Assembly: GCF_900113255.1 (NCBI RefSeq)
Contig: NZ_FOOR01000001.1
Span: forward strand, 434,001 to 498,000
DNA: 64,000 nt
Source of the DNA: Novosphingobium sp. CF614
Lineage (GTDB): Bacteria > Pseudomonadota > Alphaproteobacteria > Sphingomonadales > Sphingomonadaceae
Direction of reading: 5' to 3'
The notes under the pieces were generated by a model. It was not told where the DNA came from and made no database searches. It saw only the letters and a list, made by a program, of their open reading frames with translations. A program made the position numbers and the translations under genes. Shown piece by piece: positions 1 to 64,000 of the stretch. Positions within the stretch are counted from its first letter, which is position 1. Every line of letters starts with the position of its first letter.

Positions 1-674
1 ACAATCTCCGCCTCGATCGTGCGGACCACCCGGGCCTGCAGCGCCGAGACATCGATGCCCGCCGCCTTCCCCCGCGCCTTGCAGCTGCCGCAAAAACACA
101 GGTTCGAAAGCGTGCGCGCCAATGCCGATATCCGCACCAGCGCGCGCGGACGCAGCCAGTCAAGGTCGAAGGTGTGCGGCAACACGCCTTCAAGCCGGAA
201 CAGGTCTATGCCGAACTGGTCGGCCAGGTCGGCGCAGAGTTCGACGATGTAGGTCCTGACGTCGGGGTTCGCCGCGCAGACGCCCGAACCACTGCTATCG
301 CCCCAGGGCAGTACCCGCGCGCAATCGGGATGGGCATCGCGGATCCAGGGCTGGAACAAGGTGATCGTCCACGAATTGAGCCCCAGCCCGATCCGCGCGG
401 CCTCTTCTGCGGCCAGCGACCAGGCCCCCGCGATCTCGGGCGAATGAATCAACGGCTTGATCCGGCCATAGCGCCCGGCCCGCGCGGGGAAATAGACCGC
501 GCCGCGCGCGTCACTGAACAAGTTCACCCCGCCGCGCGGGGAAAGCGCATCGATCGGGTGATAATTGGCCGCAAGGTCGATCGCCTGGATACCGTGCCCG
601 GCAATTTCACCCAGGGCCCGCGCAACCCCCAGCCGCGCCAGGTCCCAAGGGTAGCAATAAGTCGTCGTGCGCAT
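1..674 (-). CDS. Conserved TIM-barrel-like protein, N-terminal part only
   Basis: The reading frame opens at an ATG (complement of 672-674) and runs off the left edge of the window without a stop, giving about 224 residues. Its N-terminus reads MRTTTYCYPWDLARLGV, and near the window edge it has a CFCGSCKARGKAAGID segment. That segment resembles the Cys-rich loop of uncharacterised alanine-rich, glycosidase-like TIM-barrel proteins found next to catabolic genes. I recognise the type but not a function. It follows the MFS gene on the same strand with a 43-bp gap, so the two may be cotranscribed. The C-terminal half is outside the window. Confidence 0.6.
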   Translation of the reverse strand, partial: MRTTTYCYPWDLARLGVARALGEIAGHGIQAIDLAANYHPIDALSPRGGVNLFSDARGAVYFPARAGRYGRIKPLIHSPEIAGAWSLAAEEAARIGLGLNSWTITLFQPWIRDAHPDCARVLPWGDSSGSGVCAANPDVRTYIVELCADLADQFGIDLFRLEGVLPHTFDLDWLRPRALVRISALARTLSNLCFCGSCKARGKAAGIDVSALQARVVRTIEAEI

Positions 675-717
675 CAATATCTCCCCCTCGCGCGGCATCG
701 GCTTGGTCCGCAAGGCG

Positions 718-1938
718 CTACGCCGAACGCAGCTTGATCTTGGGAAGCAGGGCCGTGGAAAGCAGAATGGCCACGCCGTAGAAGATGAACGGCGTGGCAT
801 ACGAGCCCGTCACATCGCGCAGCTTGGCGAACAGCACGGGCGATATCACCGACAGGACCATGGCGATCGACATCACGAGCCCCATCGCCTTGCCGACGAC
901 CGCCCGGTCGAAAGTCCTGGCGATCAGCACGCCCCACAGAGGGTTCAGCAGACCCGAACCAAAGGAAAACAGGGCTCCACCGGCAAACAGCCCCGGAACC
1001 GACGCGGCCGAGGCAAGCGTCAGCAGGCCCGCAGTGCTCAACACCATGCTGGTAAACTGGATCAGGCGAATATCGAACCGGTCGCCTACGAATGCGAACA
1101 TCAGCTTGCCCGACGCGCTGCTCACCGCGATGGTCGACATGGCGAGCGCGGCGATCTTCGCCTGAATCCCAAGATCGCCCGCGAAAAGAACGATGTTGCT
1201 GGTCGTCCCCGTGCCGGACGACATCGGGATGCCCAGCGAGAAGGCGACCAGCCAGAAATTGAGATCGCCGACCACTTCGCGAATCGAAACCGGTTTGCCC
1301 TTGGTCCGGGTAGAGGGCTGTTCCGGCGGCGGTTCCGAGGCGCCGTCGGGGTGAAGACCGCGATCCTCCGGCCGACTGACGATCAGGAACAGCCCGGCCG
1401 GGATCATCGTGAGGGCGACGAACAACGCGAGAATGCGCAGCGCCATGCGCCAGTCGAGAACTTCGATGACCTGCTGGACCACCACCGGGAAAACGAAGCT
1501 TCCTGCTGACAGACCGGCGATCGCGATGCCCATGGCCAACCCGCGCCGCTTCACGAACCAGCGCATGATGAGCACCGATGCCCCCATCGGCCCGCAAACC
1601 GAAATCGGAATGGTCATGAACACCGCATAGACCGCGATGACATGCCACATCGTCTGCACGAACGAGAGCGCGAATAACCCGCTCGCCAGCAGCACCGCCG
1701 CGGCGGTCGTCAAGACCTGGAAGGGAAAGCGATCCATCCACCCGCCGATGATCGGCGACATGACCACGCCGAACAACAGGATCGCCCCCATGCCCATCAT
1801 GGTCATGGTATGCGTGGCGTGGAATTCCTTGCCGATCGGCGCGGAAATGATCCCATACGAACTGAAGACGATGCCGCTGGCCAGCGCCAGCATGAAGAAT
1901 ATGGTGGCGACCTGCCGCCAGCCGACCGCGAAATTCAT
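718..1938 (-). CDS. MFS transporter (monocarboxylate/oxalate-formate type)
   Basis: This is a 406-residue major facilitator with about 12 hydrophobic segments. After TM2 it has a loop of the kind GGWMDRFPFQ, and a central hydrophilic loop lies near residues 190-215. The fold is typical of the small organic anion or aromatic acid carriers of sphingomonad catabolic clusters; the substrate is unknown. The ATG at 1938 is preceded by only a weak purine stretch (GAAAGTG). It lies 64 bp downstream of the aldo/keto reductase gene on the same strand, so it probably belongs to the same transcript as the amidohydrolase and reductase. It is the first of three MFS genes in the 1-25 kb accessory block. Confidence 0.85.
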   Translation of the reverse strand: MNFAVGWRQVATIFFMLALASGIVFSSYGIISAPIGKEFHATHTMTMMGMGAILLFGVVMSPIIGGWMDRFPFQVLTTAAAVLLASGLFALSFVQTMWHVIAVYAVFMTIPISVCGPMGASVLIMRWFVKRRGLAMGIAIAGLSAGSFVFPVVVQQVIEVLDWRMALRILALFVALTMIPAGLFLIVSRPEDRGLHPDGASEPPPEQPSTRTKGKPVSIREVVGDLNFWLVAFSLGIPMSSGTGTTSNIVLFAGDLGIQAKIAALAMSTIAVSSASGKLMFAFVGDRFDIRLIQFTSMVLSTAGLLTLASAASVPGLFAGGALFSFGSGLLNPLWGVLIARTFDRAVVGKAMGLVMSIAMVLSVISPVLFAKLRDVTGSYATPFIFYGVAILLSTALLPKIKLRSA

Positions 1939-2002
1939 TGGATCGCACTTTCGATTGGCGCAAGCCGGGGATCGAACGATCGTGAACCCCGACGGGCCAT
2001 GC

Positions 2003-2995
2003 TCAACTCAACAGGCCGAGATTGCGGTTCCAGGTGTAGCAATCGTCCAGCGCCTTGAAATCCTCGGGCTCAAGCCGCACCTCCAGCGCGCCGATCGCGG
2101 AATCGAGATGGCTCAGCTTGGTCGCGCCGGTAATGGGCGCGGTCACGCCGGGGCGGGACATCAGCCAGGCCAGCGCGATCTGCGCCATGGGCTTTTCGTG
2201 CCGCTCGGCCACTTCGATAAGGGCATCCAGGACTTTGTAGTCGGCGGGCTTTTCATAGGCCTTGGTAACGTAGAAGCCCGTCTCGCGCGTGCGCTCGGAA
2301 TGCTTTTTTTCGGTCTTGCGCCAATCGGTGGAGAGGAATCCGCCGCCCAGCGGCCCCCACGGGATCAGGCCCACGCCGGTCTGGACGCAAAAATCGTTCA
2401 TCTGCCGCTCTTCCTCGCGCCAGAGCAGATTGTAGAGGTTCTGCATCGAGATGAACTTGGTCCATCCGTTCATCTCGGCGACGTACTGCATCTGCACGAA
2501 CTGGAAAGCATACATCGATGAAGCGCCGATATAGCGCACCTTGCCCGCCCGCACGAGATCGTCGAGCGCGCGCATGGTTTCCTCGATCGGCGTGCCGCGA
2601 TGGAAACGGTGGATCTGGTAAAGGTCGATGTAGTCGGTTCCCAGGCGCCGCAGGCTGCCGTCAACCGCTTCCATGATGTGCTTGCGCGACAGGCCGACGC
2701 CGTTCGGGCCCGGCTTTTCCGCCGCGGGATTGAACACCTTGGTGGCGATGACGGCCTGATCGCGCGGCATGAATTCGCGGATCAGCTTGCCGGTCACTTC
2801 CTCGCTCACGCCGAACGAATAGGTATCCGCGGTATCGAAGAAATTGATGCCCGCCTCGATCGCCTTCTGGAAGAACGGCCGCGCCTCGTCGATTTCGAGG
2901 ATCCAGCTGCGCTGACTCTTGTCACCATAGCTCATGCAGCCGAGGCAAAGCGGGCTGACCCTGAGCCCGGACTTCCCGAGGCGCTTGTATTTCAT
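2003..2995 (-). CDS. Aldo/keto reductase
   Basis: This NADPH-dependent aldo/keto reductase has 330 residues. It starts MKYKRLGKSGLRVSPLCLG, carries the catalytic D-T-A-D-T-Y segment (FFDTADTYSFG) and the active-site His in YIDLYQIHRF, and ends with a cofactor-binding region rich in PITGATKL. I chose the ATG at 2995, rather than one 9 codons upstream, because it has GGGAGAG five bases before it and matches the family N-terminus. It is of the YajO/YakC type, which reduces carbonyls to alcohols. It lies 112 bp downstream of the amidohydrolase and upstream of an MFS gene on the same strand. The substrate is not evident. Confidence 0.88.
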   Translation of the reverse strand: MKYKRLGKSGLRVSPLCLGCMSYGDKSQRSWILEIDEARPFFQKAIEAGINFFDTADTYSFGVSEEVTGKLIREFMPRDQAVIATKVFNPAAEKPGPNGVGLSRKHIMEAVDGSLRRLGTDYIDLYQIHRFHRGTPIEETMRALDDLVRAGKVRYIGASSMYAFQFVQMQYVAEMNGWTKFISMQNLYNLLWREEERQMNDFCVQTGVGLIPWGPLGGGFLSTDWRKTEKKHSERTRETGFYVTKAYEKPADYKVLDALIEVAERHEKPMAQIALAWLMSRPGVTAPITGATKLSHLDSAIGALEVRLEPEDFKALDDCYTWNRNLGLLS

Positions 2996-3107
2996 GTTCT
3001 CTCCCGCGAAATCGATCTGCAAACCGGCGTCACTCCGACAACCGGGGCCGAAAATCTGCGCGCCCCCGGCCGCGAACGGCCAGGGGCGCCACCTGATGCC
3101 TGGTAGC

Positions 3108-4859
3108 TTACGCCATTACGGGCGTGGGAGTGGGAGCGGGTTGCCGGCCCCGGATCAGGCGGCCGGGCAGGCGCCCCGTTTCCTGATCGTTGAGCCGGGT
3201 GATCTCTCCGCTCACGATCGTCGCGCGATAGCCGGTGGTGGGCATGATGACCCGGCCGGCCCCGGCCGGCATGTCCTTGACCAGCAGCGGCCGGTAGAGC
3301 GTGATGTTGTCCATGTCGATCACGTTGAGATCGCCTTTGTAGCCCACCTTAATCACGCCGCGATCGAGCATTCCCGCAGTGACGGCAGGATCAAGCGTTA
3401 TCATCTTGATCCCCTCGGTGAGCGAGATCGAACGCCCATGACGGCCCTTGATCCAGCGGGTGAGCATGTAAGTCTGCGCGCTGGCGTCGCAGATCTGCGT
3501 CGAGTGCGCACCGCCGTCGCCCAGCGCCAGCACCGTGTTGGGGTGCTTCATCATGCGTTCGATGGCATCCATCGCCACGTCGATCATCGATGTCGAAGGC
3601 AGCATGAACATGGTCAGGCCATCGTCCGCGATCAGCCGATCATAGGCATATTCCTTGGCCGGAACGCCCAGCTTCTCGGCGATGGCGGCAAGGCTGTTTT
3701 CCTTGAACGGTTCAAGCTCCGGCTCGACCGCCTTGAGTTCGTAGATGCGATCGAGCATGGTGAACGCCTTCGACGCGCGATGCTCGGTGATGGTCGGGAA
3801 TTCGTCGAGGATCGCCTTGCGCACCTCGGGCTTCTTCATTTCCGCGACCCGTTCGGCGAGCGGCAGATGCGCGATCGCCTGATAGCTGGGGCTGAAAGTG
3901 AAAGGATGCCCGAAGACGGTCAGCCCGAACAGGGTCGTCGTCGGCCGGCTCAGCACCTGGCCGCGAATTTCCAGCCCTTCCGCATTGGCCTTCTCGATCA
4001 TCTCCATCGTCTTTTCGTGACGCTTCAGGTTGTCTTCCTTCTGCGTCATCGTGAAGGATACCGAGCAGCCCGATTCGCGCGCCATGGCTTCGATCAGCGC
4101 GAACTCGCCCTCATGGTCCTTGAAGTCGGTGATGAGCTGAATCGCCCCGCCACCGCCGCGCTGCACGCCCTTGGCGATGCCCACCAGCTCTTCCTCGGAA
4201 GCGGTAAGGCCGGCGGTGTTCTTGCCGTCGCGGCTCTGGTGGTGCGAGGTGCGCGAGGTGGAGAAACCGATCGCTCCGGCGCGAACCGCATCCTCGACGA
4301 TCCGGCCCATCTCCTCGATTTCCTCGGGAGTCGCCGGTTCGCGGTCGATCCCCCGCTGGCCCATGACGTAGGCGCGCAGCGGGATGTGTCCAATATGCGC
4401 GGCGACGTCCATGTCGAGATGACGGTCGGCAACCGCATCGAGATATTCGGGGAAGCTCTCCCAGTTCCAGGCCAGGCCGGCTTCCATGACTTCCTTGGGA
4501 ATGTCCTCTACACCCTCCATGAAGTTGAGCATGGCCGGGCGCGTTTCCGGCTTGCACGGCGCGAAGCCGACGCCGCAATTGCCGATCAGCGCGGTGGTGA
4601 CGCCGTGATTGGACGATGGCTTCAGATGCGTGTCCCACAGGACATGGCCATCGTAATGCGTGTGCAGGTCAACGAAGCCCGGAGTGACGATGCAGCCCGT
4701 GGCATCAAGCTCTTCCTTGGCGCTGCCGCTGACTTTGCCGACCGCGATGATCTTTCCGTCCTTGATGGCAACGTCGCCGGCGTAGGGTTCCCCCCCGGTG
4801 CCGTCGACGATCAGCCCGTTACGCACGATAAGATCGGCGTCGGAATTGGACTGGGGCAT
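3108..4859 (-). CDS. Amidohydrolase of the N-acyl-D-amino-acid deacylase (D-aminoacylase) family
   Basis: This is a 583-residue metal-dependent hydrolase. The HxH metal motif lies at residues 66-68 (DLHTHYDGH), a conserved IGNCGVGFAPC stretch follows, and a catalytic Asp region LGDGGAHSTQ sits near the C-terminus, where the second half of the small beta-sandwich closes. The family cleaves N-acyl-D-amino acids, but many members in catabolic clusters act on other amides or lactones, so the substrate is open. The ATG at 4859 has AAGGAAC eight bases upstream; longer starts lack a ribosome site. It is the first gene of a probable operon with the aldo/keto reductase and MFS genes, and is divergent from a GntR/FCD regulator. 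Confidence 0.85.
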   Translation of the reverse strand: MPQSNSDADLIVRNGLIVDGTGGEPYAGDVAIKDGKIIAVGKVSGSAKEELDATGCIVTPGFVDLHTHYDGHVLWDTHLKPSSNHGVTTALIGNCGVGFAPCKPETRPAMLNFMEGVEDIPKEVMEAGLAWNWESFPEYLDAVADRHLDMDVAAHIGHIPLRAYVMGQRGIDREPATPEEIEEMGRIVEDAVRAGAIGFSTSRTSHHQSRDGKNTAGLTASEEELVGIAKGVQRGGGGAIQLITDFKDHEGEFALIEAMARESGCSVSFTMTQKEDNLKRHEKTMEMIEKANAEGLEIRGQVLSRPTTTLFGLTVFGHPFTFSPSYQAIAHLPLAERVAEMKKPEVRKAILDEFPTITEHRASKAFTMLDRIYELKAVEPELEPFKENSLAAIAEKLGVPAKEYAYDRLIADDGLTMFMLPSTSMIDVAMDAIERMMKHPNTVLALGDGGAHSTQICDASAQTYMLTRWIKGRHGRSISLTEGIKMITLDPAVTAGMLDRGVIKVGYKGDLNVIDMDNITLYRPLLVKDMPAGAGRVIMPTTGYRATIVSGEITRLNDQETGRLPGRLIRGRQPAPTPTPVMA

Positions 4860-5223
4860 CGATCTGTTCCTTTTTCGCTGACCGTGCACTGACGCTGGCA
4901 GAGGAGCCTTCAATCCTCGTCCGCCGTGGTTCTGCGCCACGTGCAGGTGTGGTCCCAATGTGAATATCACGTTTGCGGCGCTTATATAATCCGCTGGCGA
5001 AGTTGTCTATTAAATTGAACCGTCACGGCGCCATTCGCGAAGCGGCCCACGGGGCGGATGGCGCTTGCGCCAGGCACCATTGGCGACGGCGCCGATTCGC
5101 CGAATTCTTTAGCCTTGTTAGCGATATTTCTGCTATGCAGCAGCCAATATGCCGTGGGGTTTGGAACCGTGCGGCACGGGGCCGCGCCCGGACGCTGCGA
5201 CATACGAATTTACTGGTGCCAGG
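4860..5223. other. Divergent control region between amidohydrolase and GntR genes
   Basis: This 364-bp intergenic stretch is AT-richer than its surroundings around 4960-5025 and again around 5100-5150. It contains the candidate minus-strand promoter at 4981-5009. It is the natural place for operators of the adjacent GntR regulator, but I see no convincing FadR/GntR dyad. No small gene is supported. Confidence 0.4.
4981..5009 (-). promoter_or_regulatory. Possible sigma70-type promoter for the amidohydrolase operon
   Basis: On the minus strand TAGACA (complement of 5004-5009) and TATAAG (complement of 4981-4986) are separated by exactly 17 bases. Transcription would start near 4974, leaving a leader of about 115 bases before the ATG at 4859. 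The call rests on motif spacing alone. Confidence 0.35.
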
Positions 5224-5991
5224 ATGCTCTTTCCGAACGAATCCGAATCGATCCGAGTCCCCAAGGCGGCCGAACTGGTCGCCAATCGCATCCGCCGCGC
5301 GATCGTAACCGGTCATCTCAAGGACGGCCAGAGCCTGCCCTCGGAAAGCCGGCTGATGGAGGAATTCCAGGTTTCGCGCCCGACCGTGCGCGAAGGCATC
5401 CGCGTGCTGGAATCGCTGGGCCTGGTCAAGGTCGGCCGCGGCGCACGCGGCGGCGCACGCGTGACGCGGCCCGATTCCGGCGTTGTCGCCAGCGCGGCGG
5501 CCATGGCGCTGCAAACACGGGGAGCGACGATCGCAGACTTGTTCGAGGCGCGCGCCCTGATCGAACCGCGCGCCGCGCGGCTGGCCGCACAGCGCCGCCC
5601 CAAGGCGGCCGCCAGTGCCCTGCGCGCGCATATCGAACTCGAACTGAGCGTGATCGACGATTTCGTCGCCGTGACACGCGCCATCGCCGAGTTTCACACG
5701 CTGTTGATGGAAGAGTGCGGGAACGAGACCCTGGCGGTATTCGGCACGGCGCTGAAAAACCTGTTCGAACGCGCGATGCTGGCCGCCCAGTCCGGCATCC
5801 AGCCGCTCGACGATACCGAGCGGATGGCCTCGCTGCGCTACGGCCTGCGCTCGCACGGCAAGCTCGCCGACCTGATCGAAGCCGGAGACGCCGACGCGGC
5901 CGAGGCGCATTGGCAGGTGCACGTGACCAGGGCAGGCCGGGTGTGGCTCAAATCAGTCGGCGCGACCGAGGTGATCGACCTGTTCCGATAG
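5224..5991 (+). CDS. GntR-family transcriptional regulator with FCD (FadR-type) ligand domain
   Basis: The 255-residue product has an N-terminal winged HTH (about residues 14-78; SLPSESRLMEEFQVSRPTVR is the recognition segment) and an all-helical C-terminal FCD domain (about 100-235). That domain shows the metal-site pattern: an acidic/His segment IAEFHTLLMEE and late His residues (RSHGKLADLIE, AHWQVH). FCD regulators usually repress catabolic operons and are released by a carboxylic-acid intermediate. The ATG at 5224 is chosen because family homology begins just after it, though only AGG directly precedes it; an ATG at 5149 would add 25 atypical residues. It is divergent from the amidohydrolase operon and convergent with the Rieske gene, and is a likely local regulator. 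Confidence 0.8.
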   Translation: MLFPNESESIRVPKAAELVANRIRRAIVTGHLKDGQSLPSESRLMEEFQVSRPTVREGIRVLESLGLVKVGRGARGGARVTRPDSGVVASAAAMALQTRGATIADLFEARALIEPRAARLAAQRRPKAAASALRAHIELELSVIDDFVAVTRAIAEFHTLLMEECGNETLAVFGTALKNLFERAMLAAQSGIQPLDDTERMASLRYGLRSHGKLADLIEAGDADAAEAHWQVHVTRAGRVWLKSVGATEVIDLFR

Positions 5992-6021
5992 GAATGATCG
6001 ACCCCGGCGCACCAACCCGCC

Positions 6022-7389
6022 TCAACGCTTCATGTATTCATCGACCATCCGGTGAAGGTTGCGGCAACGCACTTCCAGATACTGGCTGAAATGGACAGGT
6101 TCGTCGCCCATGGAGGTGAGTCCCTGCTGAACCGGCCCCATGTTGGAGTAGTCCTGGTCATAGACCGGAGCGAGCGCGCCCAGTTCGGGCACGCCGGTCC
6201 AGTCCTCGTCCTCGCTCAGCATGCGCAGCTGGGCGGGCTTGGGCCGGGGGCCGTCCTTGGGGGCAAGCGTGAACAGGAACACTTCCATCAGCGTGCGATC
6301 ATGGCTTATCGGACGGAAACGGTATGAAATCTTGTCCTTGAAGCCACCCCAGAGGTGGAAATTGGGGAAGATGTCATAGCCCTGCCCGTCAAGCATATCG
6401 GCATCGGAATATTCGCTGAAATCATAGCCGGTACGCTCGCCGACCATCTTGCGCACCGATTCGGCGGCGAAAGCCCGGGCGCTCATGCCTTCGGGCAGTT
6501 CGATCTTCTTCGACGTGTCGAACGCGCGGTTGCCTGCGGCGAGCATCAGCGACAGGCGGCGCTCATCGTCGATACCGCGATCGAGGAACGGCCCCGGCGT
6601 GATCCCGTTCGGCGCCAGGAACCGCGTCACGTGATCGGAGAGCACGTCATGCTGGCCCGAATCGTAGCCGGAGAACAAGTTGTATTCCGGATGCGTGCAA
6701 ATGACGTGGTGCGCTTCCAGGAAAGCCTCGGCACAGACCTTCCAGTTGGCATGGGCGATCTTGGCGACGTGGGCGGACTTGTAGCAATTGTCGATCTTCC
6801 AGTGCGCGAAGTGCTCGGGCATGGGAGCGATCACTTCAAGCAGCGGCGCGGCGGCGTGATCGAAGTTGATGAAAATGAACCCGCCCCAGCTCTCGCAGCG
6901 CAGATCGAACAGCGGAATGTCGTCCGCCCCCAGTTGCGGGAAGTCCCAGGCGAAGGGATTTTCGATCAGCTTGCCGTCCAGGCCCCATGTCAACCCGTGA
7001 TAGGCGCAGCGGAAGCTGGTCTTGCAGCCCGAAGCGTTCACCAGTTTGCGGCCACGATGCCGGCAGATGTTCTTGAAGGCGCGAACCTGGCCGTCCTTCT
7101 GACGAACGATCAGCACCTGCTGATCCAGCAGTTCATAGACATAAGTATCCCCGACCTCGGGAATATCCTCATCGCGGCAGGCCATCTGCCAGGTCTTCAT
7201 CCAGACCTTCTCCACCTCGCGGGCGAAGAATTCCGGACTGGTGTAGCGACTTGCGGGGACCGGCTCGATACCCAGGTCGCGGGTCATCGGCGCGTAGAAC
7301 GCGGGCGAGGGCCGGGTATCGCGGGCCAGCAGCTCCTGGTAGGAGATGACCGGCGGCTCACCCATGCGCACTTTCTGATGGACCGTCAT
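6022..7389 (-). CDS. Rieske non-heme iron oxygenase, alpha (large) subunit
   Basis: This is a 455-residue ring-hydroxylating oxygenase large subunit. The Rieske [2Fe-2S] ligands are C109-x-H111 and C128-x2-H131. The mononuclear iron site is H228-x4-H233 within EAFLEAHHVICTHPEYN, and E221 lies where the bridging acidic residue of the family sits. A terminal Asp ligand would lie in the C-terminal half. Such enzymes hydroxylate or demethylate aromatic or polycyclic substrates using electrons from a ferredoxin/reductase. The ATG at 7389 has a clear GGAGGAA site. It heads the 3' end of a minus-strand catabolic series (SnoaL-like protein, acyl-CoA dehydrogenases, hydratase). No ferredoxin, reductase or typical beta subunit is encoded in the window. 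Confidence 0.88.
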   Translation of the reverse strand: MTVHQKVRMGEPPVISYQELLARDTRPSPAFYAPMTRDLGIEPVPASRYTSPEFFAREVEKVWMKTWQMACRDEDIPEVGDTYVYELLDQQVLIVRQKDGQVRAFKNICRHRGRKLVNASGCKTSFRCAYHGLTWGLDGKLIENPFAWDFPQLGADDIPLFDLRCESWGGFIFINFDHAAAPLLEVIAPMPEHFAHWKIDNCYKSAHVAKIAHANWKVCAEAFLEAHHVICTHPEYNLFSGYDSGQHDVLSDHVTRFLAPNGITPGPFLDRGIDDERRLSLMLAAGNRAFDTSKKIELPEGMSARAFAAESVRKMVGERTGYDFSEYSDADMLDGQGYDIFPNFHLWGGFKDKISYRFRPISHDRTLMEVFLFTLAPKDGPRPKPAQLRMLSEDEDWTGVPELGALAPVYDQDYSNMGPVQQGLTSMGDEPVHFSQYLEVRCRNLHRMVDEYMKR

Positions 7390-7560
7390 TCTCAGTTCCT
7401 CCTCAATCCGGGTCACGGGCAGAGCCCACGTGAACCGGGACAATGGCAATATGGGGCCACAAGCCAACCATGCTCATACCAAGCATAATCCATATGATGA
7501 CTTTTTGACTTCACGCAAATTCGCACGAGAAATCGAAAGCGCGGTCGACCGCATCCTCAT

Positions 7561-8136
7561 CTATATCTCAAAGATAGCGCCGCGCCGACTTTCGTCAAAT
7601 CGCAATGGACGTTCGTAGGACGTATCGCGGCGATCACGGCTGGCATGAACCCCCGCGTTCAGCGCGAGGCGCCCCTCCGGCGAAAGCCATGCCTCGCCCG
7701 GCTTGCCCCACCAGTCGCTCACAACCTTGCGCAGCACGATCCCCCAGCGCCCCCCGCGCCGCTCGAACCGGTCGATATAGCGTCCGCCCGACAGCGTCAG
7801 CGGCGCGCCATCCCGGTTCATCGCCGCGAACATGTAATACGTTTCGGCATGCGCCACATCGCCGTCCAGTTCGCACACATGATTGGTAATCACATGCTGC
7901 GTCGCGTGCTGCGCGCGCGCGTGAAAAGCGATCACCCAGTCGGCAAAGGCCTCTCGATCACCGACGAAGACACCGTGATCGTCGATCGCGTCCTCGTGAT
8001 AGACGCTGAGCAGGAGTTCGCGATCGAGCCGGTCCACGGCGCGGCAATACGTCATCAGGCAGTCGCGGATGGCCTGCCGGTCCGCCAGCATTCGAACCGT
8101 CGCCGCAAGACCGGACATATCGTCGACATCGGACAT
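7561..8136 (-). CDS. SnoaL-like / NTF2-fold protein
   Basis: This is a 191-residue single-domain protein of the SnoaL_4 type. A helical start (RMLADRQAIRDCLMTYCRAVDR) is followed by a curved sheet with YHEDAIDDHGVFVGDREAF and a late GGRYIDRFERRGGRWGI segment. Homologues in sphingomonad and actinobacterial catabolic clusters act as small dehydratases, isomerases or hydrolases, or have no known role. The ATG at 8136 has GGGAGTG upstream and lies 52 bp downstream of an acyl-CoA dehydrogenase gene on the same strand. The fold is shared with ring-hydroxylating dioxygenase beta subunits, but the sequence pattern favours SnoaL. The 171-bp gap after it (7390-7560) may hold a separate promoter for the Rieske gene. 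Confidence 0.75.
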   Translation of the reverse strand: MSDVDDMSGLAATVRMLADRQAIRDCLMTYCRAVDRLDRELLLSVYHEDAIDDHGVFVGDREAFADWVIAFHARAQHATQHVITNHVCELDGDVAHAETYYMFAAMNRDGAPLTLSGGRYIDRFERRGGRWGIVLRKVVSDWWGKPGEAWLSPEGRLALNAGVHASRDRRDTSYERPLRFDESRRGAIFEI

Positions 8137-8188
8137 GGTCACACTCCCGTTTCCATCGCCCGCGCCGAGTCCGGTCATCCCCTGTCCG

Positions 8189-9352
8189 TCACCCCCGCGG
8201 CATGCCCAGGCCGCGTTCGGCGATCAGGTTGCGCATGATCTCGTTGGAGCCGCCCGAAATGGTCATGCCGAAGCTTTCGAGATATTCGTACATCGGCGCG
8301 CGCCAGGCGGGATCGATGAACTGGCTCGACAGCCCCGCCGCGCGTATGCGGAAGGAATGGATGCGGTTGTTCAGCGTGGTCTTGGCAACCTTGATGAGCG
8401 AGGGCAACATCGACCAGGTCGGCGCGTCCGCCGGCTCGCGCAGCAATACGCGGATCTGCTGGCGCAGCGACTGAAGTTCGCCGAACAGGGTCATGAATTC
8501 GCGTTGCAGCTCGGGATCGTCAAGCCAAGCCGCACGCTCGTGCCGCGCCTTGGCATAGTAATCGACCAGGAACATCATGTCGCGTTCGGCATAGTTGAAG
8601 CTCAACACACCTCGTTCCGACGCCAGGGTCGACTGCGACACCATCCAGCCGGTGTTCTCTTCCCCGATGCGGTTCGCCACGGGAATGCGTACATCGGTGA
8701 GGAATATTTCGCCGAAATTCGATCCCCCCGTCGATTTGCGGATCGGCCGCACCTCGACGCCGGGGGTATCCATGTCCATGATGAGGTAAGTGATGCCCTG
8801 GTGCTTCTTCACGGCCGGGTCGGTACGAACCAACAGCAGGCACTGGCTGGCATACATGGAGTTCGTGGACCAGATCTTCTGCCCGTTCACCACATAGTGA
8901 TCGTCATCAAGCACCGCGCGGGTCTTGAGGCCCGCGAGATCCGAACCGGCCGCCGGCTCGGAGAAACCCTGACACCACAGGGCGCCCGCGGCCACGGCGG
9001 GAAGATAAGTCTTCTTCTGCGCCTCGGTCCCGTGGGGGATCAACGTGGCGGGCACGTGGTTCAGGCTGATGACGAACATCTCGCTGCCCGGCGAATGGCC
9101 GCGCGCGAATTCGTCCTCCATGATGATCTGGTGTTCAAGCCCCAGTCCCGCGCCGCCGTATTCCACCGGCCAGTGCGGTGTCGCCAGGCCCACCTTGCGG
9201 CGTTCGTCCATCCACCACTTCTGGACTTCGACCAGTTCCGGCCCCTTGGCCCGCTGCCATTCATGCGCGCGCTCGGGCGGCGCCGTCTCGCGCGTCCAGG
9301 TCCGCACCGCCTCGCGAAAGGCCTTCAGATCGTCCTTGTGTTCGAGGATCAC
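8189..9352 (-). CDS. Acyl-CoA dehydrogenase (FadE-type, first of a coupled pair)
   Basis: This is a 387-residue flavoprotein dehydrogenase. The N-terminal helical domain is followed by the FAD/substrate segment WCQGFSEPAAGSDLAGLKT, the beta domain (VVNGQKIWSTNSMYA), and the C-terminal ISGGSNEIMRNLIAERGLGMPR motif that binds the flavin. It starts with GTG at 9352, which overlaps the TGA of the next acyl-CoA dehydrogenase (GTGA, 4 bp) and has GGAG eight bases upstream, indicating translational coupling. In steroid and related side-chain pathways, two adjacent FadE genes encode the subunits of an alpha2beta2 enzyme, and this pair has that look. It probably introduces an alpha,beta double bond into a CoA-activated acid. 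Confidence 0.88.
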   Translation of the reverse strand: MILEHKDDLKAFREAVRTWTRETAPPERAHEWQRAKGPELVEVQKWWMDERRKVGLATPHWPVEYGGAGLGLEHQIIMEDEFARGHSPGSEMFVISLNHVPATLIPHGTEAQKKTYLPAVAAGALWCQGFSEPAAGSDLAGLKTRAVLDDDHYVVNGQKIWSTNSMYASQCLLLVRTDPAVKKHQGITYLIMDMDTPGVEVRPIRKSTGGSNFGEIFLTDVRIPVANRIGEENTGWMVSQSTLASERGVLSFNYAERDMMFLVDYYAKARHERAAWLDDPELQREFMTLFGELQSLRQQIRVLLREPADAPTWSMLPSLIKVAKTTLNNRIHSFRIRAAGLSSQFIDPAWRAPMYEYLESFGMTISGGSNEIMRNLIAERGLGMPRG

Positions 9353-10482
9353 GCGTTCAACTCCGTTGTCGTGCGGCCTTCGTCGAGCGCCTGATTGAGC
9401 AGGCCCATCGCCGCTTCGCGCAAAGCGCGGTTGCTGCCCAGCAGCGCCTCGTTGAGCCGCGCGCGTTTGATGTAGATATGCGGATCGTATTCCCAGGTAT
9501 GGCCAACGCCGCCGTGCAACTGGATGCAGTCGGCCGCGACGAAGACGAAAGCCTCGCTCGCTCCGGCCTTCGCCAGCCGCGCCCACATGTCGGCATCAGG
9601 CGATCCGTTGTCCAGGCATTGCACCGCCTGTTCCAGCAGCGATTCCTGCGTCGCGATCTTGATGAACAGATCCGCCGCACGGTGCCGCAACGCCTGGAAC
9701 GAAGCTATCGGCCGATCGAACTGGAAGCGTTCCTTCATGTATTCGATCGTCCTGAGCGCAATGCCCTTGGCCGCGCCGACGCTGTCCGCCGCCAGGGCGA
9801 GCGCGACATAGGATCCCAGCAGCGCACCCGCCTTGCCGTCCCCGTCCGGGATCAGCGCCACCACGGGCGCGTTGCTGCACTCAAGGCGGGAAAGGTTGCG
9901 AGTCAGATCCCAGGCCTCGATCGGATCCAGCCGCGCCGCGACGCCGTCGACATGCACGATGGCCCAGCCCGAAGCCACCGGGACAACCACGTAAGTCGTT
10001 CCGGCCGCTTCCGGCACCCCGCCCAGGACCTCCAGCGAGCCGCTGACCGTCCCGCCATCGGCGGACTGCGCCAAAGGCTTCGCCTCTTCGAGCAGCGCCG
10101 GCACGGCAAAGGCGGCTTCGCCCGAAACGACTGCCCCCAGCAAGGCCTCGCGCTGGTCGAAACCGGACACGTGGGAAAGCCACTGCGCCACGCACAGCGT
10201 CGGGATGAAACCACCCGGTGCGGCGTGCGCCCCCAACTCGGCGTTGAGAAGCTGCAAGCCCCTGGCCCCCAGGCCCAGGCCGCCATCGGCTTCGGGCAGC
10301 GACAGGCCCAGCCAGCCCAGGTCCGTCGCCTGCCTCCAGAGCGAGGACCCCAGGTCGTTTTCCCGATCCAGCCAAGCGTGCACCGCCCGACTGTCACATT
10401 CCGAAGTCAGTACATCCGCAATGCTCTCACGCAGCGTCGCAAGCTCCGCTTCGTCCAGCACCATCTCCGACCCAGCGCTCAT
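9349..10482 (-). CDS. Acyl-CoA dehydrogenase (FadE-type, second of a coupled pair)
   Basis: The 377-residue protein has the fold of acyl-CoA dehydrogenases but is more divergent. The C-terminal QLHGGVGHTWEYDPHIYIKRA segment is clear, while the middle FAD segment seen in its partner is poorly conserved (the area around VVPVASGWAIVHVDG replaces the usual SEP-GSD motif). This matches the smaller, partly degenerate subunit of heteromeric FadE pairs. The ATG at 10482 has GAGAGGCGG upstream. Its stop overlaps the start of the downstream FadE gene by 4 bp. A 165-bp gap separates it from the enoyl-CoA hydratase gene upstream, and no gene is visible in it. Confidence 0.83.
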   Translation of the reverse strand: MSAGSEMVLDEAELATLRESIADVLTSECDSRAVHAWLDRENDLGSSLWRQATDLGWLGLSLPEADGGLGLGARGLQLLNAELGAHAAPGGFIPTLCVAQWLSHVSGFDQREALLGAVVSGEAAFAVPALLEEAKPLAQSADGGTVSGSLEVLGGVPEAAGTTYVVVPVASGWAIVHVDGVAARLDPIEAWDLTRNLSRLECSNAPVVALIPDGDGKAGALLGSYVALALAADSVGAAKGIALRTIEYMKERFQFDRPIASFQALRHRAADLFIKIATQESLLEQAVQCLDNGSPDADMWARLAKAGASEAFVFVAADCIQLHGGVGHTWEYDPHIYIKRARLNEALLGSNRALREAAMGLLNQALDEGRTTTELNA

Positions 10483-10647
10483 ATCCGCCTCTCACCGGGG
10501 CCCACAGGCCCAAACATTCCATTCGCTCTTGATCGAGCGATGGGTCGTTTCTTCGGCCAAGCTCTGACGACACGCCAATGACGATCAAACATGGCCCCAT
10601 GTGCGCAGCTTGCGCCCGCGCGATGCGGCCAAAGCGCCCGCCGCCCA

Positions 10648-11490
10648 TCAATCGCCGCGAAACTGGCCCTTGCGTTTGCCAATCATCGCCTGGGTCGCTT
10701 CGCGGAAGTCGTTGGTGCGCATCGTATAGATTTCGTAGCCCAGCGACATTTCAAACGCGGCGCCGGTCATCTGGCGCATCGCCACATTGAGCGCCGCCTT
10801 GGTGTAGTTCACCGCGTGGGGCGGCAGGTCCCGCAACCGCTCGGCCAGCGCCTGGACATGCGCATCGAGCTGGTCGTCCGGGATGCAGCCATTAATCAGG
10901 CCGATATCCGCCGCCTTTTCCGCCAGCACCGGCTCACCCGTCATGAGGTACTCCTTGGCCCGGTGCATGCCGACCAGCAAAGGCCAGAGCAGCACGCCGC
11001 CGTCCCCGGCGACCAGCCCCGCCTTGACATGCGAATCGCAGAAGCGCGCACCGGGGGCCGCGAAGACCATGTCGCAGGCCAGCGCCAGGTTCACGCCAAG
11101 ACCATAGGCGACACCGCGCACTTTGGCGATGATCGGCTTTTCACATTCCAGGATGCCGTAGACGTGCTTCCGTGCCTTGCGGAACGTGGGGTTCACCGGC
11201 TTCACGCGAACGTCGGGATCTCCGGGCTGCTCCGCCCGGCGAACCAGCCCGGAAACGTCCGCTCCCGAACAGAAGTCCCCGCCGTCACCGGTCAGGATGA
11301 TGACGCGCACGTCAGGATCTTCCCAAAGATCCTCCCAGATCGTGACCAGCTCGTCGCCCTGCAGCGTGGTAATGGCGTTCTTGCGTCCGGGATTCGACAG
11401 CGTAACCGTCATGATCCCATCGGACAGCGAAAGGCCAAGGCCGCTGTAGCGCGAATAGTCGTGGCGCGTTGCGTCCGCGTTGTCGGACAT
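10648..11490 (-). CDS. Enoyl-CoA hydratase/isomerase family protein
   Basis: This 280-residue crotonase-fold protein has the oxyanion-hole segments DFCSGADVSGL and GVAYGLGVNLALACDMVFA. The region that normally holds the catalytic Glu pair reads AGLVAGDGGVLLWP, so at least one canonical Glu is not obvious and the reaction may differ from simple hydration. The ATG at 11490 is preceded by AGCGGAGAAG. It sits upstream of the acyl-CoA dehydrogenase pair on the same strand, the order expected for stepwise CoA-thioester breakdown. Confidence 0.85.
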   Translation of the reverse strand: MSDNADATRHDYSRYSGLGLSLSDGIMTVTLSNPGRKNAITTLQGDELVTIWEDLWEDPDVRVIILTGDGGDFCSGADVSGLVRRAEQPGDPDVRVKPVNPTFRKARKHVYGILECEKPIIAKVRGVAYGLGVNLALACDMVFAAPGARFCDSHVKAGLVAGDGGVLLWPLLVGMHRAKEYLMTGEPVLAEKAADIGLINGCIPDDQLDAHVQALAERLRDLPPHAVNYTKAALNVAMRQMTGAAFEMSLGYEIYTMRTNDFREATQAMIGKRKGQFRGD

Positions 11491-11548
11491 CGATCTTCTC
11501 CGCTTCTATCTTGAGCCGGTGATTATCTTGAGCCGGCGATCGGGGCGA

Positions 11549-12148
11549 TCAGTTGGAGCCGGTCCAATGTTCGACGATCTCGTCCAGCACCGGCCGCGGT
11601 CTCTCCTCCAGCGGAGCCGTGCCCGTGCCGATGTAGATGAAGCCGGCGATCTTCTCGCCTTCCGCCAGGCCCAGCTTCTCCGTGACGAGTTCGTCATAGG
11701 CGCACCATTCGGTCAGCCAGTTAGCGCCAAAGCCCGCCGCTGCCGCCGCGACCAGCACCGTCTGGCATACCGCGCCGGCGGAAAGGCGCTGTTCCCATTC
11801 CGGGATCGGCTTTTCCGTTTTCAGCGAGGAAATGACGGTTACGATAACCGGCGCCCTGAGAAAGCGATTGCGCTCGAACCGCTTCAGCGATTCGCCAACC
11901 CCCGCGTTGCGGACCACCAGCGCCTCTTCAAGCACTTCACCCAGCTTGGCCCGCGCGTCGCCTTCGATGACCAGGAAGCGCCAGGGGAACAGCTTGCCGT
12001 GATCGGGAACCCGACTGGCGGCCTGGAGTATCTGGCGAAGCTGCCCGGCATCCGGCCCGGGTTCTCCCATGGCCTTCGCCGAAGTGGAACGGCGGCGGTG
12101 CAACAGGTCCAGCGTTTCCGGAGAGCTGCCCTGGAACAATTCAATCAT
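11549..12148 (-). CDS. Nitroreductase family protein (YdjA-like)
   Basis: This 199-residue FMN-dependent oxidoreductase contains LLHRRRSTSAK near the N-terminus (FMN-phosphate contacts), RVPDHGKLFPWRFLVIEG, and a late GFGANWLTEW segment, all as in YdjA-type minimal nitroreductases. The family reduces nitro groups, quinones or enones with NAD(P)H. The ATG at 12148 has an AGGAAGG ribosome site. An 8-bp hairpin (12167-12187) lies in its leader. It is flanked by the hydratase (58 bp downstream) and the TauD-type gene (190 bp upstream). In a polycyclic degradation context it could act on an enone or quinone intermediate; that is inference. Confidence 0.82.
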   Translation of the reverse strand: MIELFQGSSPETLDLLHRRRSTSAKAMGEPGPDAGQLRQILQAASRVPDHGKLFPWRFLVIEGDARAKLGEVLEEALVVRNAGVGESLKRFERNRFLRAPVIVTVISSLKTEKPIPEWEQRLSAGAVCQTVLVAAAAAGFGANWLTEWCAYDELVTEKLGLAEGEKIAGFIYIGTGTAPLEERPRPVLDEIVEHWTGSN

Positions 12149-12298
12149 GTGGTTTCCTTCCTGGCGATGCCGGCACGGAGCCGGCATGCGCGATGGTTAT
12201 GATCCGTTCGGCGAATGCGCCGGCAGTCCCCCGGCCGACAACAGCCCGCGATGGCGAGCCCCCAGGCAATTCCGCTCCCACGGCCGTGATCCACGGCA

Positions 12299-12330
12299 GG
12301 ACCACCGGTCCACCATTGCACCGGTGGTCC
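12299..12330 (-). terminator. Hairpin just after the TauD-type gene
   Basis: GGACCACCGGT (12299-12309) pairs perfectly with ACCGGTGGTCC (12320-12330) around a 10-base loop, nine bases after the stop of the dioxygenase gene. There is no clear T-run, so termination may be partial or Rho-dependent. Confidence 0.5.
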
Positions 12331-12338
12331 CGAAACAA

Positions 12339-13181
12339 TCAGGCCTTGGCGTAACGGGGAGCTTCCGCCTTGATATTGGGGATGGGCGCGATGACCTTGC
12401 GCAAGGTCCGGGTCGGACCGTCACGCTCCACATTGCCGCGGGCATGCTGCATCGCGATGTTGTCGAACACCAGCAGATCGCCGTTCTGCCATTCGTGTTC
12501 GTACACCATGTCCGGTGCATAGAGATGGTCGAAAACCTTGAGCAGCAGTTCCTCGCTCTCGTCTTCCGGCAGCTCGACGATGTTGTGCGTCATCTGCTGG
12601 CTGACATAAAGCAGGGGCTTGCCTGTGCGGGGATGAATCTCGGGAATCGCCTTGACAGTGGACTGTTCCACCGAGCGCTGCGGCATCAGCAGATCGTCCC
12701 CGCCGCGGTGATAGACCTGCCCGGTCTGATGGCGCGCGTGCTTTCCTTCGATCCGCTTGCGCAGATCCTCCGGAAGGGTTCGCCAGGCATATTCGGTGCT
12801 GGTGAGCGACGTCGTCGCCGAACCCGGCTCGACATTGATCGCGTAAAGCGAAAGAACCTGGAAGGGCTTCTCGTGCCACATCATGTCCGCGTGGAACATA
12901 AGCCGGCCGCTGGGCGCAAGTCCGTCGTCCTCCTTGTTGGAAACGTGATTTTCCTTGCGAGTCTCCGTCGATCCCGGCGTCTCGTCACCGATCAGCATCC
13001 GGCACAGGCGATCCTGCCCGGCAAAGTCGATGTCCAACTTACGGAACAGCAGGGCACCACGTTCATCGAATGCCTTGCGCAGCGCCTGGCGCGTTTCGGC
13101 ATCGATCTCGCCGGTTGTCTCGAGGCCGATCACTTCGGCGCCGAAGCCTGCGCTGAGATTGCGAATCTGGCAGCTTACCAT
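12339..13181 (-). CDS. TauD/TfdA-family Fe(II)/2-oxoglutarate dioxygenase
   Basis: This is a 280-residue dioxygenase. The iron facial triad is H97-x-D99 (in FHADMMWH) and H246 (in MQHARG), with 2-oxoglutarate-binding arginines in the following PTRTLRK segment. Family members oxidatively release sulfite from taurine or cleave phenoxy ethers, and others hydroxylate varied acids. Two ATGs lie six bases apart; the second, at 13181, is chosen because GGGAAGG stands at a proper distance from it while abutting the first. It is transcribed alone or with the nitroreductase. A perfect 16-bp dyad lies about 130 bp upstream. Confidence 0.85.
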   Translation of the reverse strand: MVSCQIRNLSAGFGAEVIGLETTGEIDAETRQALRKAFDERGALLFRKLDIDFAGQDRLCRMLIGDETPGSTETRKENHVSNKEDDGLAPSGRLMFHADMMWHEKPFQVLSLYAINVEPGSATTSLTSTEYAWRTLPEDLRKRIEGKHARHQTGQVYHRGGDDLLMPQRSVEQSTVKAIPEIHPRTGKPLLYVSQQMTHNIVELPEDESEELLLKVFDHLYAPDMVYEHEWQNGDLLVFDNIAMQHARGNVERDGPTRTLRKVIAPIPNIKAEAPRYAKA

Positions 13182-13311
13182 GTCCATCCTTCCCTCGATG
13201 CAGCCCGAGGCGACTCCGGCCGACCATCGTTACGGTGGTTCGTGTCAGCGCCTGCCCCGTTGTCCCATATTTAGGTGAACAACGCGTCCAAGCAACCACC
13301 CGAACCGATTC

Positions 13312-13327
13312 TGTCACTCAAGTGACA
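13312..13327. promoter_or_regulatory. Perfect 16-bp dyad, candidate operator upstream of TauD-type gene
   Basis: TGTCACT-CA-AGTGACA is a perfect inverted repeat, followed on the plus strand by an A/T-rich stretch (13328-13341). It lies in the 262-bp gap between the dioxygenase start and the YfbU gene stop. Its size and symmetry fit a dimeric HTH regulator, which is not identified. Confidence 0.45.
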
Positions 13328-13443
13328 CGTTTAAATTTTCCAATGCCCAGCGTCAATCGGTTCGCTCGGGCGCAGACGATTTGGCTTTACCGCGCAGCAT
13401 GGCATCGAAATGCCGGGCCGCTCCACAGCCGGCGAGGGATCGA

Positions 13444-14127
13444 TCAGGATCCGGCCTGGCCAAACAGAACGACGAGTTCGTCCGCGCTCAACCGCCGATC
13501 GTTCGCGTCGCGACCGAAACCTTCCAGGCATTTGAGCATGCTCTTGTACCGCCCGACCACCGGCACGCGCGAATCCAGGGCGGACCTGCCCTCGAACATC
13601 GGGAACAGCTCCATGCGATCGGTCATGAACCGGGCAATGCTCTTGTAGTTCGCCTCTTCGGCGCTACTCCAGCCCGGGAATTGCGGATCGCCGGAAAAGC
13701 CGGCCTCTTTCCGGACCCGCTCTTTTTCCGGAACCGCGAGCTGATCGAAACTCTCCTCGATGCGCTTCCACATCGAAAGGACGCGGACCACGAAGTCCGC
13801 CGTTACCTGCGAATTGATATGTCCGTGCGACAGGCTGGGATGCTGCCATTCGATCGCCCAGTTGTGCCCGCCCTGGATGGCGGCCTCCAGGAAGTCCGAA
13901 TCGATCATTCCTTCGCCGCCGACCTTGCGGTTGATCTCGCACAGGATGGTCAGTGTCAGTTTGTCCCCCAGGGACAGGGCGGAACTCGCCGAGCCGCGCA
14001 ATCCGGCCTTGATGAGCTCGACGACCGCTTGCGAGCGGGTCGGGCGCGCATCCTGCACGCTGCGCCAGGCATCGATTCGCCCCAGCAATTCCTCGCCAAG
14101 GGCGAATTCAGACTCCGCGTGAGACAA
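13444..14127 (-). CDS. YfbU-family protein with RHH-like N-terminus
   Basis: The 227-residue protein has a short N-terminal segment (about residues 8-45, LLGRIDAWRSVQDARPTRSQ then VVELIKAGL) that looks like a ribbon-helix-helix unit. A YfbU (UPF0304) domain follows, whose end matches the E. coli family: FPGWSSAEEANYKSIARFM, RVPVVGRYKSMLK and LSADEL. YfbU proteins have been tied to programmed death and toxin-like phenotypes, but their biochemistry is unclear. The best start is a TTG at 14127 with AAGGAAG six bases before it; no ATG is well placed. It is isolated between the TauD gene and a TonB receptor. The domain match is good; the DNA-binding role is inference. Confidence 0.68.
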   Translation of the reverse strand: MSHAESEFALGEELLGRIDAWRSVQDARPTRSQAVVELIKAGLRGSASSALSLGDKLTLTILCEINRKVGGEGMIDSDFLEAAIQGGHNWAIEWQHPSLSHGHINSQVTADFVVRVLSMWKRIEESFDQLAVPEKERVRKEAGFSGDPQFPGWSSAEEANYKSIARFMTDRMELFPMFEGRSALDSRVPVVGRYKSMLKCLEGFGRDANDRRLSADELVVLFGQAGS

Positions 14128-14326
14128 ACCTAGCTTCCTTGCATCCTGCGATAACGAAATAACGAAAAGGCGATGACGATCGAGGCGCAGCCATCGAACC
14201 TCTTCTCCGGCTACGCCTCCTGTGACCGCCCATTCAAGTCAAGATTTTATTTCCGCGGAATCGGGCGAGGCGCCGTCAGATGCGAAAGAACCTGCCCCGT
14301 GAAACGAGCAGGCAGGGACTGCGGGA

Positions 14327-14356
14327 GGCAGGGCGATCCCGGAAGATCGCCCTGCC
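14327..14356 (-). terminator. Strong hairpin terminator of the first TonB receptor gene
   Basis: GGCAGGGCGATC (14327-14338) and GATCGCCCTGCC (14345-14356) form a perfect 12-bp stem with a 6-base loop, eight bases beyond the receptor stop. No long U-tract follows. Confidence 0.7.
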
Positions 14357-14363
14357 CATTCCC

Positions 14364-16844
14364 TCAGTTCGAAATGCCCTCGCCGAAGCGGACACGCAGG
14401 CGCGCGCCGAACATCCGGGGCTCGCCAAGCTGGCGGGCGTCGAAACCGAGGACATTGACCAGGCCGTTCACGGTAACGACCGTGACTTGCTTAGTCAGGT
14501 TGCTGACGAACATCGACAGGTCGACGGGAGCACCGCCCACATTGGTCCAGTCAAGATTGAGGTCGACCTGCTTGACCGGCGTCGCGCGAACCGAGGTGAT
14601 CGTCGGCGGGGCCACCTGGTAGCTCGACTGGAAGCGATAGGTGGCGGAAAATTCCACCTTGCCTGCCGATTCGGGGATCGGCAGCTTGACCGCGCCGCCG
14701 ACCGAGCCCGACCACTTCGGCGAATACGACAGTTCACCGCCCTCGATCGCGGTCGGGATGATGGTGGCGTTGGACACCGTCGGCACTTCCGCCTTGAGCA
14801 ACTTCGTATTGAGGTAGTTCACCGCACCGTTCACGCGGAAATACTCGCCTATGTTCACGAGCGCTTCGGCTTCGGCACCATAGATACGCGACTTGCCTGC
14901 ATTGATGATCGACGTGCGGCTGGACGTATTCGAATCCTTCGGCACGAAAGCATATTGCAGCTGCTGGTCGCGCAGCGTGTTGTAATAACCCGCCGCGTTG
15001 AAGTGGCCAGAGAGGCCCGAACCACCGAAGCTGGCCTTCACGCCGCCTTCGAACGCATCCACGGATTCCGGATCGAAGGTGTTGAATTCCGGGCTCGCCG
15101 CCGGGTTCGCCGCACCCTGGCGATAGCCTCGCGACCAAGTTCCGTAGATCATCACATCGGGAATCGGATTGTACGCAAGGTTGAGAGTCCAGGTGGCGCG
15201 TCCGCTCGAAGTCTTCGCGGTCGTCGTGCAATCCGTCTCCGCGCTGAAACCAGCCTCGCATTGTTCCGGCCCGGCCTGCGAAAGACCCGCCGGGTTGAGC
15301 AGGAACGGGAAGTACCGCAGCTTCGCGATCGCGGTGCCGCGCGACCGGTCATAAGTATAACGCAGCCCGGCAGTGGCCTTGAGCTGATCGGTCAAGGCAT
15401 AAGTGCCCTGGGCATAAGCGCCCATGTTGATGTACTTGACCTTCGCCGACGGCAGGTTGATCGACGCCAGGTTTGACGGGTTCGCGGAACGGCACAGCAG
15501 GTCATCCGCCGTCTCATAGGGCTCGAGCGAGCAGAGCGCGCCGGTCGATGGACCGGTGGTCCGGGAGAACGTGACGGGCGAGCTGTTCTCATAATAGAGG
15601 CCCGTCTGCCAGTTCAGCTTGCCTCCGGCCGAAATACCCTGGACCTGGATTTCTTCGGTGACGTTGCGCTGGTTGTTGAGCCAATCGCCCTTGGCGGTGA
15701 AACCGCCGGAGGTATAGACGACGCGGTCAGGGATCGGAGGGAACGCAAAGGCAAGCGCCCCGGTGAAGTTGAACGGTCCAACGAAATTGCCGCCGAAGAT
15801 CGAAGCCCGAAGCTTCTGCTGCAAGCGCGAGTAAGACGCGATGTTCTTGATCGTGAGCGAGTCGGACGCGAGCCAAGTGGTCGTGTTGATGATCTGCCAC
15901 TGGCGCGTCCAGGCGCTCGCGTTGGGCAGGCTGAGCTCGGTCTGGTACGGGTCGGAACTGGCGCGCAGCCGATCGACCTGCGGCTTGGCCAGGATGCCGA
16001 GGCCAACCGACAGATTGTAGTCATAGACCTGGTAGCCGGCCGGTGCGTGATCGGAGAGCATGTAGCTTCCGATCGTGTAGTTCTCCAGTTCCGGAGTAAG
16101 GTCCAGGACCAGCGCGGCACGCGCGGCGGTATAGTCGACGTCCTGATAATCCCTCGGCCCGGTCGCGGCGACATTATGGATGTACCCTTCGCGCGTCATC
16201 CGGTCGACGCCGATCCGCAGGCGCGCCCACGAGGCGAGCGGAAGGTTGAGCACGCCCTGGACGCGGAACATGCTGTAATTGCCGTAGGAGCCTTCGAGGT
16301 AGCCCTCGAGGTTGTCGGTGGGCTTCTTGGGAACCAGCAGCACCGCGCCGCCGGTCGTATTCCGGCCGAACAGCGTGCCTTGCGGGCCCTTGAGAACCTG
16401 CACGTTCTGGAGGTCGAACATATAGGCCGGGCCGGCGCCATCGCCGCCCGAAATCGCCGCGCCGCCGCCGCGCGGCGCCACCACGTCGGCGAAATAGGTT
16501 CCCACCGAGGATGAGGTGCGCAGCTCCTGGGTGAAGCCGCGAATGGTGAAAGTCGAACTTTCCGGCGTGTAGCGCTGGTTCGTGGTCAGGCCCGGGACAT
16601 GCTTGGCCAAGTCATCGGAATTGACGATGTTCAGCCGGTTCAGGTCGTTCGAACCCAGGACCGTGACCGAAATCGGAACATCCTGCAGACGTTCCTCGAC
16701 GCGGCGGGCGGTGACGACGATGTCGTCCCCCGGGACGTTCGCGCCGCCTTCCGATTCTTCGGCGGCAGCAAATGCTGGCGCCGACGCCAATAACGCTGAA
16801 ACTCCAACCGTGAGCTTAATAAAAGACTTATAGCCAACTCTCAT
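14364..16844 (-). CDS. TonB-dependent outer-membrane receptor A
   Basis: This is an 826-residue receptor. The signal peptide runs to about residue 26 (LLASAPAFA), a TonB-box-like DDIVVTARR lies at about 40-48, and a plug domain carries the LKGPQGTLFGRNTTGG motif. A 22-stranded-type barrel ends LRVRFGEGISN. It imports scarce or bulky ligands across the outer membrane using TonB energy. The ATG at 16844 (GGGAGGAT upstream) is preferred over a TTG two codons earlier. The first 200 residues are nearly the same as in receptor B (17576-20083), including the unusual start MRVGYKSFIKLTVG, while the barrels differ. They are therefore paralogues with diverged ligand pockets. It ends in a strong hairpin and is monocistronic. 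Confidence 0.93.
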   Translation of the reverse strand: MRVGYKSFIKLTVGVSALLASAPAFAAAEESEGGANVPGDDIVVTARRVEERLQDVPISVTVLGSNDLNRLNIVNSDDLAKHVPGLTTNQRYTPESSTFTIRGFTQELRTSSSVGTYFADVVAPRGGGAAISGGDGAGPAYMFDLQNVQVLKGPQGTLFGRNTTGGAVLLVPKKPTDNLEGYLEGSYGNYSMFRVQGVLNLPLASWARLRIGVDRMTREGYIHNVAATGPRDYQDVDYTAARAALVLDLTPELENYTIGSYMLSDHAPAGYQVYDYNLSVGLGILAKPQVDRLRASSDPYQTELSLPNASAWTRQWQIINTTTWLASDSLTIKNIASYSRLQQKLRASIFGGNFVGPFNFTGALAFAFPPIPDRVVYTSGGFTAKGDWLNNQRNVTEEIQVQGISAGGKLNWQTGLYYENSSPVTFSRTTGPSTGALCSLEPYETADDLLCRSANPSNLASINLPSAKVKYINMGAYAQGTYALTDQLKATAGLRYTYDRSRGTAIAKLRYFPFLLNPAGLSQAGPEQCEAGFSAETDCTTTAKTSSGRATWTLNLAYNPIPDVMIYGTWSRGYRQGAANPAASPEFNTFDPESVDAFEGGVKASFGGSGLSGHFNAAGYYNTLRDQQLQYAFVPKDSNTSSRTSIINAGKSRIYGAEAEALVNIGEYFRVNGAVNYLNTKLLKAEVPTVSNATIIPTAIEGGELSYSPKWSGSVGGAVKLPIPESAGKVEFSATYRFQSSYQVAPPTITSVRATPVKQVDLNLDWTNVGGAPVDLSMFVSNLTKQVTVVTVNGLVNVLGFDARQLGEPRMFGARLRVRFGEGISN

Positions 16845-17575
16845 CCTCAATATCCTCCCAAAATCTAAAATTAAGCAAACTAATACAAAACGATATTAGT
16901 CCATCTAGACTAATCGCGCTTAGTCAACCACCAACGTTAGCGCAAGTGAGCGCACAACTTCCGATCACGTTGAATTATTTATCGTGCTGTTTCGGAGTGA
17001 TGATTCATATCGGATTCGATAAATCCCTTGCAGACCCTTGGCAGGATCATGCATCTCCTCTCGCACCGTTATCTGGCACTCCAATGCCAGTTTTTGCCGC
17101 CGCGCGCCATAGCCGAACGGGCGCTTCAAGCACGAAGTTTACGAACTGTTACTTCTTAGCGACAGGTGATCGCCTCTGCCCGTCACCGTCGGATCGCCAG
17201 TGGTCGAATGAAACAGCAGGTTTCCGGCTCGCCGATGAGGTTCCCGCACGCATAAAATCCCCCCCCGCCATGCGAACACGACACATCGCTTGCTCGGGGA
17301 ATACCGTACAATGCGGCGCGCCCGACATGCCAGGCCGATATGCCCGGCGGAACGCGCCGGGCGGCTCGTGAGGGAAGGACATGCAAGAGATTCGTTGACC
17401 TTGGCCCGAACGAGGGCGCTGATGCGGCGCGCGAACCAATTTGAAAGAGCGAAAATTAGTTTATCTGCTTGAGGTGAGCAGAGTAGCTTGACGCGCGAAT
17501 TGTCAAATTCGAATGTTCATGATTTTTCGTTCTGAACGCTTCGTGGAATTTCTACTTTTGGGAGGATGCTCTGAG
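16845..17575. other. 731-bp control region between two divergent TonB receptor genes
   Basis: No gene is supported here; the small minus-strand frame at 17149-17439 has no recognisable product or ribosome site. The side next to receptor A (16860-17010) is A/T-rich and holds a cluster of GACTAA-type half-sites. The side next to receptor B has ATTAGTTTATCT at 17455-17466 and TTGACG at 17488, in a TTGAC-N9-GTCAA arrangement, which may be a promoter or operator. Both receptor leaders carry the same TTTTGGGAGGAT-like ribosome site, suggesting the whole 5' unit was duplicated. Confidence 0.5.
16879..16925. promoter_or_regulatory. Cluster of GACTAA half-sites upstream of receptor A
   Basis: Four half-sites lie in 47 bp: ACTAAT (16879-16884), ATTAGTC (16895-16901), GACTAAT (16908-16914) and TTAGTC (16920-16925). 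The middle two form a perfect 7-bp inverted repeat with a 6-base spacer. They begin 35 bp before the receptor A start codon, where a repressor or activator would act. A related ATTAGTTTATCT stands before receptor B at 17455. Binding is inferred. Confidence 0.45.
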
Positions 17576-20083
17576 ATGAATGTTGGTTATAAGTCTATTA
17601 TCAAGACAACGGTTGGACTTTCAGCTTTATTGGCAGCCATGCCGGCTTTCGCGGACGAAGATTCCGGAAGCGGCGGGAACGTCGCCAGCGATGACATCGT
17701 CGTCACCGCCCGCCGCGTCGAGGAACGTCTGCAGGATGTTCCGATTTCGGTTTCGGTGGTCAGCCAGGACCGCTTGACGACGGCGAACATCACCTCCGCC
17801 GAGGATCTCAAGAACGTCGTTCCCGGCCTGAACGTGCAGTCGCGCTATTCGCCGGAAAACGCCAATTTCTCGATTCGCGGCTTTTCGCAGGAACTGCGCA
17901 CCTCGGCATCGGTTGGCACCTACTTCGCCGACGTGGTGGCGCCGCGCGGCGGTGGCGTTTCGCTCCAGGGCGGCGACGGGGCCGGCCCGGGCAGCATGTT
18001 CGACCTCCAGAACGTGCAGGTTCTCAAGGGCCCGCAAGGCACGCTGTTCGGCCGCAACACGACCGGCGGCGCGGTGCTGCTGGTTCCCAAGAAGCCCACC
18101 GACAACCTCGAGGGATACCTCGAAGGCTCCTACGGCAACTACAACATGTTCCGCATCCAGGGCGTGCTCAACCTCCCGCTCGCCTCATGGGCGCGCCTGC
18201 GGCTCGGCGTCGATCGCCAGACCCGCGACGGGTTTGAACACAACGTCTCGGGCGTCGGTCCCAAGGACTTCGGGAATGTCGACTACGTCGCGGCACGCGG
18301 CAGCCTGGTGCTCGATCTGACCCCCGCCCTCGAAAACTACACGATCGTTTCGTATTCGCATTCCGACAACTACGGCACGCTGCCGCAGATCTGGAAGGCC
18401 AATCCCTCGGCCGGATTGGGCGCCTTGCTTCAGGGCCAGGTCGCCCGCCTGAATGCAAGCGGCGATCCCTATCAGATCGAGCAGAAGCTGGCCAATCCGC
18501 AGTCGCTGACCAAACAGTTCCAGGTCATCAATACGACCACCTGGCTGGCGACCGACAACCTGACGGTCAAGAATATCTTCTCTTTTTCGCATATCCAGCA
18601 GCGGCTGCGGCAGGACATCTTCGCCTCGGCGATCAAGGATCCCTATGCTGGCATTGCCGATCCCTTCGGTTTCGTGCATCCGGCCGATTCCTATATCATG
18701 ACGTCATTTTCGTTCAGCCCGAATGGCGGCTGGACCAACGACCAGAAGAATGTGACCGAGGAACTCCAGATCCAGGGCACCGACGGCACCCAAAAGCTGA
18801 AGTACCAGGCAGGCCTCTATTTCGAGCACAGCACTCCGGGCTCCGAAACCCAGTCGCTCTCGCCCGCCGTTGGCGCGTTCTGCTCGTCCGCCCCGCTCAC
18901 AGGTCCCGCCGATTTCAAATGCTTGCAGCCTGGCCTCGCAACCGGCGCGGGCACGTTCAATTTCTCGACCGGAACGCTCGAGTACATCAACCTGGCCGCC
19001 TATGCCCAGGCAACTTATGCGCTGACCGAGCAGCTGAAGCTGACGGGCGGCCTCCGCTATACTTATGACCGCACGCGGGGCACCTCCACAGGCCTGCTGT
19101 ACCGCTTCTCCAGTGGTGGATCGGGCAACTATGGCACGGCCTCGTTGGCGGGATGCCAGCCCAAGTATGCGACTTTCGCTGGCTGCTCGACTCCCACCGA
19201 TCTGCTGAAGACTTCGACCAAGCGCCCGACCTGGACCGTGAATGCGTCCTATACGCCGTTCGATGAGGCGATGTTCTACGCCAGCTACTCGCGCGGCTAC
19301 CGTCAAGGTTCCGCCGCGCCTTTGGCGGTGGGCGGAAACCTGACGTTCGAACCGGAATCGGTGGATTCCTACGAACTGGGTGTGAAGACCAGCTTCCAGG
19401 GCGCGATTTCGGGCTATGTGAACCTCGCCGGGTTCTATTCGAACCTGAAGAAGCAGCAGCTCCAGATCGGCCTGTTGTCGACCCTGCCTGGAACCGCGGG
19501 CCAGACCGCTACGTCGATCTTCAACGCCGGCAAGTCCCGGATCTATGGCCTGGATATGGACGGCATGATCCGCTTCACGGACTGGTTCCGGGTGACGGGT
19601 TCGGCAACTTATCTGAACACCGAGGTCAAGTCGCTCGATACCGCGCTTTTCGACGCCATCGTCGCCGAAGGCATCTACAACGTCATCCAGCCTTCCGCGG
19701 GCGTGGGCGATCCGCTGCCCTACTCGCCGAAATGGGGCGTGAACATAACGCCGGCCGTCGCGTTTCCGATCGGCGAGGATTACGGAAAGCTGGAGCTGGC
19801 GGCGACTTACAGGTACAGCTCTTCGTACTCGACCGAAGCTTCCGTCGGCAGCGATGCAAAGGCTTCCGCTGTGAAGCAGCTCGATCTCAGCCTCAACTGG
19901 TCCGACGTCGGCGGGCAGCCGATCGACATCTCGGCCTTTGCGACCAACGTGACGAAGCAGGTCACCTACACGCTGCAGCAGACGCTTTATACAAGCTTCG
20001 GGTTCAACCAGCGCTATCTTGGCCAACCCCGGATGTATGGCATGCGCCTGCGCGTCCGCTTCGGCGACGGCGTTTCGAACTAA
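17576..20083 (+). CDS. TonB-dependent outer-membrane receptor B
   Basis: This is an 835-residue receptor and a paralogue of receptor A. The signal peptide ends about residue 26 (LLAAMPAFA) and the DDIVVTARR box follows. The plug has LKGPQGTLFGRNTTGG and a DNLEGYLEGSYGNYNMFR stretch shared with receptor A, and the barrel ends LRVRFGDGVSN. The ATG at 17576 has GGGAGGA upstream, in the same leader context as receptor A. The shared plug and different barrel suggest the same TonB partner but another ligand or ligand form. It is followed by a hairpin at 20101-20133 and a 500-bp gap, so it is probably transcribed alone. Confidence 0.93.
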   Translation: MNVGYKSIIKTTVGLSALLAAMPAFADEDSGSGGNVASDDIVVTARRVEERLQDVPISVSVVSQDRLTTANITSAEDLKNVVPGLNVQSRYSPENANFSIRGFSQELRTSASVGTYFADVVAPRGGGVSLQGGDGAGPGSMFDLQNVQVLKGPQGTLFGRNTTGGAVLLVPKKPTDNLEGYLEGSYGNYNMFRIQGVLNLPLASWARLRLGVDRQTRDGFEHNVSGVGPKDFGNVDYVAARGSLVLDLTPALENYTIVSYSHSDNYGTLPQIWKANPSAGLGALLQGQVARLNASGDPYQIEQKLANPQSLTKQFQVINTTTWLATDNLTVKNIFSFSHIQQRLRQDIFASAIKDPYAGIADPFGFVHPADSYIMTSFSFSPNGGWTNDQKNVTEELQIQGTDGTQKLKYQAGLYFEHSTPGSETQSLSPAVGAFCSSAPLTGPADFKCLQPGLATGAGTFNFSTGTLEYINLAAYAQATYALTEQLKLTGGLRYTYDRTRGTSTGLLYRFSSGGSGNYGTASLAGCQPKYATFAGCSTPTDLLKTSTKRPTWTVNASYTPFDEAMFYASYSRGYRQGSAAPLAVGGNLTFEPESVDSYELGVKTSFQGAISGYVNLAGFYSNLKKQQLQIGLLSTLPGTAGQTATSIFNAGKSRIYGLDMDGMIRFTDWFRVTGSATYLNTEVKSLDTALFDAIVAEGIYNVIQPSAGVGDPLPYSPKWGVNITPAVAFPIGEDYGKLELAATYRYSSSYSTEASVGSDAKASAVKQLDLSLNWSDVGGQPIDISAFATNVTKQVTYTLQQTLYTSFGFNQRYLGQPRMYGMRLRVRFGDGVSN

Positions 20084-20100
20084 GATATCGAAGTGAAGCG

Positions 20101-20133
20101 ACGGCGGGGCAATCTTGCGGATTGCCTCGCCGT
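20101..20133 (+). terminator. Hairpin terminator of receptor B
   Basis: ACGGCGGGGCAATC (20101-20114) pairs with GATTGCCTCGCCGT (20120-20133), with one G-U pair and a 5-base loop, 17 bases after the stop codon. This mirrors the arrangement after receptor A. Confidence 0.7.
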
Positions 20134-20633
20134 TGCAATTTGCCTCCCTCGATCTCGGGGAGGCAGAATATTCCGGGCGGGCAGGGCAGGAGAGATCGGC
20201 CTCGCGCGCCTACAAGGCTGGGCCATGGGCAATTTTCACGGCATGTGAAGTTCTACAAACGCGTTGCGATTTTAGCATCGCGCTGGGGGTGACGCCGCCC
20301 GGCTGCCAGCCACGACGCCGCATGCTGCCTTTATCTTCGATCCTCACGTCTGGCCGACTCAAGCCGAATCCTGTCGCGGGGAGGGGATTGGTCGATCGCT
20401 CTTGCGCGTCGCCGGCTCCATTGCCACGGCAACCCGCCAGGCGGGATCGGCTGGGAAACCAGCGGGATTCAGGAATTGCGCTGCGTTCCACGATCGGGCA
20501 CGCATGAGGGGCCGGCGGGCCTCCGGGCTATATCCAGGGGATAAGCCGCCCTCGATCGCCCTGCCTATTCTGGCGCAAGGGCCAGGGTTCGTGGGAAACA
20601 ATCCGGGGAGCAGGACCGGACAAGGGGAGAGCC
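20134..20633. other. 500-bp gap before MFS gene
   Basis: I see no convincing gene here. Short frames on both strands (for example 20210-20491 minus) are arginine/proline-rich shadows without ribosome sites. The end of the stretch has CAAGGGGAGAG before the MFS ATG. The promoter of the MFS-DUF35-thiolase series presumably lies here, but no clear -35/-10 pair stands out. Confidence 0.35.
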
Positions 20634-21857
20634 ATGTCGTATCGCAGCGAATTCCGGTTGTACTGGATCAACTTGCTCGGCGCCGCGATCGGGCTCGCGA
20701 CCGGCATAACGCTCAACTTCTTCACCCTCAACATCTTCGGCCCCCGGCTGATCGCCGACCTGCACTGGACCAAGGCGCAGTTCGCCCTGATCGGATCGCT
20801 TCCCATCTTCATGATCTTCGCCATGCCGGTCGGCGGCTGGCTGGTCGACCGCTATGGATCGCGCCTGGCCGGCACGATCGGTTTCGTCACGCTGCCGATC
20901 GGCTTCATCTCCCTGTCGCGGATGGACGGCGACTTCACGGAATTTTTCATCATCAGCCTGGTGATGAACACGTTCGGGATCCTGACTTCCGCGCTGATCT
21001 TCTGCCGGGTCATCATCGACCGGTTCGACAAGGCGCGCGGCACGGCGCTGTCCCTGATGATGTGCGCATCGCCGCTGACCGGCATGGTCATGCCGCTGCT
21101 GATCGGCGAGATCGTCAACGATCACGGCTGGCGGACCGGCTACCTCGCGCTGGCCGCGATCTCGGCGGTGGGCGGCGCCGCTTCGCTGCTGATGATCGGT
21201 CCTTCGCGCAAGCCGCAGGCCGATCCCGCAGGCGACGCGCTTCCCGAAAAGACCGGCGCGCGGATGATGGCCATAGCGCGCAACCCGATCTTCCTGCTGC
21301 TGCTCTGCGGCATGTTCCTGGTCAACATGCCCCGGACTTTCGCGACAAGCCAGTTGAAGATCGCGGTGCTCGAATACGGATTCCCCGACCGGGTCGGCAC
21401 TATGATCGTCTCCCTCTATGCGTTCGGGACGGTCATGGGGCGCTTCCTGTCCGGCCTGGCGCTTGACCGCCTGCCCGCCCATGTCGTGGCGATGGTCGCC
21501 CTTTCGTTTCCCGCCGTAGGATATCTTTATTTCGCTTATCCGCAGGACATGACCTGGCTGCTGATCCTGGCCGTGTTCACCATCGGCATCGCGTTCGGTT
21601 CGGAGTTCGACGTGGGCGCGATGATCCTTTCGCGCAATTTCCCGGCACGCGATTTCAGCAAGCTCTACAGTCTTCTCGACATCGCGCTCGGTCTCGGCTC
21701 ATCGATGGGATCGGTGATCCTCAGCGCCACGCTGACGGAAACATCGGGCTATCGGACGTTCATGTTCATCGCCTTGGTCGGGACACTGATCGGCGCCGCG
21801 CTGGTGACGGCGACGGGGCGCCACCGTCCGCTGGGCAAGACCGCCGAGCCGGCCTGA
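20634..21857 (+). CDS. MFS transporter
   Basis: This 407-residue 12-TM major facilitator contains the motif-A-like loop GGWLVDRYGSRLAG after TM2 and a central loop at about residues 185-205 (SRKPQADPAGD). It resembles the organic-acid carriers of the 718-1938 type, and the two are likely distant paralogues. A good AAGGGGAGAG site precedes the ATG. It is followed after 50 bp by the DUF35/thiolase pair on the same strand, so import and CoA-thioester cleavage may be coexpressed. The substrate is not predictable. Confidence 0.87.
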   Translation: MSYRSEFRLYWINLLGAAIGLATGITLNFFTLNIFGPRLIADLHWTKAQFALIGSLPIFMIFAMPVGGWLVDRYGSRLAGTIGFVTLPIGFISLSRMDGDFTEFFIISLVMNTFGILTSALIFCRVIIDRFDKARGTALSLMMCASPLTGMVMPLLIGEIVNDHGWRTGYLALAAISAVGGAASLLMIGPSRKPQADPAGDALPEKTGARMMAIARNPIFLLLLCGMFLVNMPRTFATSQLKIAVLEYGFPDRVGTMIVSLYAFGTVMGRFLSGLALDRLPAHVVAMVALSFPAVGYLYFAYPQDMTWLLILAVFTIGIAFGSEFDVGAMILSRNFPARDFSKLYSLLDIALGLGSSMGSVILSATLTETSGYRTFMFIALVGTLIGAALVTATGRHRPLGKTAEPA

Positions 21858-21907
21858 CCGCCCCGCCCCCAGCAAATTCACACCCCGTTCCGGAGTTACC
21901 GATACAG

Positions 21908-22312
21908 ATGACAATAAAGCGACCCCGCCCTCGCCTCGACGAGGAAAACCGCGCCTTCTGGACAGGCGGCGGCGAAGGCAAGCTGATGATCGCCAAGTGC
22001 GGCGACTGCGGTGAACATACGCATCCGCCGCGGCTGCTGTGCCGCCATTGCCTGTCGGAAAACATCGCGCCGCAGCCCGTTTCGGGCAAAGGCAAAGTCG
22101 ATACCTTCACGGTCAACTACCAGTCCTGGGCGCCGGGCATGGAAGTGCCCTTCGTCATCGCGCGGGTCCGGCTGGACGATGCACCGGGCGTGATCCTCAC
22201 CACCAATATCGTCAACTGCACGATCGACGCGGTGCATTTCGACGACCCCGTTCAAGTCACTTTCGAGGAACAGGACGGCATCTTCTACCCCCTTTTCGAG
22301 AAGGCAGACTGA
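21908..22312 (+). CDS. DUF35 Zn-ribbon/OB-fold acyl-CoA-binding protein
   Basis: This 134-residue protein has a zinc ribbon (C31-x2-C34 and C45-x2-C48) followed by an OB-fold with KGKVDTFTVNYQSWAPGM and PFVIARVRLD. DUF35 proteins partner thiolase-like enzymes, binding the CoA substrate and sometimes completing the active site, as in the Ltp2-ChsH2 retro-aldolase and archaeal thiolase complexes. The next gene, 3 bp downstream, encodes such a thiolase-like protein, so a heteromeric complex is strongly suggested. The start is the ATG at 21908 after CCGGAGTTACC. Confidence 0.87.
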   Translation: MTIKRPRPRLDEENRAFWTGGGEGKLMIAKCGDCGEHTHPPRLLCRHCLSENIAPQPVSGKGKVDTFTVNYQSWAPGMEVPFVIARVRLDDAPGVILTTNIVNCTIDAVHFDDPVQVTFEEQDGIFYPLFEKAD

Positions 22313-22315
22313 ACC

Positions 22316-23479
22316 ATGGCCCGCGAAGCCTATATCACCGGGATCGGCCAGTCCGAAGTCGCCATTCGCACCACCCGCCACCCCCTTCTCCTGACGCTCG
22401 ACGCCGTGCGCGAGGCGCTCGACGAGGCGGGACTGACGATCGACCAGATCGACGGGGTGGCCACCTTCCCCGGCAAGTCGAGCGGCAACCTGGGCTTTTC
22501 CCCGGTCGGCGCCGACGAAGTGATCGAGGCGCTGGGGATCAAGGCGAAGTGGTATGTCGGCGGCATGGAGCAGCCGGCGCAGCTTGCCTCGATCGCCAAT
22601 GCCGCCCTGGCGGTGAAGCAGGGACTGTGCCGGCACGTCATCTGCTTCCGCACGGTCTATGAAGCCGCCGCCATGGCCCGGCCGGAGGAGTATTCCCGCC
22701 CCCGCGCCGATGTGCTCGACGGTTTCGTGCAGTGGACCGTGCCGTTCTGGGCGATGTCGGCCGCCTGCTGGACCGCGCAATATGCGATGGCCCATGTCGT
22801 GCACTACGGGATGACCCGCGAACAGCTGGGTCAGGTGGCGATCAACGGATCGAAGAACGCCATGCTCAATCCGCGCGCGCGCGCGATCACCAAGGAAGCG
22901 CTCACGCTGGACAAGTACATGTCGGCCCGGATGATCTCCTCGCCGCTGTGCCTCTATGACTGCGACCGGTTCAGCGATTGCTCGACAGTCGTGATCGTCT
23001 CCGCCGGCGACGCGCTCGACGAAGTCAAGTGCACGCCCATTCGCATCGCCGCGATGTCCGGCTCGGTCGATCGTCCGTCGTGGGACCAGGTCGACTGGCC
23101 GGCCGCCTACGAGACCGGAGCCGACCTGTGGCGCCATACCGACTACCGGCCCAAGGACGTCGACACCGTCCAGCTCTATGACGGCTTCGCCTTCCTGCCG
23201 ATCAACTGGCTGGAAGCGCTGGGCTTCTGCGAAAGGGGCGAGGGTCACCGCTTCATCGAGGGCGGCACGCGCATCGCGCTGGACGGCGAGCTGCCGATGA
23301 ACACCCACGGCGGCCAGCTGGGCGCGGGGCGGCTCCACGGCTTCGGCTTCGCGCACGAAGCGGTGACGCAGCTTCGCGGCCTTGGCGGGGCGCGGCAGAT
23401 CGCGGGCGACCCGAAAGTGGCGATCGCCACTTCCGGCGGAGGACCGATGGCGGCTGCCTTGCTGCTGACGCGCGACTGA
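22316..23479 (+). CDS. Thiolase-like protein (SCP-x/Ltp2 type), probably non-thiolytic
   Basis: The 387-residue thiolase fold opens with AREAYITGIGQSEVAIRTT. The usual nucleophilic Cys region reads WYVGGMEQPAQLASIANAA, with no Cys, and the C-terminal CxG motif is replaced by IATSGGGPMAA. The conserved NTHGGQLGAGRLHG segment with its His remains, and Tyr residues (SPLCLYDCDRF) occupy the area used by Ltp2-type retro-aldolases. Loss of both thiolase cysteines argues against thiolysis and for aldol-type cleavage of a beta-hydroxy-acyl-CoA side chain, with the upstream DUF35 protein as partner. Function by family is likely; the substrate is inferred only. Confidence 0.83.
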   Translation: MAREAYITGIGQSEVAIRTTRHPLLLTLDAVREALDEAGLTIDQIDGVATFPGKSSGNLGFSPVGADEVIEALGIKAKWYVGGMEQPAQLASIANAALAVKQGLCRHVICFRTVYEAAAMARPEEYSRPRADVLDGFVQWTVPFWAMSAACWTAQYAMAHVVHYGMTREQLGQVAINGSKNAMLNPRARAITKEALTLDKYMSARMISSPLCLYDCDRFSDCSTVVIVSAGDALDEVKCTPIRIAAMSGSVDRPSWDQVDWPAAYETGADLWRHTDYRPKDVDTVQLYDGFAFLPINWLEALGFCERGEGHRFIEGGTRIALDGELPMNTHGGQLGAGRLHGFGFAHEAVTQLRGLGGARQIAGDPKVAIATSGGGPMAAALLLTRD

Positions 23480-23486
23480 CAATGGC

Positions 23487-23516
23487 GCCGCCGTGTCCCA
23501 ACCGGGGCGCGGCGGC
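23487..23516. terminator. Bidirectional hairpin between convergent genes
   Basis: GCCGCCGTGTCCC (23487-23499) and GGGGCGCGGCGGC (23504-23516) form a 13-bp stem with two G-U pairs and a 4-base loop. It sits between the thiolase stop (23479) and the stop of the convergent MFS gene (23524). Confidence 0.55.
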
Positions 23517-23523
23517 GTTGCCG

Positions 23524-24792
23524 CTACCCCTTGGCCTGCTCGATCAGTCCCGGCCGGGGCAAGGTGACGAAAATGGCGCTGCACAGCAGCGTGACGATGA
23601 TGGTCAGCATCATGAAGCCCGAATAGTTGCCATGCGTATCGAAGTTGTACGAGGCGACGATCGGTCCCAGCCCCGAGCCCAGCGACAGCGACAGCAGGAT
23701 GCAGCCGAACAGCGATCCGATCTTGCGCATGCCGAAATAGCGGGTGGTCAGGTATCCGAAGATATCGAGTTCGGCACCCATCGTCAGGCCCAGCATGATC
23801 GCGGCGGCAAGGGCGCTTCCCGTACCGACCCCCTGCGTGAGCAGGACCGCACAGCCGATCGACGGCAGCAGGAAGGCCACGGCACCGACCCGCGCGGCAT
23901 TGAAATGGTCGATCAGGAACCCCGTGGTCAGTCGCCCGACAACCGAGGCGAACCCGATCGCGGCGGCGGTCTTTGCCGCGACGATCGTATCGATCCCGCC
24001 GTCGGTCTGGATGGCCATGTAGTTGTAGATCATCGGCGGAATCACGAAAGTATACATCGCGCCGGCCAGCAGCAGGCGCAGATAGACCGAAGAGCGCAAG
24101 GCCTGCGTCAGCGTCATGCCCGGTTCCGCCGCCGCCGCCGCGACGATCGGATCCGTCGGATCCGTCCGTGCGACATCGCGCGCACCGCGGAAGAACAGCA
24201 ACATCACGGGATACGTCACCACGATCCAGATCAGGGCCTCGTAAAGGATGGCCCGGTGCCAGCCGTAATGCTGGATCAGGACGGCGCCCAGCCAGGGAAA
24301 CAGCGCGGACGCCAGCGACGTGCCGCACATCGAAACGCCCAGCGCCAACCCGCGCGAGGCCTGGAACCGGCTTGATATGGCACTGGTCCAGATGGTCGAC
24401 TGGACCGGCAGGGCCACGATGCCCATGATAAACCACAACACGATCCAGTTGGTCTGGTCCCCGCTCGCCGAACCGATCAGCGCGAAGCCGAGCGGCGCGG
24501 AGATCATGCCGACCAGCCCGATCCGGCGCGAGGCGAAGCGATCAACCAGCAAGCCGATCGGAATACTGCCAAGCGCCTGAATCAGGAGGATGATGGTCAA
24601 CCCGAACGTGGTCAGCGTGCGCGACCAGCCGAATTCCTCCGAGACCGGTACGATGAACGGGGAAAAGCCGTTGATGTGGAACACCGCCGTCGCATGGCCG
24701 ATCAGTCCGGCAATCGGCAGCATCGGCGCCCGGCGCCACTCCTGAAGGACGGTTGCCGAAGGAGCGGCACTCGATTCCGGAATTTCACTCAC
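23524..24792 (-). CDS. MFS transporter
   Basis: This is a 422-residue 12-TM major facilitator with the loop GLLVDRFASRRIGL after TM2 and a repeat-type loop GFLIDHFNAARVG in the second half. The frame extends further upstream, but the preferred start is GTG at 24792, after GGCGGGAACAGG; the extension is arginine-rich and untypical. It is convergent with the thiolase gene and divergent from the D-2-hydroxyacid dehydrogenase. This third MFS of the accessory block may handle another pathway compound. Confidence 0.83.
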   Translation of the reverse strand: MSEIPESSAAPSATVLQEWRRAPMLPIAGLIGHATAVFHINGFSPFIVPVSEEFGWSRTLTTFGLTIILLIQALGSIPIGLLVDRFASRRIGLVGMISAPLGFALIGSASGDQTNWIVLWFIMGIVALPVQSTIWTSAISSRFQASRGLALGVSMCGTSLASALFPWLGAVLIQHYGWHRAILYEALIWIVVTYPVMLLFFRGARDVARTDPTDPIVAAAAAEPGMTLTQALRSSVYLRLLLAGAMYTFVIPPMIYNYMAIQTDGGIDTIVAAKTAAAIGFASVVGRLTTGFLIDHFNAARVGAVAFLLPSIGCAVLLTQGVGTGSALAAAIMLGLTMGAELDIFGYLTTRYFGMRKIGSLFGCILLSLSLGSGLGPIVASYNFDTHGNYSGFMMLTIIVTLLCSAIFVTLPRPGLIEQAKG

Positions 24793-25065
24793 CCTGTTCC
24801 CGCCTGTTCTACCGCGTTGTCGCCATCGTATCGATCGGACGGCGATGTGCACGGATTTTTTGCAAGTTTCCTGGCGATGCCGGCCACGCTGCCAGAAATA
24901 GGACGGGCCGCCGCCCGGGAAATTCGCAAATGACCTGAGCGTGCGGCAAAATCCCATGGCAGCCCTGTTTGACAAGCACTTGCGGCCATGTTCGTAGTCT
25001 CGTCAAACAACTCCGAAGCAAGGCATTTCCCGCAACCGGGCGGGAATGGGCGAAAGGCCTTGGCA

Positions 25066-26007
25066 ATGAAACCCGAAATTCTCATGACCGCGCGAAACGC
25101 TCGCATCGAAGAACGGCTCGACCGGCGGTTCGAGCTGCACTTCCTCACCGACTACGCGCACCGGACCGAATGCCTCGCGGCCATCGGGGACCGGATATCC
25201 GGCATCTTCTATGCCAACAGTGGCGGACGAATCGGCGAATCCGTGTTCGACCGCGTTCCCAAGCTGGAAATCGTTTCGGTCATCAGTTCCGGCGTCGACT
25301 ATGTTGACCTGGTGGCGGCCAGCGACCGGGGGATCGTCGTGACCAATGCCGGCGGAGTCAACGCGATCGACGTTGCCGAATTCGCCCTGGGGCTCCTGAT
25401 CGGCGCCGGGCGCAATATCAGCGGCGGCGTCTACCACGCCCGGTCCGGCCAATGGGAGGAACGCCGCATGGGGTTGACCCGCCGGATCAGCGAGCGTCCG
25501 CTTGGCATTCTCGGCCTGGGCAACATCGGGATGGAAGTGGCGCGGCGCGCCGAAGCCTTCGCCATGCCCGTGTTCTACCACAACCGGCGGCACCGCATCG
25601 ATGCGCCCTATATCTATGTCGACAATCTGCCCGAACTCGCCCGCAAGGTGGATTTCCTGATCGTCACCGCGCCGGGCGGCGAGGAAACCCATCACATGGT
25701 CGACCGCGCCGTGATGGACGCACTCGGCCCTGAAGGCGTGCTCGTCAATCTGGGGCGGGGCACGATCGTGGATACCCAGGCTCTGGTCTCGGCGCTGAGC
25801 GAAGGAACGCTGGGCGCCGCCGCGCTTGACGTGCTGGAGGGAGAGCCGGTGGTGCCGTCGGCGCTGCTGGCATTGCCCAACCTGATGCTGACCCCGCACA
25901 TGGCGAGCCTGACCAAGGACGCGCTGCGTTGCGGCTTCGACCTCGCCGCCGCCAATCTAGAGGCGCATTTCGCCGGCGAGCGGGTGCTGTCCCCAGTGAC
26001 GCTGTGA
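25066..26007 (+). CDS. D-isomer-specific 2-hydroxyacid dehydrogenase
   Basis: The 313-residue protein has the dinucleotide motif GLGNIG (150-155) followed at the end of the second beta strand by N173-R174-R175, which favours NADP over NAD. The catalytic set is R231 (VNLGRGT), E260 (LEGEP) and H278 (LTPHMAS), all present. It reduces 2-oxo acids to D-2-hydroxy acids, or the reverse, as in glyoxylate or hydroxyphenylpyruvate reductases. The ATG at 25066 is placed 8 bases after AAGG. It is followed by a CitE-like lyase on the same strand, so the two may process C2-C4 products of the catabolic block. Confidence 0.87.
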   Translation: MKPEILMTARNARIEERLDRRFELHFLTDYAHRTECLAAIGDRISGIFYANSGGRIGESVFDRVPKLEIVSVISSGVDYVDLVAASDRGIVVTNAGGVNAIDVAEFALGLLIGAGRNISGGVYHARSGQWEERRMGLTRRISERPLGILGLGNIGMEVARRAEAFAMPVFYHNRRHRIDAPYIYVDNLPELARKVDFLIVTAPGGEETHHMVDRAVMDALGPEGVLVNLGRGTIVDTQALVSALSEGTLGAAALDVLEGEPVVPSALLALPNLMLTPHMASLTKDALRCGFDLAAANLEAHFAGERVLSPVTL

Positions 26008-26132
26008 GGCGGCAAGCCCTTGGATGAGAGGGCGAAACCCGCCGGCCTCGCCGCGATTCCTTCCTCATTGACCCCGGCCGGGCAAGCTGTCAGTTGCCTG
26101 CCAAAGTTCGACCTTCACGATGGATTCCAGAC

Positions 26133-27008
26133 ATGAACACCCAGGACCGGCCCCGCCGCAGCGCGCTCTACTTCCCCGCCACCAATGCCAAGGCCATCGC
26201 CAAGGCCCGGACTTTGCCGGCCGACATCGTGATCCTGGACCTGGAGGATTCGGTTGCCCCCGAGCTCAAGGTGGAAGCCCGCGCGGCGGCGCTCGCGGCC
26301 GTGAAGGAAGGCGGTTTCGGAACCCGCGAAGTGGCGATCCGCGCCAATGCGCTGGACACCGAGTGGGGTCTTGACGATCTGGCGGCCCTGGCCGGGTCCG
26401 GCGCCGACGCGGTGCTGGTGCCCAAGATCTCGTCGCCGCAGGACATCGCCACCTGCCAGGCCGCGCTGGCCGCCGCGCCGGAATCCATGCAGCTGTGGGC
26501 CATGATCGAGACTTGCCGCTGCATCCCCCACCTCGATGCCATCGCCGCCATGTCCGCCACCACGCGGCTTTCGCTGTGGGTCATGGGCGTCAACGACCTG
26601 GCCAAGGAAATGCGCGCGCGCCTGACGCCGGAGCGCACGCCCTTCCTGCCGGTGCTGACGCTGGCGGTGGCGGCCGCCCGTGCCCACGGCGTCGCCATCC
26701 TCGACGGCGTGTGCAACGAATTCCGCAACGTCGATGCCTTCCGCGCCGAGGCCGAGCAAGGCGTGCTGTTCGGCTTCGACGGCAAGAGCCTGATCCACCC
26801 CGACCAGGTTGTCCCCTGCAACGAAGCCTTCTCGCCGGGCGAGGAGGAACTGCGCTGGGCCCGGGTCGTGATCGAGGCCTTCACCCAGCCGGAAGCGGCG
26901 GGCAAGGGGGCGATCAAGGTCGAAGGCAAGATGGTGGAACTGCTGCACCTCTACCAGGCCAAGCAGCTGGTCGCCGTGGCCGACAAGATCGCGGCCGCCG
27001 CCGGCTGA
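26133..27008 (+). CDS. CitE-like HpcH/HpaI aldolase/lyase
   Basis: This 291-residue TIM-barrel protein of the citrate lyase beta family starts with RSALYFPATNAKAI, has the metal-binding DIVILDLEDSVAP and ANALDTEWGLDDL segments, and LWAMIETCRCI. CitE-like stand-alone lyases cleave or form malyl-, citramalyl- or related CoA thioesters with divalent metal. No alpha or gamma citrate lyase subunit is nearby, so it is a stand-alone enzyme. The ATG at 26133 is preferred to one 13 codons upstream, though its ribosome site is weak. It is convergent with the SDF symporter gene after 57 bp. Confidence 0.85.
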   Translation: MNTQDRPRRSALYFPATNAKAIAKARTLPADIVILDLEDSVAPELKVEARAAALAAVKEGGFGTREVAIRANALDTEWGLDDLAALAGSGADAVLVPKISSPQDIATCQAALAAAPESMQLWAMIETCRCIPHLDAIAAMSATTRLSLWVMGVNDLAKEMRARLTPERTPFLPVLTLAVAAARAHGVAILDGVCNEFRNVDAFRAEAEQGVLFGFDGKSLIHPDQVVPCNEAFSPGEEELRWARVVIEAFTQPEAAGKGAIKVEGKMVELLHLYQAKQLVAVADKIAAAAG

Positions 27009-27065
27009 CGAGGCGCAAGCAGGACCCGCCGCCCGCAAGTCCGGCCCCGAACGGCCGGGCAAGCG

Positions 27066-28307
27066 TCATTCCGCCCCGGCATCCACGGCGCTCGTCACCG
27101 CCACGTCCATCGTCACATTGCCGACGGTGCGCATGATGTCGGGCAGCATCTCGACCGCGACCAGCACGCCCAGCGGCCAGAGCGGCACGCCCATCGCCGC
27201 CGCGATCGGCGCGGTCGACGCGATGAAGCTGATGGTGCCGGGCAGCGAGACCGAGCCGAAAGTGGTCAGGAAAGCCACCAGGCCGCCCGCAGCAAGGGCG
27301 CCGACCGGCAGATCCACGCCGGCGATATGCGCGGCATAGATGCATGCGCCCAGGTTCATCGCCGGGCTGGTGGCGCGAAACACGGTGACCGCCAGCGGCA
27401 GCACGAATTCGGCGCTCGTCGTGCGAACCTCCAGCTTGCGGCAGGCGGCAAGCATCGCCGGCAGGCTCGCCAGCGAGGACTGGGTCGAGATGGCGACCAC
27501 CTGTACGGGCAGGACCGCGCCCGCGAAGGCGCCCAGTCGCTTGCCTCCGGCCAGCGCCGCCAGCGGATAGGCCAGGACCAGCAGCACCAGGCCGCAGCCG
27601 CTCACCAGCAGGATGTAATGCGCCAGCGCGCCGATCGCGGTCGCGCCGCTTTGCGCGGCGAGCGAGAGGCCGAGCGCGAAGACCCCCAGCGGCGCCAGTT
27701 GCAGCACCCAGCCGATCAACACCATCATCGCCCCCGTAAGCCCCTCGAACAGCAGGGCGAGCTGGCGGCGCGGCGCCTCGGCGAGCCGGGTCGAGGCGAC
27801 GGCGAACAAGGCGACGAAGACGATCACCGGCAGCAGCGCGTCGTTCGCGGCGGCGGCCACCACATTGCCGGGCAGCAGCGATCGCAGGAAATCTCCCAGC
27901 CCCGGAACCCGGGCCGGCGCCGCTGACGGGTGGGCAAGGGCCAGCCCCTGCGGCGGCGCGAAGATCGAGAGCAGCAGCGGCATCACCGTCACGCCCACCA
28001 GCGCCGAAAAGGCCAGCATGCCGACGATGAAACCCAGCGTGCGCCGCGCCATGGCCCCCGCCCGCGCGGCGGCGGCGGTCTCGACGATGCCGGTGAACAG
28101 CAGCCCGGCGACCAGCGGCAGGATCGTCATCCGCAGGCCCTGGAGCCACAGCGCCCCGATCGGTTCGGCGATCGCCAGCACCCGGTCCATCGCCGCCGTT
28201 CCCGCCAGCAGCAGGCCGCTCGCGAGGCCGGCGACAAGGCCCAGCAGGGTCAGCAATCCCGGAACCTTGATTTCCGGCATTCCGCTGGCGCTTTTTTCGG
28301 GGGTCAT
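27066..28307 (-). CDS. SDF-family (DAACS) cation symporter, atypical substrate site
   Basis: This is a 413-residue dicarboxylate/amino acid:cation symporter-type protein, with 8 or so TMs, hairpin HP1 (VAISTQSSLASLPAML) and HP2 (FGSVSLPGTISFIAST). The TM7 signature NMDGT/NLDGT of the family reads NLGACIY here, so one of the sodium/substrate-coordinating Asp/Thr positions is replaced. Compare dctA at 46112-47398, which has NLDGT. The substrate or coupling ion is therefore likely unusual. The ATG at 28307 has an excellent AAGGAG site. It is divergent from glmM across 90 bp and convergent with the CitE-like gene. Confidence 0.83.
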   Translation of the reverse strand: MTPEKSASGMPEIKVPGLLTLLGLVAGLASGLLLAGTAAMDRVLAIAEPIGALWLQGLRMTILPLVAGLLFTGIVETAAAARAGAMARRTLGFIVGMLAFSALVGVTVMPLLLSIFAPPQGLALAHPSAAPARVPGLGDFLRSLLPGNVVAAAANDALLPVIVFVALFAVASTRLAEAPRRQLALLFEGLTGAMMVLIGWVLQLAPLGVFALGLSLAAQSGATAIGALAHYILLVSGCGLVLLVLAYPLAALAGGKRLGAFAGAVLPVQVVAISTQSSLASLPAMLAACRKLEVRTTSAEFVLPLAVTVFRATSPAMNLGACIYAAHIAGVDLPVGALAAGGLVAFLTTFGSVSLPGTISFIASTAPIAAAMGVPLWPLGVLVAVEMLPDIMRTVGNVTMDVAVTSAVDAGAE

Positions 28308-28397
28308 CGTGCTCCTTGCGCGTCGGCTGGGGCGTGACATTAGCAAGCCGGCGCGACATAGCAATTTCTCTCCGATTCCCTTGATGGTGTCCTCATC

Positions 28398-29753
28398 ATG
28401 AGCAAACAGTTCTTCGGCACCGACGGCATCCGCGGCCGCACCAACCAGGGCGCGATGACCGCCGCGACCGCGATGAAGGTCGGCCAGGCGGCCGGCACCC
28501 GCTTCCTGCGCGGCAGCCACCGCCACCGGGTGGTGATCGGCAAGGACACGCGCCTGTCGGGCTACATGCTGGAAAACGCGATGGTCGCGGGCTTCACCAG
28601 CGTCGGCATGGACGTGGTGCTGCTCGGCCCCATGCCCACCCCGGCGGTGGCGCTGCTGACGCGTGAACTGCGCGCGGACGTGGGGGTGATGATCTCGGCC
28701 AGCCACAACCCTTACGAAGACAATGGAATCAAGCTGTTCGGCCCCGACGGCTTCAAGCTTTCGGACGAGGACGAGCTGGGAATCGAGGCGATGCTCGGCC
28801 AGGATCTCCCGCTTGCCCCCTCGGCCGACATCGGCCGCGCCCGCCGCATCGACGACGCGCGGGGGCGCTATATCCATGCCGTCAAGGCGTCGCTGCCTGC
28901 CACGGTGCGGCTCGACGGCCTGAAGATCGCGGTCGATTGCGCCAACGGCGCCGCCTATCAGGTCGCACCTTCGGCGTTCTGGGAACTGGGGGCGGAGATC
29001 GTCGCGATCGGCGTCAATCCGAATGGCAAGAATATCAATGACAAGTGCGGCTCCACCCATGTCGGCCTGCTGCAAGAGACGGTGGTCTCATCGGGCGCGG
29101 ACATCGGCATCGCGCTCGATGGCGATGCCGATCGCCTGATCGTGGTCGACGAGAAGGGACAGACGGTAGACGGCGACCAGATCATGGCGCTGATCGGCGG
29201 CCAGCTCGCGGCGCGCGGGGAACTGCGCGGCGGCGGCGTGGTGGCTACGGTCATGTCCAACCTGGGGCTGGAACGCTACCTGAACGGCCTTGAGCTGACC
29301 CTGGAACGTACCCAGGTGGGCGATCGTCACGTGCTGGAACGCATGCGCGAGGGCGGGTTCAACGTGGGCGGCGAACAGTCCGGACACATGATCCTGCTCG
29401 ACCATGCGACCACCGGCGACGGCACCGTGGCCGCGCTGCAAGTGCTGGCCGCGCTGGTCCAGTCGGGCAAGCGGGCAAGCGAGCTGCTGCACTTGTTCGA
29501 TCCGGTCCCCCAACTGCTGCGCAACGTGCGTTTCGCCGGCGGCCTCAAAGGCGGCAAGGGGCCGCTGGAGACGGAGCGGGTCAAGGCCGTCATCGCCGAT
29601 GCCGAGGCTTCGCTGAACGGGCGGGGCCGGCTGGTGATCCGTCCCTCCGGCACCGAGCCGGTGATCCGCGTCATGGCCGAAGGCGATGATGCCGGCGAGG
29701 TGGAAGCCGCCGTCGCCGCGATCTGCCAGGCGGTGGAAGAGGCGGCGGCCTGA
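28398..29753 (+). CDS. glmM: Phosphoglucosamine mutase
   Basis: This 451-residue enzyme converts glucosamine-6-phosphate to glucosamine-1-phosphate for peptidoglycan and LPS precursors in the cytoplasm. It has the active phosphoserine S102 in MISASHNP, the Mg2+ site DGDADR, the sugar loop GGEQSGH and the phosphate-binding RPSGTEP near the C-terminus; the length is standard. It is usually linked to folP or ftsH, but here it is followed by a DUF1272 gene with its stop and the next start sharing one base, and is preceded by a divergent symporter. Confidence 0.97.
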
Positions 29754-29989
29754 TGCTGGAAATGCGCCCCGACTGCGAACGCTGCGGCACCGACCTGCCG
29801 GCCGAGGCCCCAGGCGCGTTCATCTGCAGCTTCGAGTGCACCTTCTGCGCCACTTGCGCCGATGACCTCGACGACAGGTGCCCCAACTGCGGCGGTGAAC
29901 TGACCGACCGCCCGACGCGCGCGAAGAAACACCATGCCGCGCATCCGCCTGCGACGGAGCGGCGGCATAAAGGTGGGGCCATAAGCTGA
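29753..29989 (+). CDS. DUF1272 zinc-finger-like protein
   Basis: This 78-residue protein carries the DUF1272 pattern: MRPDCERCGTDLP, AFICSFECTFCATCAD and CPNCGGEL. These are four Cys pairs able to bind zinc. The A of its ATG is the last base of the glmM stop codon, so it is translationally coupled. The last 20 residues are a basic, unrelated tail. Its role is unknown; family members are often small stand-alone proteins. Confidence 0.83.
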   Translation: MLEMRPDCERCGTDLPAEAPGAFICSFECTFCATCADDLDDRCPNCGGELTDRPTRAKKHHAAHPPATERRHKGGAIS

Positions 29990-30000
29990 ATCCTCCTCCT

Positions 30001-30070
30001 CCGTTCGTGTCGGGCGAAGTCGAGACACGTTTAGGCGGCGACGTGCCTCGACTTCGCCCGACACGAACGG
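30001..30070. repeat. REP-like long hairpin (29-bp arms)
   Basis: The 29-base arms at 30001-30029 and 30042-30070 are complementary at 28 positions, with a 12-base spacer. The motif TTCGTGTCGGGCGAAGTCGA is of the REP type common between genes in sphingomonads. It lies between the DUF1272 and thiD genes and may also act as a terminator or mRNA stabiliser. Confidence 0.75.
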
Positions 30071-30096
30071 ATGGGGCTTTGTGATAGGGTATTGTC

Positions 30097-30855
30097 ATGT
30101 CGAATCCCGCCCCGCCCCCACGCATCCTCTCCATCGCCGGATCGGACAGCTCGGGCGGCGCCGGCATTCAGGCTGACATCAAGACGATCACCATGCTCGG
30201 CGGCTATGCGATGACGGCGATCACCGCCATCACCGCGCAGAACTCGCTCGGCGCCACACTGGTGGAAGCGCTCTCTCCGGAGATGGTCGGCGCGCAGATC
30301 GATGCCTGCGTTTGCGACATCGGCGTGGACGCGGTGAAGATCGGGATGCTCGGGTCCGCCGCCATCGCCCATGTCGTCGCCGACCGGCTCGAAGGGCTGG
30401 GCGTGCCGATAGTCTTCGACCCGGTGATGGTGGCGACGAGCGGCGCGGTGCTGGCCGATGCCGAAACGGTCGCCGCGTTCGATCGGCTGATGGCGCTCGC
30501 CACGCTGACCACGCCGAATGTACCCGAACTCGCCGCGCTGGGCGGGGCGGATGCCATGGCGGCGCGCGCGGTCGCTTACCTTGCCAAGGGCGGCGATGCC
30601 GAGGGCGATGTGGTGGAGGACCGGCTGGTGGTGCCGGACCGCGAGGCGCTGGCCTGGACCGCGCCGCGGATCAGGACACGCCACACCCACGGCACCGGCT
30701 GCACGCTGTCGAGCGCGATCGCCGTGGGCCTCGCTCGCGGCGAATCCCTGGCGGAAGCCATCGGGAACGCCCGCCGGTTCGTCCGCGCCGCACTCGAAAG
30801 CGCGCCCGGCTTCGGGGCCGGCCATGGCCCGATGGGACATCAGGCGGTGCGTTGA
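30097..30855 (+). CDS. thiD: Hydroxymethylpyrimidine/phosphomethylpyrimidine kinase
   Basis: This is a 252-residue ribokinase-fold enzyme. The N-terminal substrate motif AGSDSSGGAGIQADIKT and the C-terminal ATP/anion-hole motif THGTGCTLSSAIA are both present, as is the DPVMVATSG segment. It phosphorylates HMP and HMP-P in thiamine synthesis. Only a 15-bp gap separates its stop from that of the convergent LysR gene. No other thi gene is nearby. Confidence 0.95.
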   Translation: MSNPAPPPRILSIAGSDSSGGAGIQADIKTITMLGGYAMTAITAITAQNSLGATLVEALSPEMVGAQIDACVCDIGVDAVKIGMLGSAAIAHVVADRLEGLGVPIVFDPVMVATSGAVLADAETVAAFDRLMALATLTTPNVPELAALGGADAMAARAVAYLAKGGDAEGDVVEDRLVVPDREALAWTAPRIRTRHTHGTGCTLSSAIAVGLARGESLAEAIGNARRFVRAALESAPGFGAGHGPMGHQAVR

Positions 30856-30870
30856 GCTTCCGGCCCGGAT

Positions 30871-32058
30871 TCAGCCGAGCCATCGCGACAGGTCCGATCG
30901 CCCGCTTCCCGGCAGGTCCGCGCTTGCGGCGACCAGTTCCTCGATGAAGACCCGCTGAACTTCGGTGGGCCGCCAGGAAGCACGGCAGGTCAGGCCGATG
31001 GTGCGCCCGAGGCCGGGCGGCAGCGTGGCCAGCTGGACCAGCCATCCCGCCTCCATCTCCACCTTCACCTGATCGGGCGAAAGCAGCGTCAGGAAATCGC
31101 TGTCGATCAAGATCTGGCGCAGCATCATCACCGAACCCGATTCGATCGGAACGGCCGGCGGCTCGGCGCCGGCATTGGCGAAGTACCGCTCGAAACTGTC
31201 GCGAAGCGGGGCCCCGCGCGGGGGCACCACCCAGCCGTAGCGGGCGAAGCCGGACGGATCGGGAGCCACACCGGCGAGCGGATGGCCGGCGCGGGCGATG
31301 ACGACCGGAACGTCCTCGAACAGCGGCACCTGCACCAGTTCCTCCTCCAGCAGCGGAGTGCGGAGCGCACCGATCATCATGTCGAGCGTGCCGTGCCGCA
31401 GCGGTTCCACCAGTTCGGCGCGCGAACCTTCGGAGATTGCCAGCTTCACCCTGGGATGGCGGCGAATGAAGCGCGTGACCGCGCGGGGCAGGACGCGCGC
31501 ACGCGACAGCGGCATCGCGCCGACCGCTATGCGCCGAATCTCCTGCCCTTTGAGCGCAGCCACTTCGGAAAGGCCGGTCTCCAGTTCCACTTTCGCCAGG
31601 CGAAAGGCATTGGCCACCTGCATGCCGGTCTCGGTCAGCACCACCAGCTTGCCGCGCCGCTCGGCCAGCTTGCGCCGCATCGCCAGGCCGAGATCGACGA
31701 CGGCGCGGTGGAGCGAAGGCAGCGACAGCCCGGTGGCCTGGCTGGCACCCGCGTAGCTGCCGACATCGGCCAGCGCCAGCAGCGCCCGCAGCCGCGACAT
31801 GGTGACATGCGGGCTGGAGATACGCGCCATCGCCGCATCGACGCGCGGGGCCAGCACCAGCGCCGCGGCGGTCGGCACCATGCCATCGTGCCGGCGCTCG
31901 AACAGCGGCACGCCGATCTGGGCTTCAAGCCGGCCCAACGCCTGGGTTATCGCGGGCTGGCTGAGGTTCACGGCGGCGGCAGCGGCGTTCACCGTGCCAA
32001 ATTCCACGATTTTGGCCATCGCCTTGAGGTGGCGCAGATTGAGGGCCCAAATCTCCAT
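30871..32058 (-). CDS. LysR-family regulator with two tandem N-terminal HTH units
   Basis: The 395-residue protein is about 90 longer than a normal LysR protein because a second winged-HTH-like segment follows the first. HTH1 is about residues 6-65 ([20 protein letters not shown], then PLFERR) and HTH2 about 87-150 ([20 protein letters not shown]). The periplasmic-binding-fold effector domain follows from about 165. Tandem-HTH LysR proteins are known beside protocatechuate/gallate-type operons in sphingomonads and pseudomonads. It is divergent from ligK across 103 bp, the classical arrangement for a LysR activator of that operon, with a dyad right at its start codon. Confidence 0.87.
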
Positions 32059-32084
32059 GATATCGGAATTAGCGAAATCCTATC
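32059..32084. promoter_or_regulatory. Imperfect dyad abutting the LysR start, candidate autoregulatory site
   Basis: GATATCGGAATT-AGCG-AAATCCTATC contains GGAATT/AAATCC arms (5 of 6 paired) and outer GATA/TATC. It touches the LysR start codon and lies 78 bp from the ligK start, as expected for LysR autorepression and divergent activation. Confidence 0.45.
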
Positions 32085-32161
32085 ACCTTGCCACCGTTTT
32101 CTCTTTCCCCCGTGCGCCGCGGACCGGCATCAGCGCTGGAGCGGAACAAGGAGAACGGGCC

Positions 32162-32828
32162 ATGGGCGGCATCGTCGTGCGGAACATCGAACGGGCCGAT
32201 CTGGCGGTCATCGACGGCCTTGCCGCCTGCGGGGTGGCCACCGTGCATGAAGCGCAAGGCCGAACCGGCCTGCTTGCCAGCTACATGCGCCCGATCTATC
32301 GCGGCGCGCGCATCGCCGGTTCGGCGGTGACGATCAGCGCGCCTCCGGGCGACAACTGGATGGTCCATGTCGCCATCGAGCAGCTCCGGCAGGGCGACAT
32401 CCTGCTGCTTGCCCCGACCAGCCCGTGCGAGGACGGCTACTTCGGCGACCTGCTCGCCACCAGCGCGATGGCGCGCGGCTGCCGCGGCCTGGTGATCGAT
32501 GCCGGCGTGCGCGACGTGCGCGACCTTACCGAGATGGGCTTTCCCGTCTGGTCCAAGGCGATCTACGCACAAGGCACGGTCAAGAACACGCTGGGTTCGG
32601 TCAATGTCCCGGTCGTGTGCGCCAATGCCGCGGTGAATCCCGGGGACGTGATCGTCGCCGACGATGACGGCGTATGCGTCATACCGCGTGCAACGGCCGC
32701 CGATGTGCTTGAAAAGGCCCGGGCCCGCGAAGCCAACGAAGGCGAAAAGCGCGAAAAGCTCGCCGCCGGGATCCTCGGCCTCGACATGTACAGGATGCGC
32801 GAAAGGCTTGAGAAGGAAGGGCTCAGAT

Positions 32829-32836
<8 letters not shown>
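32162..32836 (+). CDS. ligK: 4-carboxy-4-hydroxy-2-oxoadipate aldolase (RraA-like fold)
   Basis: This 224-residue class II aldolase cleaves CHA to pyruvate and oxaloacetate, the last step of the protocatechuate 4,5-cleavage and gallate routes. The family motif G95-D96-LL followed by R117-D118 is present ([20 protein letters not shown] then GVRD), as are the late [11 protein letters not shown] residues. The ATG at 32162 has an AAGGAG site; longer in-frame starts are inside the LysR gene and untypical. Its stop overlaps the next gene by 8 bp. The name assumes the LigK/GalC role because of the neighbours; the fold alone could also be an HMG aldolase. Confidence 0.9.
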
Positions 32837-34767
<1,931 letters not shown>

Positions 34768-34849
34768 ATCCCGAACGGCTTCGGTAACGGCAAGTGCGGG
34801 CGCCGGAGTTAGGGAATTGGCAAGGCGCATCGCGTTAGGCTTGGCTGCC

Positions 34850-35278
34850 ATGGATGCGACTCCGAACAGCACGGGCGATCCCGGGGACGCGGGCGGCGAT
34901 CCGCCCCGCTTCGGCGCGCGCCCGCTCGGCCCGGATCCGGCGAGCGCGCTCGGCATGAAATGGTCGGCGCTCCACGATGCCGCCAGCGCCGTCGCGGCCA
35001 TGGCCGGCACCGAATGCGCAGCGATTTCGTCCGATATACGCAATTTTCCAGCGACGGTGCGCAATGCCGAGGGCTGGCGCCGCACGCTTGTTGAACAGGG
35101 GATCGAGGATCTGTCCGCGATCATGCAACCGGCCGTTTCGGCGCTGCTTGCGGCCCTGGCGCACGGCGCCGACCCGCGCCCGGCGGCGCTGGCGCTGTGG
35201 AGGGAATTCGTCGCTGCGCGCGACGCGCTGCTCGGCCTCGCCCCGTGCGGCGCCGGCGGACCGCACCGCACGGCGTGA
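34850..35278 (+). CDS. Hypothetical protein
   Basis: A 142-residue frame with a proline/glycine-rich N-terminal third and a helical remainder (ALGMKWSALHDAASAVAAMA, ATVRNAEGWRRTLVEQGI, AVSALLAALAHG). I do not recognise a family. The ATG at 34850 is chosen, though a TTG at 34817 with AGGGAA near it is also possible. It lies between ligI and mmcB on the same strand. Its codon bias resembles that of its neighbours and no opposing frame is better, so it is probably real, but the evidence is moderate. Confidence 0.5.
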   Translation: MDATPNSTGDPGDAGGDPPRFGARPLGPDPASALGMKWSALHDAASAVAAMAGTECAAISSDIRNFPATVRNAEGWRRTLVEQGIEDLSAIMQPAVSALLAALAHGADPRPAALALWREFVAARDALLGLAPCGAGGPHRTA

Positions 35279-35319
35279 ATGCCGTCTTGCGAGTTCCCGG
35301 TATGTTCTTATGATAAGCC

Positions 35320-35805
35320 ATGGCCGAAACCGATTCTTTCCCGACCAGCCTTGCCGCGCCGGACGTTGCCCGCGGCATCGGCCGCCTGTTCGCGCGCAAC
35401 GACATCTGGTGCCTGGCCGAGATGCCGCTGCGCTGCGGCCGGCGCGCGGACCTGATGGGGATCGACGCGAAAGGCCATGTCGTCATCGTCGAGATCAAGG
35501 TCAGCCGCGCGGACCTGCTCGGCGACGGCAAGTGGACCGACTACCTGGAATATTGCGACCGCTTCTACTGGGGCCTGCCCCCCGCGCTTGACCGCGCCCC
35601 GCTGGAAACCGAAGCCTTCCTGCCCGACAGGTGCGGCGTGATCGTCGCAGACGGTTACGATGCGGAGATCCTGCGCCCGGCGCCGCTGCGCCAGATCGCC
35701 GCCGCGCGCCGCAAGGTGGAGACCGAACGCCTCGCCCGCGCCTCGCTGCGGCGGCTGGTGACGCTGGGCGATCCGCAGACGCTGCAATGGAGCCGGGCGG
35801 AATGA
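35320..35805 (+). CDS. mmcB: MmcB-family DNA repair protein
   Basis: This 161-residue protein has a restriction-endonuclease-like core: R-A-D-L-M-G-I-D then VVIVEIKVSRADLLGDGKW, that is the D...ExK metal site, followed by YCDRFYWGLPP. MmcB of Caulobacter is a damage-inducible protein protecting against mitomycin C-type lesions. It stands alone after a hypothetical gene. No obvious LexA box could be assigned by eye. Confidence 0.85.
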   Translation: MAETDSFPTSLAAPDVARGIGRLFARNDIWCLAEMPLRCGRRADLMGIDAKGHVVIVEIKVSRADLLGDGKWTDYLEYCDRFYWGLPPALDRAPLETEAFLPDRCGVIVADGYDAEILRPAPLRQIAAARRKVETERLARASLRRLVTLGDPQTLQWSRAE

Positions 35806-35814
35806 TTCAGCCGC

Positions 35815-35985
35815 TCAGCGCGAGCCGCCCCTGCGCGCCACCAGTGCCAGGACGGCGCGCCTGGCTTCGGACGAAAGCCCGGACCAGCCGGCGATTTCCT
35901 GTATCGTGCGGCGGCATCCCAGGCACCAGCCGGTCGTCCGGTCGATGCGGCACACTCCGGTGCAGGGAGACGGTGGCTCGTTCAT
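35815..35985 (-). CDS. DUF1289 small Fe-S/zinc-type protein
   Basis: This 56-residue protein has the DUF1289 signature: [11 protein letters not shown], then [17 protein letters not shown] and a basic Ala/Arg tail ([14 protein letters not shown]). Four conserved Cys could bind a metal. It is too short for common gene-finding cutoffs but the pattern is unmistakable. It is convergent with mmcB after only 9 bp. The function is unknown; homologues are often beside housekeeping genes. Confidence 0.85.
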
Positions 35986-36288
35986 CCGCGCCCCTCAGCA
36001 GACCCGCGTCCGCCAGGCAAGCCCGTCATCCCGTCCAGCATGCGCAATTTTCTTGCGTTCTGCTGCAATGCACATTAAAGGGCCCGGCAGCAACCGGCGC
36101 GCGGGATCAATTCCCGCCGCAATCCGAGAGCAGCGTGAGGTCTGGGTGCACAGCGCCTGGACCGGCCCGGACGAGCGGTTGCCATCGAAACCAAGCTTCC
36201 TTCTTCACGCAGGGTCGCCCGAAACGAACCCTTGCCGTGTTCGCGGGCCACATGAGCCCGCGCGCCCCGCACTTATTGAAAGTGACGT
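35986..36288. other. Long leader region before the DEAD-box helicase gene
   Basis: No gene is seen in this 303-bp stretch. An A/T-rich part (36045-36078) containing TTCTTGCGTT and ATTAAAG could be the promoter, which would give a leader of over 200 bases. A GCGGGC/GCCCGC hairpin at about 36241-36257 lies shortly before the start. A long structured leader is usual for cold-shock RNA helicase genes; regulation here is inference. Confidence 0.35.
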
Positions 36289-37740
36289 ATGTCCTATTTT
36301 TCCGAACTTGGCCTGGCCGAGCCCATTTTGCGCGCACTCGAGGTCAAGGGCTATGCCGATCCCACACCGATCCAGCGCAAGGCAATCCCCGCCCTGCTCG
36401 AAGGCCGCGACCTGCTTGGCATCGCCCAGACCGGCACCGGCAAGACGGCCGCGTTCGCGCTGCCTTCGCTGCACCGCCTCGCAAATGATCCCAAGGCGCG
36501 CAACAATGCCGGCTGCCGCATGCTGGTGCTTTCGCCCACCCGCGAGCTGGCCGCGCAGATCGCCGACAACATGCGCGGCTATGCCAAGTTCCTGAACCTC
36601 TCGGTCCAGTGCGTGTTCGGCGGCGTGCCGGTCGGCAAGCAGGCCCGTGCGCTGGAGCGCGGCTGCGACGTGCTCGTCGCCACGCCGGGCCGCCTGCTCG
36701 ACCTCATCGACAGCCGCGCGCTGACGCTGCGCCATGTCGAGATCTTCGTGCTCGACGAGGCTGACCAGATGATGGACCTGGGCTTCATCGTGCCGCTGAA
36801 GCGCGTTGCCGCGCTGCTGCCCAAGGCGCGCCAGAGCCTGTTCTTCTCGGCCACCATGCCGCAGGCCATCGCCGAGCTGGGCAGGCAGTTCATCAACAAC
36901 CCGGTGCGTGTCGAGGTTGCCCCGCAATCGACCACCGCCGAACGCGTCGAGCAGTACGCGACTTTCGTCAACCAGGCCGAGAAGCAGGCGCTGCTGACCC
37001 TGCGCCTGCGCGAAGGCCTGGCCCCCGATGCCGCCGACCGGGCCGAGCACGGCGCGATCGACCGCGCGCTCGTGTTCACCCGCACCAAGCACGGCGCCGA
37101 TCGCGTCGTGCGCCACTTGACCGCCGCCGGCATTCCCGCCGCGGCGATCCACGGCAACAAGAGCCAGGGCCAGCGCACCGCGGCGCTCGGCGGCTTCCGC
37201 CAGGGCACCGTGCGCGTGCTCGTCGCCACCGACATCGCCGCGCGCGGCATCGACGTCTCGGGCGTGTCCCACGTCTACAACTTCGAGATCCCCAACGTGC
37301 CGGAACAGTACGTCCACCGCATCGGCCGCACCGCGCGCGCTGGCGCGGGCGGCGTCGCGATCAGCTTCGTGGCGCCGGACGAGAAGCCCTACATCCGCGA
37401 CATCGAGCGGCTGACCCGCGTCAAGCTCGATCTTCGGGGCCTGCCCGAGGATTTCATCAAGCTGGCCGCGCGCCTGCCCGCGCCTTCGAACAAGGCGCCC
37501 GCGCAGCCCCAGGGCGGCGGGAACAGGGATCGCAGGCAGGGCGGTGGCAAACCGAACGGCCAGCAGCCGCGCAGCGGCGGCAAGGAACAGCGCGGCGGCG
37601 ATCGCCCGCGTCATGACGGCCAGCGCGGCGACAGGCGCGAAGCCGGCGAGGATCCAGGCCAGGGGGCCAAGCGCCACTTCCGCCCGCGCGGCCCCAAGGG
37701 CGCCGGCGCGCACAAGGGTGCGGTGCGCCGGACCGGCTAG
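36289..37740 (+). CDS. DEAD-box RNA helicase (RhlE-like)
   Basis: This 483-residue ATP-dependent RNA helicase has the Q-motif area TPIQRKAIP, motif I AQTGTGKT (46-53), motif II DEAD (156-159), motif III SAT (187-189) and motif VI HRIGRTARAG. The last 85 residues form a disordered, basic, Gly/Arg/Gln-rich tail that probably binds RNA. Such proteins remodel rRNA and mRNA, often at low temperature. The start ATG at 36289 follows GAAAGTG. It is followed at 34 bp by a sterol-desaturase-type gene. Confidence 0.93.
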   Translation: MSYFSELGLAEPILRALEVKGYADPTPIQRKAIPALLEGRDLLGIAQTGTGKTAAFALPSLHRLANDPKARNNAGCRMLVLSPTRELAAQIADNMRGYAKFLNLSVQCVFGGVPVGKQARALERGCDVLVATPGRLLDLIDSRALTLRHVEIFVLDEADQMMDLGFIVPLKRVAALLPKARQSLFFSATMPQAIAELGRQFINNPVRVEVAPQSTTAERVEQYATFVNQAEKQALLTLRLREGLAPDAADRAEHGAIDRALVFTRTKHGADRVVRHLTAAGIPAAAIHGNKSQGQRTAALGGFRQGTVRVLVATDIAARGIDVSGVSHVYNFEIPNVPEQYVHRIGRTARAGAGGVAISFVAPDEKPYIRDIERLTRVKLDLRGLPEDFIKLAARLPAPSNKAPAQPQGGGNRDRRQGGGKPNGQQPRSGGKEQRGGDRPRHDGQRGDRREAGEDPGQGAKRHFRPRGPKGAGAHKGAVRRTG

Positions 37741-37752
37741 TATCCGGGCCCA

Positions 37753-37774
37753 GGCGGAGTCATAAGGCTCCGCC
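37753..37774 (+). promoter_or_regulatory. Hairpin enclosing the ribosome site of the hydroxylase gene
   Basis: GGCGGAG (37753-37759) and CTCCGCC (37768-37774) pair perfectly and leave the TCATAAGG loop, which contains the AAGG ribosome site. The ATG follows directly. It could act as a weak terminator of the helicase mRNA or as a translation brake. Confidence 0.4.
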
Positions 37775-38509
37775 ATGCCAGCCAACCTCGGTCCCGGCGC
37801 GTGGGCGGCGGCCGCCTCCGCTCTCGCCATGACGGCGATCGTGGGCCTGCGCTATCTCGCGGCATCGGGCCTGTTCGCCTGGGTCACCGCACGCGTACGG
37901 CCCGGGCGCTACACCGGGCTCGGCCGGCAGATTCGGCGCGAGATCGGCTGGTCGCTGCTGTCCGCCGCGATCTACGGCGTGCCGGCCGGCATCGTCGCCT
38001 GGGGCTGGCGGGAGCACGGCTGGACCCGGATCTATGCCGATCCGCTGGCGCTGCCGCCGTGGTGGATGCCGCTTTCGCTGTTCGTCTACTTGTTCCTTCA
38101 CGATACCTGGTTCTACTGGACCCACCGCTGGATGCACCGTCCGGAGCCGTTCCGCCTGGCGCACGCGGTCCATCATGCCAGCCGCCCGCCCACCGCATGG
38201 GCAGCGATGAGCTTCCATCCGCTGGAAGCGGTGACGGGCGCGGTGGCGATCCCGGCGCTGGTCTTGCTGGTGCCGGTCCATGCCGGCGTGCTGGCCCTGG
38301 TGCTGACGATCATGACGATCATGGGAACCGCGAATCACATGGGCTGGGAAATGTTTCCCCGCCGCATCGTCGAATCGCGCCTAGGCCACTGGCTCATCAC
38401 CGCCAGCCATCACCACCGGCATCATGAATTCTACCGGTGCAACTACGGCCTCTATTTCCGCGTCTGGGACCATCTGTGCGGCACCGACCGGGGCCTGTCC
38501 CCGCCCTGA
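37775..38509 (+). CDS. Fatty acid hydroxylase / sterol desaturase family membrane enzyme
   Basis: This 244-residue integral membrane di-iron protein has four or five hydrophobic segments. The histidine clusters are H109-DTWFYWT-H117-RWM-H121, H130-AV-H133-H134, a NHMGWE segment and HHHRHH near the C-terminus. The family hydroxylates or desaturates sterols, carotenoids or fatty acids using O2 at the membrane. The substrate is unknown; a carotenoid or lipid is plausible in a sphingomonad. The start is the ATG at 37775, with its AAGG site inside a hairpin loop. Confidence 0.85.
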   Translation: MPANLGPGAWAAAASALAMTAIVGLRYLAASGLFAWVTARVRPGRYTGLGRQIRREIGWSLLSAAIYGVPAGIVAWGWREHGWTRIYADPLALPPWWMPLSLFVYLFLHDTWFYWTHRWMHRPEPFRLAHAVHHASRPPTAWAAMSFHPLEAVTGAVAIPALVLLVPVHAGVLALVLTIMTIMGTANHMGWEMFPRRIVESRLGHWLITASHHHRHHEFYRCNYGLYFRVWDHLCGTDRGLSPP

Positions 38510-38667
38510 TGCGCGGTACGCAGCGGAGAGGGCATCCCCATCCACCGGCGATCGACTGCAAACTCTTCTCCCGCCAGGGGCTTGCCGCAGGCGCGCGCGC
38601 GCCCTAGGCCGATGGCGTGGCGCGAGAAGAGAGCCTTGTCGAGGAAGTCGTTGGGGAAGTCGTCGAA

Positions 38668-39918
38668 GTGACGACGAAGGGCTTTGTCCCGCACTCGCAT
38701 GGCAGCACCTTCTCCCCGTTCCGCTATCCGATTTTCCGCGCGATCTGGATCGCCAACCTGTTCTCCAACCTGGGTTCGACACTGCAGGGGGTAAGCGCGG
38801 CCTGGCTGATGACCGAACTGACGACCTCGCACCAGATGGTGGCGCTGGTACAGGCCTCGGCAACGATGCCGATCATGCTGTTCGGCATGTTCGCGGGCGC
38901 CATCGCCGACAATTACGACCGCCGCCGGGTCATGCTGGCGGCGCAAGTCGGCATGCTGCTGGTTTCGGCGCTGCTCGCCGCGCTTGCCTATGCCGGTTTG
39001 ATAACACCGTTCCTGCTGCTTGCCTTCACCCTGACGGTGGGCACCGGCTCGGCGCTCAATTCGCCCGCCTGGCAGGCGTCGGTCCGCCAGCAGGTGGAGC
39101 GCAAGGAACTGCCGCAGGCGATCGCGCTCAATTCGATCTCGTTCAACATCGCCCGTTCGATCGGTCCGGCGCTGGGCGGGCTGCTGATTTCGATCTGGGA
39201 CGTGTCGTTCGCTTTCGCGATCAACGCGGTCAGCTATATCGGGCTGATCGGCGTGCTGCTGTGGTGGCAACCCGAAGCGCGCCAGTACGAGCCCCGCCCC
39301 ATCCTGCCGGCCGTTGCGATCGGCATCCGCTATTGCGCGAACAACGGCCCACTGCGCCGAATCCTCCTGCGCGGGCTCGCGCTCGGCTTCAGCCTCTCGG
39401 CTTACCAGGCCCTGCTGCCGACAGTGGTCAGCGGCCCCATCCGCGGCAACGAGCTGGACTTCGGGCTGATGCTGGGCCTGTTCGGCATCGGCTCGATCGT
39501 AACGGCGCCGTTCATCAGTACGATCCGCCGCAAGCTCGGGCTTGAAGGCATCCTCGCGCTGGGCGCGGGAATGTTCGTCTTCACGATGTCGCTGATCGCG
39601 GAGGCGCATCAGATCCTCCATGCCCTGCCGGCCGCCTTCGTCGCCGGCATGGCATGGGTGATGATCCTGACCACGCTCAACACCGCGGTGCAGATGCGCT
39701 CGCCGGACGAGATCCTCGGCCGCTGCCTGTCGATCTACCAGGCGGTGACGTTCGGCGGCATGGCGATCGGGTCCTGGGCCTGGGGCATGATCGCCGACTG
39801 GAAGAGCCTGCCTTTCGCGCTCCATGCCGGCTCCGTGCTGCTAGTCGCCTCCTTCGTCGTGCTGCGCCTGCTCGCCCCGCTGCCGCGCCCCGGCGAGGGC
39901 GTGCTTCGGCATCCATAG
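38668..39918 (+). CDS. MFS transporter of the EntS/DUF894 type
   Basis: The 416-residue protein has about 12 TMs, beginning FSPFRYPIFRAIWIANLFSN, with GAIADNYDRRRVML after TM2 and NSPAWQASVRQQVERKELPQ in the characteristic loop of EntS-like exporters. These typically export siderophores or drugs. The GTG at 38668 is preferred because GGGGAAG stands 8-10 bases upstream; a GTG at 38617 in the same frame would add a short acidic VEEV-rich segment. It stands between the hydroxylase gene and a PAS-like protein gene. Confidence 0.85.
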   Translation: MTTKGFVPHSHGSTFSPFRYPIFRAIWIANLFSNLGSTLQGVSAAWLMTELTTSHQMVALVQASATMPIMLFGMFAGAIADNYDRRRVMLAAQVGMLLVSALLAALAYAGLITPFLLLAFTLTVGTGSALNSPAWQASVRQQVERKELPQAIALNSISFNIARSIGPALGGLLISIWDVSFAFAINAVSYIGLIGVLLWWQPEARQYEPRPILPAVAIGIRYCANNGPLRRILLRGLALGFSLSAYQALLPTVVSGPIRGNELDFGLMLGLFGIGSIVTAPFISTIRRKLGLEGILALGAGMFVFTMSLIAEAHQILHALPAAFVAGMAWVMILTTLNTAVQMRSPDEILGRCLSIYQAVTFGGMAIGSWAWGMIADWKSLPFALHAGSVLLVASFVVLRLLAPLPRPGEGVLRHP

Positions 39919-39972
39919 CCATCTTAGCCATTGCGAGGTTTCAGGGCCGCGCGCACCTCAAGGACTCTACCG

Positions 39973-40007
39973 GGCGCAACTTAAACTTTAATTCACCATG
40001 TTGCGCC
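39973..40007. promoter_or_regulatory. Inverted repeat upstream of PAS-like gene
   Basis: GGCGCAAC (39973-39980) and GTTGCGCC (40000-40007) are exact inverted copies with a 19-base A/T-rich spacer (39981-39999), which contains TTAA twice. It lies 36 bp before the start codon and is the likely promoter/operator zone of the next gene. Confidence 0.4.
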
Positions 40008-40042
40008 AGAAGGGAGTCGATTGGGTTTAGTGGGGAAGCCAC

Positions 40043-41413
40043 ATGGATACTTTGCGCGGTCCGCTGTCCAGCCGGGATGAACCGGAAGCGACCTCTTTCG
40101 GCGAGGACGAGACAAGCGCGGGTTCACCACCGGCAGTGATCGGCAACGACGAACGGCGCATGCAGGTGCGCGCCTACAATTTCTGGGCCAGCCTGCTGGA
40201 AAACCGCACATTTCCCGACATCGAAGCCCTCCATCCCGACGAGTTGCACGACTTCGGCCCCTATAGCGTCCTGCTGGACTTCACGGACGGGATCGACAAT
40301 CCGGCAATCGGCTACCTCGGGGCGCAACTGGCCGAGGAATGCGGCACGCACGGCGAGATCAACTGGCTGGACGACGTTCCCAGCCGCTCGCTGCTGTCGC
40401 GAATCACCGATCATTACATGCAGATCCTGGCCAACCAGGCGCCGATCGGATTCGAGGCCGAGTTCATCAACCAGCGCGGCGTGACCATCCTCTATCGCGG
40501 CATCCTGCTGCCGTTCTCACGCGACGACACCACGATCGACCACATCTACGGCGTCATCAACTGGAAGGAACTGGCCGACCAGTCGAGCACTGACGCGCTG
40601 ATGAAGCAGGTCGACGAGGCGGTGGACACGCGCCGCGCGCCGTTCCCGGCGATGCTGCGCGAAACCGCACCGATGAACGAATGGGCCGATGGCCCGGCCG
40701 ATCTCGATTTCGGCCAGTCCGCTTGCGATTATACCCCGGTCGACCTGCCGCTCGCCGAATTCGGGACGCATGACGACTACTTCGACGAGATCGCGGTTCC
40801 CCCGCGTTCCCGGGACATGTCGCTGGGCGACTGGCTGGCCGCCGCGCGCGAACAGGCCCTGAACGCCCGCAACAGCGAGGACCGGTCCCGCAAGGCGCTC
40901 TACGATGCGATCGGCCACGCTTACGATTTCGCGCTGGCCGCCGCCGAGGCGCCAGAGGATTTCGCCGAGCTTGTCGAGGACGCCGGTCTCAAGGTGCAGG
41001 AACGCGCGCCGCTGATCCCGCTGGTCAAGCTGGTCTTCGGGGCCGACTACGACAAGACCCGGCTTACCGAGTTCGCCACCGTCATTACCCACGGCCAGCG
41101 GCTCGGCATCGAGCGCGGCGCGCTCGCCATGCTGCTTGTCCGCACTCCAGGCGGGCTCAAGGGGCTGCTTCGCGAGGAGCGCCGCCTGCGCCGCGAGGAA
41201 TCGAGCCGGACGGCCAGCCCGCGCACCGTTCGCCAGACACTGGTCGAAGGCCTGCGGCAGCTCGAGCCCCGGACACTCGATTCGGTTGGCAGGGGCAGCG
41301 AGTTCACCGTGTTGGTCGCGCGCCGCCTGGACGACGGCCAGTTGGTCCTGCTGGGCGAAGTGGCCGATGACGCGGCACTGCTGGATCGCGCCGCCCGGCA
41401 CTTGCTCGACTGA
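40043..41413 (+). CDS. PAS-like domain protein, function unknown
   Basis: This is a 456-residue soluble protein. Residues about 35-175 (MQVRAYNFWASLLENRTFPD, DFGPYSVLLDFTD, PIGFEAEFINQRGVTILYRG, LLPFSRDDTTIDHIYGVINW) have the pattern of the PAS_5 group found in alphaproteobacteria. The C-terminal half is helical (SLGDWLAAAREQALNARNSE, ALYDAIGHAYDFALAAAEAP, PRTVRQTLVEGLRQLEPRTL) and unassigned. There is no kinase, HTH or GGDEF domain, so it probably acts through protein contacts. The ATG at 40043 follows GGGGAAGCC. Confidence 0.65.
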   Translation: MDTLRGPLSSRDEPEATSFGEDETSAGSPPAVIGNDERRMQVRAYNFWASLLENRTFPDIEALHPDELHDFGPYSVLLDFTDGIDNPAIGYLGAQLAEECGTHGEINWLDDVPSRSLLSRITDHYMQILANQAPIGFEAEFINQRGVTILYRGILLPFSRDDTTIDHIYGVINWKELADQSSTDALMKQVDEAVDTRRAPFPAMLRETAPMNEWADGPADLDFGQSACDYTPVDLPLAEFGTHDDYFDEIAVPPRSRDMSLGDWLAAAREQALNARNSEDRSRKALYDAIGHAYDFALAAAEAPEDFAELVEDAGLKVQERAPLIPLVKLVFGADYDKTRLTEFATVITHGQRLGIERGALAMLLVRTPGGLKGLLREERRLRREESSRTASPRTVRQTLVEGLRQLEPRTLDSVGRGSEFTVLVARRLDDGQLVLLGEVADDAALLDRAARHLLD

Positions 41414-41517
41414 CCCCGCTCGCGCGGCGCCCCCTTGCAACGGGGCACGCTATGACTAGGCTGATGGCGCACCGGCACTTCAGCGCCGGTTAAGGCCGCA
41501 CGGTCCCAAGAGGCACG

Positions 41518-42879
41518 ATGCCGAAGTTGCGAATTCCCGCCGCCATCCTGGCGTTCCTGGCATTGCTCGGCTGGTCGACCGCTCCGGCGGCGGCGCAGTC
41601 GATCCTGCGTGACGCCGAGACCGAGGCCTTGCTGCACGACATGGCGACGCCGCTTATCAAGGCGGCCGGGCTCGATCCCGCCAATGTCGACATCGTCCTG
41701 GTCAACGACGGTTCGGTCAACGCCTTCGTCGCGGGCGGTCAGGCGGTCTATGTCAACTCCGGCCTGATCGACGAGGCTGACACCGCCGCCGAAGTCCAGG
41801 GCGTGATCGCGCACGAGCTTGGCCACGTCACCGGGGGCCATGCCGTGCTCAACCAGGGTGCCGGTCCCGCCACCAGCATATCGCTGCTCTCGCTGCTGCT
41901 CGGCGCGGCGGCGGCGGCGGCAGGCGGGGGCGAAGCGGCGATGGGCGTAATCATGGCCGGGCAGCAGGCCGCCATGGGCAAATACCTCGCCTATACCCGC
42001 TCGCAGGAAGCCTCGGCCGACGCCGCCGGCGCGCAGTACCTTTCCACCGCCCGGATCAGCGGGCGCGGTTCGGTGGAATTCTTCAAGAAATTGCAGAACC
42101 TGGAATACCGTTACGGCTACCGCCCCAAGGACGGCGACGAGTTCTATTCCACCCACCCGCTGACCGGCGATCGCATCGCCACGCTGGAAGACACTTACGC
42201 GAAGGACCCGGCGTGGAACAAACCGGACGATCCCGTGCTGCAACAGCGCTTCGTGCGAATGAAGGCCAAGCTCTATGGCTACCTCGCCGAGCCGCGCAAC
42301 GTCTATCGCCGCTATCCCGAAACCGACAATTCGGTTCCCGCCCGTTATGCCCGCGCCTATGCCTACAACCGCGAATCGAAACTGGACCAGGCGCGCGCCG
42401 AAACCCAGGCGCTGGTCGCCAGCGATCCCGGCGATCCCTACTTCCTCGAACTCGAAGGCCAGATCCTGCTCGAATCGGGGCAGCCGGCCGACGCGATCGA
42501 GCCGCTCCGCCGGGCGACCCAGCTCACTGCCAACCAGCCGCTGATCGCCACGCTTTTCGGCCATGCGCTGATGGCCACCGAGGATCCGGCAAACTTCAAG
42601 GAAGCCGAACGCGTGCTGCGCGCGGCCGTGGTACGCGACCGCGAGAATCCGTTCGCCTGGTATCAGCTCGGCACGATCTATGCCGCCAATGGCGACATGC
42701 CGCGCGCGCGCCTCGCCAGCGCGGAGCAGCAAGTGCTCTCCGGCAACATGACCGAAGCGCTGATGAGCGCGCAGGCCGCCGAAGCGGGGTTGCCCACCGG
42801 CTCACCCGACTGGCTGCGCGCGCAGGACATCGAGATGCAGGCGCGCGCCGAACTGGAGCGCGAGAAGAAGCGTCGCTAG
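41518..42879 (+). CDS. M48-family periplasmic zinc metalloprotease with TPRs (BepA-like)
   Basis: The 453-residue product has a signal peptide cleaved after about residue 26 (STAPAAAQ). The zinc site is HELGH (99-103), followed by a glycine/alanine-rich loop and the third ligand in YTRSQEASADAAG. The STHPLTGDRIATL segment closes the protease domain. From about residue 270 tetratricopeptide-like repeats run to the end (ARYARAYAYNRESKLDQARA, AFLEL-type helices). BepA-type enzymes assist or degrade outer-membrane proteins such as LptD. The ATG at 41518 has AAGAGG upstream. Confidence 0.9.
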   Translation: MPKLRIPAAILAFLALLGWSTAPAAAQSILRDAETEALLHDMATPLIKAAGLDPANVDIVLVNDGSVNAFVAGGQAVYVNSGLIDEADTAAEVQGVIAHELGHVTGGHAVLNQGAGPATSISLLSLLLGAAAAAAGGGEAAMGVIMAGQQAAMGKYLAYTRSQEASADAAGAQYLSTARISGRGSVEFFKKLQNLEYRYGYRPKDGDEFYSTHPLTGDRIATLEDTYAKDPAWNKPDDPVLQQRFVRMKAKLYGYLAEPRNVYRRYPETDNSVPARYARAYAYNRESKLDQARAETQALVASDPGDPYFLELEGQILLESGQPADAIEPLRRATQLTANQPLIATLFGHALMATEDPANFKEAERVLRAAVVRDRENPFAWYQLGTIYAANGDMPRARLASAEQQVLSGNMTEALMSAQAAEAGLPTGSPDWLRAQDIEMQARAELEREKKRR

Positions 42880-42950
42880 ATTTTGCTTTGTTCTTCATGA
42901 TTTCCGAGTCGCCAGGCAATTCCATCCTGCTGGAAGTTGCTCTGACGCCA

Positions 42951-43106
42951 AGTCTCTCGGAGCGAGACTCGTCTTCGCCCGCGAGGCGGCGAAACCGCCG
43001 AAGCAATCCAGAGCGGCGCCATCGATCCTGGATTGGCGCGCCGCCTTCGGCGGCTCGCAATTGACGAAGGGAAGGGGGAACAAAAGCTCCGTTCAATCGG
43101 ATTTGG
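42951..43106. repeat. Dispersed intergenic repeat, copy 1
   Basis: The ends of this stretch (AGTCTCTCGGAGCGAGACT, GCGAGGCGGCGAA and GAAGGGAAGGGGGAACAAAA with the following TCAATCGGATTTGG) match copy 2 at 47523-47609. Copy 1 has about 70 extra bases in the middle, which form their own hairpin (CCGCCGAAGCAATCCAG against CTGGATTG and CTTCGGCGG). The rest of the 402-bp gap 42880-43281 holds the element at 43140 and the DsbA-like gene leader. Confidence 0.6.
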
Positions 43107-43139
43107 AAAGTGCCAACGGTCAAAAATTCGACCTTTCTT

Positions 43140-43223
43140 CGTCATTCCGCGCAGGATCTGTCTCCCGGCCTTGCGTCGGGCCGATGGTTCGGAAGATGGT
43201 TTCCCGCCGACGCGGAAATGACG
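43140..43223. repeat. REP-like element with CGTCATTCCGCG ends
   Basis: CGTCATTCCGCG (43140-43151) and CGCGGAAATGACG (43211-43223) are inverted copies with one extra base and bound an 84-bp stretch that also folds internally (GGCC/GGGCC). The motif is a common intergenic repeat type in alphaproteobacteria. Confidence 0.5.
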
Positions 43224-43281
43224 AGTCATTTGTTCGATCCGCCCATATAAGGCGGACGAGACACGAATTGCAGGAAAACAC

Positions 43282-43980
43282 ATGGGTAGTGGCACGAAGT
43301 TCGCAGTGATCGCCGGGTGCCTCGCGCTGGTGGGTGCGGGCGGATGGTATGGTGGGCGCAAGGCGGTCGAGCAGGTGGTGCATGACTATATCCTCAAGCA
43401 CCCCGAAATCCTGCCCCAGGCGATGGACGAACTGCAGCGCCGTCAGTCGGCGCAGCAGCTTGCCGGCGTGCGCTCGACGGTCGAAACGCCCTTTCCCGGC
43501 GCCGTGCTCGGCAATCCAAACGGCAAGGTCACCTTGGTCGAATTCACCGACTTCGCCTGCGGTTACTGCCGCCAGAGCCTGCCCGACGTGCGCGGCCTGA
43601 TCGCCGCCAACCCGGACCTGCGCATCGTCATCCGCGAACTGCCGATCATCAGCCCGCACAGCCCGGCGGCGGCCCGGATGGCGCTCGCCGCCGCCGAGCA
43701 GGGCAAGTACGCCGCGTTCCACGACGCCATGTTCGCCGCCGGGCAGCTCGACCAGCAGACCATCGAGGCGGTCGGGCACACCATCGGGCTCGACATGGAT
43801 CGCGCGCGCAGGACCGCCGCCAGCCCGACTGTGACGGCCGAAATCAACCGCAACCTCGATCTTGCCAACCGGCTCGGCTTTTCCGGCACCCCCAGCTGGA
43901 TCGCGGGCGACCGGCTGATCGCCGGGGCCGTGGGCATCGGCCAGCTCTCGGAAGCGGTCCAGGCCGCACGCGGAGGTTGA
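43282..43980 (+). CDS. DsbA-family thiol:disulfide oxidoreductase (Com1/BdbD-like)
   Basis: This 232-residue exported thioredoxin-fold protein has an N-terminal membrane anchor or signal (residues about 6-22), a leading helical region DYILKHPEILPQAMDELQ typical of Com1-like proteins, the active site C93-G-Y-C96, a helical insertion and the cis-Pro loop GFSGTPSWI. It probably oxidises or isomerises disulfides in the envelope. The ATG at 43282 follows a CAGGAAAACAC site. Confidence 0.9.
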   Translation: MGSGTKFAVIAGCLALVGAGGWYGGRKAVEQVVHDYILKHPEILPQAMDELQRRQSAQQLAGVRSTVETPFPGAVLGNPNGKVTLVEFTDFACGYCRQSLPDVRGLIAANPDLRIVIRELPIISPHSPAAARMALAAAEQGKYAAFHDAMFAAGQLDQQTIEAVGHTIGLDMDRARRTAASPTVTAEINRNLDLANRLGFSGTPSWIAGDRLIAGAVGIGQLSEAVQAARGG

Positions 43981-44044
43981 CAACTCGGCACGATGATCCT
44001 CGCGGCATTTCAGCTCCGACGTGATTTCGGCTAGACCAGTGCCC

Positions 44045-45223
44045 ATGCGCGTCCTGCCGATCCAACCGATCCCGTTCTTCGCCAACAAGGACAAGGCCTT
44101 CTGGCGGCTCCAGTTCGCCGGCTGGGCCGGCGCGATGCTGCTGCGCGCGATGTCGCAGGTGGCCAACAACCTGCCGATCGCCGCGCTCGTACTGGTGCTG
44201 ATCGCGACGATCACCGGCTTTTCGATCTCGCTGGTCCTCTCGGTGATCTACCGCGCGCTGATCGCACGGCGCGCGCTCGTCACCTGGAGCCTGACGGTGC
44301 TGATCCTGCCTTTCGCCGTGGGGCTGCACGCCTTCATAGACGCCTGGGTCTATTCCCTGTGGCGGACCGACGGCGACGCGAGCTTCACCCAGCTGTTCCT
44401 GGGCGTGTTCTACCTCGACGCGACGCTGCTGGGCGCTTGGACCGCGCTTTACTACATGGTCAATTTCTACCTCCGGGTGGAAGAGCAGAACGACCAGCTG
44501 ATAGCGCTGGAAGCCCAGGCGACGCAGGCGCAGTTGGCGATGCTGCGCTATCAGCTCAATCCCCACTTCCTGTTCAACACGCTGAACTCGATCTCCACGC
44601 TGGTGCTGCTCAAGCAGACCGAGCCGGCGAACGCGATGCTCAGCCGCCTGTCCTCGTTCCTGCGCTACACGCTGGTCAACCAGCCCTCGGCGCGGGTCAC
44701 GGTGGCGCAGGAGGTGGAAACGCTGAAACTCTACCTCGACATCGAGCGCATGCGTTTCGAGGAACGGCTGCGCACCACTTTCCAGATCGATCCCGCCACC
44801 GAAACCTGCCTGCTGCCCTCGCTGCTGCTGCAGCCGCTGGTCGAAAACGCGATCAAGTACGCGGTGACGCCGCAGGAATCGGGCGCGGAGATCACCATCG
44901 CCGTGCAACTCGTCGGTCCCATGCTTCGCATCACCGTCTCGGACACCGGACCAGGCTTGCAAAGTCCCACCACCGATAACAGGTTATCGGGCATGACCTA
45001 CGATGGAGGGGAACCGGTATCCACCGGTGTCGGCCTGTCTAACATCCGCGATCGCCTGGCCCGGGCCTATGGAGAGCAGCACCGGTTCGAAACGGTCGAG
45101 CCGGCCGAAGGCGGGTTCGCCGTGTTGATAGAGATCCCCGTCGACCGCCGCGACACCAGCGAGGCCAGTCCCGAATCGCAGGGCCCCGAAACGACGCGCC
45201 AGCCGGTGCTGACCGCGCGCTGA
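44045..45223 (+). CDS. LytS-type sensor histidine kinase
   Basis: This 392-residue kinase has four or more TM segments in residues 20-145, then a His_kinase region with phospho-acceptor H174 in LNPHFLFNTLNSI, an N-box LLQPLVENAIKYAV, and G-boxes SDTGPGL and GVGLSNIRDRL. It signals to the LytTR regulator encoded 47 bp downstream. The ATG at 44045 is preferred; a GTG at 44021 is in frame and neither has a strong ribosome site. The signal sensed is unknown, since the N-terminus is membrane only. Confidence 0.88.
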   Translation: MRVLPIQPIPFFANKDKAFWRLQFAGWAGAMLLRAMSQVANNLPIAALVLVLIATITGFSISLVLSVIYRALIARRALVTWSLTVLILPFAVGLHAFIDAWVYSLWRTDGDASFTQLFLGVFYLDATLLGAWTALYYMVNFYLRVEEQNDQLIALEAQATQAQLAMLRYQLNPHFLFNTLNSISTLVLLKQTEPANAMLSRLSSFLRYTLVNQPSARVTVAQEVETLKLYLDIERMRFEERLRTTFQIDPATETCLLPSLLLQPLVENAIKYAVTPQESGAEITIAVQLVGPMLRITVSDTGPGLQSPTTDNRLSGMTYDGGEPVSTGVGLSNIRDRLARAYGEQHRFETVEPAEGGFAVLIEIPVDRRDTSEASPESQGPETTRQPVLTAR

Positions 45224-45269
45224 AACCATTTTGGGCCGCGCGCGTTTGCCGGTCCGGAGAACACGACAG

Positions 45270-46067
45270 ATGACCATCCGCACGATCCTTGTCGACGACG
45301 AGAAACTGGCGATTCAGGGCCTGCAACTAAGGCTTCAGAAATACCCCGATGTCGAGATCATCGACACCTGCTCGAACGGGCGCGAGGCGATCCGCAAGAT
45401 CAAGACCGAAAAGCCCGATCTCGTCTTCCTCGACATCCAGATGCCGGGTTTCGACGGTTTTTCCGTCGTCAAGGGCGTGATGGAGATCGAGCCGCCGCTG
45501 TTCGTCTTCGTCACCGCCTACCAGGAACATGCCGTGCGCGCCTTCGAGGCCAATGCGGTGAACTACCTGATGAAGCCGGTGGAGGAAAACAAGCTGGACG
45601 ATACCCTCGCGCGGGTGCGCCTGCGCATCGCCGAGAAACGCTCGGCCGAGGAAGCGGAAAAGCTCAAGACGGTGCTCGCCGAAGTCGCGCCCGACGCCAT
45701 GGAGGCCATGCCCGAGGAAACCGATCCCAGCGCCGATCGCTACGAAAAGCTCATCAACATCAAGGATCGGGGCCAGATCTTCCGCATCGATGTCGACAGT
45801 ATCGAGCATATCGAGGCCGCTGGCGACTATATGTGTATCCGCACCGCCGACAACTCGCTGATCCTGCGCGAAACGATGAAGGACCTTGAACGCCGGCTCG
45901 ACCCGCGCGTGTTCCAGCGCGTCCACCGTTCGACCATCGTCAACCTCAACCAGGTGCGCCAGGTCAAGCCGCACACCAACGGCGAATGCTTCCTGGTGCT
46001 GGACTCCGGTGCGCAGGTTAAGGTCTCGCGCTCGTACCGGGACGTCATCGCGCGGTTCGTGCACTGA
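45270..46067 (+). CDS. LytTR-family response regulator
   Basis: The 265-residue protein has a receiver domain with phospho-acceptor D55 (LVFLDIQMPG) and acidic pocket D9-D10. A coiled linker (RIAEKRSAEEAEKLKTVLAE) follows, then a LytTR DNA-binding domain from about 165, with INIKDRGQIFRIDVDSIEHI, RVFQRVHRSTIVNLNQV and KVSRSYRD. It pairs with the upstream LytS-type kinase. The ATG at 45270 has GGAGAACACG upstream. Targets are unknown; the divergent or convergent dctA is one possibility. Confidence 0.92.
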   Translation: MTIRTILVDDEKLAIQGLQLRLQKYPDVEIIDTCSNGREAIRKIKTEKPDLVFLDIQMPGFDGFSVVKGVMEIEPPLFVFVTAYQEHAVRAFEANAVNYLMKPVEENKLDDTLARVRLRIAEKRSAEEAEKLKTVLAEVAPDAMEAMPEETDPSADRYEKLINIKDRGQIFRIDVDSIEHIEAAGDYMCIRTADNSLILRETMKDLERRLDPRVFQRVHRSTIVNLNQVRQVKPHTNGECFLVLDSGAQVKVSRSYRDVIARFVH

Positions 46068-46073
46068 TCCCAC

Positions 46074-46122
46074 GGGGGTCCCGAGGGGGGCCCATGGGGG
46101 TCCCGCAAGGGTCAGGACGGGG
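46074..46122 (+). other. G-run tract between convergent genes
   Basis: Five G-runs of 3-6 bases on the plus strand (46074-46078, 46085-46090, 46096-46100, 46109-46111, 46119-46122) alternate with CCC, including two copies of GGGGGTCCCG. It sits between the LytTR gene and the stop of dctA, and slightly into dctA. It could fold as hairpins or a G-quadruplex and may end transcription. Confidence 0.4.
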
Positions 46123-47398
46123 TCCCAACCACCTCCGGCAGCTTGCCCGAGAGCGCATCGGCAAGCCGCGCGCTGTCGAGCTTGCCTTCCCAGCGGGAGA
46201 CCACCACCGCGGCGACCGCGTTGCCGATGAAGTTGGTGAGGGCGCGGCATTCGCTCATGAAACGGTCGACGCCGAGGATCAGCGTCATCCCCGCCACCGG
46301 CACCGAAGGCACGATCGAAAGCGTCGCCGCCAGCGTGATGAAACCCGCGCCGGTCACCCCCGCAGCGCCCTTGGACGAAAGCATGGCGACCCCCAGCAGC
46401 AGCAACTGCTCGCCCAGCGAAAGATGCACGTCGCAGGCCTGGGCGATGAACAGCGCCGCCAGCGTCATGTAGATGTTGGTGCCGTCGAGGTTGAAGGAAT
46501 AGCCGGTGGGGATCACCAGGCCGGCCACGGAACGTGGACAGCCGGCGCGCTCCATCTTCTCGATCAGCAGCGGCAGCGCGCTTTCCGAGGAGGACGTGCC
46601 CAGCACCAGCAGCAGTTCCGCCTTGAGATAGGCAATCAACCGGAAGATGGAGAATCCCGCCCACCGCGAGACCGCGCCAAGCACCACCACCACGAACAGG
46701 ATGGCGGTAAAGTAGAAAGTGCCCACCAGCAGCGCCAGGTTCGCCAGCGATCCGACGCCGTACTTGCCGATGGTATAGGCCATGGCGCCGAACGCCCCCA
46801 GCGGCGCGACCCGCATCACGATGGCGACCACGCGGAACACCACCAGCGACAAGTCCTCCAGCGCCGTGACGATGCGATCGCCGCGCGGACCGACCAGCGG
46901 CAGGGCGATGCCGAAGAGGATCGCCACCAGCAGCGTCTGCAGGATATTGCCATCGGTGAGGGCGGAAAGCAGGCTTTCGGGAATCACGCCCAGCAGGAAG
47001 CCGATCAGCGTGCTCTCGTGCGCCTTGACCGCGTAGTCGGCGACTTTCGAGGCATCGAGCGAAGCGGGATCGATGTTGAGCCCCGCGCCCGGCCGCACCA
47101 CGTTGGCGACGATCAGTCCAACGAACAGCGCCAGCGTCGAGAAGGTGAGGAAATAGGCGAAAGCCTTGGCGGCGACGCGCCCGACCGCCCCCAGATCGCG
47201 CATGCCGGCAATGCCGGTGACGATCGAGAGGAAGATGACCGGGGCAATAATCATTTTGACAAGATGGATGAACCCGTCGCCCAGCGGCTTGAAGGCCTCG
47301 CCCGTCGCCGGGAAGAAGTATCCGAGGAGCGCGCCCAGGACGATGGCGATCAGCACTTGCGCATAGGTATGCGCGTACCAGGGCCGGGCGCGTTCCAT
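46112..47398 (-). CDS. dctA: C4-dicarboxylate/proton symporter
   Basis: This 428-residue SDF-family transporter has exactly the length of E. coli DctA. TM segments are clear. HP1 has [22 protein letters not shown]7 the signature [12 protein letters not shown], and HP2 [18 protein letters not shown]; the [16 protein letters not shown] end is conserved. It imports succinate, malate and fumarate. The ATG at 47398 gives the usual [16 protein letters not shown] start; in-frame ATGs upstream would add about 13-32 untypical residues. It is convergent with the LytTR gene; a LytS/LytTR pair beside dctA may regulate it, but that is a guess. Confidence 0.92.
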
Positions 47399-47522
47399 GC
47401 GGGGATCTTCGGCGGCGTGTAGCAATTCCGGGTGCATCGCGCGAAGGCTAGCGTGCCGCCGCCATCGCGGCAATCGTCTTGGGAAAGCCGCCACGGACTG
47501 GATCCTCGCAGACCTTATACCG

Positions 47523-47609
47523 AGTCTCTTGAAGCGAGACTCATCTCCCCGCTCGTCGCCCGCGAGGCGGCGAAGGGAAGCGAACAGAAGTTCCGATCAG
47601 TGGACTTGG
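47523..47609. repeat. Dispersed intergenic repeat, copy 2
   Basis: AGTCTCTTGAAGCGAGACT, GCGAGGCGGCGAA, GGGAAGCGAACAGAAGTTCC and TCAGTGGACTTGG align with copy 1 at 42951-43106 but without its 70-base middle. It lies in the 254-bp divergent gap between dctA and nadC and may influence either promoter. Confidence 0.6.
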
Positions 47610-47652
47610 TATTGCTCGACAATTTCCTCCGAACGCGCGAAGGACGCTGGCC

Positions 47653-48528
47653 ATGAACGACTTTTCGATCCCCGGCTTCGATCTCGACGCGTTCGTGGCC
47701 GCCACCCTCGCCGAGGACCTTGGCCTCGGCCTGCCCGGTGGAGGCCATGACGTCACCTCGGAGAGCGTGATCGATGCGGATGCGCGGTTTGGCGGCACGA
47801 TGGATTCGCGTGACGCCATCACCGTCGCGGGCCTGCCGATCGCCGCGGCGTTCTTCCGCAAGCTCGATCCGGCCATGGAAATCGAGATTCTCGCCAGCGA
47901 AGGCGAGCGGGTCGCGCCGGGCACGGACCTCATGCGGCTGACCGGCAATGCCCGCGCCATGCTGACCGCGGAACGCTCGGCGCTCAATACCGTGCAGCAC
48001 CTTTCCGGCATCGCGACGATGACGCGGGAGTACGTCGACGCCATGAGCGGCGCGAACGGAAAGCCGGGAGCCGTCCTGCTGGATACCCGCAAGACCATCC
48101 CGGGCCTGCGCCACCTGGAAAAGTACGCAACCCGCATGGGCGGGGCGCAGAACCACCGCATGGGCCTGTGGGATGCGGCGATGATTAAGGACAACCACGT
48201 GGCCGTCGCCGGCGGCGTCGATCCGGCGGTGGCGCGCGCCAGGGCCGCGGGCGTGGCGCGGATCATCTGCGAAGTGGACCACCTCGAACAGATCGAACCC
48301 GCCATCCAGGCCGGCGCGCATCACCTGCTGCTCGACAACATGGGTCCGGACATGCTGCGCGAGGCCGTGACCCTGGTCGCCGGCCGCGTCCCCACCGAGG
48401 CTTCGGGCGGCGTCAACCTCTCGACCATCGCCGCGATTGCCGCCACCGGCGTCACTTACGTCTCGGTCGGCCGGCTGACCCAGAGCGCGCCGGCGGCCGA
48501 CATCGGGCTGGATTTCACGCCGCTTTGA
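47653..48528 (+). CDS. nadC: Nicotinate-nucleotide pyrophosphorylase (quinolinate phosphoribosyltransferase)
   Basis: This 291-residue enzyme converts quinolinate and PRPP to NaMN in de novo NAD synthesis. Motifs are ERSALNTVQHLSGIAT, LLDTRKTIPGLR, YATRMGGAQNHRMGL, IKDNHVA and CEVDHLEQ, with a late GGVNLSTI and VSVGRLTQSAP. The ATG at 47653 follows GAAGGACGC. Its stop overlaps the TTG start of the RNase T2 gene. No nadA or nadB is adjacent. Confidence 0.96.
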   Translation: MNDFSIPGFDLDAFVAATLAEDLGLGLPGGGHDVTSESVIDADARFGGTMDSRDAITVAGLPIAAAFFRKLDPAMEIEILASEGERVAPGTDLMRLTGNARAMLTAERSALNTVQHLSGIATMTREYVDAMSGANGKPGAVLLDTRKTIPGLRHLEKYATRMGGAQNHRMGLWDAAMIKDNHVAVAGGVDPAVARARAAGVARIICEVDHLEQIEPAIQAGAHHLLLDNMGPDMLREAVTLVAGRVPTEASGGVNLSTIAAIAATGVTYVSVGRLTQSAPAADIGLDFTPL

Positions 48529-49217
48529 AAGCTTTGGCGGCCCTGGTCGCGCTGCTTCCCGCGCCGGCATTGGCGCAGGCCTATCAGTGCGCCCTGCCTC
48601 GCCACCTCGTTCCGGTCGGCCCGGTGGCGCCCGACGGGCCGGTTCGCAAGCTGCCGGTTGCCGGCTATACGCTCGCCGCGAGCTGGTCTCCCGACTACTG
48701 CAAGACGAGCGGCGACACGCGCTCGATGCAGTGCTCGCGCCGCTATGGACGCTTCGGCTTCATTCTCCATGGCCTCTGGCCCGAGTCGAGACGCGGGCCT
48801 TCGCCGCAGTGGTGCGCCGCCGCGCCGGTTCCGCCGGCGAACCTGCTGCTGCGGCATTTGTGCATGACCCCTTCGCCCGGCCTGCTCGCGCACGAATGGG
48901 CCAAGCACGGCAGCTGCATGACGAGCCGGCCGGAAACCTATTTCAAGGTCAGCGCGATCCTGTGGAACGCGATCCGCTGGCCCGACGCCGACCGTCTTTC
49001 GCGCGAGCAGGACCTGACCGTGGGCGACTTGCGCGAGGAGTTCGTCGCGGCCAACAGCGGCTGGCGGCGCGACGCGGTGGGCATCGAACTCAGCCGCACC
49101 GGCTGGCTGCGCGAAGTGCGGCTATGCTACGCCAAGAACTTCCGCCCGACACGCTGCGCACCGTGGCAATTCGGACCTGCCGATACGGCGCCACTGAAGA
49201 TCTGGCGCGGGATATGA
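48525..49217 (+). CDS. Ribonuclease T2 family protein
   Basis: This is a 230-residue secreted endoribonuclease. The signal peptide MKALAALVALLPAPALAQA precedes CAS I at FGFILHGLWPES (H82) and CAS II at HEWAKHGSC (H123, E124, H128). At least four Cys pairs suit disulfides in the periplasm. The start is a TTG at 48525 that overlaps the nadC stop as TTGA, so translation is coupled. It scavenges RNA for nucleotides or phosphate. Confidence 0.92.
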   Translation: MKALAALVALLPAPALAQAYQCALPRHLVPVGPVAPDGPVRKLPVAGYTLAASWSPDYCKTSGDTRSMQCSRRYGRFGFILHGLWPESRRGPSPQWCAAAPVPPANLLLRHLCMTPSPGLLAHEWAKHGSCMTSRPETYFKVSAILWNAIRWPDADRLSREQDLTVGDLREEFVAANSGWRRDAVGIELSRTGWLREVRLCYAKNFRPTRCAPWQFGPADTAPLKIWRGI

Positions 49218-49223
49218 TGATGA

Positions 49224-49373
49224 GGGATCACGCAGAGACGCGGAGGCGCAGAGATGTTGCTTTGCGCCGCAGGCCCGTTTGCTGTTCACATCGTGGGCCA
49301 AACGCACCGTAAGAGGAAATGGGGCGGCTTCGCCGCGTAGCTTCTCTGCGCCTCCGCGTCTCTGCGTGATCCC
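49224..49373. repeat. Perfect 31-bp inverted repeat element
   Basis: Arms 49224-49254 and 49343-49373 are exact inverted copies (containing CGCAGAGACGCGGAGGCGCA) around 88 bases. The motif family (CGCAGAGACGC repeats) is dispersed in many proteobacterial genomes. It fills the gap between the RNase T2 and tadA stops, both of which approach it. Confidence 0.8.
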
Positions 49374-49379
49374 CGAATA

Positions 49380-49835
49380 TCACCGCCGCTCGCGAAAGAA
49401 CCCACGCAAGAGTTCCGCCGATTCGGCTTCGCCGATGCCGGGATAGACTTCGGGCCGGTGCAGGCATTGCGCATGCTCGAATACCCGCGCGCCATGTTCG
49501 ACCGCGCCGCCTTTGGGATCGGAGGCGCCGTAATAGAGCCGGGCGATTCGCGCGTGGGCGATCGCGCCCGCGCACATCGCACAAGGCTCCAGCGTCACCC
49601 ATAGCTCGCAGCCGTCCAGCCGCTCGTTGCCGAGCACACGGGCGGCGGCGCGAATCGCCTCGATTTCCGCATGGCTGGTGGGATCGTGCCGCTCGCGCGG
49701 CCCATTGCGGCCGATGGCGATTGCCACGCCGTCCTTGACCACGACCGCGCCGATCGGCACTTCACCCGAATCGGCGGCCTCCCGCGCTTGCGCAAGGGCA
49801 AGCTGCATATGTTCGGGGAGCGGCCAACGGATCAT
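49380..49835 (-). CDS. tadA: tRNA-specific adenosine deaminase
   Basis: This 151-residue zinc deaminase makes inosine 34 in tRNA-Arg(ACG). The active site is H55-A-E57 and P84-C85-A-M-C88, with GEVPIGAVVV before it; the C-terminal helix (ELLRGFFRERR) is typical of TadA. The ATG at 49835 gives the usual length; an upstream extension in frame overlaps the rpmB leader and is untypical. It is divergent from rpmB. Guanine deaminase is less likely. Confidence 0.9.
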   Translation of the reverse strand: MIRWPLPEHMQLALAQAREAADSGEVPIGAVVVKDGVAIAIGRNGPRERHDPTSHAEIEAIRAAARVLGNERLDGCELWVTLEPCAMCAGAIAHARIARLYYGASDPKGGAVEHGARVFEHAQCLHRPEVYPGIGEAESAELLRGFFRERR

Positions 49836-49949
49836 GCGGGACGCGCTAGCGCGCCAAATTCCGTCGCGCAACTTGACCTTGCCTGGGTGAATCGGTAAGG
49901 GCGCGCCTTCCCGTTCCGACGGCCACAGATTTTTCGAGCGAGAGTAGAT

Positions 49950-50234
49950 ATGTCCCGCATCTGCGAACTGACTGGCAAGAGCCGCCAGGTCGGCTGCAAC
50001 GTCAGCCACGCCAACAACAAGACCAAGCGCGTCTTCCTGCCCAATCTCCAGAACGTCACGCTGATGTCGGATGGCCTGGAGCGCAGCTTCAAGTTCCGCG
50101 TTTCGACCCACGGCCTGCGCTCGGTCGAACACAATGGCGGCCTCGACAACTGGCTGCTCAAGGCCTCGGACGAGAAACTGTCCTCGCGCGCGCTCAAGGT
50201 GAAGCGCGAACTTAAGAAGAAGCAGGCCGCCTGA
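49950..50234 (+). CDS. rpmB: 50S ribosomal protein L28
   Basis: The 94-residue ribosomal protein matches the alphaproteobacterial L28 pattern: [39 protein letters not shown] and a C-terminal [13 protein letters not shown]. It has two N-terminal Cys-containing positions only, so it is not the four-Cys zinc form. A rho-independent terminator follows at 50280-50311. The A/T-rich leader before the ATG has GCGAGAGTAG as ribosome site. Confidence 0.97.
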
Positions 50235-50279
50235 TCCACTCGCTCCCAGCCGGGAGCGTCGATCGGTGAGCGCGTGAAC

Positions 50280-50311
50280 AAGGCGTGCGGGGCTTCTCGC
50301 GCGCCTTTTTG
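50280..50311 (+). terminator. Rho-independent terminator of rpmB
   Basis: AAGGCGTGCG (50280-50289) pairs with CGCGCGCCTT (50298-50307), one G-U pair, 8-base loop, and the descending arm runs into TTTTT. It is placed 45 bases beyond the stop. Confidence 0.8.
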
Positions 50312-50336
50312 CGTGCCCGGGATCAATTTTCCGGGA

Positions 50337-51344
50337 TCAATTGTCCGGCCAGGGCAGGCGGCGCGGATCGACCGAAAGCTTCCAGAGCAGCGTCCGCTGC
50401 AGCCTGCGCATGCGGTTGTCGTCCGACATGAGCCAGACGGCGACCCTGCCGTCCGGTTGCGGCACGAGGCCGATCGCCTCGAAATTGTCGACCGGGAGCA
50501 CCGAGGCGAGCGAGGCCAGCGGTATCGAGTGCCAGACATGGCCGGGCCGGATCCGCGCGGTATCGGCAATCACGATTCGCCCGGCGAAGCGCATCGGCAG
50601 CGGCCACAGCAAGCGACGCATGAGGATGAGCGCGCGGCCATCGGGCAGCAGCGCCATGTCGACGACCGAGAAATTGTCCGGGCCGTCGAACAGGAACTTG
50701 CGGCCATCGGGGTGCAGGATCGGATCGCCATCGAACACGACCGCCTCATGCAGGCGCGAATCCCGCCACGATCGGGTGATCTCGCGAATCGTCACGAAGC
50801 GTCCATCGGGCAGCCGGGCCAACGCCTCGGGTCCCGTGTTCAGAGCCCACCCGGCCATGGCGGGGGACTTGATCCTGGCTTCCTCCACCAGTCTCGCATT
50901 CAGCCGGAAGATGGCGTTCCGGCCCTCCAGGCCCAGCCAGTACCGGCCGGAGGCGGGATCATGCGCGACCGATTCCACGTCGTGGTAGGAGTTGTCGCGC
51001 CCATGGGGCCCGAACTTGATCCAGCGTAGCTGTGGAACCGACGGCTTTGCGCCAGGCGGCGAGAACCGCATGTATCCGCCGGCGTCGTTGATCGCCAGGA
51101 TGCGGCCGTCCGGCAGCGGAACCATCGAGGAATACCCGAAGAACTTGCTATCGCGCGATTCGAGCTGCCAGGCCCCTTCGAGGTGGAACGGCCCGAGAAA
51201 GGGCGCCAGCATGCGCGCGGGCGGCATGGTGAGCGGCACGACGCTGACGCGGGGATCCCTGCAGATCGGCGCAGGAGGATCACGCATCCAGGTGATCGCC
51301 AACAAGGCCAGAAACGGGAACAGGAGAGCTATGTTGCGGCGCAC
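50337..51344 (-). CDS. Exported phytase-like esterase domain protein
   Basis: The 335-residue product has an N-terminal hydrophobic signal or anchor (residues about 4-20) and a beta-propeller-like domain of the esterase-like-activity-of-phytase family (PF13449): FFGYSSMVPLPDGRILAIND, YHDVESVAHDPASGRYWLGL and NFEAIGLVPQPDGRVAVWLM. The repeating LPDGR pattern is the blade signature. It is probably periplasmic or membrane-anchored; the substrate is unknown. The start is GTG at 51344. It ends 26 bp after the rpmB terminator, convergent with rpmB. Confidence 0.8.
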   Translation of the reverse strand: MRRNIALLFPFLALLAITWMRDPPAPICRDPRVSVVPLTMPPARMLAPFLGPFHLEGAWQLESRDSKFFGYSSMVPLPDGRILAINDAGGYMRFSPPGAKPSVPQLRWIKFGPHGRDNSYHDVESVAHDPASGRYWLGLEGRNAIFRLNARLVEEARIKSPAMAGWALNTGPEALARLPDGRFVTIREITRSWRDSRLHEAVVFDGDPILHPDGRKFLFDGPDNFSVVDMALLPDGRALILMRRLLWPLPMRFAGRIVIADTARIRPGHVWHSIPLASLASVLPVDNFEAIGLVPQPDGRVAVWLMSDDNRMRRLQRTLLWKLSVDPRRLPWPDN

Positions 51345-51403
51345 AATGCGTGATTAGACCGTTCCAGCGCCGCCGCAAGTTCCCAGAACGACGACCCGCG
51401 CGT

Positions 51404-52273
51404 TCAACGCATCGGGCCGGTGAACAATAGCGGATCGAGCCGCGCGTCCTGCCACTTGATCGACCAGTGCAAGTGCGGGCCGGTGGCGCGCCCGGTCATG
51501 CCGATCCGGCCGATCACCTGCCCCTGCTTCACATGCTCGCCCTCCTTCACCAGGATTTCGGAACAGTGCAGGAAGGCGCTGTTGAGGCCCATGCCGTGGT
51601 CCAGCATCAGCAGGTTGCCTTCCAACGTGAAGGGTTTCTCCGCCGCCAGGATCACCACGCCGTCGGCCGGCGCGACGAAGGGCGTGCCGCTGGCGCCGGT
51701 GGTGACGTCGATGCCCGAATGGTATGCTCCCGGCTCGCCCCGATAAACGCGCTGCGAACCGAAACGCCCGGAAATCCGCCCCTTCACCGGCCAGATGAAA
51801 TGCTGGCGCCAACCTTGCGCGCCCGTCACCAGGGCCCGCGCCACGTCGACCCGGGCCAGTTCGGGCCGCCGCAGCGCCATGAACGCCTCGGTCGGGCCGC
51901 CGGGCTTGCGCGGGATGTTGACGTTCTCGATCTGCCAGGCGCGCGGCGCCACGGCGAGTTGCTGCTGGCGCGCGGTGCCATCGGCCATCGTCACGCTCAG
52001 CGTCGCCTGCGGGCCGGCGTCGCGATCGAAGGCGGCGAACCAGGCGCCGTCGCGCGCCACCGCCACCGGCCGGCCATCGAGGGAAAGCGCCTTGGTGCCG
52101 GCGGGAGCAGTGCCGCGAATCCATCCACCCTGCGTCACTTCGCCCGAGAACAGGAGATGCGCCGGACGCGGTGGCAATTCCCCGGGAACGACCGGCGCCG
52201 CGCCGGCAACCGCGAACAGGATAGAAATCGCCGCGAGCCCGCCTGTCGCCGGCGAAATGCCGGTTCGCCTCAT
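51404..52273 (-). CDS. M23-family peptidase (LytM-type)
   Basis: This is a 289-residue exported protein. The signal peptide (about residues 10-26, LAAISILFAVAGAAP) is followed by an N-terminal beta domain and a LytM domain with zinc ligands H185 and D189 (YHSGIDVTT) and H267-L-H269 (GPHLHWSIKW). Complete ligands suggest an active endopeptidase cleaving peptidoglycan cross-links. Its ATG at 52273 overlaps the stop of the DUF2093 gene by 4 bp (ATGA), so the two are coupled in a xseA-DUF2093-M23 minus-strand series, the usual sphingomonad order. Confidence 0.9.
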   Translation of the reverse strand: MRRTGISPATGGLAAISILFAVAGAAPVVPGELPPRPAHLLFSGEVTQGGWIRGTAPAGTKALSLDGRPVAVARDGAWFAAFDRDAGPQATLSVTMADGTARQQQLAVAPRAWQIENVNIPRKPGGPTEAFMALRRPELARVDVARALVTGAQGWRQHFIWPVKGRISGRFGSQRVYRGEPGAYHSGIDVTTGASGTPFVAPADGVVILAAEKPFTLEGNLLMLDHGMGLNSAFLHCSEILVKEGEHVKQGQVIGRIGMTGRATGPHLHWSIKWQDARLDPLLFTGPMR

Positions 52274-52473
52274 GCCTGCCCGAGCAGGCGCCGGGTGGCG
52301 ATCTCCGCGCTGGCATAGGCTTCCTGCAGGTCGACGCTCCAGTACCGCAGCGCCTCGAGCGGGATCCTTTCGCCGGTCACGGCGCAATTCACGTAGTGCC
52401 CGGGGCTCACCACGCGGAATCCGTTGGGGCCGTAGCTGAGCGTCGCGGGGCGATCGGTGGAGGACATGAGCAT
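52270..52473 (-). CDS. DUF2093 protein
   Basis: The 67-residue protein has the DUF2093 core GHYVNCAVTGERIPLEALRY WSVDLQEAYAS followed by AEIATRRLLG. The single Cys and the ERIPLEALRYW stretch are the family hallmark. The gene lies between xseA and the M23 peptidase gene with an ATGA overlap to the latter. The function is unknown; it is nearly universal in alphaproteobacteria at this place. Confidence 0.87.
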   Translation of the reverse strand: MLMSSTDRPATLSYGPNGFRVVSPGHYVNCAVTGERIPLEALRYWSVDLQEAYASAEIATRRLLGQA

Positions 52474-52499
52474 TGGCGGCTCCTAGCAAAGCCTTGCGG

Positions 52500-53990
52500 T
52501 CAGAACAAATCGCCCTGTCGCGGCGCGTCGGGCTTTGGCCGCGCCGGCTTGCGCGGGTGCCCGGCATCGGGCGCCATCGCGCCTGAACCGGTCGTGACCG
52601 CAAGCTCGCCGTCGTGGAACTCCAATACCAGCGCCGGTTCCAGGGCCGCCCGCTCGCGACTGGTCAGCGCCTGTCCGCCGGGCATCTTGACCAGCGCATA
52701 GCCGCGCAGGAGGGGCAAGCGGGGGTCCAACTGGGGTAGAACCCGGGCGACCGGTGCCAGACCGTCGCGTGCCAGCGTCCAGCGCCGGCTGAGCAACCGT
52801 GACGTCAGTCCCGCGTGTCGCAGGCGCTCCCGGCTGGCCTGCACCCGGTGACGCAGCAGCGGCAGCGACAGCTTCGCCGCAGTGTGGCCGAGACGCTCGC
52901 GCTTGGTACGCTCCTGCTCTCGCAGGCCGCGCCGCAAGCGTTCGGAAAGTTCATCGAGCTTCTGCGCCTTCGCCTGGAGGATGGTTTCGGGCCTGGGCAG
53001 GCGCTGCACCCGCGCGTCCAGCCGCTCGCGCCCGAGCGTGACCGGACGCAGCGCGCAGCGGCGCTTGCGCAGGGCCAGTTCATCGAGCTGGATTTGCAGC
53101 TCGGCGCGCACCGGCACCGCGATTTCGGCAGCGGCGGTGGGCGTGGGCGCGCGGCGGTCGGCGGCGTGGTCGCACAAGGTGGTATCGGTCTCGTGCCCGA
53201 CCGCCGAGATCACCGGAATACGCGATTCGGCCACCGCGCGCACGACGATTTCCTCGTTGAAGCTCCACAGGTCCTCGATCGAACCGCCGCCGCGCGCGAC
53301 GATGACGAGGTCCGGACGCGGGATCGGACCGCCGGGAGCAATCGCGGAGAACCCGCGCACCGCGTCCGCGATCTGCTGCGCCGCGCCCTCGCCCTGGACC
53401 AGCACCGGCCAGACCAGCACCCGGCTGGGGAAGCGATCACCAAGGCGGTGGAGGATGTCGCGGATCACCGCGCCGGTGGGCGATGTCACCACGCCGATCA
53501 CATCGGGCAGGAACGGCAGCGCGCGCTTGCGCTCGGGCGCGAAGAGCCCCTCGGCCGCCAGCCGCAAGCGCAGTTTTTCCAGCAGCGCCAGCAGGGCGCC
53601 TTCGCCCGCGATCTCCATCGATTCGATGACGATCTGGTATTTCGACCGGCCGGGATAAGTGGTGAGCTTGCCGGTGGCGATGACTTCGATGCCATCCTCC
53701 GGCCGGAACGCCAGGCGCTGCGCGCCGCCGCGCCACATGACGCCGTCGATCACCGCCTTGTCGTCCTTCAGCGCGCAGTAGAGGTGGCCGGAAGCCGCGC
53801 GCTTGACCCCAGAAAGCTCGCCGCGCAGGCGCACGAAGCCGAAGCGATCCTCCACCGTGCGCTTGAGCAGCGCCGAAATCTCGCTGATGGTGAGCGGCGC
53901 GGCGTTGTCCCCGGCGGTTCCCTTCGCTACCAGCCCCCCCGATCGACCGTTTTCGTATTCGTCGTCTTCGAAAGATTGATTGAAAGGCAC
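52500..53990 (-). CDS. xseA: Exodeoxyribonuclease VII large subunit
   Basis: This 496-residue nuclease subunit degrades single-stranded DNA to oligonucleotides. The N-terminal OB fold ([36 protein letters not shown]) is followed by the catalytic domain with [31 protein letters not shown] and [20 protein letters not shown]. The long coiled coil then binds XseB. The start is GTG at 53990; it has no strong ribosome site, and its start lies only 6 bp from the divergent purD ATG. A later start would cut into the acidic N-terminal segment that many alphaproteobacterial XseA proteins have. Confidence 0.93.
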
Positions 53991-53996
53991 GGGGTA

Positions 53997-55280
53997 ATGA
54001 ACATCCTTCTTCTGGGCTCGGGCGGCCGCGAACATGCGCTGGCCTGGAAGCTGGTGCAATCCCCGCTTTGCGGCAGGCTCTGGGCCGCACCCGGAAATCC
54101 GGGGATTGCCCAGGACGCGACGTGCGTTTCGCTCGACGCCGCCGATCACGCCGCCGTCATCGCCTTCTGCGAGGAAAAGACGATCGGCCTCGTCGTCATC
54201 GGCCCCGAGGCACCGCTGGTCGACGGGCTTGCCGATTCGCTGCGCGACAAGGGCTTCGCGGTGTTCGGGCCGAGCCAGGCGGCGGCCCAGCTCGAAGGTT
54301 CGAAAGGCTTCACCAAGGACTTGTGCGCGCGGGCCAATATCCCGACCGGCGGTTATGTGCGCGTCTCCAGCGAAGCCGATGGCATCGCGGCATTGGAAAA
54401 GTTCGGCGCGCCGGTGGTCGTCAAGGCCGATGGCCTGGCCGCCGGCAAGGGCGTCACCGTCGCCATGACCATGGCCGAAGCCGAGGACGCGGTGCGCGAC
54501 ATATTCGCCGGGCGCTTTGGCGAGGCCGGCGCCGAAGCCGTGATCGAAGAGTTCCTCGAAGGCGAGGAAGCCAGCTTCTTCGCCCTCACCGACGGCGCCA
54601 CCATCGTCGCGTTCGCCTCGGCCCAGGACCACAAGCGCGTGGGCGACGGCGATACCGGGCCCAATACCGGCGGCATGGGCGCCTACAGCCCCGCCCCGGT
54701 GCTCACCCCCGTGCTGGAAGCCGAGGCGATGACGCGCATCATCGCGCCGACCGTCAAGACCCTGGCGGACGAAGGCATGCCTTATTCGGGCGTGCTGTTC
54801 CTGGGCCTGATGCTGACCCGCGACGGCCCCAAGCTGATCGAATACAACTGCCGCTTCGGCGATCCCGAATGCCAGGTGATGATGATGCGGCTGGAAAGCG
54901 ATCTTGTCGAACTGCTGCACGCCTGCGCGGAGAACCGGCTGGGCGCGATCCAGCCCCCGCGCTTTTCCGACCAGACCGCGCTGACCGTGGTCATGGCCAC
55001 CCGCGGCTATCCCGGCACGCCCGACAAGGGCGGCGCGATCGACGGTCTCGCGGCCGCCGAGGCAGAGGGCGCGAAAGTGTTCCACGCCGGCACCGCGCTG
55101 AAGGACGGCCGGCTCGTCGCCAGCGGCGGGCGCGTGCTCAACGTGACGGCCTGCGGGGCTTCGGTGAGCGAGGCGCAGCACCGGGCCTATGCGGCGGTCG
55201 ATGCGATTTCCTTCCCCACCGGCTTCTGCCGGCGCGACATCGGCTGGCGCGAAGCGGCGCGCGAATCCAGTGTTGTTTAG
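53997..55280 (+). CDS. purD: Phosphoribosylamine-glycine ligase (GARS)
   Basis: This 427-residue ATP-grasp enzyme makes GAR in purine synthesis. It has the N-terminal [33 protein letters not shown], the grasp loop [27 protein letters not shown] and [13 protein letters not shown]. The length is standard. It starts at 53997, 6 bp from the xseA start on the other strand, so its promoter must lie within xseA or in the shared start zone. A hypothetical gene overlaps its 3' end by 11 bp. Confidence 0.97.
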
Positions 55281-55803
55281 GCACTCGAACGCCGTCCTGA
55301 AGCTTTCGCTGGCGCTGGCGGCACTGCTCGCCGGCGGCGGCATCGGCTTCTACTATGGCATCTTCCTGCCCTCGCAGGAGGTGCGCCGACAGGCCCGGGA
55401 GCTTGCCGACAAAGAGGCCGCCGCCGCGGCCGCCAGCAGCGCCCTGGCCGAGCAGGCGCGCCGCCAGCAGGCCGCCCAGGCCGAATACGAGGACTGCGTG
55501 AACTTCGCCGAGCTGTCGTACAAGCAGCGCTGGGCCCAAAGCTGCCAGAACCTGCACGACGCGGACCAATCAGCCTACGAGGATTGCGCGGACGACGTGT
55601 TCAGCACCGAAGCCGGCTGCCGCGCCAAGCACCCGATCCGCCCCGAACACGACTGCGCGCTACCCGCACAAGTCGCCCAGGGACTCACCGGCGCGCGCGA
55701 CCAGCGCAAGGCGGAATGCCTGGGCCGATTGCAGGCGCTGCAAGGCGGTGGGGCCCGCCAGGCGGCACCGTCGGCGGAGGGAACCGGCGCGCTGTTGGAG
55801 TGA
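55270..55803 (+). CDS. Membrane-anchored coiled-coil hypothetical protein
   Basis: The 177-residue protein has one N-terminal TM segment (about residues 10-35, [20 protein letters not shown]), an alanine/glutamate/glutamine-rich coiled coil ([20 protein letters not shown]), and a Cys-rich end ([43 protein letters not shown]). The even Cys set suits disulfides outside the membrane. The start is likely GTG at 55270, overlapping purD by 11 bp and hence coupled. I do not recognise a family. Confidence 0.6.
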
Positions 55804-55855
55804 TTTCAGGCGGCTGGAACCAGTCGGCGAATTGGCGGTTTTCGTTGCGTTTCGA

Positions 55856-56131
55856 TCAGGGCTCGAACGAGCCCGGCAGATCGCGGCAGGCCAGCACCAT
55901 TCGGGCGATCTCGATGACGGGTACTTCCCACGGATGGACCGAGAGCAGGCGATCCACGGCGGCCAGCAATGCCGGATCGTCCGGCGCGCAAGGCGCATGG
56001 ACCGAAACGGTCACCGTCGGCGAGAGGCTGGCCTTGCCGGCCTTGCCCAGGATCGGCCGGGCATCGGCGCCGGGCCGAAAGCTTTCCCAGCCGATCCCGA
56101 TCTCCATGTCATGCGGTGCACCGCATGACAT
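55856..56131 (-). pseudogene. C-terminal fragment of a split CutA/NIF3-like gene
   Basis: About 83 residues read MEIGIGWESFRPGADARP, then VTVSVHAPCAPDDPALLAAV and LLSVHPWEVPVIEIARMVLA to a stop. The HPWEVP-type motif is typical of the CutA/NIF3-like alpha/beta fold (compare HPYEEP). The N-terminal part of this protein is at 57118-57309 on the same strand, ending abruptly at the inserted element. The first eight codons of the fragment come from the palindrome at 56103-56134. The fragment has no ribosome site of its own and is unlikely to be expressed. The family call is inferred from the motif and from the two halves joining logically. Confidence 0.6.
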
Positions 56132-56134
56132 GGA
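56103..56134. repeat. 32-bp perfect palindrome at element edge
   Basis: The 16-base halves (TCCATGTCATGCGGTG and its complement) are exact with no spacer, centre at 56118/56119. It overlaps the left inverted end of the GST element by three bases and contains the artificial start of the split gene fragment. It could be a recombinase crossover site or a remnant of the insertion event. Confidence 0.85.
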
Positions 56135-56162
56135 TTATGCGTAGTGCGCTATTATGCGGAGT
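56132..56162 (+). repeat. Left 31-bp inverted end of the GST element
   Basis: It differs from the right end at only three positions (5, 14 and 18 of 31). It contains GCGTAGTGCG followed by ATTATGCGGAG. The first three bases overlap the palindrome at 56103-56134. Confidence 0.8.
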
Positions 56163-56367
56163 TACGCGTTGAGGACGGCGGTTTTCCGCCCGATCTGTTG
56201 GCTCGCACGCCGCATGATAGTATACCCGCAACAGTGGCCAACTTGCCTGATAAGGCCGGATGAGCTAATGAGGGACGTCCGCGTAACTGGCGAGAAAGAT
56301 GGGGCACCATCGGGGAGCGTGGGCATTAGCCGCCGCTCGCCTGGGCATCTTCACTGAGGAGGCCCGC

Positions 56368-57012
56368 ATGCTTAAACTTATCATCGGCAACAAGAATTAC
56401 TCGTCTTGGTCGATGCGCGCTTGGATGCTGCTCAAGTTCGCTGAACTACCGTTTTCCGAGATTTGTATCGACTTGTATACGGCTGGCTCGCGGAAACGCG
56501 TGTTAGATCTGGGCGGGGAAACGGGTTTGGTGCCCGTGCTCGTTGTGGATGATCGCGCCATCTGGGACACGCTGGCTATTACCGAGTTTGTTTACGAGTT
56601 GCGGCCCCATATATGGCCTTCGGACGCCTTCGAGCGAGCGAAAGCTAGAAGCTACGCCGGAGAGGTGCATTCGGGCCTGACCGCTGTTCGTGCATCGATG
56701 CCGTGCAACACCCGGGCGCGGGAGCGCGTCGTCGAGATGTCAGAGGAAGTAGAACTCGAAATTGCTCGGGTAGCAGAAATCTGGTCGCGCGCTTCCGGCG
56801 ATTGGTTGTTCGGAGATTTCTCGGCGGCTGATGTCATGTTCGCTCCAGTCGCCGCGCGTTTCCGGACGTATGGGGTGGCCCTTAAAGATGGCAGGGCCGT
56901 GAGCTACTGGGAGAGACTAATCGCGCACCCGCTGTGTACCGAGTGGTTCGCGTTAGGTGAGGCGGAACCTGTGATAATCGAGCAGTTCGAGCTGCCTAGG
57001 CGTATCAAATAG
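56368..57012 (+). CDS. Glutathione S-transferase family protein (element cargo)
   Basis: This 214-residue protein begins MLKLIIGNKNYSSWSMRAWM, the SWS-R-W helix start of one GST subgroup. The thioredoxin half continues with LVPVLVVDDRAIWDTLAITE (cis-Pro and E-S/T glutathione-binding area), and the helical half has WLFGDFSAADVMFAPVAARF, the typical N-capping D. An excellent GAGGAGG site precedes the ATG at 56368. Codon use is clearly more A/T-rich than in neighbouring genes, which indicates transfer. It is the only gene of the inserted element. It may detoxify an electrophile; the substrate is unknown. Confidence 0.85.
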   Translation: MLKLIIGNKNYSSWSMRAWMLLKFAELPFSEICIDLYTAGSRKRVLDLGGETGLVPVLVVDDRAIWDTLAITEFVYELRPHIWPSDAFERAKARSYAGEVHSGLTAVRASMPCNTRARERVVEMSEEVELEIARVAEIWSRASGDWLFGDFSAADVMFAPVAARFRTYGVALKDGRAVSYWERLIAHPLCTEWFALGEAEPVIIEQFELPRRIK

Positions 57013-57099
57013 GCGATCTGGTCGCGGTAACGGCAGCCCCAGTATTATGCGGAGCGATCTGGTGCATAAACAGCAGATATCCGCCACGCTCAACCAACG

Positions 57100-57130
57100 A
57101 CTCCGCATAATAACGCGCTACGCATTATCC
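57100..57130 (-). repeat. Right 31-bp inverted end of the GST element
   Basis: It is the inverted copy of 56132-56162 with three mismatches. Its TAG (complement of 57118-57120) ends the truncated N-terminal gene fragment. The 236-bp and 87-bp non-coding flanks of the GST gene inside the element hold no other gene. Confidence 0.8.
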
Positions 57131-57309
57131 GCGACGCCGGCGTAGAGGCCATAATCTCCGAGCGGATTGTCATCCCGGATCACGCCGAGCACCCGCGCCA
57201 GGACCGGATCGCGCTCCCCGGCCTGGCCGTCACCCGCCAGCATGGCCGCCAGCGTCTGCTCCGCCACCGGGACATGGACGCGGACCAAGGTGATTTCGCG
57301 TGTCCTCAT
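57118..57309 (-). pseudogene. N-terminal fragment of the split CutA/NIF3-like gene
   Basis: This frame encodes 63 residues, MRTREITLVRVHVPVAEQTL through DNPLGDYGLYAGVADNA, then a TAG supplied by the inserted element. VRVHVPVAEQTLAAMLAG followed by a GDYGLYAG turn is the usual first half of the small CutA/NIF3-like domain whose second half is at 55856-56131. Its ATG overlaps the exonuclease stop by 4 bp (ATGA), so it is translated after the exonuclease but yields a truncated product. Confidence 0.6.
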
Positions 57310-57815
57310 GCCTGTGGCGGTTCGGCCAGCAACAGCTTCACCACCAGCGCCAGCCGCTTCGCGTCCTCGCGGGCCAGGTGTTCCTTGGGCAAGCGCCGCT
57401 TGGCCTCTTGCAGCGCCGCGACGACCTGCGACCGGGTGTAGCCGCGCTTCTGGATGAACTCGCCAAGATAGCGCACGGGAAACGGCAGCCTGGCACCCAC
57501 CGCCTGGCACAGCACCTCCAGCCAGTACGCATCGAGATCGGCGTCGGCATAGACGTTACACTCTCGCGCGAATTCCGCCATTTCGGCAAGAACCTGCGCG
57601 GGCGGCTGGCCCTTCTGCGCAAGCAGTTCCCGGCTGATGCCATGGAGGTTCTCGGCCTCCTCCGACCAGTCCCAGTATTTCCAGGCTTCGCAAGGCCGGA
57701 TCAGCCAGGCGCGGCTGAGCCCGTCGATCCGGGCAATGGCGACCTCGATGGGGAAGGACTGACCGTATTCGGGCAGGCAGCTCGCCTCGAAGTCGATCAG
57801 TGCCGGGCAGGTCAA
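57306..57815 (-). CDS. DEDD-type 3'-5' exonuclease
   Basis: This 169-residue nuclease of the DnaQ/RNase T superfamily has motif I LIDFEASCLPEYG (D and E), FARECNVYADADLDAYW as motif II area and a C-terminal HLAREDAKRLALV (motif III Asp). It is small and lacks other domains. The start is TTG at 57815, supported by GGGGGAAG six bases upstream. It was the first gene of a two-gene unit with the now split CutA/NIF3-like gene. Confidence 0.8.
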   Translation of the reverse strand: MTCPALIDFEASCLPEYGQSFPIEVAIARIDGLSRAWLIRPCEAWKYWDWSEEAENLHGISRELLAQKGQPPAQVLAEMAEFARECNVYADADLDAYWLEVLCQAVGARLPFPVRYLGEFIQKRGYTRSQVVAALQEAKRRLPKEHLAREDAKRLALVVKLLLAEPPQA

Positions 57816-57858
57816 TATCGCTTCCCCCTGTAGGTCAGCCTGCTGGTCGGTCCTCCAG

Positions 57859-58854
57859 TCAGCCCATCCGCTCGGCGACGAACGCCTTGAGGTCTTCTTC
57901 GGGACGGGCGCCGTAGTGCGAGATGATCTCGCTCGCGCAGATCGCCCCCAGCCTGAGGCAATCGGATACCGTCATGCCACGAACGTGCCCGAAAAGGAAA
58001 CCGGCAGCGAACAAGTCCCCGGCGCCGGTGGTATCGACCACTTTGTCGACCGGCTCGGCGGCGACCTGCGAACGCACGCCGCCGGCGACGGCTACCGCGC
58101 CGTCCTGGCTGCGCGTGACGACCAGCACCGGGATTTTCGGCGCCAGCATGGCGATGCCCGCCTCGAAATCGGCTATGCCGGTCAACGCGGCCATCTCATG
58201 CTCGTTGCAGAACAGCACGTCGATCTCGCCCGCGTCGATCAGCGAGAGGAAATCGGCGCGATGGCGATCGATGACGAAGGATTCGGACGGGGTGAAGGCA
58301 ATCTTGCGTCCGGCCTTGCGCGCCGCCGCGATCGCCTTGCGCATGGCCGCGCGCGGCTCTTCCGGGTCCCACAGGTAGCCTTCGAGGTAGAGCACCGCCG
58401 CGTCCGCGATCACCGCTTCGTCCAGCGCTTCGGCGGGCAGGTAGTGCGAGGCGCCAAGGAAAGTGTTCATGGTGCGCTGGCCGTCGGGGGTGACGAAGAT
58501 CAGGCAGCGTCCGGTCGGCGGATCGCCGGCCCGTGCCGGCACTGGAAACTCAATCCCGGCGGCGCGAATGTCATGCGTGAAGACTTCACCCAGTTGATCC
58601 TGCGCGACCTGGCCGACGAAGCCGCACCGGGCACCCAGGGCGGCGAGGCCGGCCAGGGTGTTGGCCGCGGAACCGCCGGAAATCTCGCGCGCGGGGCCCA
58701 TCGCGGCATAGAGACCATGCGCCTGGTCGGCGTCGATCAGCGTCATGCCGCCGCGCGCCAGACCCAGTTCCTCGATCGCGGCATCGTCGCAATTGGCAAT
58801 GACGTCGATGATGGCGTTGCCGATGGCGATGACGTCCAGGCTCGGTTGCGTCAT
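57859..58854 (-). CDS. PfkB-family carbohydrate/nucleoside kinase (adenosine kinase type)
   Basis: This is a 331-residue ribokinase-fold kinase. The N-terminal sugar-site segment ISGGSAANTLAGLAALG and the C-terminal anion hole with catalytic Asp in VVDTTGAGDLFAAGFLFG are both present, and GNAIIDVIANCDD starts the first beta strand. Sphingomonad homologues are annotated as adenosine kinases, which would make AMP from adenosine. The ATG at 58854 lacks a clear ribosome site. It lies 43 bp upstream of the exonuclease on the same strand. Confidence 0.88.
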   Translation of the reverse strand: MTQPSLDVIAIGNAIIDVIANCDDAAIEELGLARGGMTLIDADQAHGLYAAMGPAREISGGSAANTLAGLAALGARCGFVGQVAQDQLGEVFTHDIRAAGIEFPVPARAGDPPTGRCLIFVTPDGQRTMNTFLGASHYLPAEALDEAVIADAAVLYLEGYLWDPEEPRAAMRKAIAAARKAGRKIAFTPSESFVIDRHRADFLSLIDAGEIDVLFCNEHEMAALTGIADFEAGIAMLAPKIPVLVVTRSQDGAVAVAGGVRSQVAAEPVDKVVDTTGAGDLFAAGFLFGHVRGMTVSDCLRLGAICASEIISHYGARPEEDLKAFVAERMG

Positions 58855-59059
58855 GGGAGATGGTGTCCTTGAAACGTGGGGGAAATGGCGATGGACCGCG
58901 AGTAGCGCGCGGCCTGTCGCTCCGCAAGCACTCGGCGAGCCGCCCCCCGGTTGACAGCATGGCGGCGGCACGCAATGCGATGGACCAATCATGGCAAAGA
59001 TGCATCGGTGGAATACTCTTATACCAAGGCGCGGTGAGCATGACCCGGCGTCCCGGCGA

Positions 59060-59500
59060 ATGTCGGGCCTGCGCATGTTGGGCCTGCGAGTGTCGGGACC
59101 GCTGGCCGCCTGCTCGCTGGCGCTGCTGCTCGCGGCCTGCGCCGGCGGCGCCGCCGGTACGCCCAAGCCGCCCGGGAAGGCATCGATGGTGCCGCCGGTG
59201 CGCCAGCCCACGCGCACGGTCCCGCGCGATCCCCAGTTCCAGTCCATCCCCGGACTGGAAGGCGTGGTCGGCGCCACGCGGAGCCAGCTCGTGCGCCAGT
59301 TCGGCGAACCCCGGCTCGACGTCTGGGAAGGGGATGCCCGCAAGCTGCAATTCACCGGTGCGCCTTGCGTGCTGGACATCTATCTCTATCCCACCTCCAG
59401 CTCGCGCGAACCGCTGGCGACCTATGTCGACGCCCGCCGCGCGTCGGACGGGCAGGATGTCGACCGCGCGGCCTGCACCGCGGCGCTACGGCAGAAGTGA
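59060..59500 (+). CDS. Small outer-membrane or periplasmic lipoprotein
   Basis: The 146-residue protein has a lipoprotein signal: hydrophobic LAACSLALLLAAC with the lipobox Cys near residue 24, followed by a Gly/Pro/Lys-rich linker and a domain with GLEGVVGATRSQLVRQFGEP and LQFTGAPCVLDIYLYP. The latter pattern resembles SmpA/BamE-type folds, but that is only suggestive. The start is uncertain (ATG at 59060 or 59075; an upstream extension to 58991 is possible). The 205-bp gap before it has TTGACA near 58950. Confidence 0.7.
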   Translation: MSGLRMLGLRVSGPLAACSLALLLAACAGGAAGTPKPPGKASMVPPVRQPTRTVPRDPQFQSIPGLEGVVGATRSQLVRQFGEPRLDVWEGDARKLQFTGAPCVLDIYLYPTSSSREPLATYVDARRASDGQDVDRAACTAALRQK

Positions 59501-59521
59501 ACGGGTGACGGAAGCAGGCGC

Positions 59522-59536
59522 TTAACCGGGAATTAG
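59522..59536 (+). promoter_or_regulatory. Candidate CtrA-type box
   Basis: TTAA-N7-TTAG (59522-59525 and 59533-59536) fits the alphaproteobacterial CtrA pattern TTAA-N7-TTAA in 7 of 8 conserved bases and lies about 51 bp before the next start. A single match of this kind can be chance. Confidence 0.3.
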
Positions 59537-59586
59537 ACTTATTCTGCCACGCCGTTCCCGATGATCCTGTTGGGAACCGCGACAAG

Positions 59587-60531
59587 ATGAGCATGCACTT
59601 CAGCCAAATCGCCGAGCAGGCACTCGCCGATGGCGATATCGGCGCCGAGGACGTCCTCGCCCTGCGGCGCGCCGGATGGGCCGATGGACGGATCGAACCG
59701 GACGAGGCGGAGATCATCTTCGCGATCAACCACAGGCTGGACCATCCGGCCGTCGAATGGGCGGACTTCTTCGTCGAGGCGATCGGCGAATATATCGTCA
59801 ACCAGGTCGAGCCGCGCGGCTACGTGACCGAAGGCAATGCCGAATGGCTGATCGCCCACATCGAGCACGACGGCCGCCTCCATGCGATGACCGAGCTGGA
59901 ACTGCTGGTGAAGGTCTTCGAAAAGGCACTGGGCGTGCCCGAGGCGCTGCGCAGCTATGCGCTGCGCCAGATCGAGGAAACCGTGGTCACCGGCGAGGGC
60001 CCGACCCGCTGCGGCGGCAGCCTGGAAAAAGGCAACGTGACCGAAGCCGAGGCGGGGATCATGCGCCGCATCCTGTTCGCCTCCGGCAGCGATCGTCCGG
60101 CCGGCGTGAGCCGCCGCGAGGCCGAGCTGCTGTTCCGCATCAAGGACGAGACGCTCCATGGCGACAACGCGCCCGAATGGAAGCGCCTGTTCGTGCAGGG
60201 CGTGGGCAATTACCTGCAAGGCTTCAGCGCACAAGCCCCGCTCTCGCGCGACCGGGCCGCGCAGCTCGAAAGCTTCATGAACGACCGCACCTCGTCGGTC
60301 GGCAACTTCATGGGCAAAGTCGTGCGCAGCTTCGGCGCGGCGAACCGCGCGGGCGTGGTGTTCGGACGCAAGCAGGTCCGGCCGGAGCTGGGCACGCTGG
60401 TCGAAGCGGCCCGCGAAGTGACCCATGACGAGAAAGCCTGGCTTGACGAGCGGATCGAGGCCAACGGCGTGATCGACGAATACGATCAGGCGCTGCTGGA
60501 CTTCCTCGGCGAAGAGGGCTTCGCGGGCTGA
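59587..60531 (+). CDS. TerB-like repeat protein, function unknown
   Basis: This is a 314-residue all-helical protein. Three repeats share an acidic turn: GWADGRIEPDEAEIIFAINH, VSRREAELLFRIKDETL with HGDNAPEWKRLFVQGVGNYL, and WLDERIEANGVIDEYDQALL. The D-G-x-I/V-x-x-x-E pattern recalls TerB or EF-hand-like metal-sensing helices. No signal peptide is present. The ATG at 59587 follows GGGAACC. It is convergent with the acyl-CoA synthetase gene (6-bp gap). Conserved in sphingomonads as far as I recall, without a known role. Confidence 0.65.
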   Translation: MSMHFSQIAEQALADGDIGAEDVLALRRAGWADGRIEPDEAEIIFAINHRLDHPAVEWADFFVEAIGEYIVNQVEPRGYVTEGNAEWLIAHIEHDGRLHAMTELELLVKVFEKALGVPEALRSYALRQIEETVVTGEGPTRCGGSLEKGNVTEAEAGIMRRILFASGSDRPAGVSRREAELLFRIKDETLHGDNAPEWKRLFVQGVGNYLQGFSAQAPLSRDRAAQLESFMNDRTSSVGNFMGKVVRSFGAANRAGVVFGRKQVRPELGTLVEAAREVTHDEKAWLDERIEANGVIDEYDQALLDFLGEEGFAG

Positions 60532-60537
60532 ACCGGC

Positions 60538-62223
60538 CTATCCGCCCAGCACTTCGGCCTTGAGCGTCTTGCGGTCGAGCTTGCCGACCATGGTCTTGGG
60601 CAGCGCGGCGCGCAGCACCACCCGGTCCACCCGCTCGTGCTTGCCGAGCCGCGCGTTGAGCCAGTTGGCGATCGCCTCGGCACTGGCATTGCTGGTGGGA
60701 TCGAGCACCACGAAGGCGCGCGGCACTTCACCGTGATAGACGTCGGGCACGCCGATCACCATCGCCTCGCTCACCCCCGGATAGCCGAGCAGGACGGTCT
60801 CGACCTGGCTGGGAAAGACCTTGAAGCCGCCCACCGCGATCATGTCCTTACTGCGGTCGACGATCCGCACGTAGCCTTCCTCGTCGATCGTCGCGATGTC
60901 GCCGGTGCGCAGCCAGCGCTTGCCATCCCGTTCGACGAAGGCCTGGGACTCGGCCTGCGGACGGTTCCAGTAGCCCAGCATGACCTGCGGGCCGGTGACC
61001 GCCAGCTCGCCGGGTTCGCCCGGCGGGGCATCGCGCCCGGGGTCTTCCTTGTTGAGCAGGCGCAAGTCCGTTCCCGGCAGCGGATGGCCGATCGACCCGG
61101 GCAGTTCGCGCCCGTCGAACGGATTGGTGGCGACCACCCCGGCGGTTTCGGTCAAACCATAGCCCTCCACCAGCTTGGCCCCGCTCGCCTTCTCGAAGCG
61201 GGTCTTGACCGGGCCGGGCAGCGGCGCCCCCCCCGAGATGCAAGTGAACAGGCTGGAGAAATCCGTCCGCGCCATGGCCGGATGGTCGAGCAGGGCCTGG
61301 TACATCGTCGGCACCCCGGGCATGGCCGTGGCCCGGACGCGTTGCAGCGTCGAGAGCACCTGGCCGGCATTGAAACGCGGCAGCATGGCGATCATCCCGC
61401 CGTCGTAGACCGTTCGATTGAGCACGCAGGCATTGGCGAAGACGTGGAACATCGGCAGCACCCCGACGATCACGTCCCGCGCATGGGCATGCGGGTCGAT
61501 CGCCTCTATCTGCCGGGCATTGGCGGTAAGATTCTGGTGGCTGAGCATCGCCCCCTTGGGCGTGCCGGTGGTTCCGCCGGTATACTGCAGCAAGGCGAGA
61601 TCGGTCAGCGGAGCTATCGCGACCGGGGCGGGATCATGATCCAATTGCAGCTCGGACCATTCCAGAACATTGGCGGCGGCCGGGATCGGAACGGTGCCGC
61701 GCCGCCGGAACAGCCGCAGCCCGATACGCTGCCACAACGGCAGCAGCGGCGCCAGCCGCGCGACCACCAGCCATTCGAGGCCCGACGCCGACAGCACCTG
61801 CTCCGCCGGCGGCAGCAGCAATGGCACGTCCAGGGTGACGAGCAGCCGGGTTCCCGAATCGGCGACCTGCGCCTCCAGTTCGGCAACGGTATAGAGCGGC
61901 GAGAAGTTGACGACCGTCGCTCCGGCCATCATCGCACCGAAATAGGCGGAAAGGTAGGTCGGCACGTTCGGCAGGTAGAGCCCGATCCGATCGCCCTTGG
62001 CGATCCCCAGCGACTGCAATCCGGCGGCGAAGCGACGTGCCTCGGCGCCAATCCGCCGATAAGTGAACTCGCGCCCGAGAAAGTCGACGAGTACGCGATC
62101 ACCGTAAGCCGCGACGCTCGCGGCGAACATTTCTGTCATTGCCAGCGGAGCGAAGTCCTGGTCCCACTTGCAGGGGTGGACATAGCACTCTTGCCAGGCC
62201 CTTCGGCCCATCCTCTCGATCAT
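60538..62223 (-). CDS. Long-chain acyl-CoA synthetase (FadD-like)
   Basis: This 561-residue adenylate-forming enzyme has the P-loop YTGGTTGTPKG (214-224), GVPTMYQALLD, a GYGLTET motif, WLRTGDIATIDEEGYVRIVD and the catalytic Lys near the end in PKTMVGKLDRKTL. It activates fatty or related carboxylic acids to CoA thioesters, which could feed the FadE/hydratase genes. The ATG at 62223 is chosen; the ATG at 62211 is also possible, as AGAGG abuts it. Confidence 0.9.
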   Translation of the reverse strand: MIERMGRRAWQECYVHPCKWDQDFAPLAMTEMFAASVAAYGDRVLVDFLGREFTYRRIGAEARRFAAGLQSLGIAKGDRIGLYLPNVPTYLSAYFGAMMAGATVVNFSPLYTVAELEAQVADSGTRLLVTLDVPLLLPPAEQVLSASGLEWLVVARLAPLLPLWQRIGLRLFRRRGTVPIPAAANVLEWSELQLDHDPAPVAIAPLTDLALLQYTGGTTGTPKGAMLSHQNLTANARQIEAIDPHAHARDVIVGVLPMFHVFANACVLNRTVYDGGMIAMLPRFNAGQVLSTLQRVRATAMPGVPTMYQALLDHPAMARTDFSSLFTCISGGAPLPGPVKTRFEKASGAKLVEGYGLTETAGVVATNPFDGRELPGSIGHPLPGTDLRLLNKEDPGRDAPPGEPGELAVTGPQVMLGYWNRPQAESQAFVERDGKRWLRTGDIATIDEEGYVRIVDRSKDMIAVGGFKVFPSQVETVLLGYPGVSEAMVIGVPDVYHGEVPRAFVVLDPTSNASAEAIANWLNARLGKHERVDRVVLRAALPKTMVGKLDRKTLKAEVLGG

Positions 62224-62334
62224 GGGCCGACTGTGCGCCCAAGCCCTGCACCGAGCAAGAAACTTGTGTTCAGTTGTTAACTCAGCCGACAGGGCAGGGC
62301 TTCGCATCCTTGCCGGTCAGCCGGAAAAGCGCGG

Positions 62335-63039
62335 TTACTGGCCGCGCTCCTCCGCCTCGGCGGCGCGCTTGGCCACGAGCCAGGCGGCGGCTTCGGCTTC
62401 CTGCGCCGCCTCGCTGGCGGCCTTCACGGCAGCGTCGCGCTCGGCGCGCAGTTCCTCGATCAGCGCCTCGCGATCGTCGATCAGGCGCTCGTCGCTCTGC
62501 ACTTCGTCCTCGATGCCGGCCTTCTTCGCCGCCTTGGCGACGATCATGTCAAGCTCGCGCTGCGAGCACAGGCCGAGCGTTACCGGATCCTTCGGCGTGA
62601 TGTTGGCGATGTTCCAGTGCGAACGGTCGCGGATCGCGGCGATCGTATTGCGGGTGGTGCCGATCAGCTTGCCGATCTGCGCATCCGACACCTCCGCGTG
62701 GTTGCGCAGGATCCAGGCGATGCCATCGGGCTTGTCCTGGCGCTTCGAGACCGGGGTGTAGCGTGGGCCCTTGGTGCGGCTGACCGTCACCGGCGCCTTG
62801 TGCATGCGCAGGCGATATTCGGGATTTGCCTGGCCCTTGTCGATTTCGTCCATGGTCAGTTCGCCCGCGCGCACCGGATCGCGGCCGGTGTACTTGCTGG
62901 ACGCGAGGTCATCGGCCATGGCCTGGACCTCGAGCATGTGCAGGCCGCAGAACTCGGCGATCTGCTCGAAGGTCAGGGCAGTGTTGTCGACCAGCCAGGA
63001 AGCGGTCGCGTGCGGCATCAGCGGAGTGGGCTGGCTCAT
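62335..63039 (-). CDS. trcR: Cell-cycle transcriptional regulator TrcR (DUF1013)
   Basis: The 234-residue protein is the alphaproteobacterial DUF1013 protein. An N-terminal helical region (LPHATASWLVDNTALTFEQI-like) is followed by GIAWILRNHAEVSDAQIGKL IGTTRNTI, an HTH-like segment, then a C-terminal acidic/alanine coiled coil (EALIEELRAERDAAVKAASE). TrcR of Caulobacter and Sinorhizobium associates with RNA polymerase and promotes cell-cycle gene expression. The ATG at 63039 has GGAGATAG upstream. It is essential or important in several alphaproteobacteria. Confidence 0.9.
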   Translation of the reverse strand: MSQPTPLMPHATASWLVDNTALTFEQIAEFCGLHMLEVQAMADDLASSKYTGRDPVRAGELTMDEIDKGQANPEYRLRMHKAPVTVSRTKGPRYTPVSKRQDKPDGIAWILRNHAEVSDAQIGKLIGTTRNTIAAIRDRSHWNIANITPKDPVTLGLCSQRELDMIVAKAAKKAGIEDEVQSDERLIDDREALIEELRAERDAAVKAASEAAQEAEAAAWLVAKRAAEAEERGQ

Positions 63040-63056
63040 GTCTCTATCTCCGGCGG

Positions 63057-63089
63057 AAACAATAAGGGCCGCCCCTTCGCGGAGCGGCC
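63057..63089 (-). terminator. Hairpin terminator after the GST gene
   Basis: On the minus strand GGCCGCTCC (63081-63089) pairs with GGGGCGGCC (63067-63075), one G-U pair, loop GCGAA, followed by CTTATTGTTT. It separates the GST/quinone-reductase transcript from trcR, whose ribosome site lies just beyond. Confidence 0.6.
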
Positions 63090-63195
63090 GTTCTCGCCCG
63101 ATTTAGGCCAAGTTTGCCGATTGGGCAAGCACAAGCCGCGATTTTTGCGGGATCGGCCGGCCCCCGTCCGATCGGTGCGTCTCGATCGGCACACC

Positions 63196-63822
63196 CTAAT
63201 CCATGGCGACGTAACCGGAAAGCCCCGCCACACGATCGAGCCACCCGCAGATCGCCGGGTAGTCCCGCAGCCGGAAGCCGCCCGCCTCGCAGACATGGGT
63301 ATAGGCGTAGAGCGCGATATCGGCGAGCGTGACCGAATCGCCGACCAGCCAGTCGCTTCGCGTCAGGTGCTCGTCCATCACCGCCAGCGCCGCCTCGCCG
63401 CCCGCGCGCTTGGCGGTGATCTGGCCCTTCTGGAATTCGCTGAGATTGGCCTCGCCCACGAACAGCAGCCAGAAGCGCAGGGTGGCGACGTTGGGTTCGT
63501 GATTGTACTGTTCGAAGAACATCCAGCGCAGCATGTCCGCCCGCGCGAACCGGTCCTGCGGGATGAGCGGCGAGCCTTCGGCCAGGAACCAGCAGGCGGC
63601 ATTGCTTTCGGGCAGGAAGCGCGGGCCGACCTGGAGCACGGGAATGCGCCCGTTGGCGTTGACGTCCCGCAGGAATTCGGGCGTGCGCGTCTCACCCTTC
63701 ATGATGTCGTACTGCCGGCGTTCAAGCGGAATGCCGAGCAGCGCCGCCGTCAGCCGGATCTTGAAGCAATTGCCGCTGCGCGGATCTTCGTGAAGGACCA
63801 AGTCTTCCATGAAGGCATTCAT
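63196..63822 (-). CDS. Glutathione S-transferase family protein
   Basis: This 208-residue GST has the thioredoxin half EDPRSGNCFKIRLTAALLGI with the NANGRIPVLQV cis-Pro loop and LPESNAACWFLAEG glutathione contact, and the helical half with LVGDSVTLADIALYAYTHV. It differs in sequence from the GST of the inserted element. The ATG at 63822 has GAGGGCG upstream; another ATG at 63810 is in frame. It lies 13 bp after the quinone-reductase gene, so the two are probably cotranscribed for electrophile and quinone detoxification. Confidence 0.88.
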   Translation of the reverse strand: MNAFMEDLVLHEDPRSGNCFKIRLTAALLGIPLERRQYDIMKGETRTPEFLRDVNANGRIPVLQVGPRFLPESNAACWFLAEGSPLIPQDRFARADMLRWMFFEQYNHEPNVATLRFWLLFVGEANLSEFQKGQITAKRAGGEAALAVMDEHLTRSDWLVGDSVTLADIALYAYTHVCEAGGFRLRDYPAICGWLDRVAGLSGYVAMD

Positions 63823-63835
63823 TGCACGCACGCCC

Positions 63836-64000
63836 TCACACCTCCAGCACGATCTTGCCCACGTGCCGGCCCGCTTCCATCCTGACGTGCGCGGCGGCGG
63901 CTTCCACCAGCGGGAAGCGCCTGTCCATCACTGGCCGCAAGGCGCCCTCTTCCACCAGCGGCCAGACGTTGGCGCGGATTTCCTGTGCGAGAAGCGCCTT
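63836..64000 (-). CDS. NAD(P)H-quinone oxidoreductase (MDR family), C-terminal part
   Basis: The last 54 residues of a medium-chain reductase run KALLAQEIRANVWPLVEEGA, LRPVMDRRFPLVEAAAAHVR and MEAGRHVGKIVLEV to the stop. This is the typical end of zinc-independent quinone reductases of the PIG3/QOR type. The rest lies outside the window on the right. It is followed after 13 bp by the GST gene. Confidence 0.85.
   Translation of the reverse strand, partial: KALLAQEIRANVWPLVEEGALRPVMDRRFPLVEAAAAHVRMEAGRHVGKIVLEV

Follow-up and report, generated by a model that had tools for sequence, protein, structure and literature searches.

A 1-kb element with RIT-type ends carries a ZMP/ZTP riboswitch and a glutathione S-transferase-family gene in Novosphingobium sp. 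CF614

RIT (recombinase-in-trio) elements, for which Ricker 2013 is said to be the main paper, have three adjacent tyrosine recombinase genes, ritA, ritB and ritC, terminal inverted repeats of about 28 to 34 bp, and a palindrome next to one end. Excerpts of four papers (PMC3414803, PMC2864759, PMC10214605, and PMC8138268) cover RITs and the RitA, RitB and RitC proteins, the palindrome that accompanies the inverted repeats, and the inactivation of radC and IS66 genes; these excerpts make no mention of enzyme-less RIT copies. The excerpt of PMC3414803 gives the RIT a 28-9 bp inverted repeat with an overlapping palindrome, calls the role of the three proteins hard to understand and the end repeats unlike the usual sites, and states that RIT mobility still awaits experimental proof.

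The window, by which we mean the whole stretch of 64,000 nucleotides from Novosphingobium sp. CF614 that was analyzed, contains a 1-kb element (Table 1) with terminal inverted repeats of the RIT type and a palindrome next to one end. Recombinase similarity is absent from the element, as a first-pass annotation had read it, and since the ritA, ritB and ritC trio is missing, it is by definition not a RIT element. RIT ends without a recombinase are those of a non-autonomous RIT derivative, and by its ends the element is a RIT-derived, probably trans-dependent mini-element with a regulated cargo. Our favored explanation, which we consider likely, is that a non-autonomous RIT derivative with a riboswitch and glutathione S-transferase (GST) cargo has been moved in trans by a RIT trio. 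The nearest RITs, which target DUF736 genes on rhizobial plasmids and in the genus-mate G132, share with it the end motifs, a third inner motif, the one-sided palindrome and a similar target, whereas the window's element differs in having no recombinases, in its size (1 kb versus 3.4 to 7.5 kb), in its cargo and in its target gene.

Table 1. Features of the element and of the gene that it interrupts (positions within the window)
Feature	Position	Strand	Basis
Whole element	56103-57130	.	Junctions read against uninterrupted relatives
Perfect 32-nt palindrome, one side only	56103-56134	.	100% self-match; same place in other RITs
Left inverted end	56132-56162	+	Motif copies at 56134-56144 and 56151-56161
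Third motif copy, inverted, 46 nt inward of left end	56208-56218	-	9/11 match
ZMP/ZTP riboswitch aptamer, RF01750	56273-56353	+	62.6 bits, cut-off 39
Predicted hairpin, aptamer GGGC paired with bases over Shine-Dalgarno site	56343-56365	+	MFE fold
GST-family gene, 214 aa	56368-57012	+	ORF and domain search
Third motif copy, inverted, 46 nt inward of right end	57044-57054	+	11/11 match
Right inverted end, without palindrome	57100-57130	-	Repeat search; comparison with other RIT ends
5' part of interrupted small gene	57131-57309	-	ORF list; uninterrupted relatives
3' part of interrupted small gene	55856-56105	-	ORF list; uninterrupted relatives

The start of the element was placed at 56103 because the perfect palindrome stands on one side only. 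When the junctions were compared with those uninterrupted relatives, GGA proved to be common to both, which gives an inserted length of 1025 bp, and no duplication longer than GGA was seen. The interrupted gene is whole in all eight same-genus loci chosen for reading, which were picked from the matches of a search of same-genus genomes, and in five genomes (G048, G005, G057, G032, and G096) the matches to the two flanks lie side by side, 4 to 16 nt apart. The first-pass annotation had joined the two flanking fragments into one gene split by an enzyme-less cargo element, and this stands, except that the end of its 5' fragment and the start of its 3' fragment are element sequence. It had also allowed that close relatives might carry the same GST at this position and have no intact gene, or that the two fragments might have separate full-length homologues; neither was found, relatives having the intact gene, and among 149 same-genus genomes, the own genome included, the query was matched over its whole length in the own genome only. 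Six of the eight uninterrupted homologues align at 54 to 69% identity to the first. The product is at best tentatively CutA/NIF3-like, with a PDB profile match to the UPF0135/NIF3-type protein SA1388 (E 0.24), no Pfam family at cut-off, and no NCBIfam family for the one homologue that was tried.

The inverted ends are 90% identical over 31 nt, with an E value of 4.7e-4 when the entire 4.2-Mb genome was searched, and 76% identical over 58 nt when extended without gaps; in that genome they match only each other. Both follow the same plan, namely, two direct TTATGCGNAG-type motif copies and, 46 nt deeper inside the element, another in inverted orientation. The core ATTATGCGGAG occurs where it had first been noticed, at 56151, at 57044 and, on the reverse strand, at 57101, and again with one mismatch at 56134, giving four sites against 0.92 expected; 2 of 100 shuffles reach four. 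The analysis added to the first-pass annotation the third motif copy inside each end, the palindrome on one side, and the riboswitch, which that annotation had missed.

Searched against plasmids, the left end with its palindrome matched 45 records at E values up to 10, from rhizobia and others, of which 10 cover at least 80% of the query. The same end borders, in G132, a segment of about 4.9 kb containing three phage-integrase-domain genes; a plasmid search with that segment gave 831 matching records, in 15 of which the match spans 80% or more. Ten plasmid regions were read. Indeed, the same ends flank RIT trios both in G132 and on plasmids, which bears out the early hint at RIT recombinases. 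In eight two-ended elements from the plasmid regions and G132, a palindrome of type GTTATGCGGTGCACCGCATAAC separates the target from the end on one side and is missing on the other. Across 17 paired elements it is one-sided in 12, interrupted in L133 (by eye), present on both sides in L097, and not found in L125 and L143, with L072 outside this test. Of 83 distinct ends, 76 have a third, inverted motif further in, against 0.45 expected after composition shuffling; the 83 ends were selected on the first two motifs and not on the third, are partly related, and include probable chance matches. The distance is 46 to 47 nt in 54 cases, 67 to 69 nt in 11, and elsewhere in another 11. The two preferred distances differ by about two turns of the helix, and in some short RITs each of them is represented once. 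The end pattern allows at most one mismatch, so diverged RITs escape it; the genomes are samples of larger groups, and the matches in one of the searches with this pattern are a lower bound.

The search for end pairs covered 397, 324 and 322 genomes, with any match in 8, 19 and 38, respectively. Fifteen inverted pairs lie on one contig no more than 10 kb apart; 14 of them measure 3.36 to 7.51 kb, with recombinases checked in part of these, and the window's pair measures 995 bp. Thirteen of the 17 elements with both ends hold three recombinases, L097 holds fragments, and three hold none, these being the window's element and two copies in Oligosphaera ethanolica. The latter genome has three end pairs: one spans 3473 bp and encloses three recombinases, and the other two span 355 bp each. 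The 355-bp copies consist of bases 1 to 107 (98.1%) and the last 248 bases (96.0%) of the 3473-bp RIT, and are, as judged from this alignment, internal deletions of that same-genome RIT; they have 1.9 kb of flank in common at 98% and may be one insertion. Such MITE-like deletion derivatives resemble the window's element in having the ends of an autonomous element without its enzymes, but the one in the window has a gene and a riboswitch as cargo. A parent with near-identical ends was not found in the window's genome.

RIT-type ends without a trio in view were also seen at L048, L068, L104, L117 and L138, which might be cargo RITs; a partner end on the same contig was not found for L104, L117 and L138, and L048 has only one, 0.7 Mb away. 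The stretch from Pseudochelatococcus lubricantis (L117, 1-4373) combines a palindromic RIT-type end with a large gene inside that is carbamoyltransferase-like by eye; its 4.3 kb contain no recombinase, and it is possibly another cargo RIT. A 26-nt, 96% match near the GST stop codon in G119 was dropped, the RIT-type motif being missing beside it in the stretch examined. Five stretches of viral contigs with the end pattern were likewise set aside, having neither recombinase similarity nor a partner end in inverted order within the stretches examined.

A RitA query gave only 27 to 32% matches in the own genome. RitB and RitC queries led to a single locus there (G000, contig C44, 50622-52108; L251), where ritC is near-complete, with about 50% identity over most of its length, the match being broken by one stop codon. 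Of ritB, residues 206 to 372, its C-terminal half, are present at 47% identity. The 9 kb searched, which reach the contig end, yielded no RIT-type end and, apart from cross-matches, nothing of RitA. Because ritC and a partial ritB are present with neither RitA nor an end, a RIT was formerly in this genome or is incompletely assembled there. This remnant neither strengthens nor weakens the main reading much.

The short form might instead never have moved, a full RIT with the riboswitch and GST as passengers having inserted here and later lost its trio in place. We regard this as possible though rather unlikely. There is only a single copy, and full RITs do carry other genes (DUF736 and a helicase); against it, no recombinase trace is left in the element and both inner motifs are kept, although a clean deletion is compatible with both observations. 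We find it highly improbable that the element is an integron-type gene cassette, one gene with a hairpin site moved by an integron integrase. The attC core of integron cassettes is GTTRRRY, which TTATGC resembles, and the single gene, the small size and a hairpin would fit; by eye, however, GTTATGC is no fit to GTTRRRY, and the two inverted ends match RIT ends at several motifs, so that this reading is largely refuted by the RIT anatomy. If the preferred reading of a trans-mobilized RIT derivative is right, the element resembles an integron cassette in being a small one-gene unit dependent on recombinases elsewhere, and differs from it in having inverted ends with a symmetric joint and no attC seen by eye. 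Chance repeats with an ordinary gene insertion, or an assembly artefact, can hardly explain an element known from a single genome in 66 contigs when it lies inside a 617-kb contig and its ends share three motifs and the palindrome with RITs.

The insertion sites bear on how such elements are joined. Palindromic ends numbered 45, and a regular expression for the DUF736-type target flank gave 29 matches, 27 of them adjoining the palindrome; the remaining ones (L068 and L074) lie within the opposite flank and were rejected by eye as chance. Among 11 oriented trios, ritC is closer to the palindrome in 8 and ritA in 3. In O. ethanolica, the full RIT and the 355-bp copies share one insertion site in an IS66 transposase gene (assigned by Pfam) and face opposite directions, and despite this the palindrome is on the same target side. 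The palindrome is thus tied to the target and not to an element end, and therefore we infer that the circle joint is symmetric. The nearest RITs are inserted in DUF736 genes at a site similar to that in the window's small gene, where 15 of 21 bases around GAGATCGG agree with the G132 site by eye. The RITs targeting DUF736 genes bring along a DUF736 gene themselves, in some cases two (L035, 5912-6577 on the minus strand; L040, 810-1112 and 4975-5277; also L042, L043, L045, and L046, with the target taken from flank reading), as if the carried gene were a spare for the one broken by the RIT.

The cargo is a single ORF with GST_N_2 (5.5e-12) and GST_C_2 (6.2e-7) domains, preceded by GAGGAGG, in agreement with the GST gene and strong ribosome site first described. 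Its A/T-richer codon use was also confirmed, the GC3 being 0.66 versus 0.83 to 0.86 in two neighbor genes, and the GC content of the element is 57.3% versus 69.2% and 66.9% in the flanks. The nearest relative of the GST is 49% identical (397 genomes of the phylum, 249 with a match), and no sigma-70-type promoter was found on the plus strand inside the element. Family membership suggests a putative function in detoxification.

The leader of this gene contains a ZMP/ZTP riboswitch aptamer well above the Rfam cut-off, and a search of the own genome gave no other. The MFE fold places a hairpin over the Shine-Dalgarno site, with GGGC (56343-56346) and UCUUC on one arm and GAGGA and GCCC on the other; the energy of this hairpin is not better than that of shuffles (z -0.88; 38 of 200 as good). 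Among the 18 leaders of the family, the MFE fold fully pairs the aptamer GGG downstream in 12, and at least two G in 16, the pairing being absent in L196 and L197. The window's leader is thus like other ZTP (pfl) riboswitch leaders in having an aptamer and a hairpin over the start region, and unlike them in what it controls. RF01750 occurs in 18 of 199 family genomes, own included, and precedes genes for DJ-1/PfpI (10), RpiB (4, followed by glyA, by reading), FolB (2), LysE (1), and, in the window, GST (1). Most of these leaders (L188, L191 to L193, and L198 to L203) thus precede DJ-1/PfpI genes and not purine or folate genes. The pairing of a ZTP riboswitch with GST was found at none of the 17 other ZTP leaders and none of 29 other GST-homologue loci, which gave no Rfam match at cut-off; a literature search found no paper joining "ZTP riboswitch" with "glutathione S-transferase." The plasmid riboswitch match was a stretch before folD in Variovorax. 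Ligand-dependent control of the GST, and the direction of the switch, are suggested by the predicted fold.

From these features we infer movement in trans, a circle and a crossover point. RitA, RitB and RitC would be supplied by a full RIT, either on a plasmid or as the RIT whose remnant persists in the genome, and would bind the TTATGCGNAG motif copies that recur at both ends. The element would then form a circle in which the palindrome connects the two ends, and this circle would enter a coding site of the GAGATCGG type. Either entry direction would be possible because the joint would be symmetric, the palindrome staying on the same target side. Once inserted, binding of ZMP or ZTP would hold the aptamer GGGC, so that the ribosome site opens and the GST is translated.

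The element is known as one copy, in its inserted form, in the genome of a single strain. For the function of RIT ends and the need for three recombinases, the end plan offers a testable model, with two direct motifs, a third inverted one at 46 to 47 or 67 to 69 nt, and a palindrome tied to the target side; the 1-kb element is a handy substrate. More tentatively, RIT recombinases might serve small gene cassettes in trans, with a palindrome-joined circle entering a GAGATCGG-type coding site either way, an integron-like second life of RITs in which a metabolite-sensing leader would tie the gene to folate or purine stress wherever it has landed. With a gene under riboswitch control on board, such an element would couple the transfer of genes to the sensing of folate stress.
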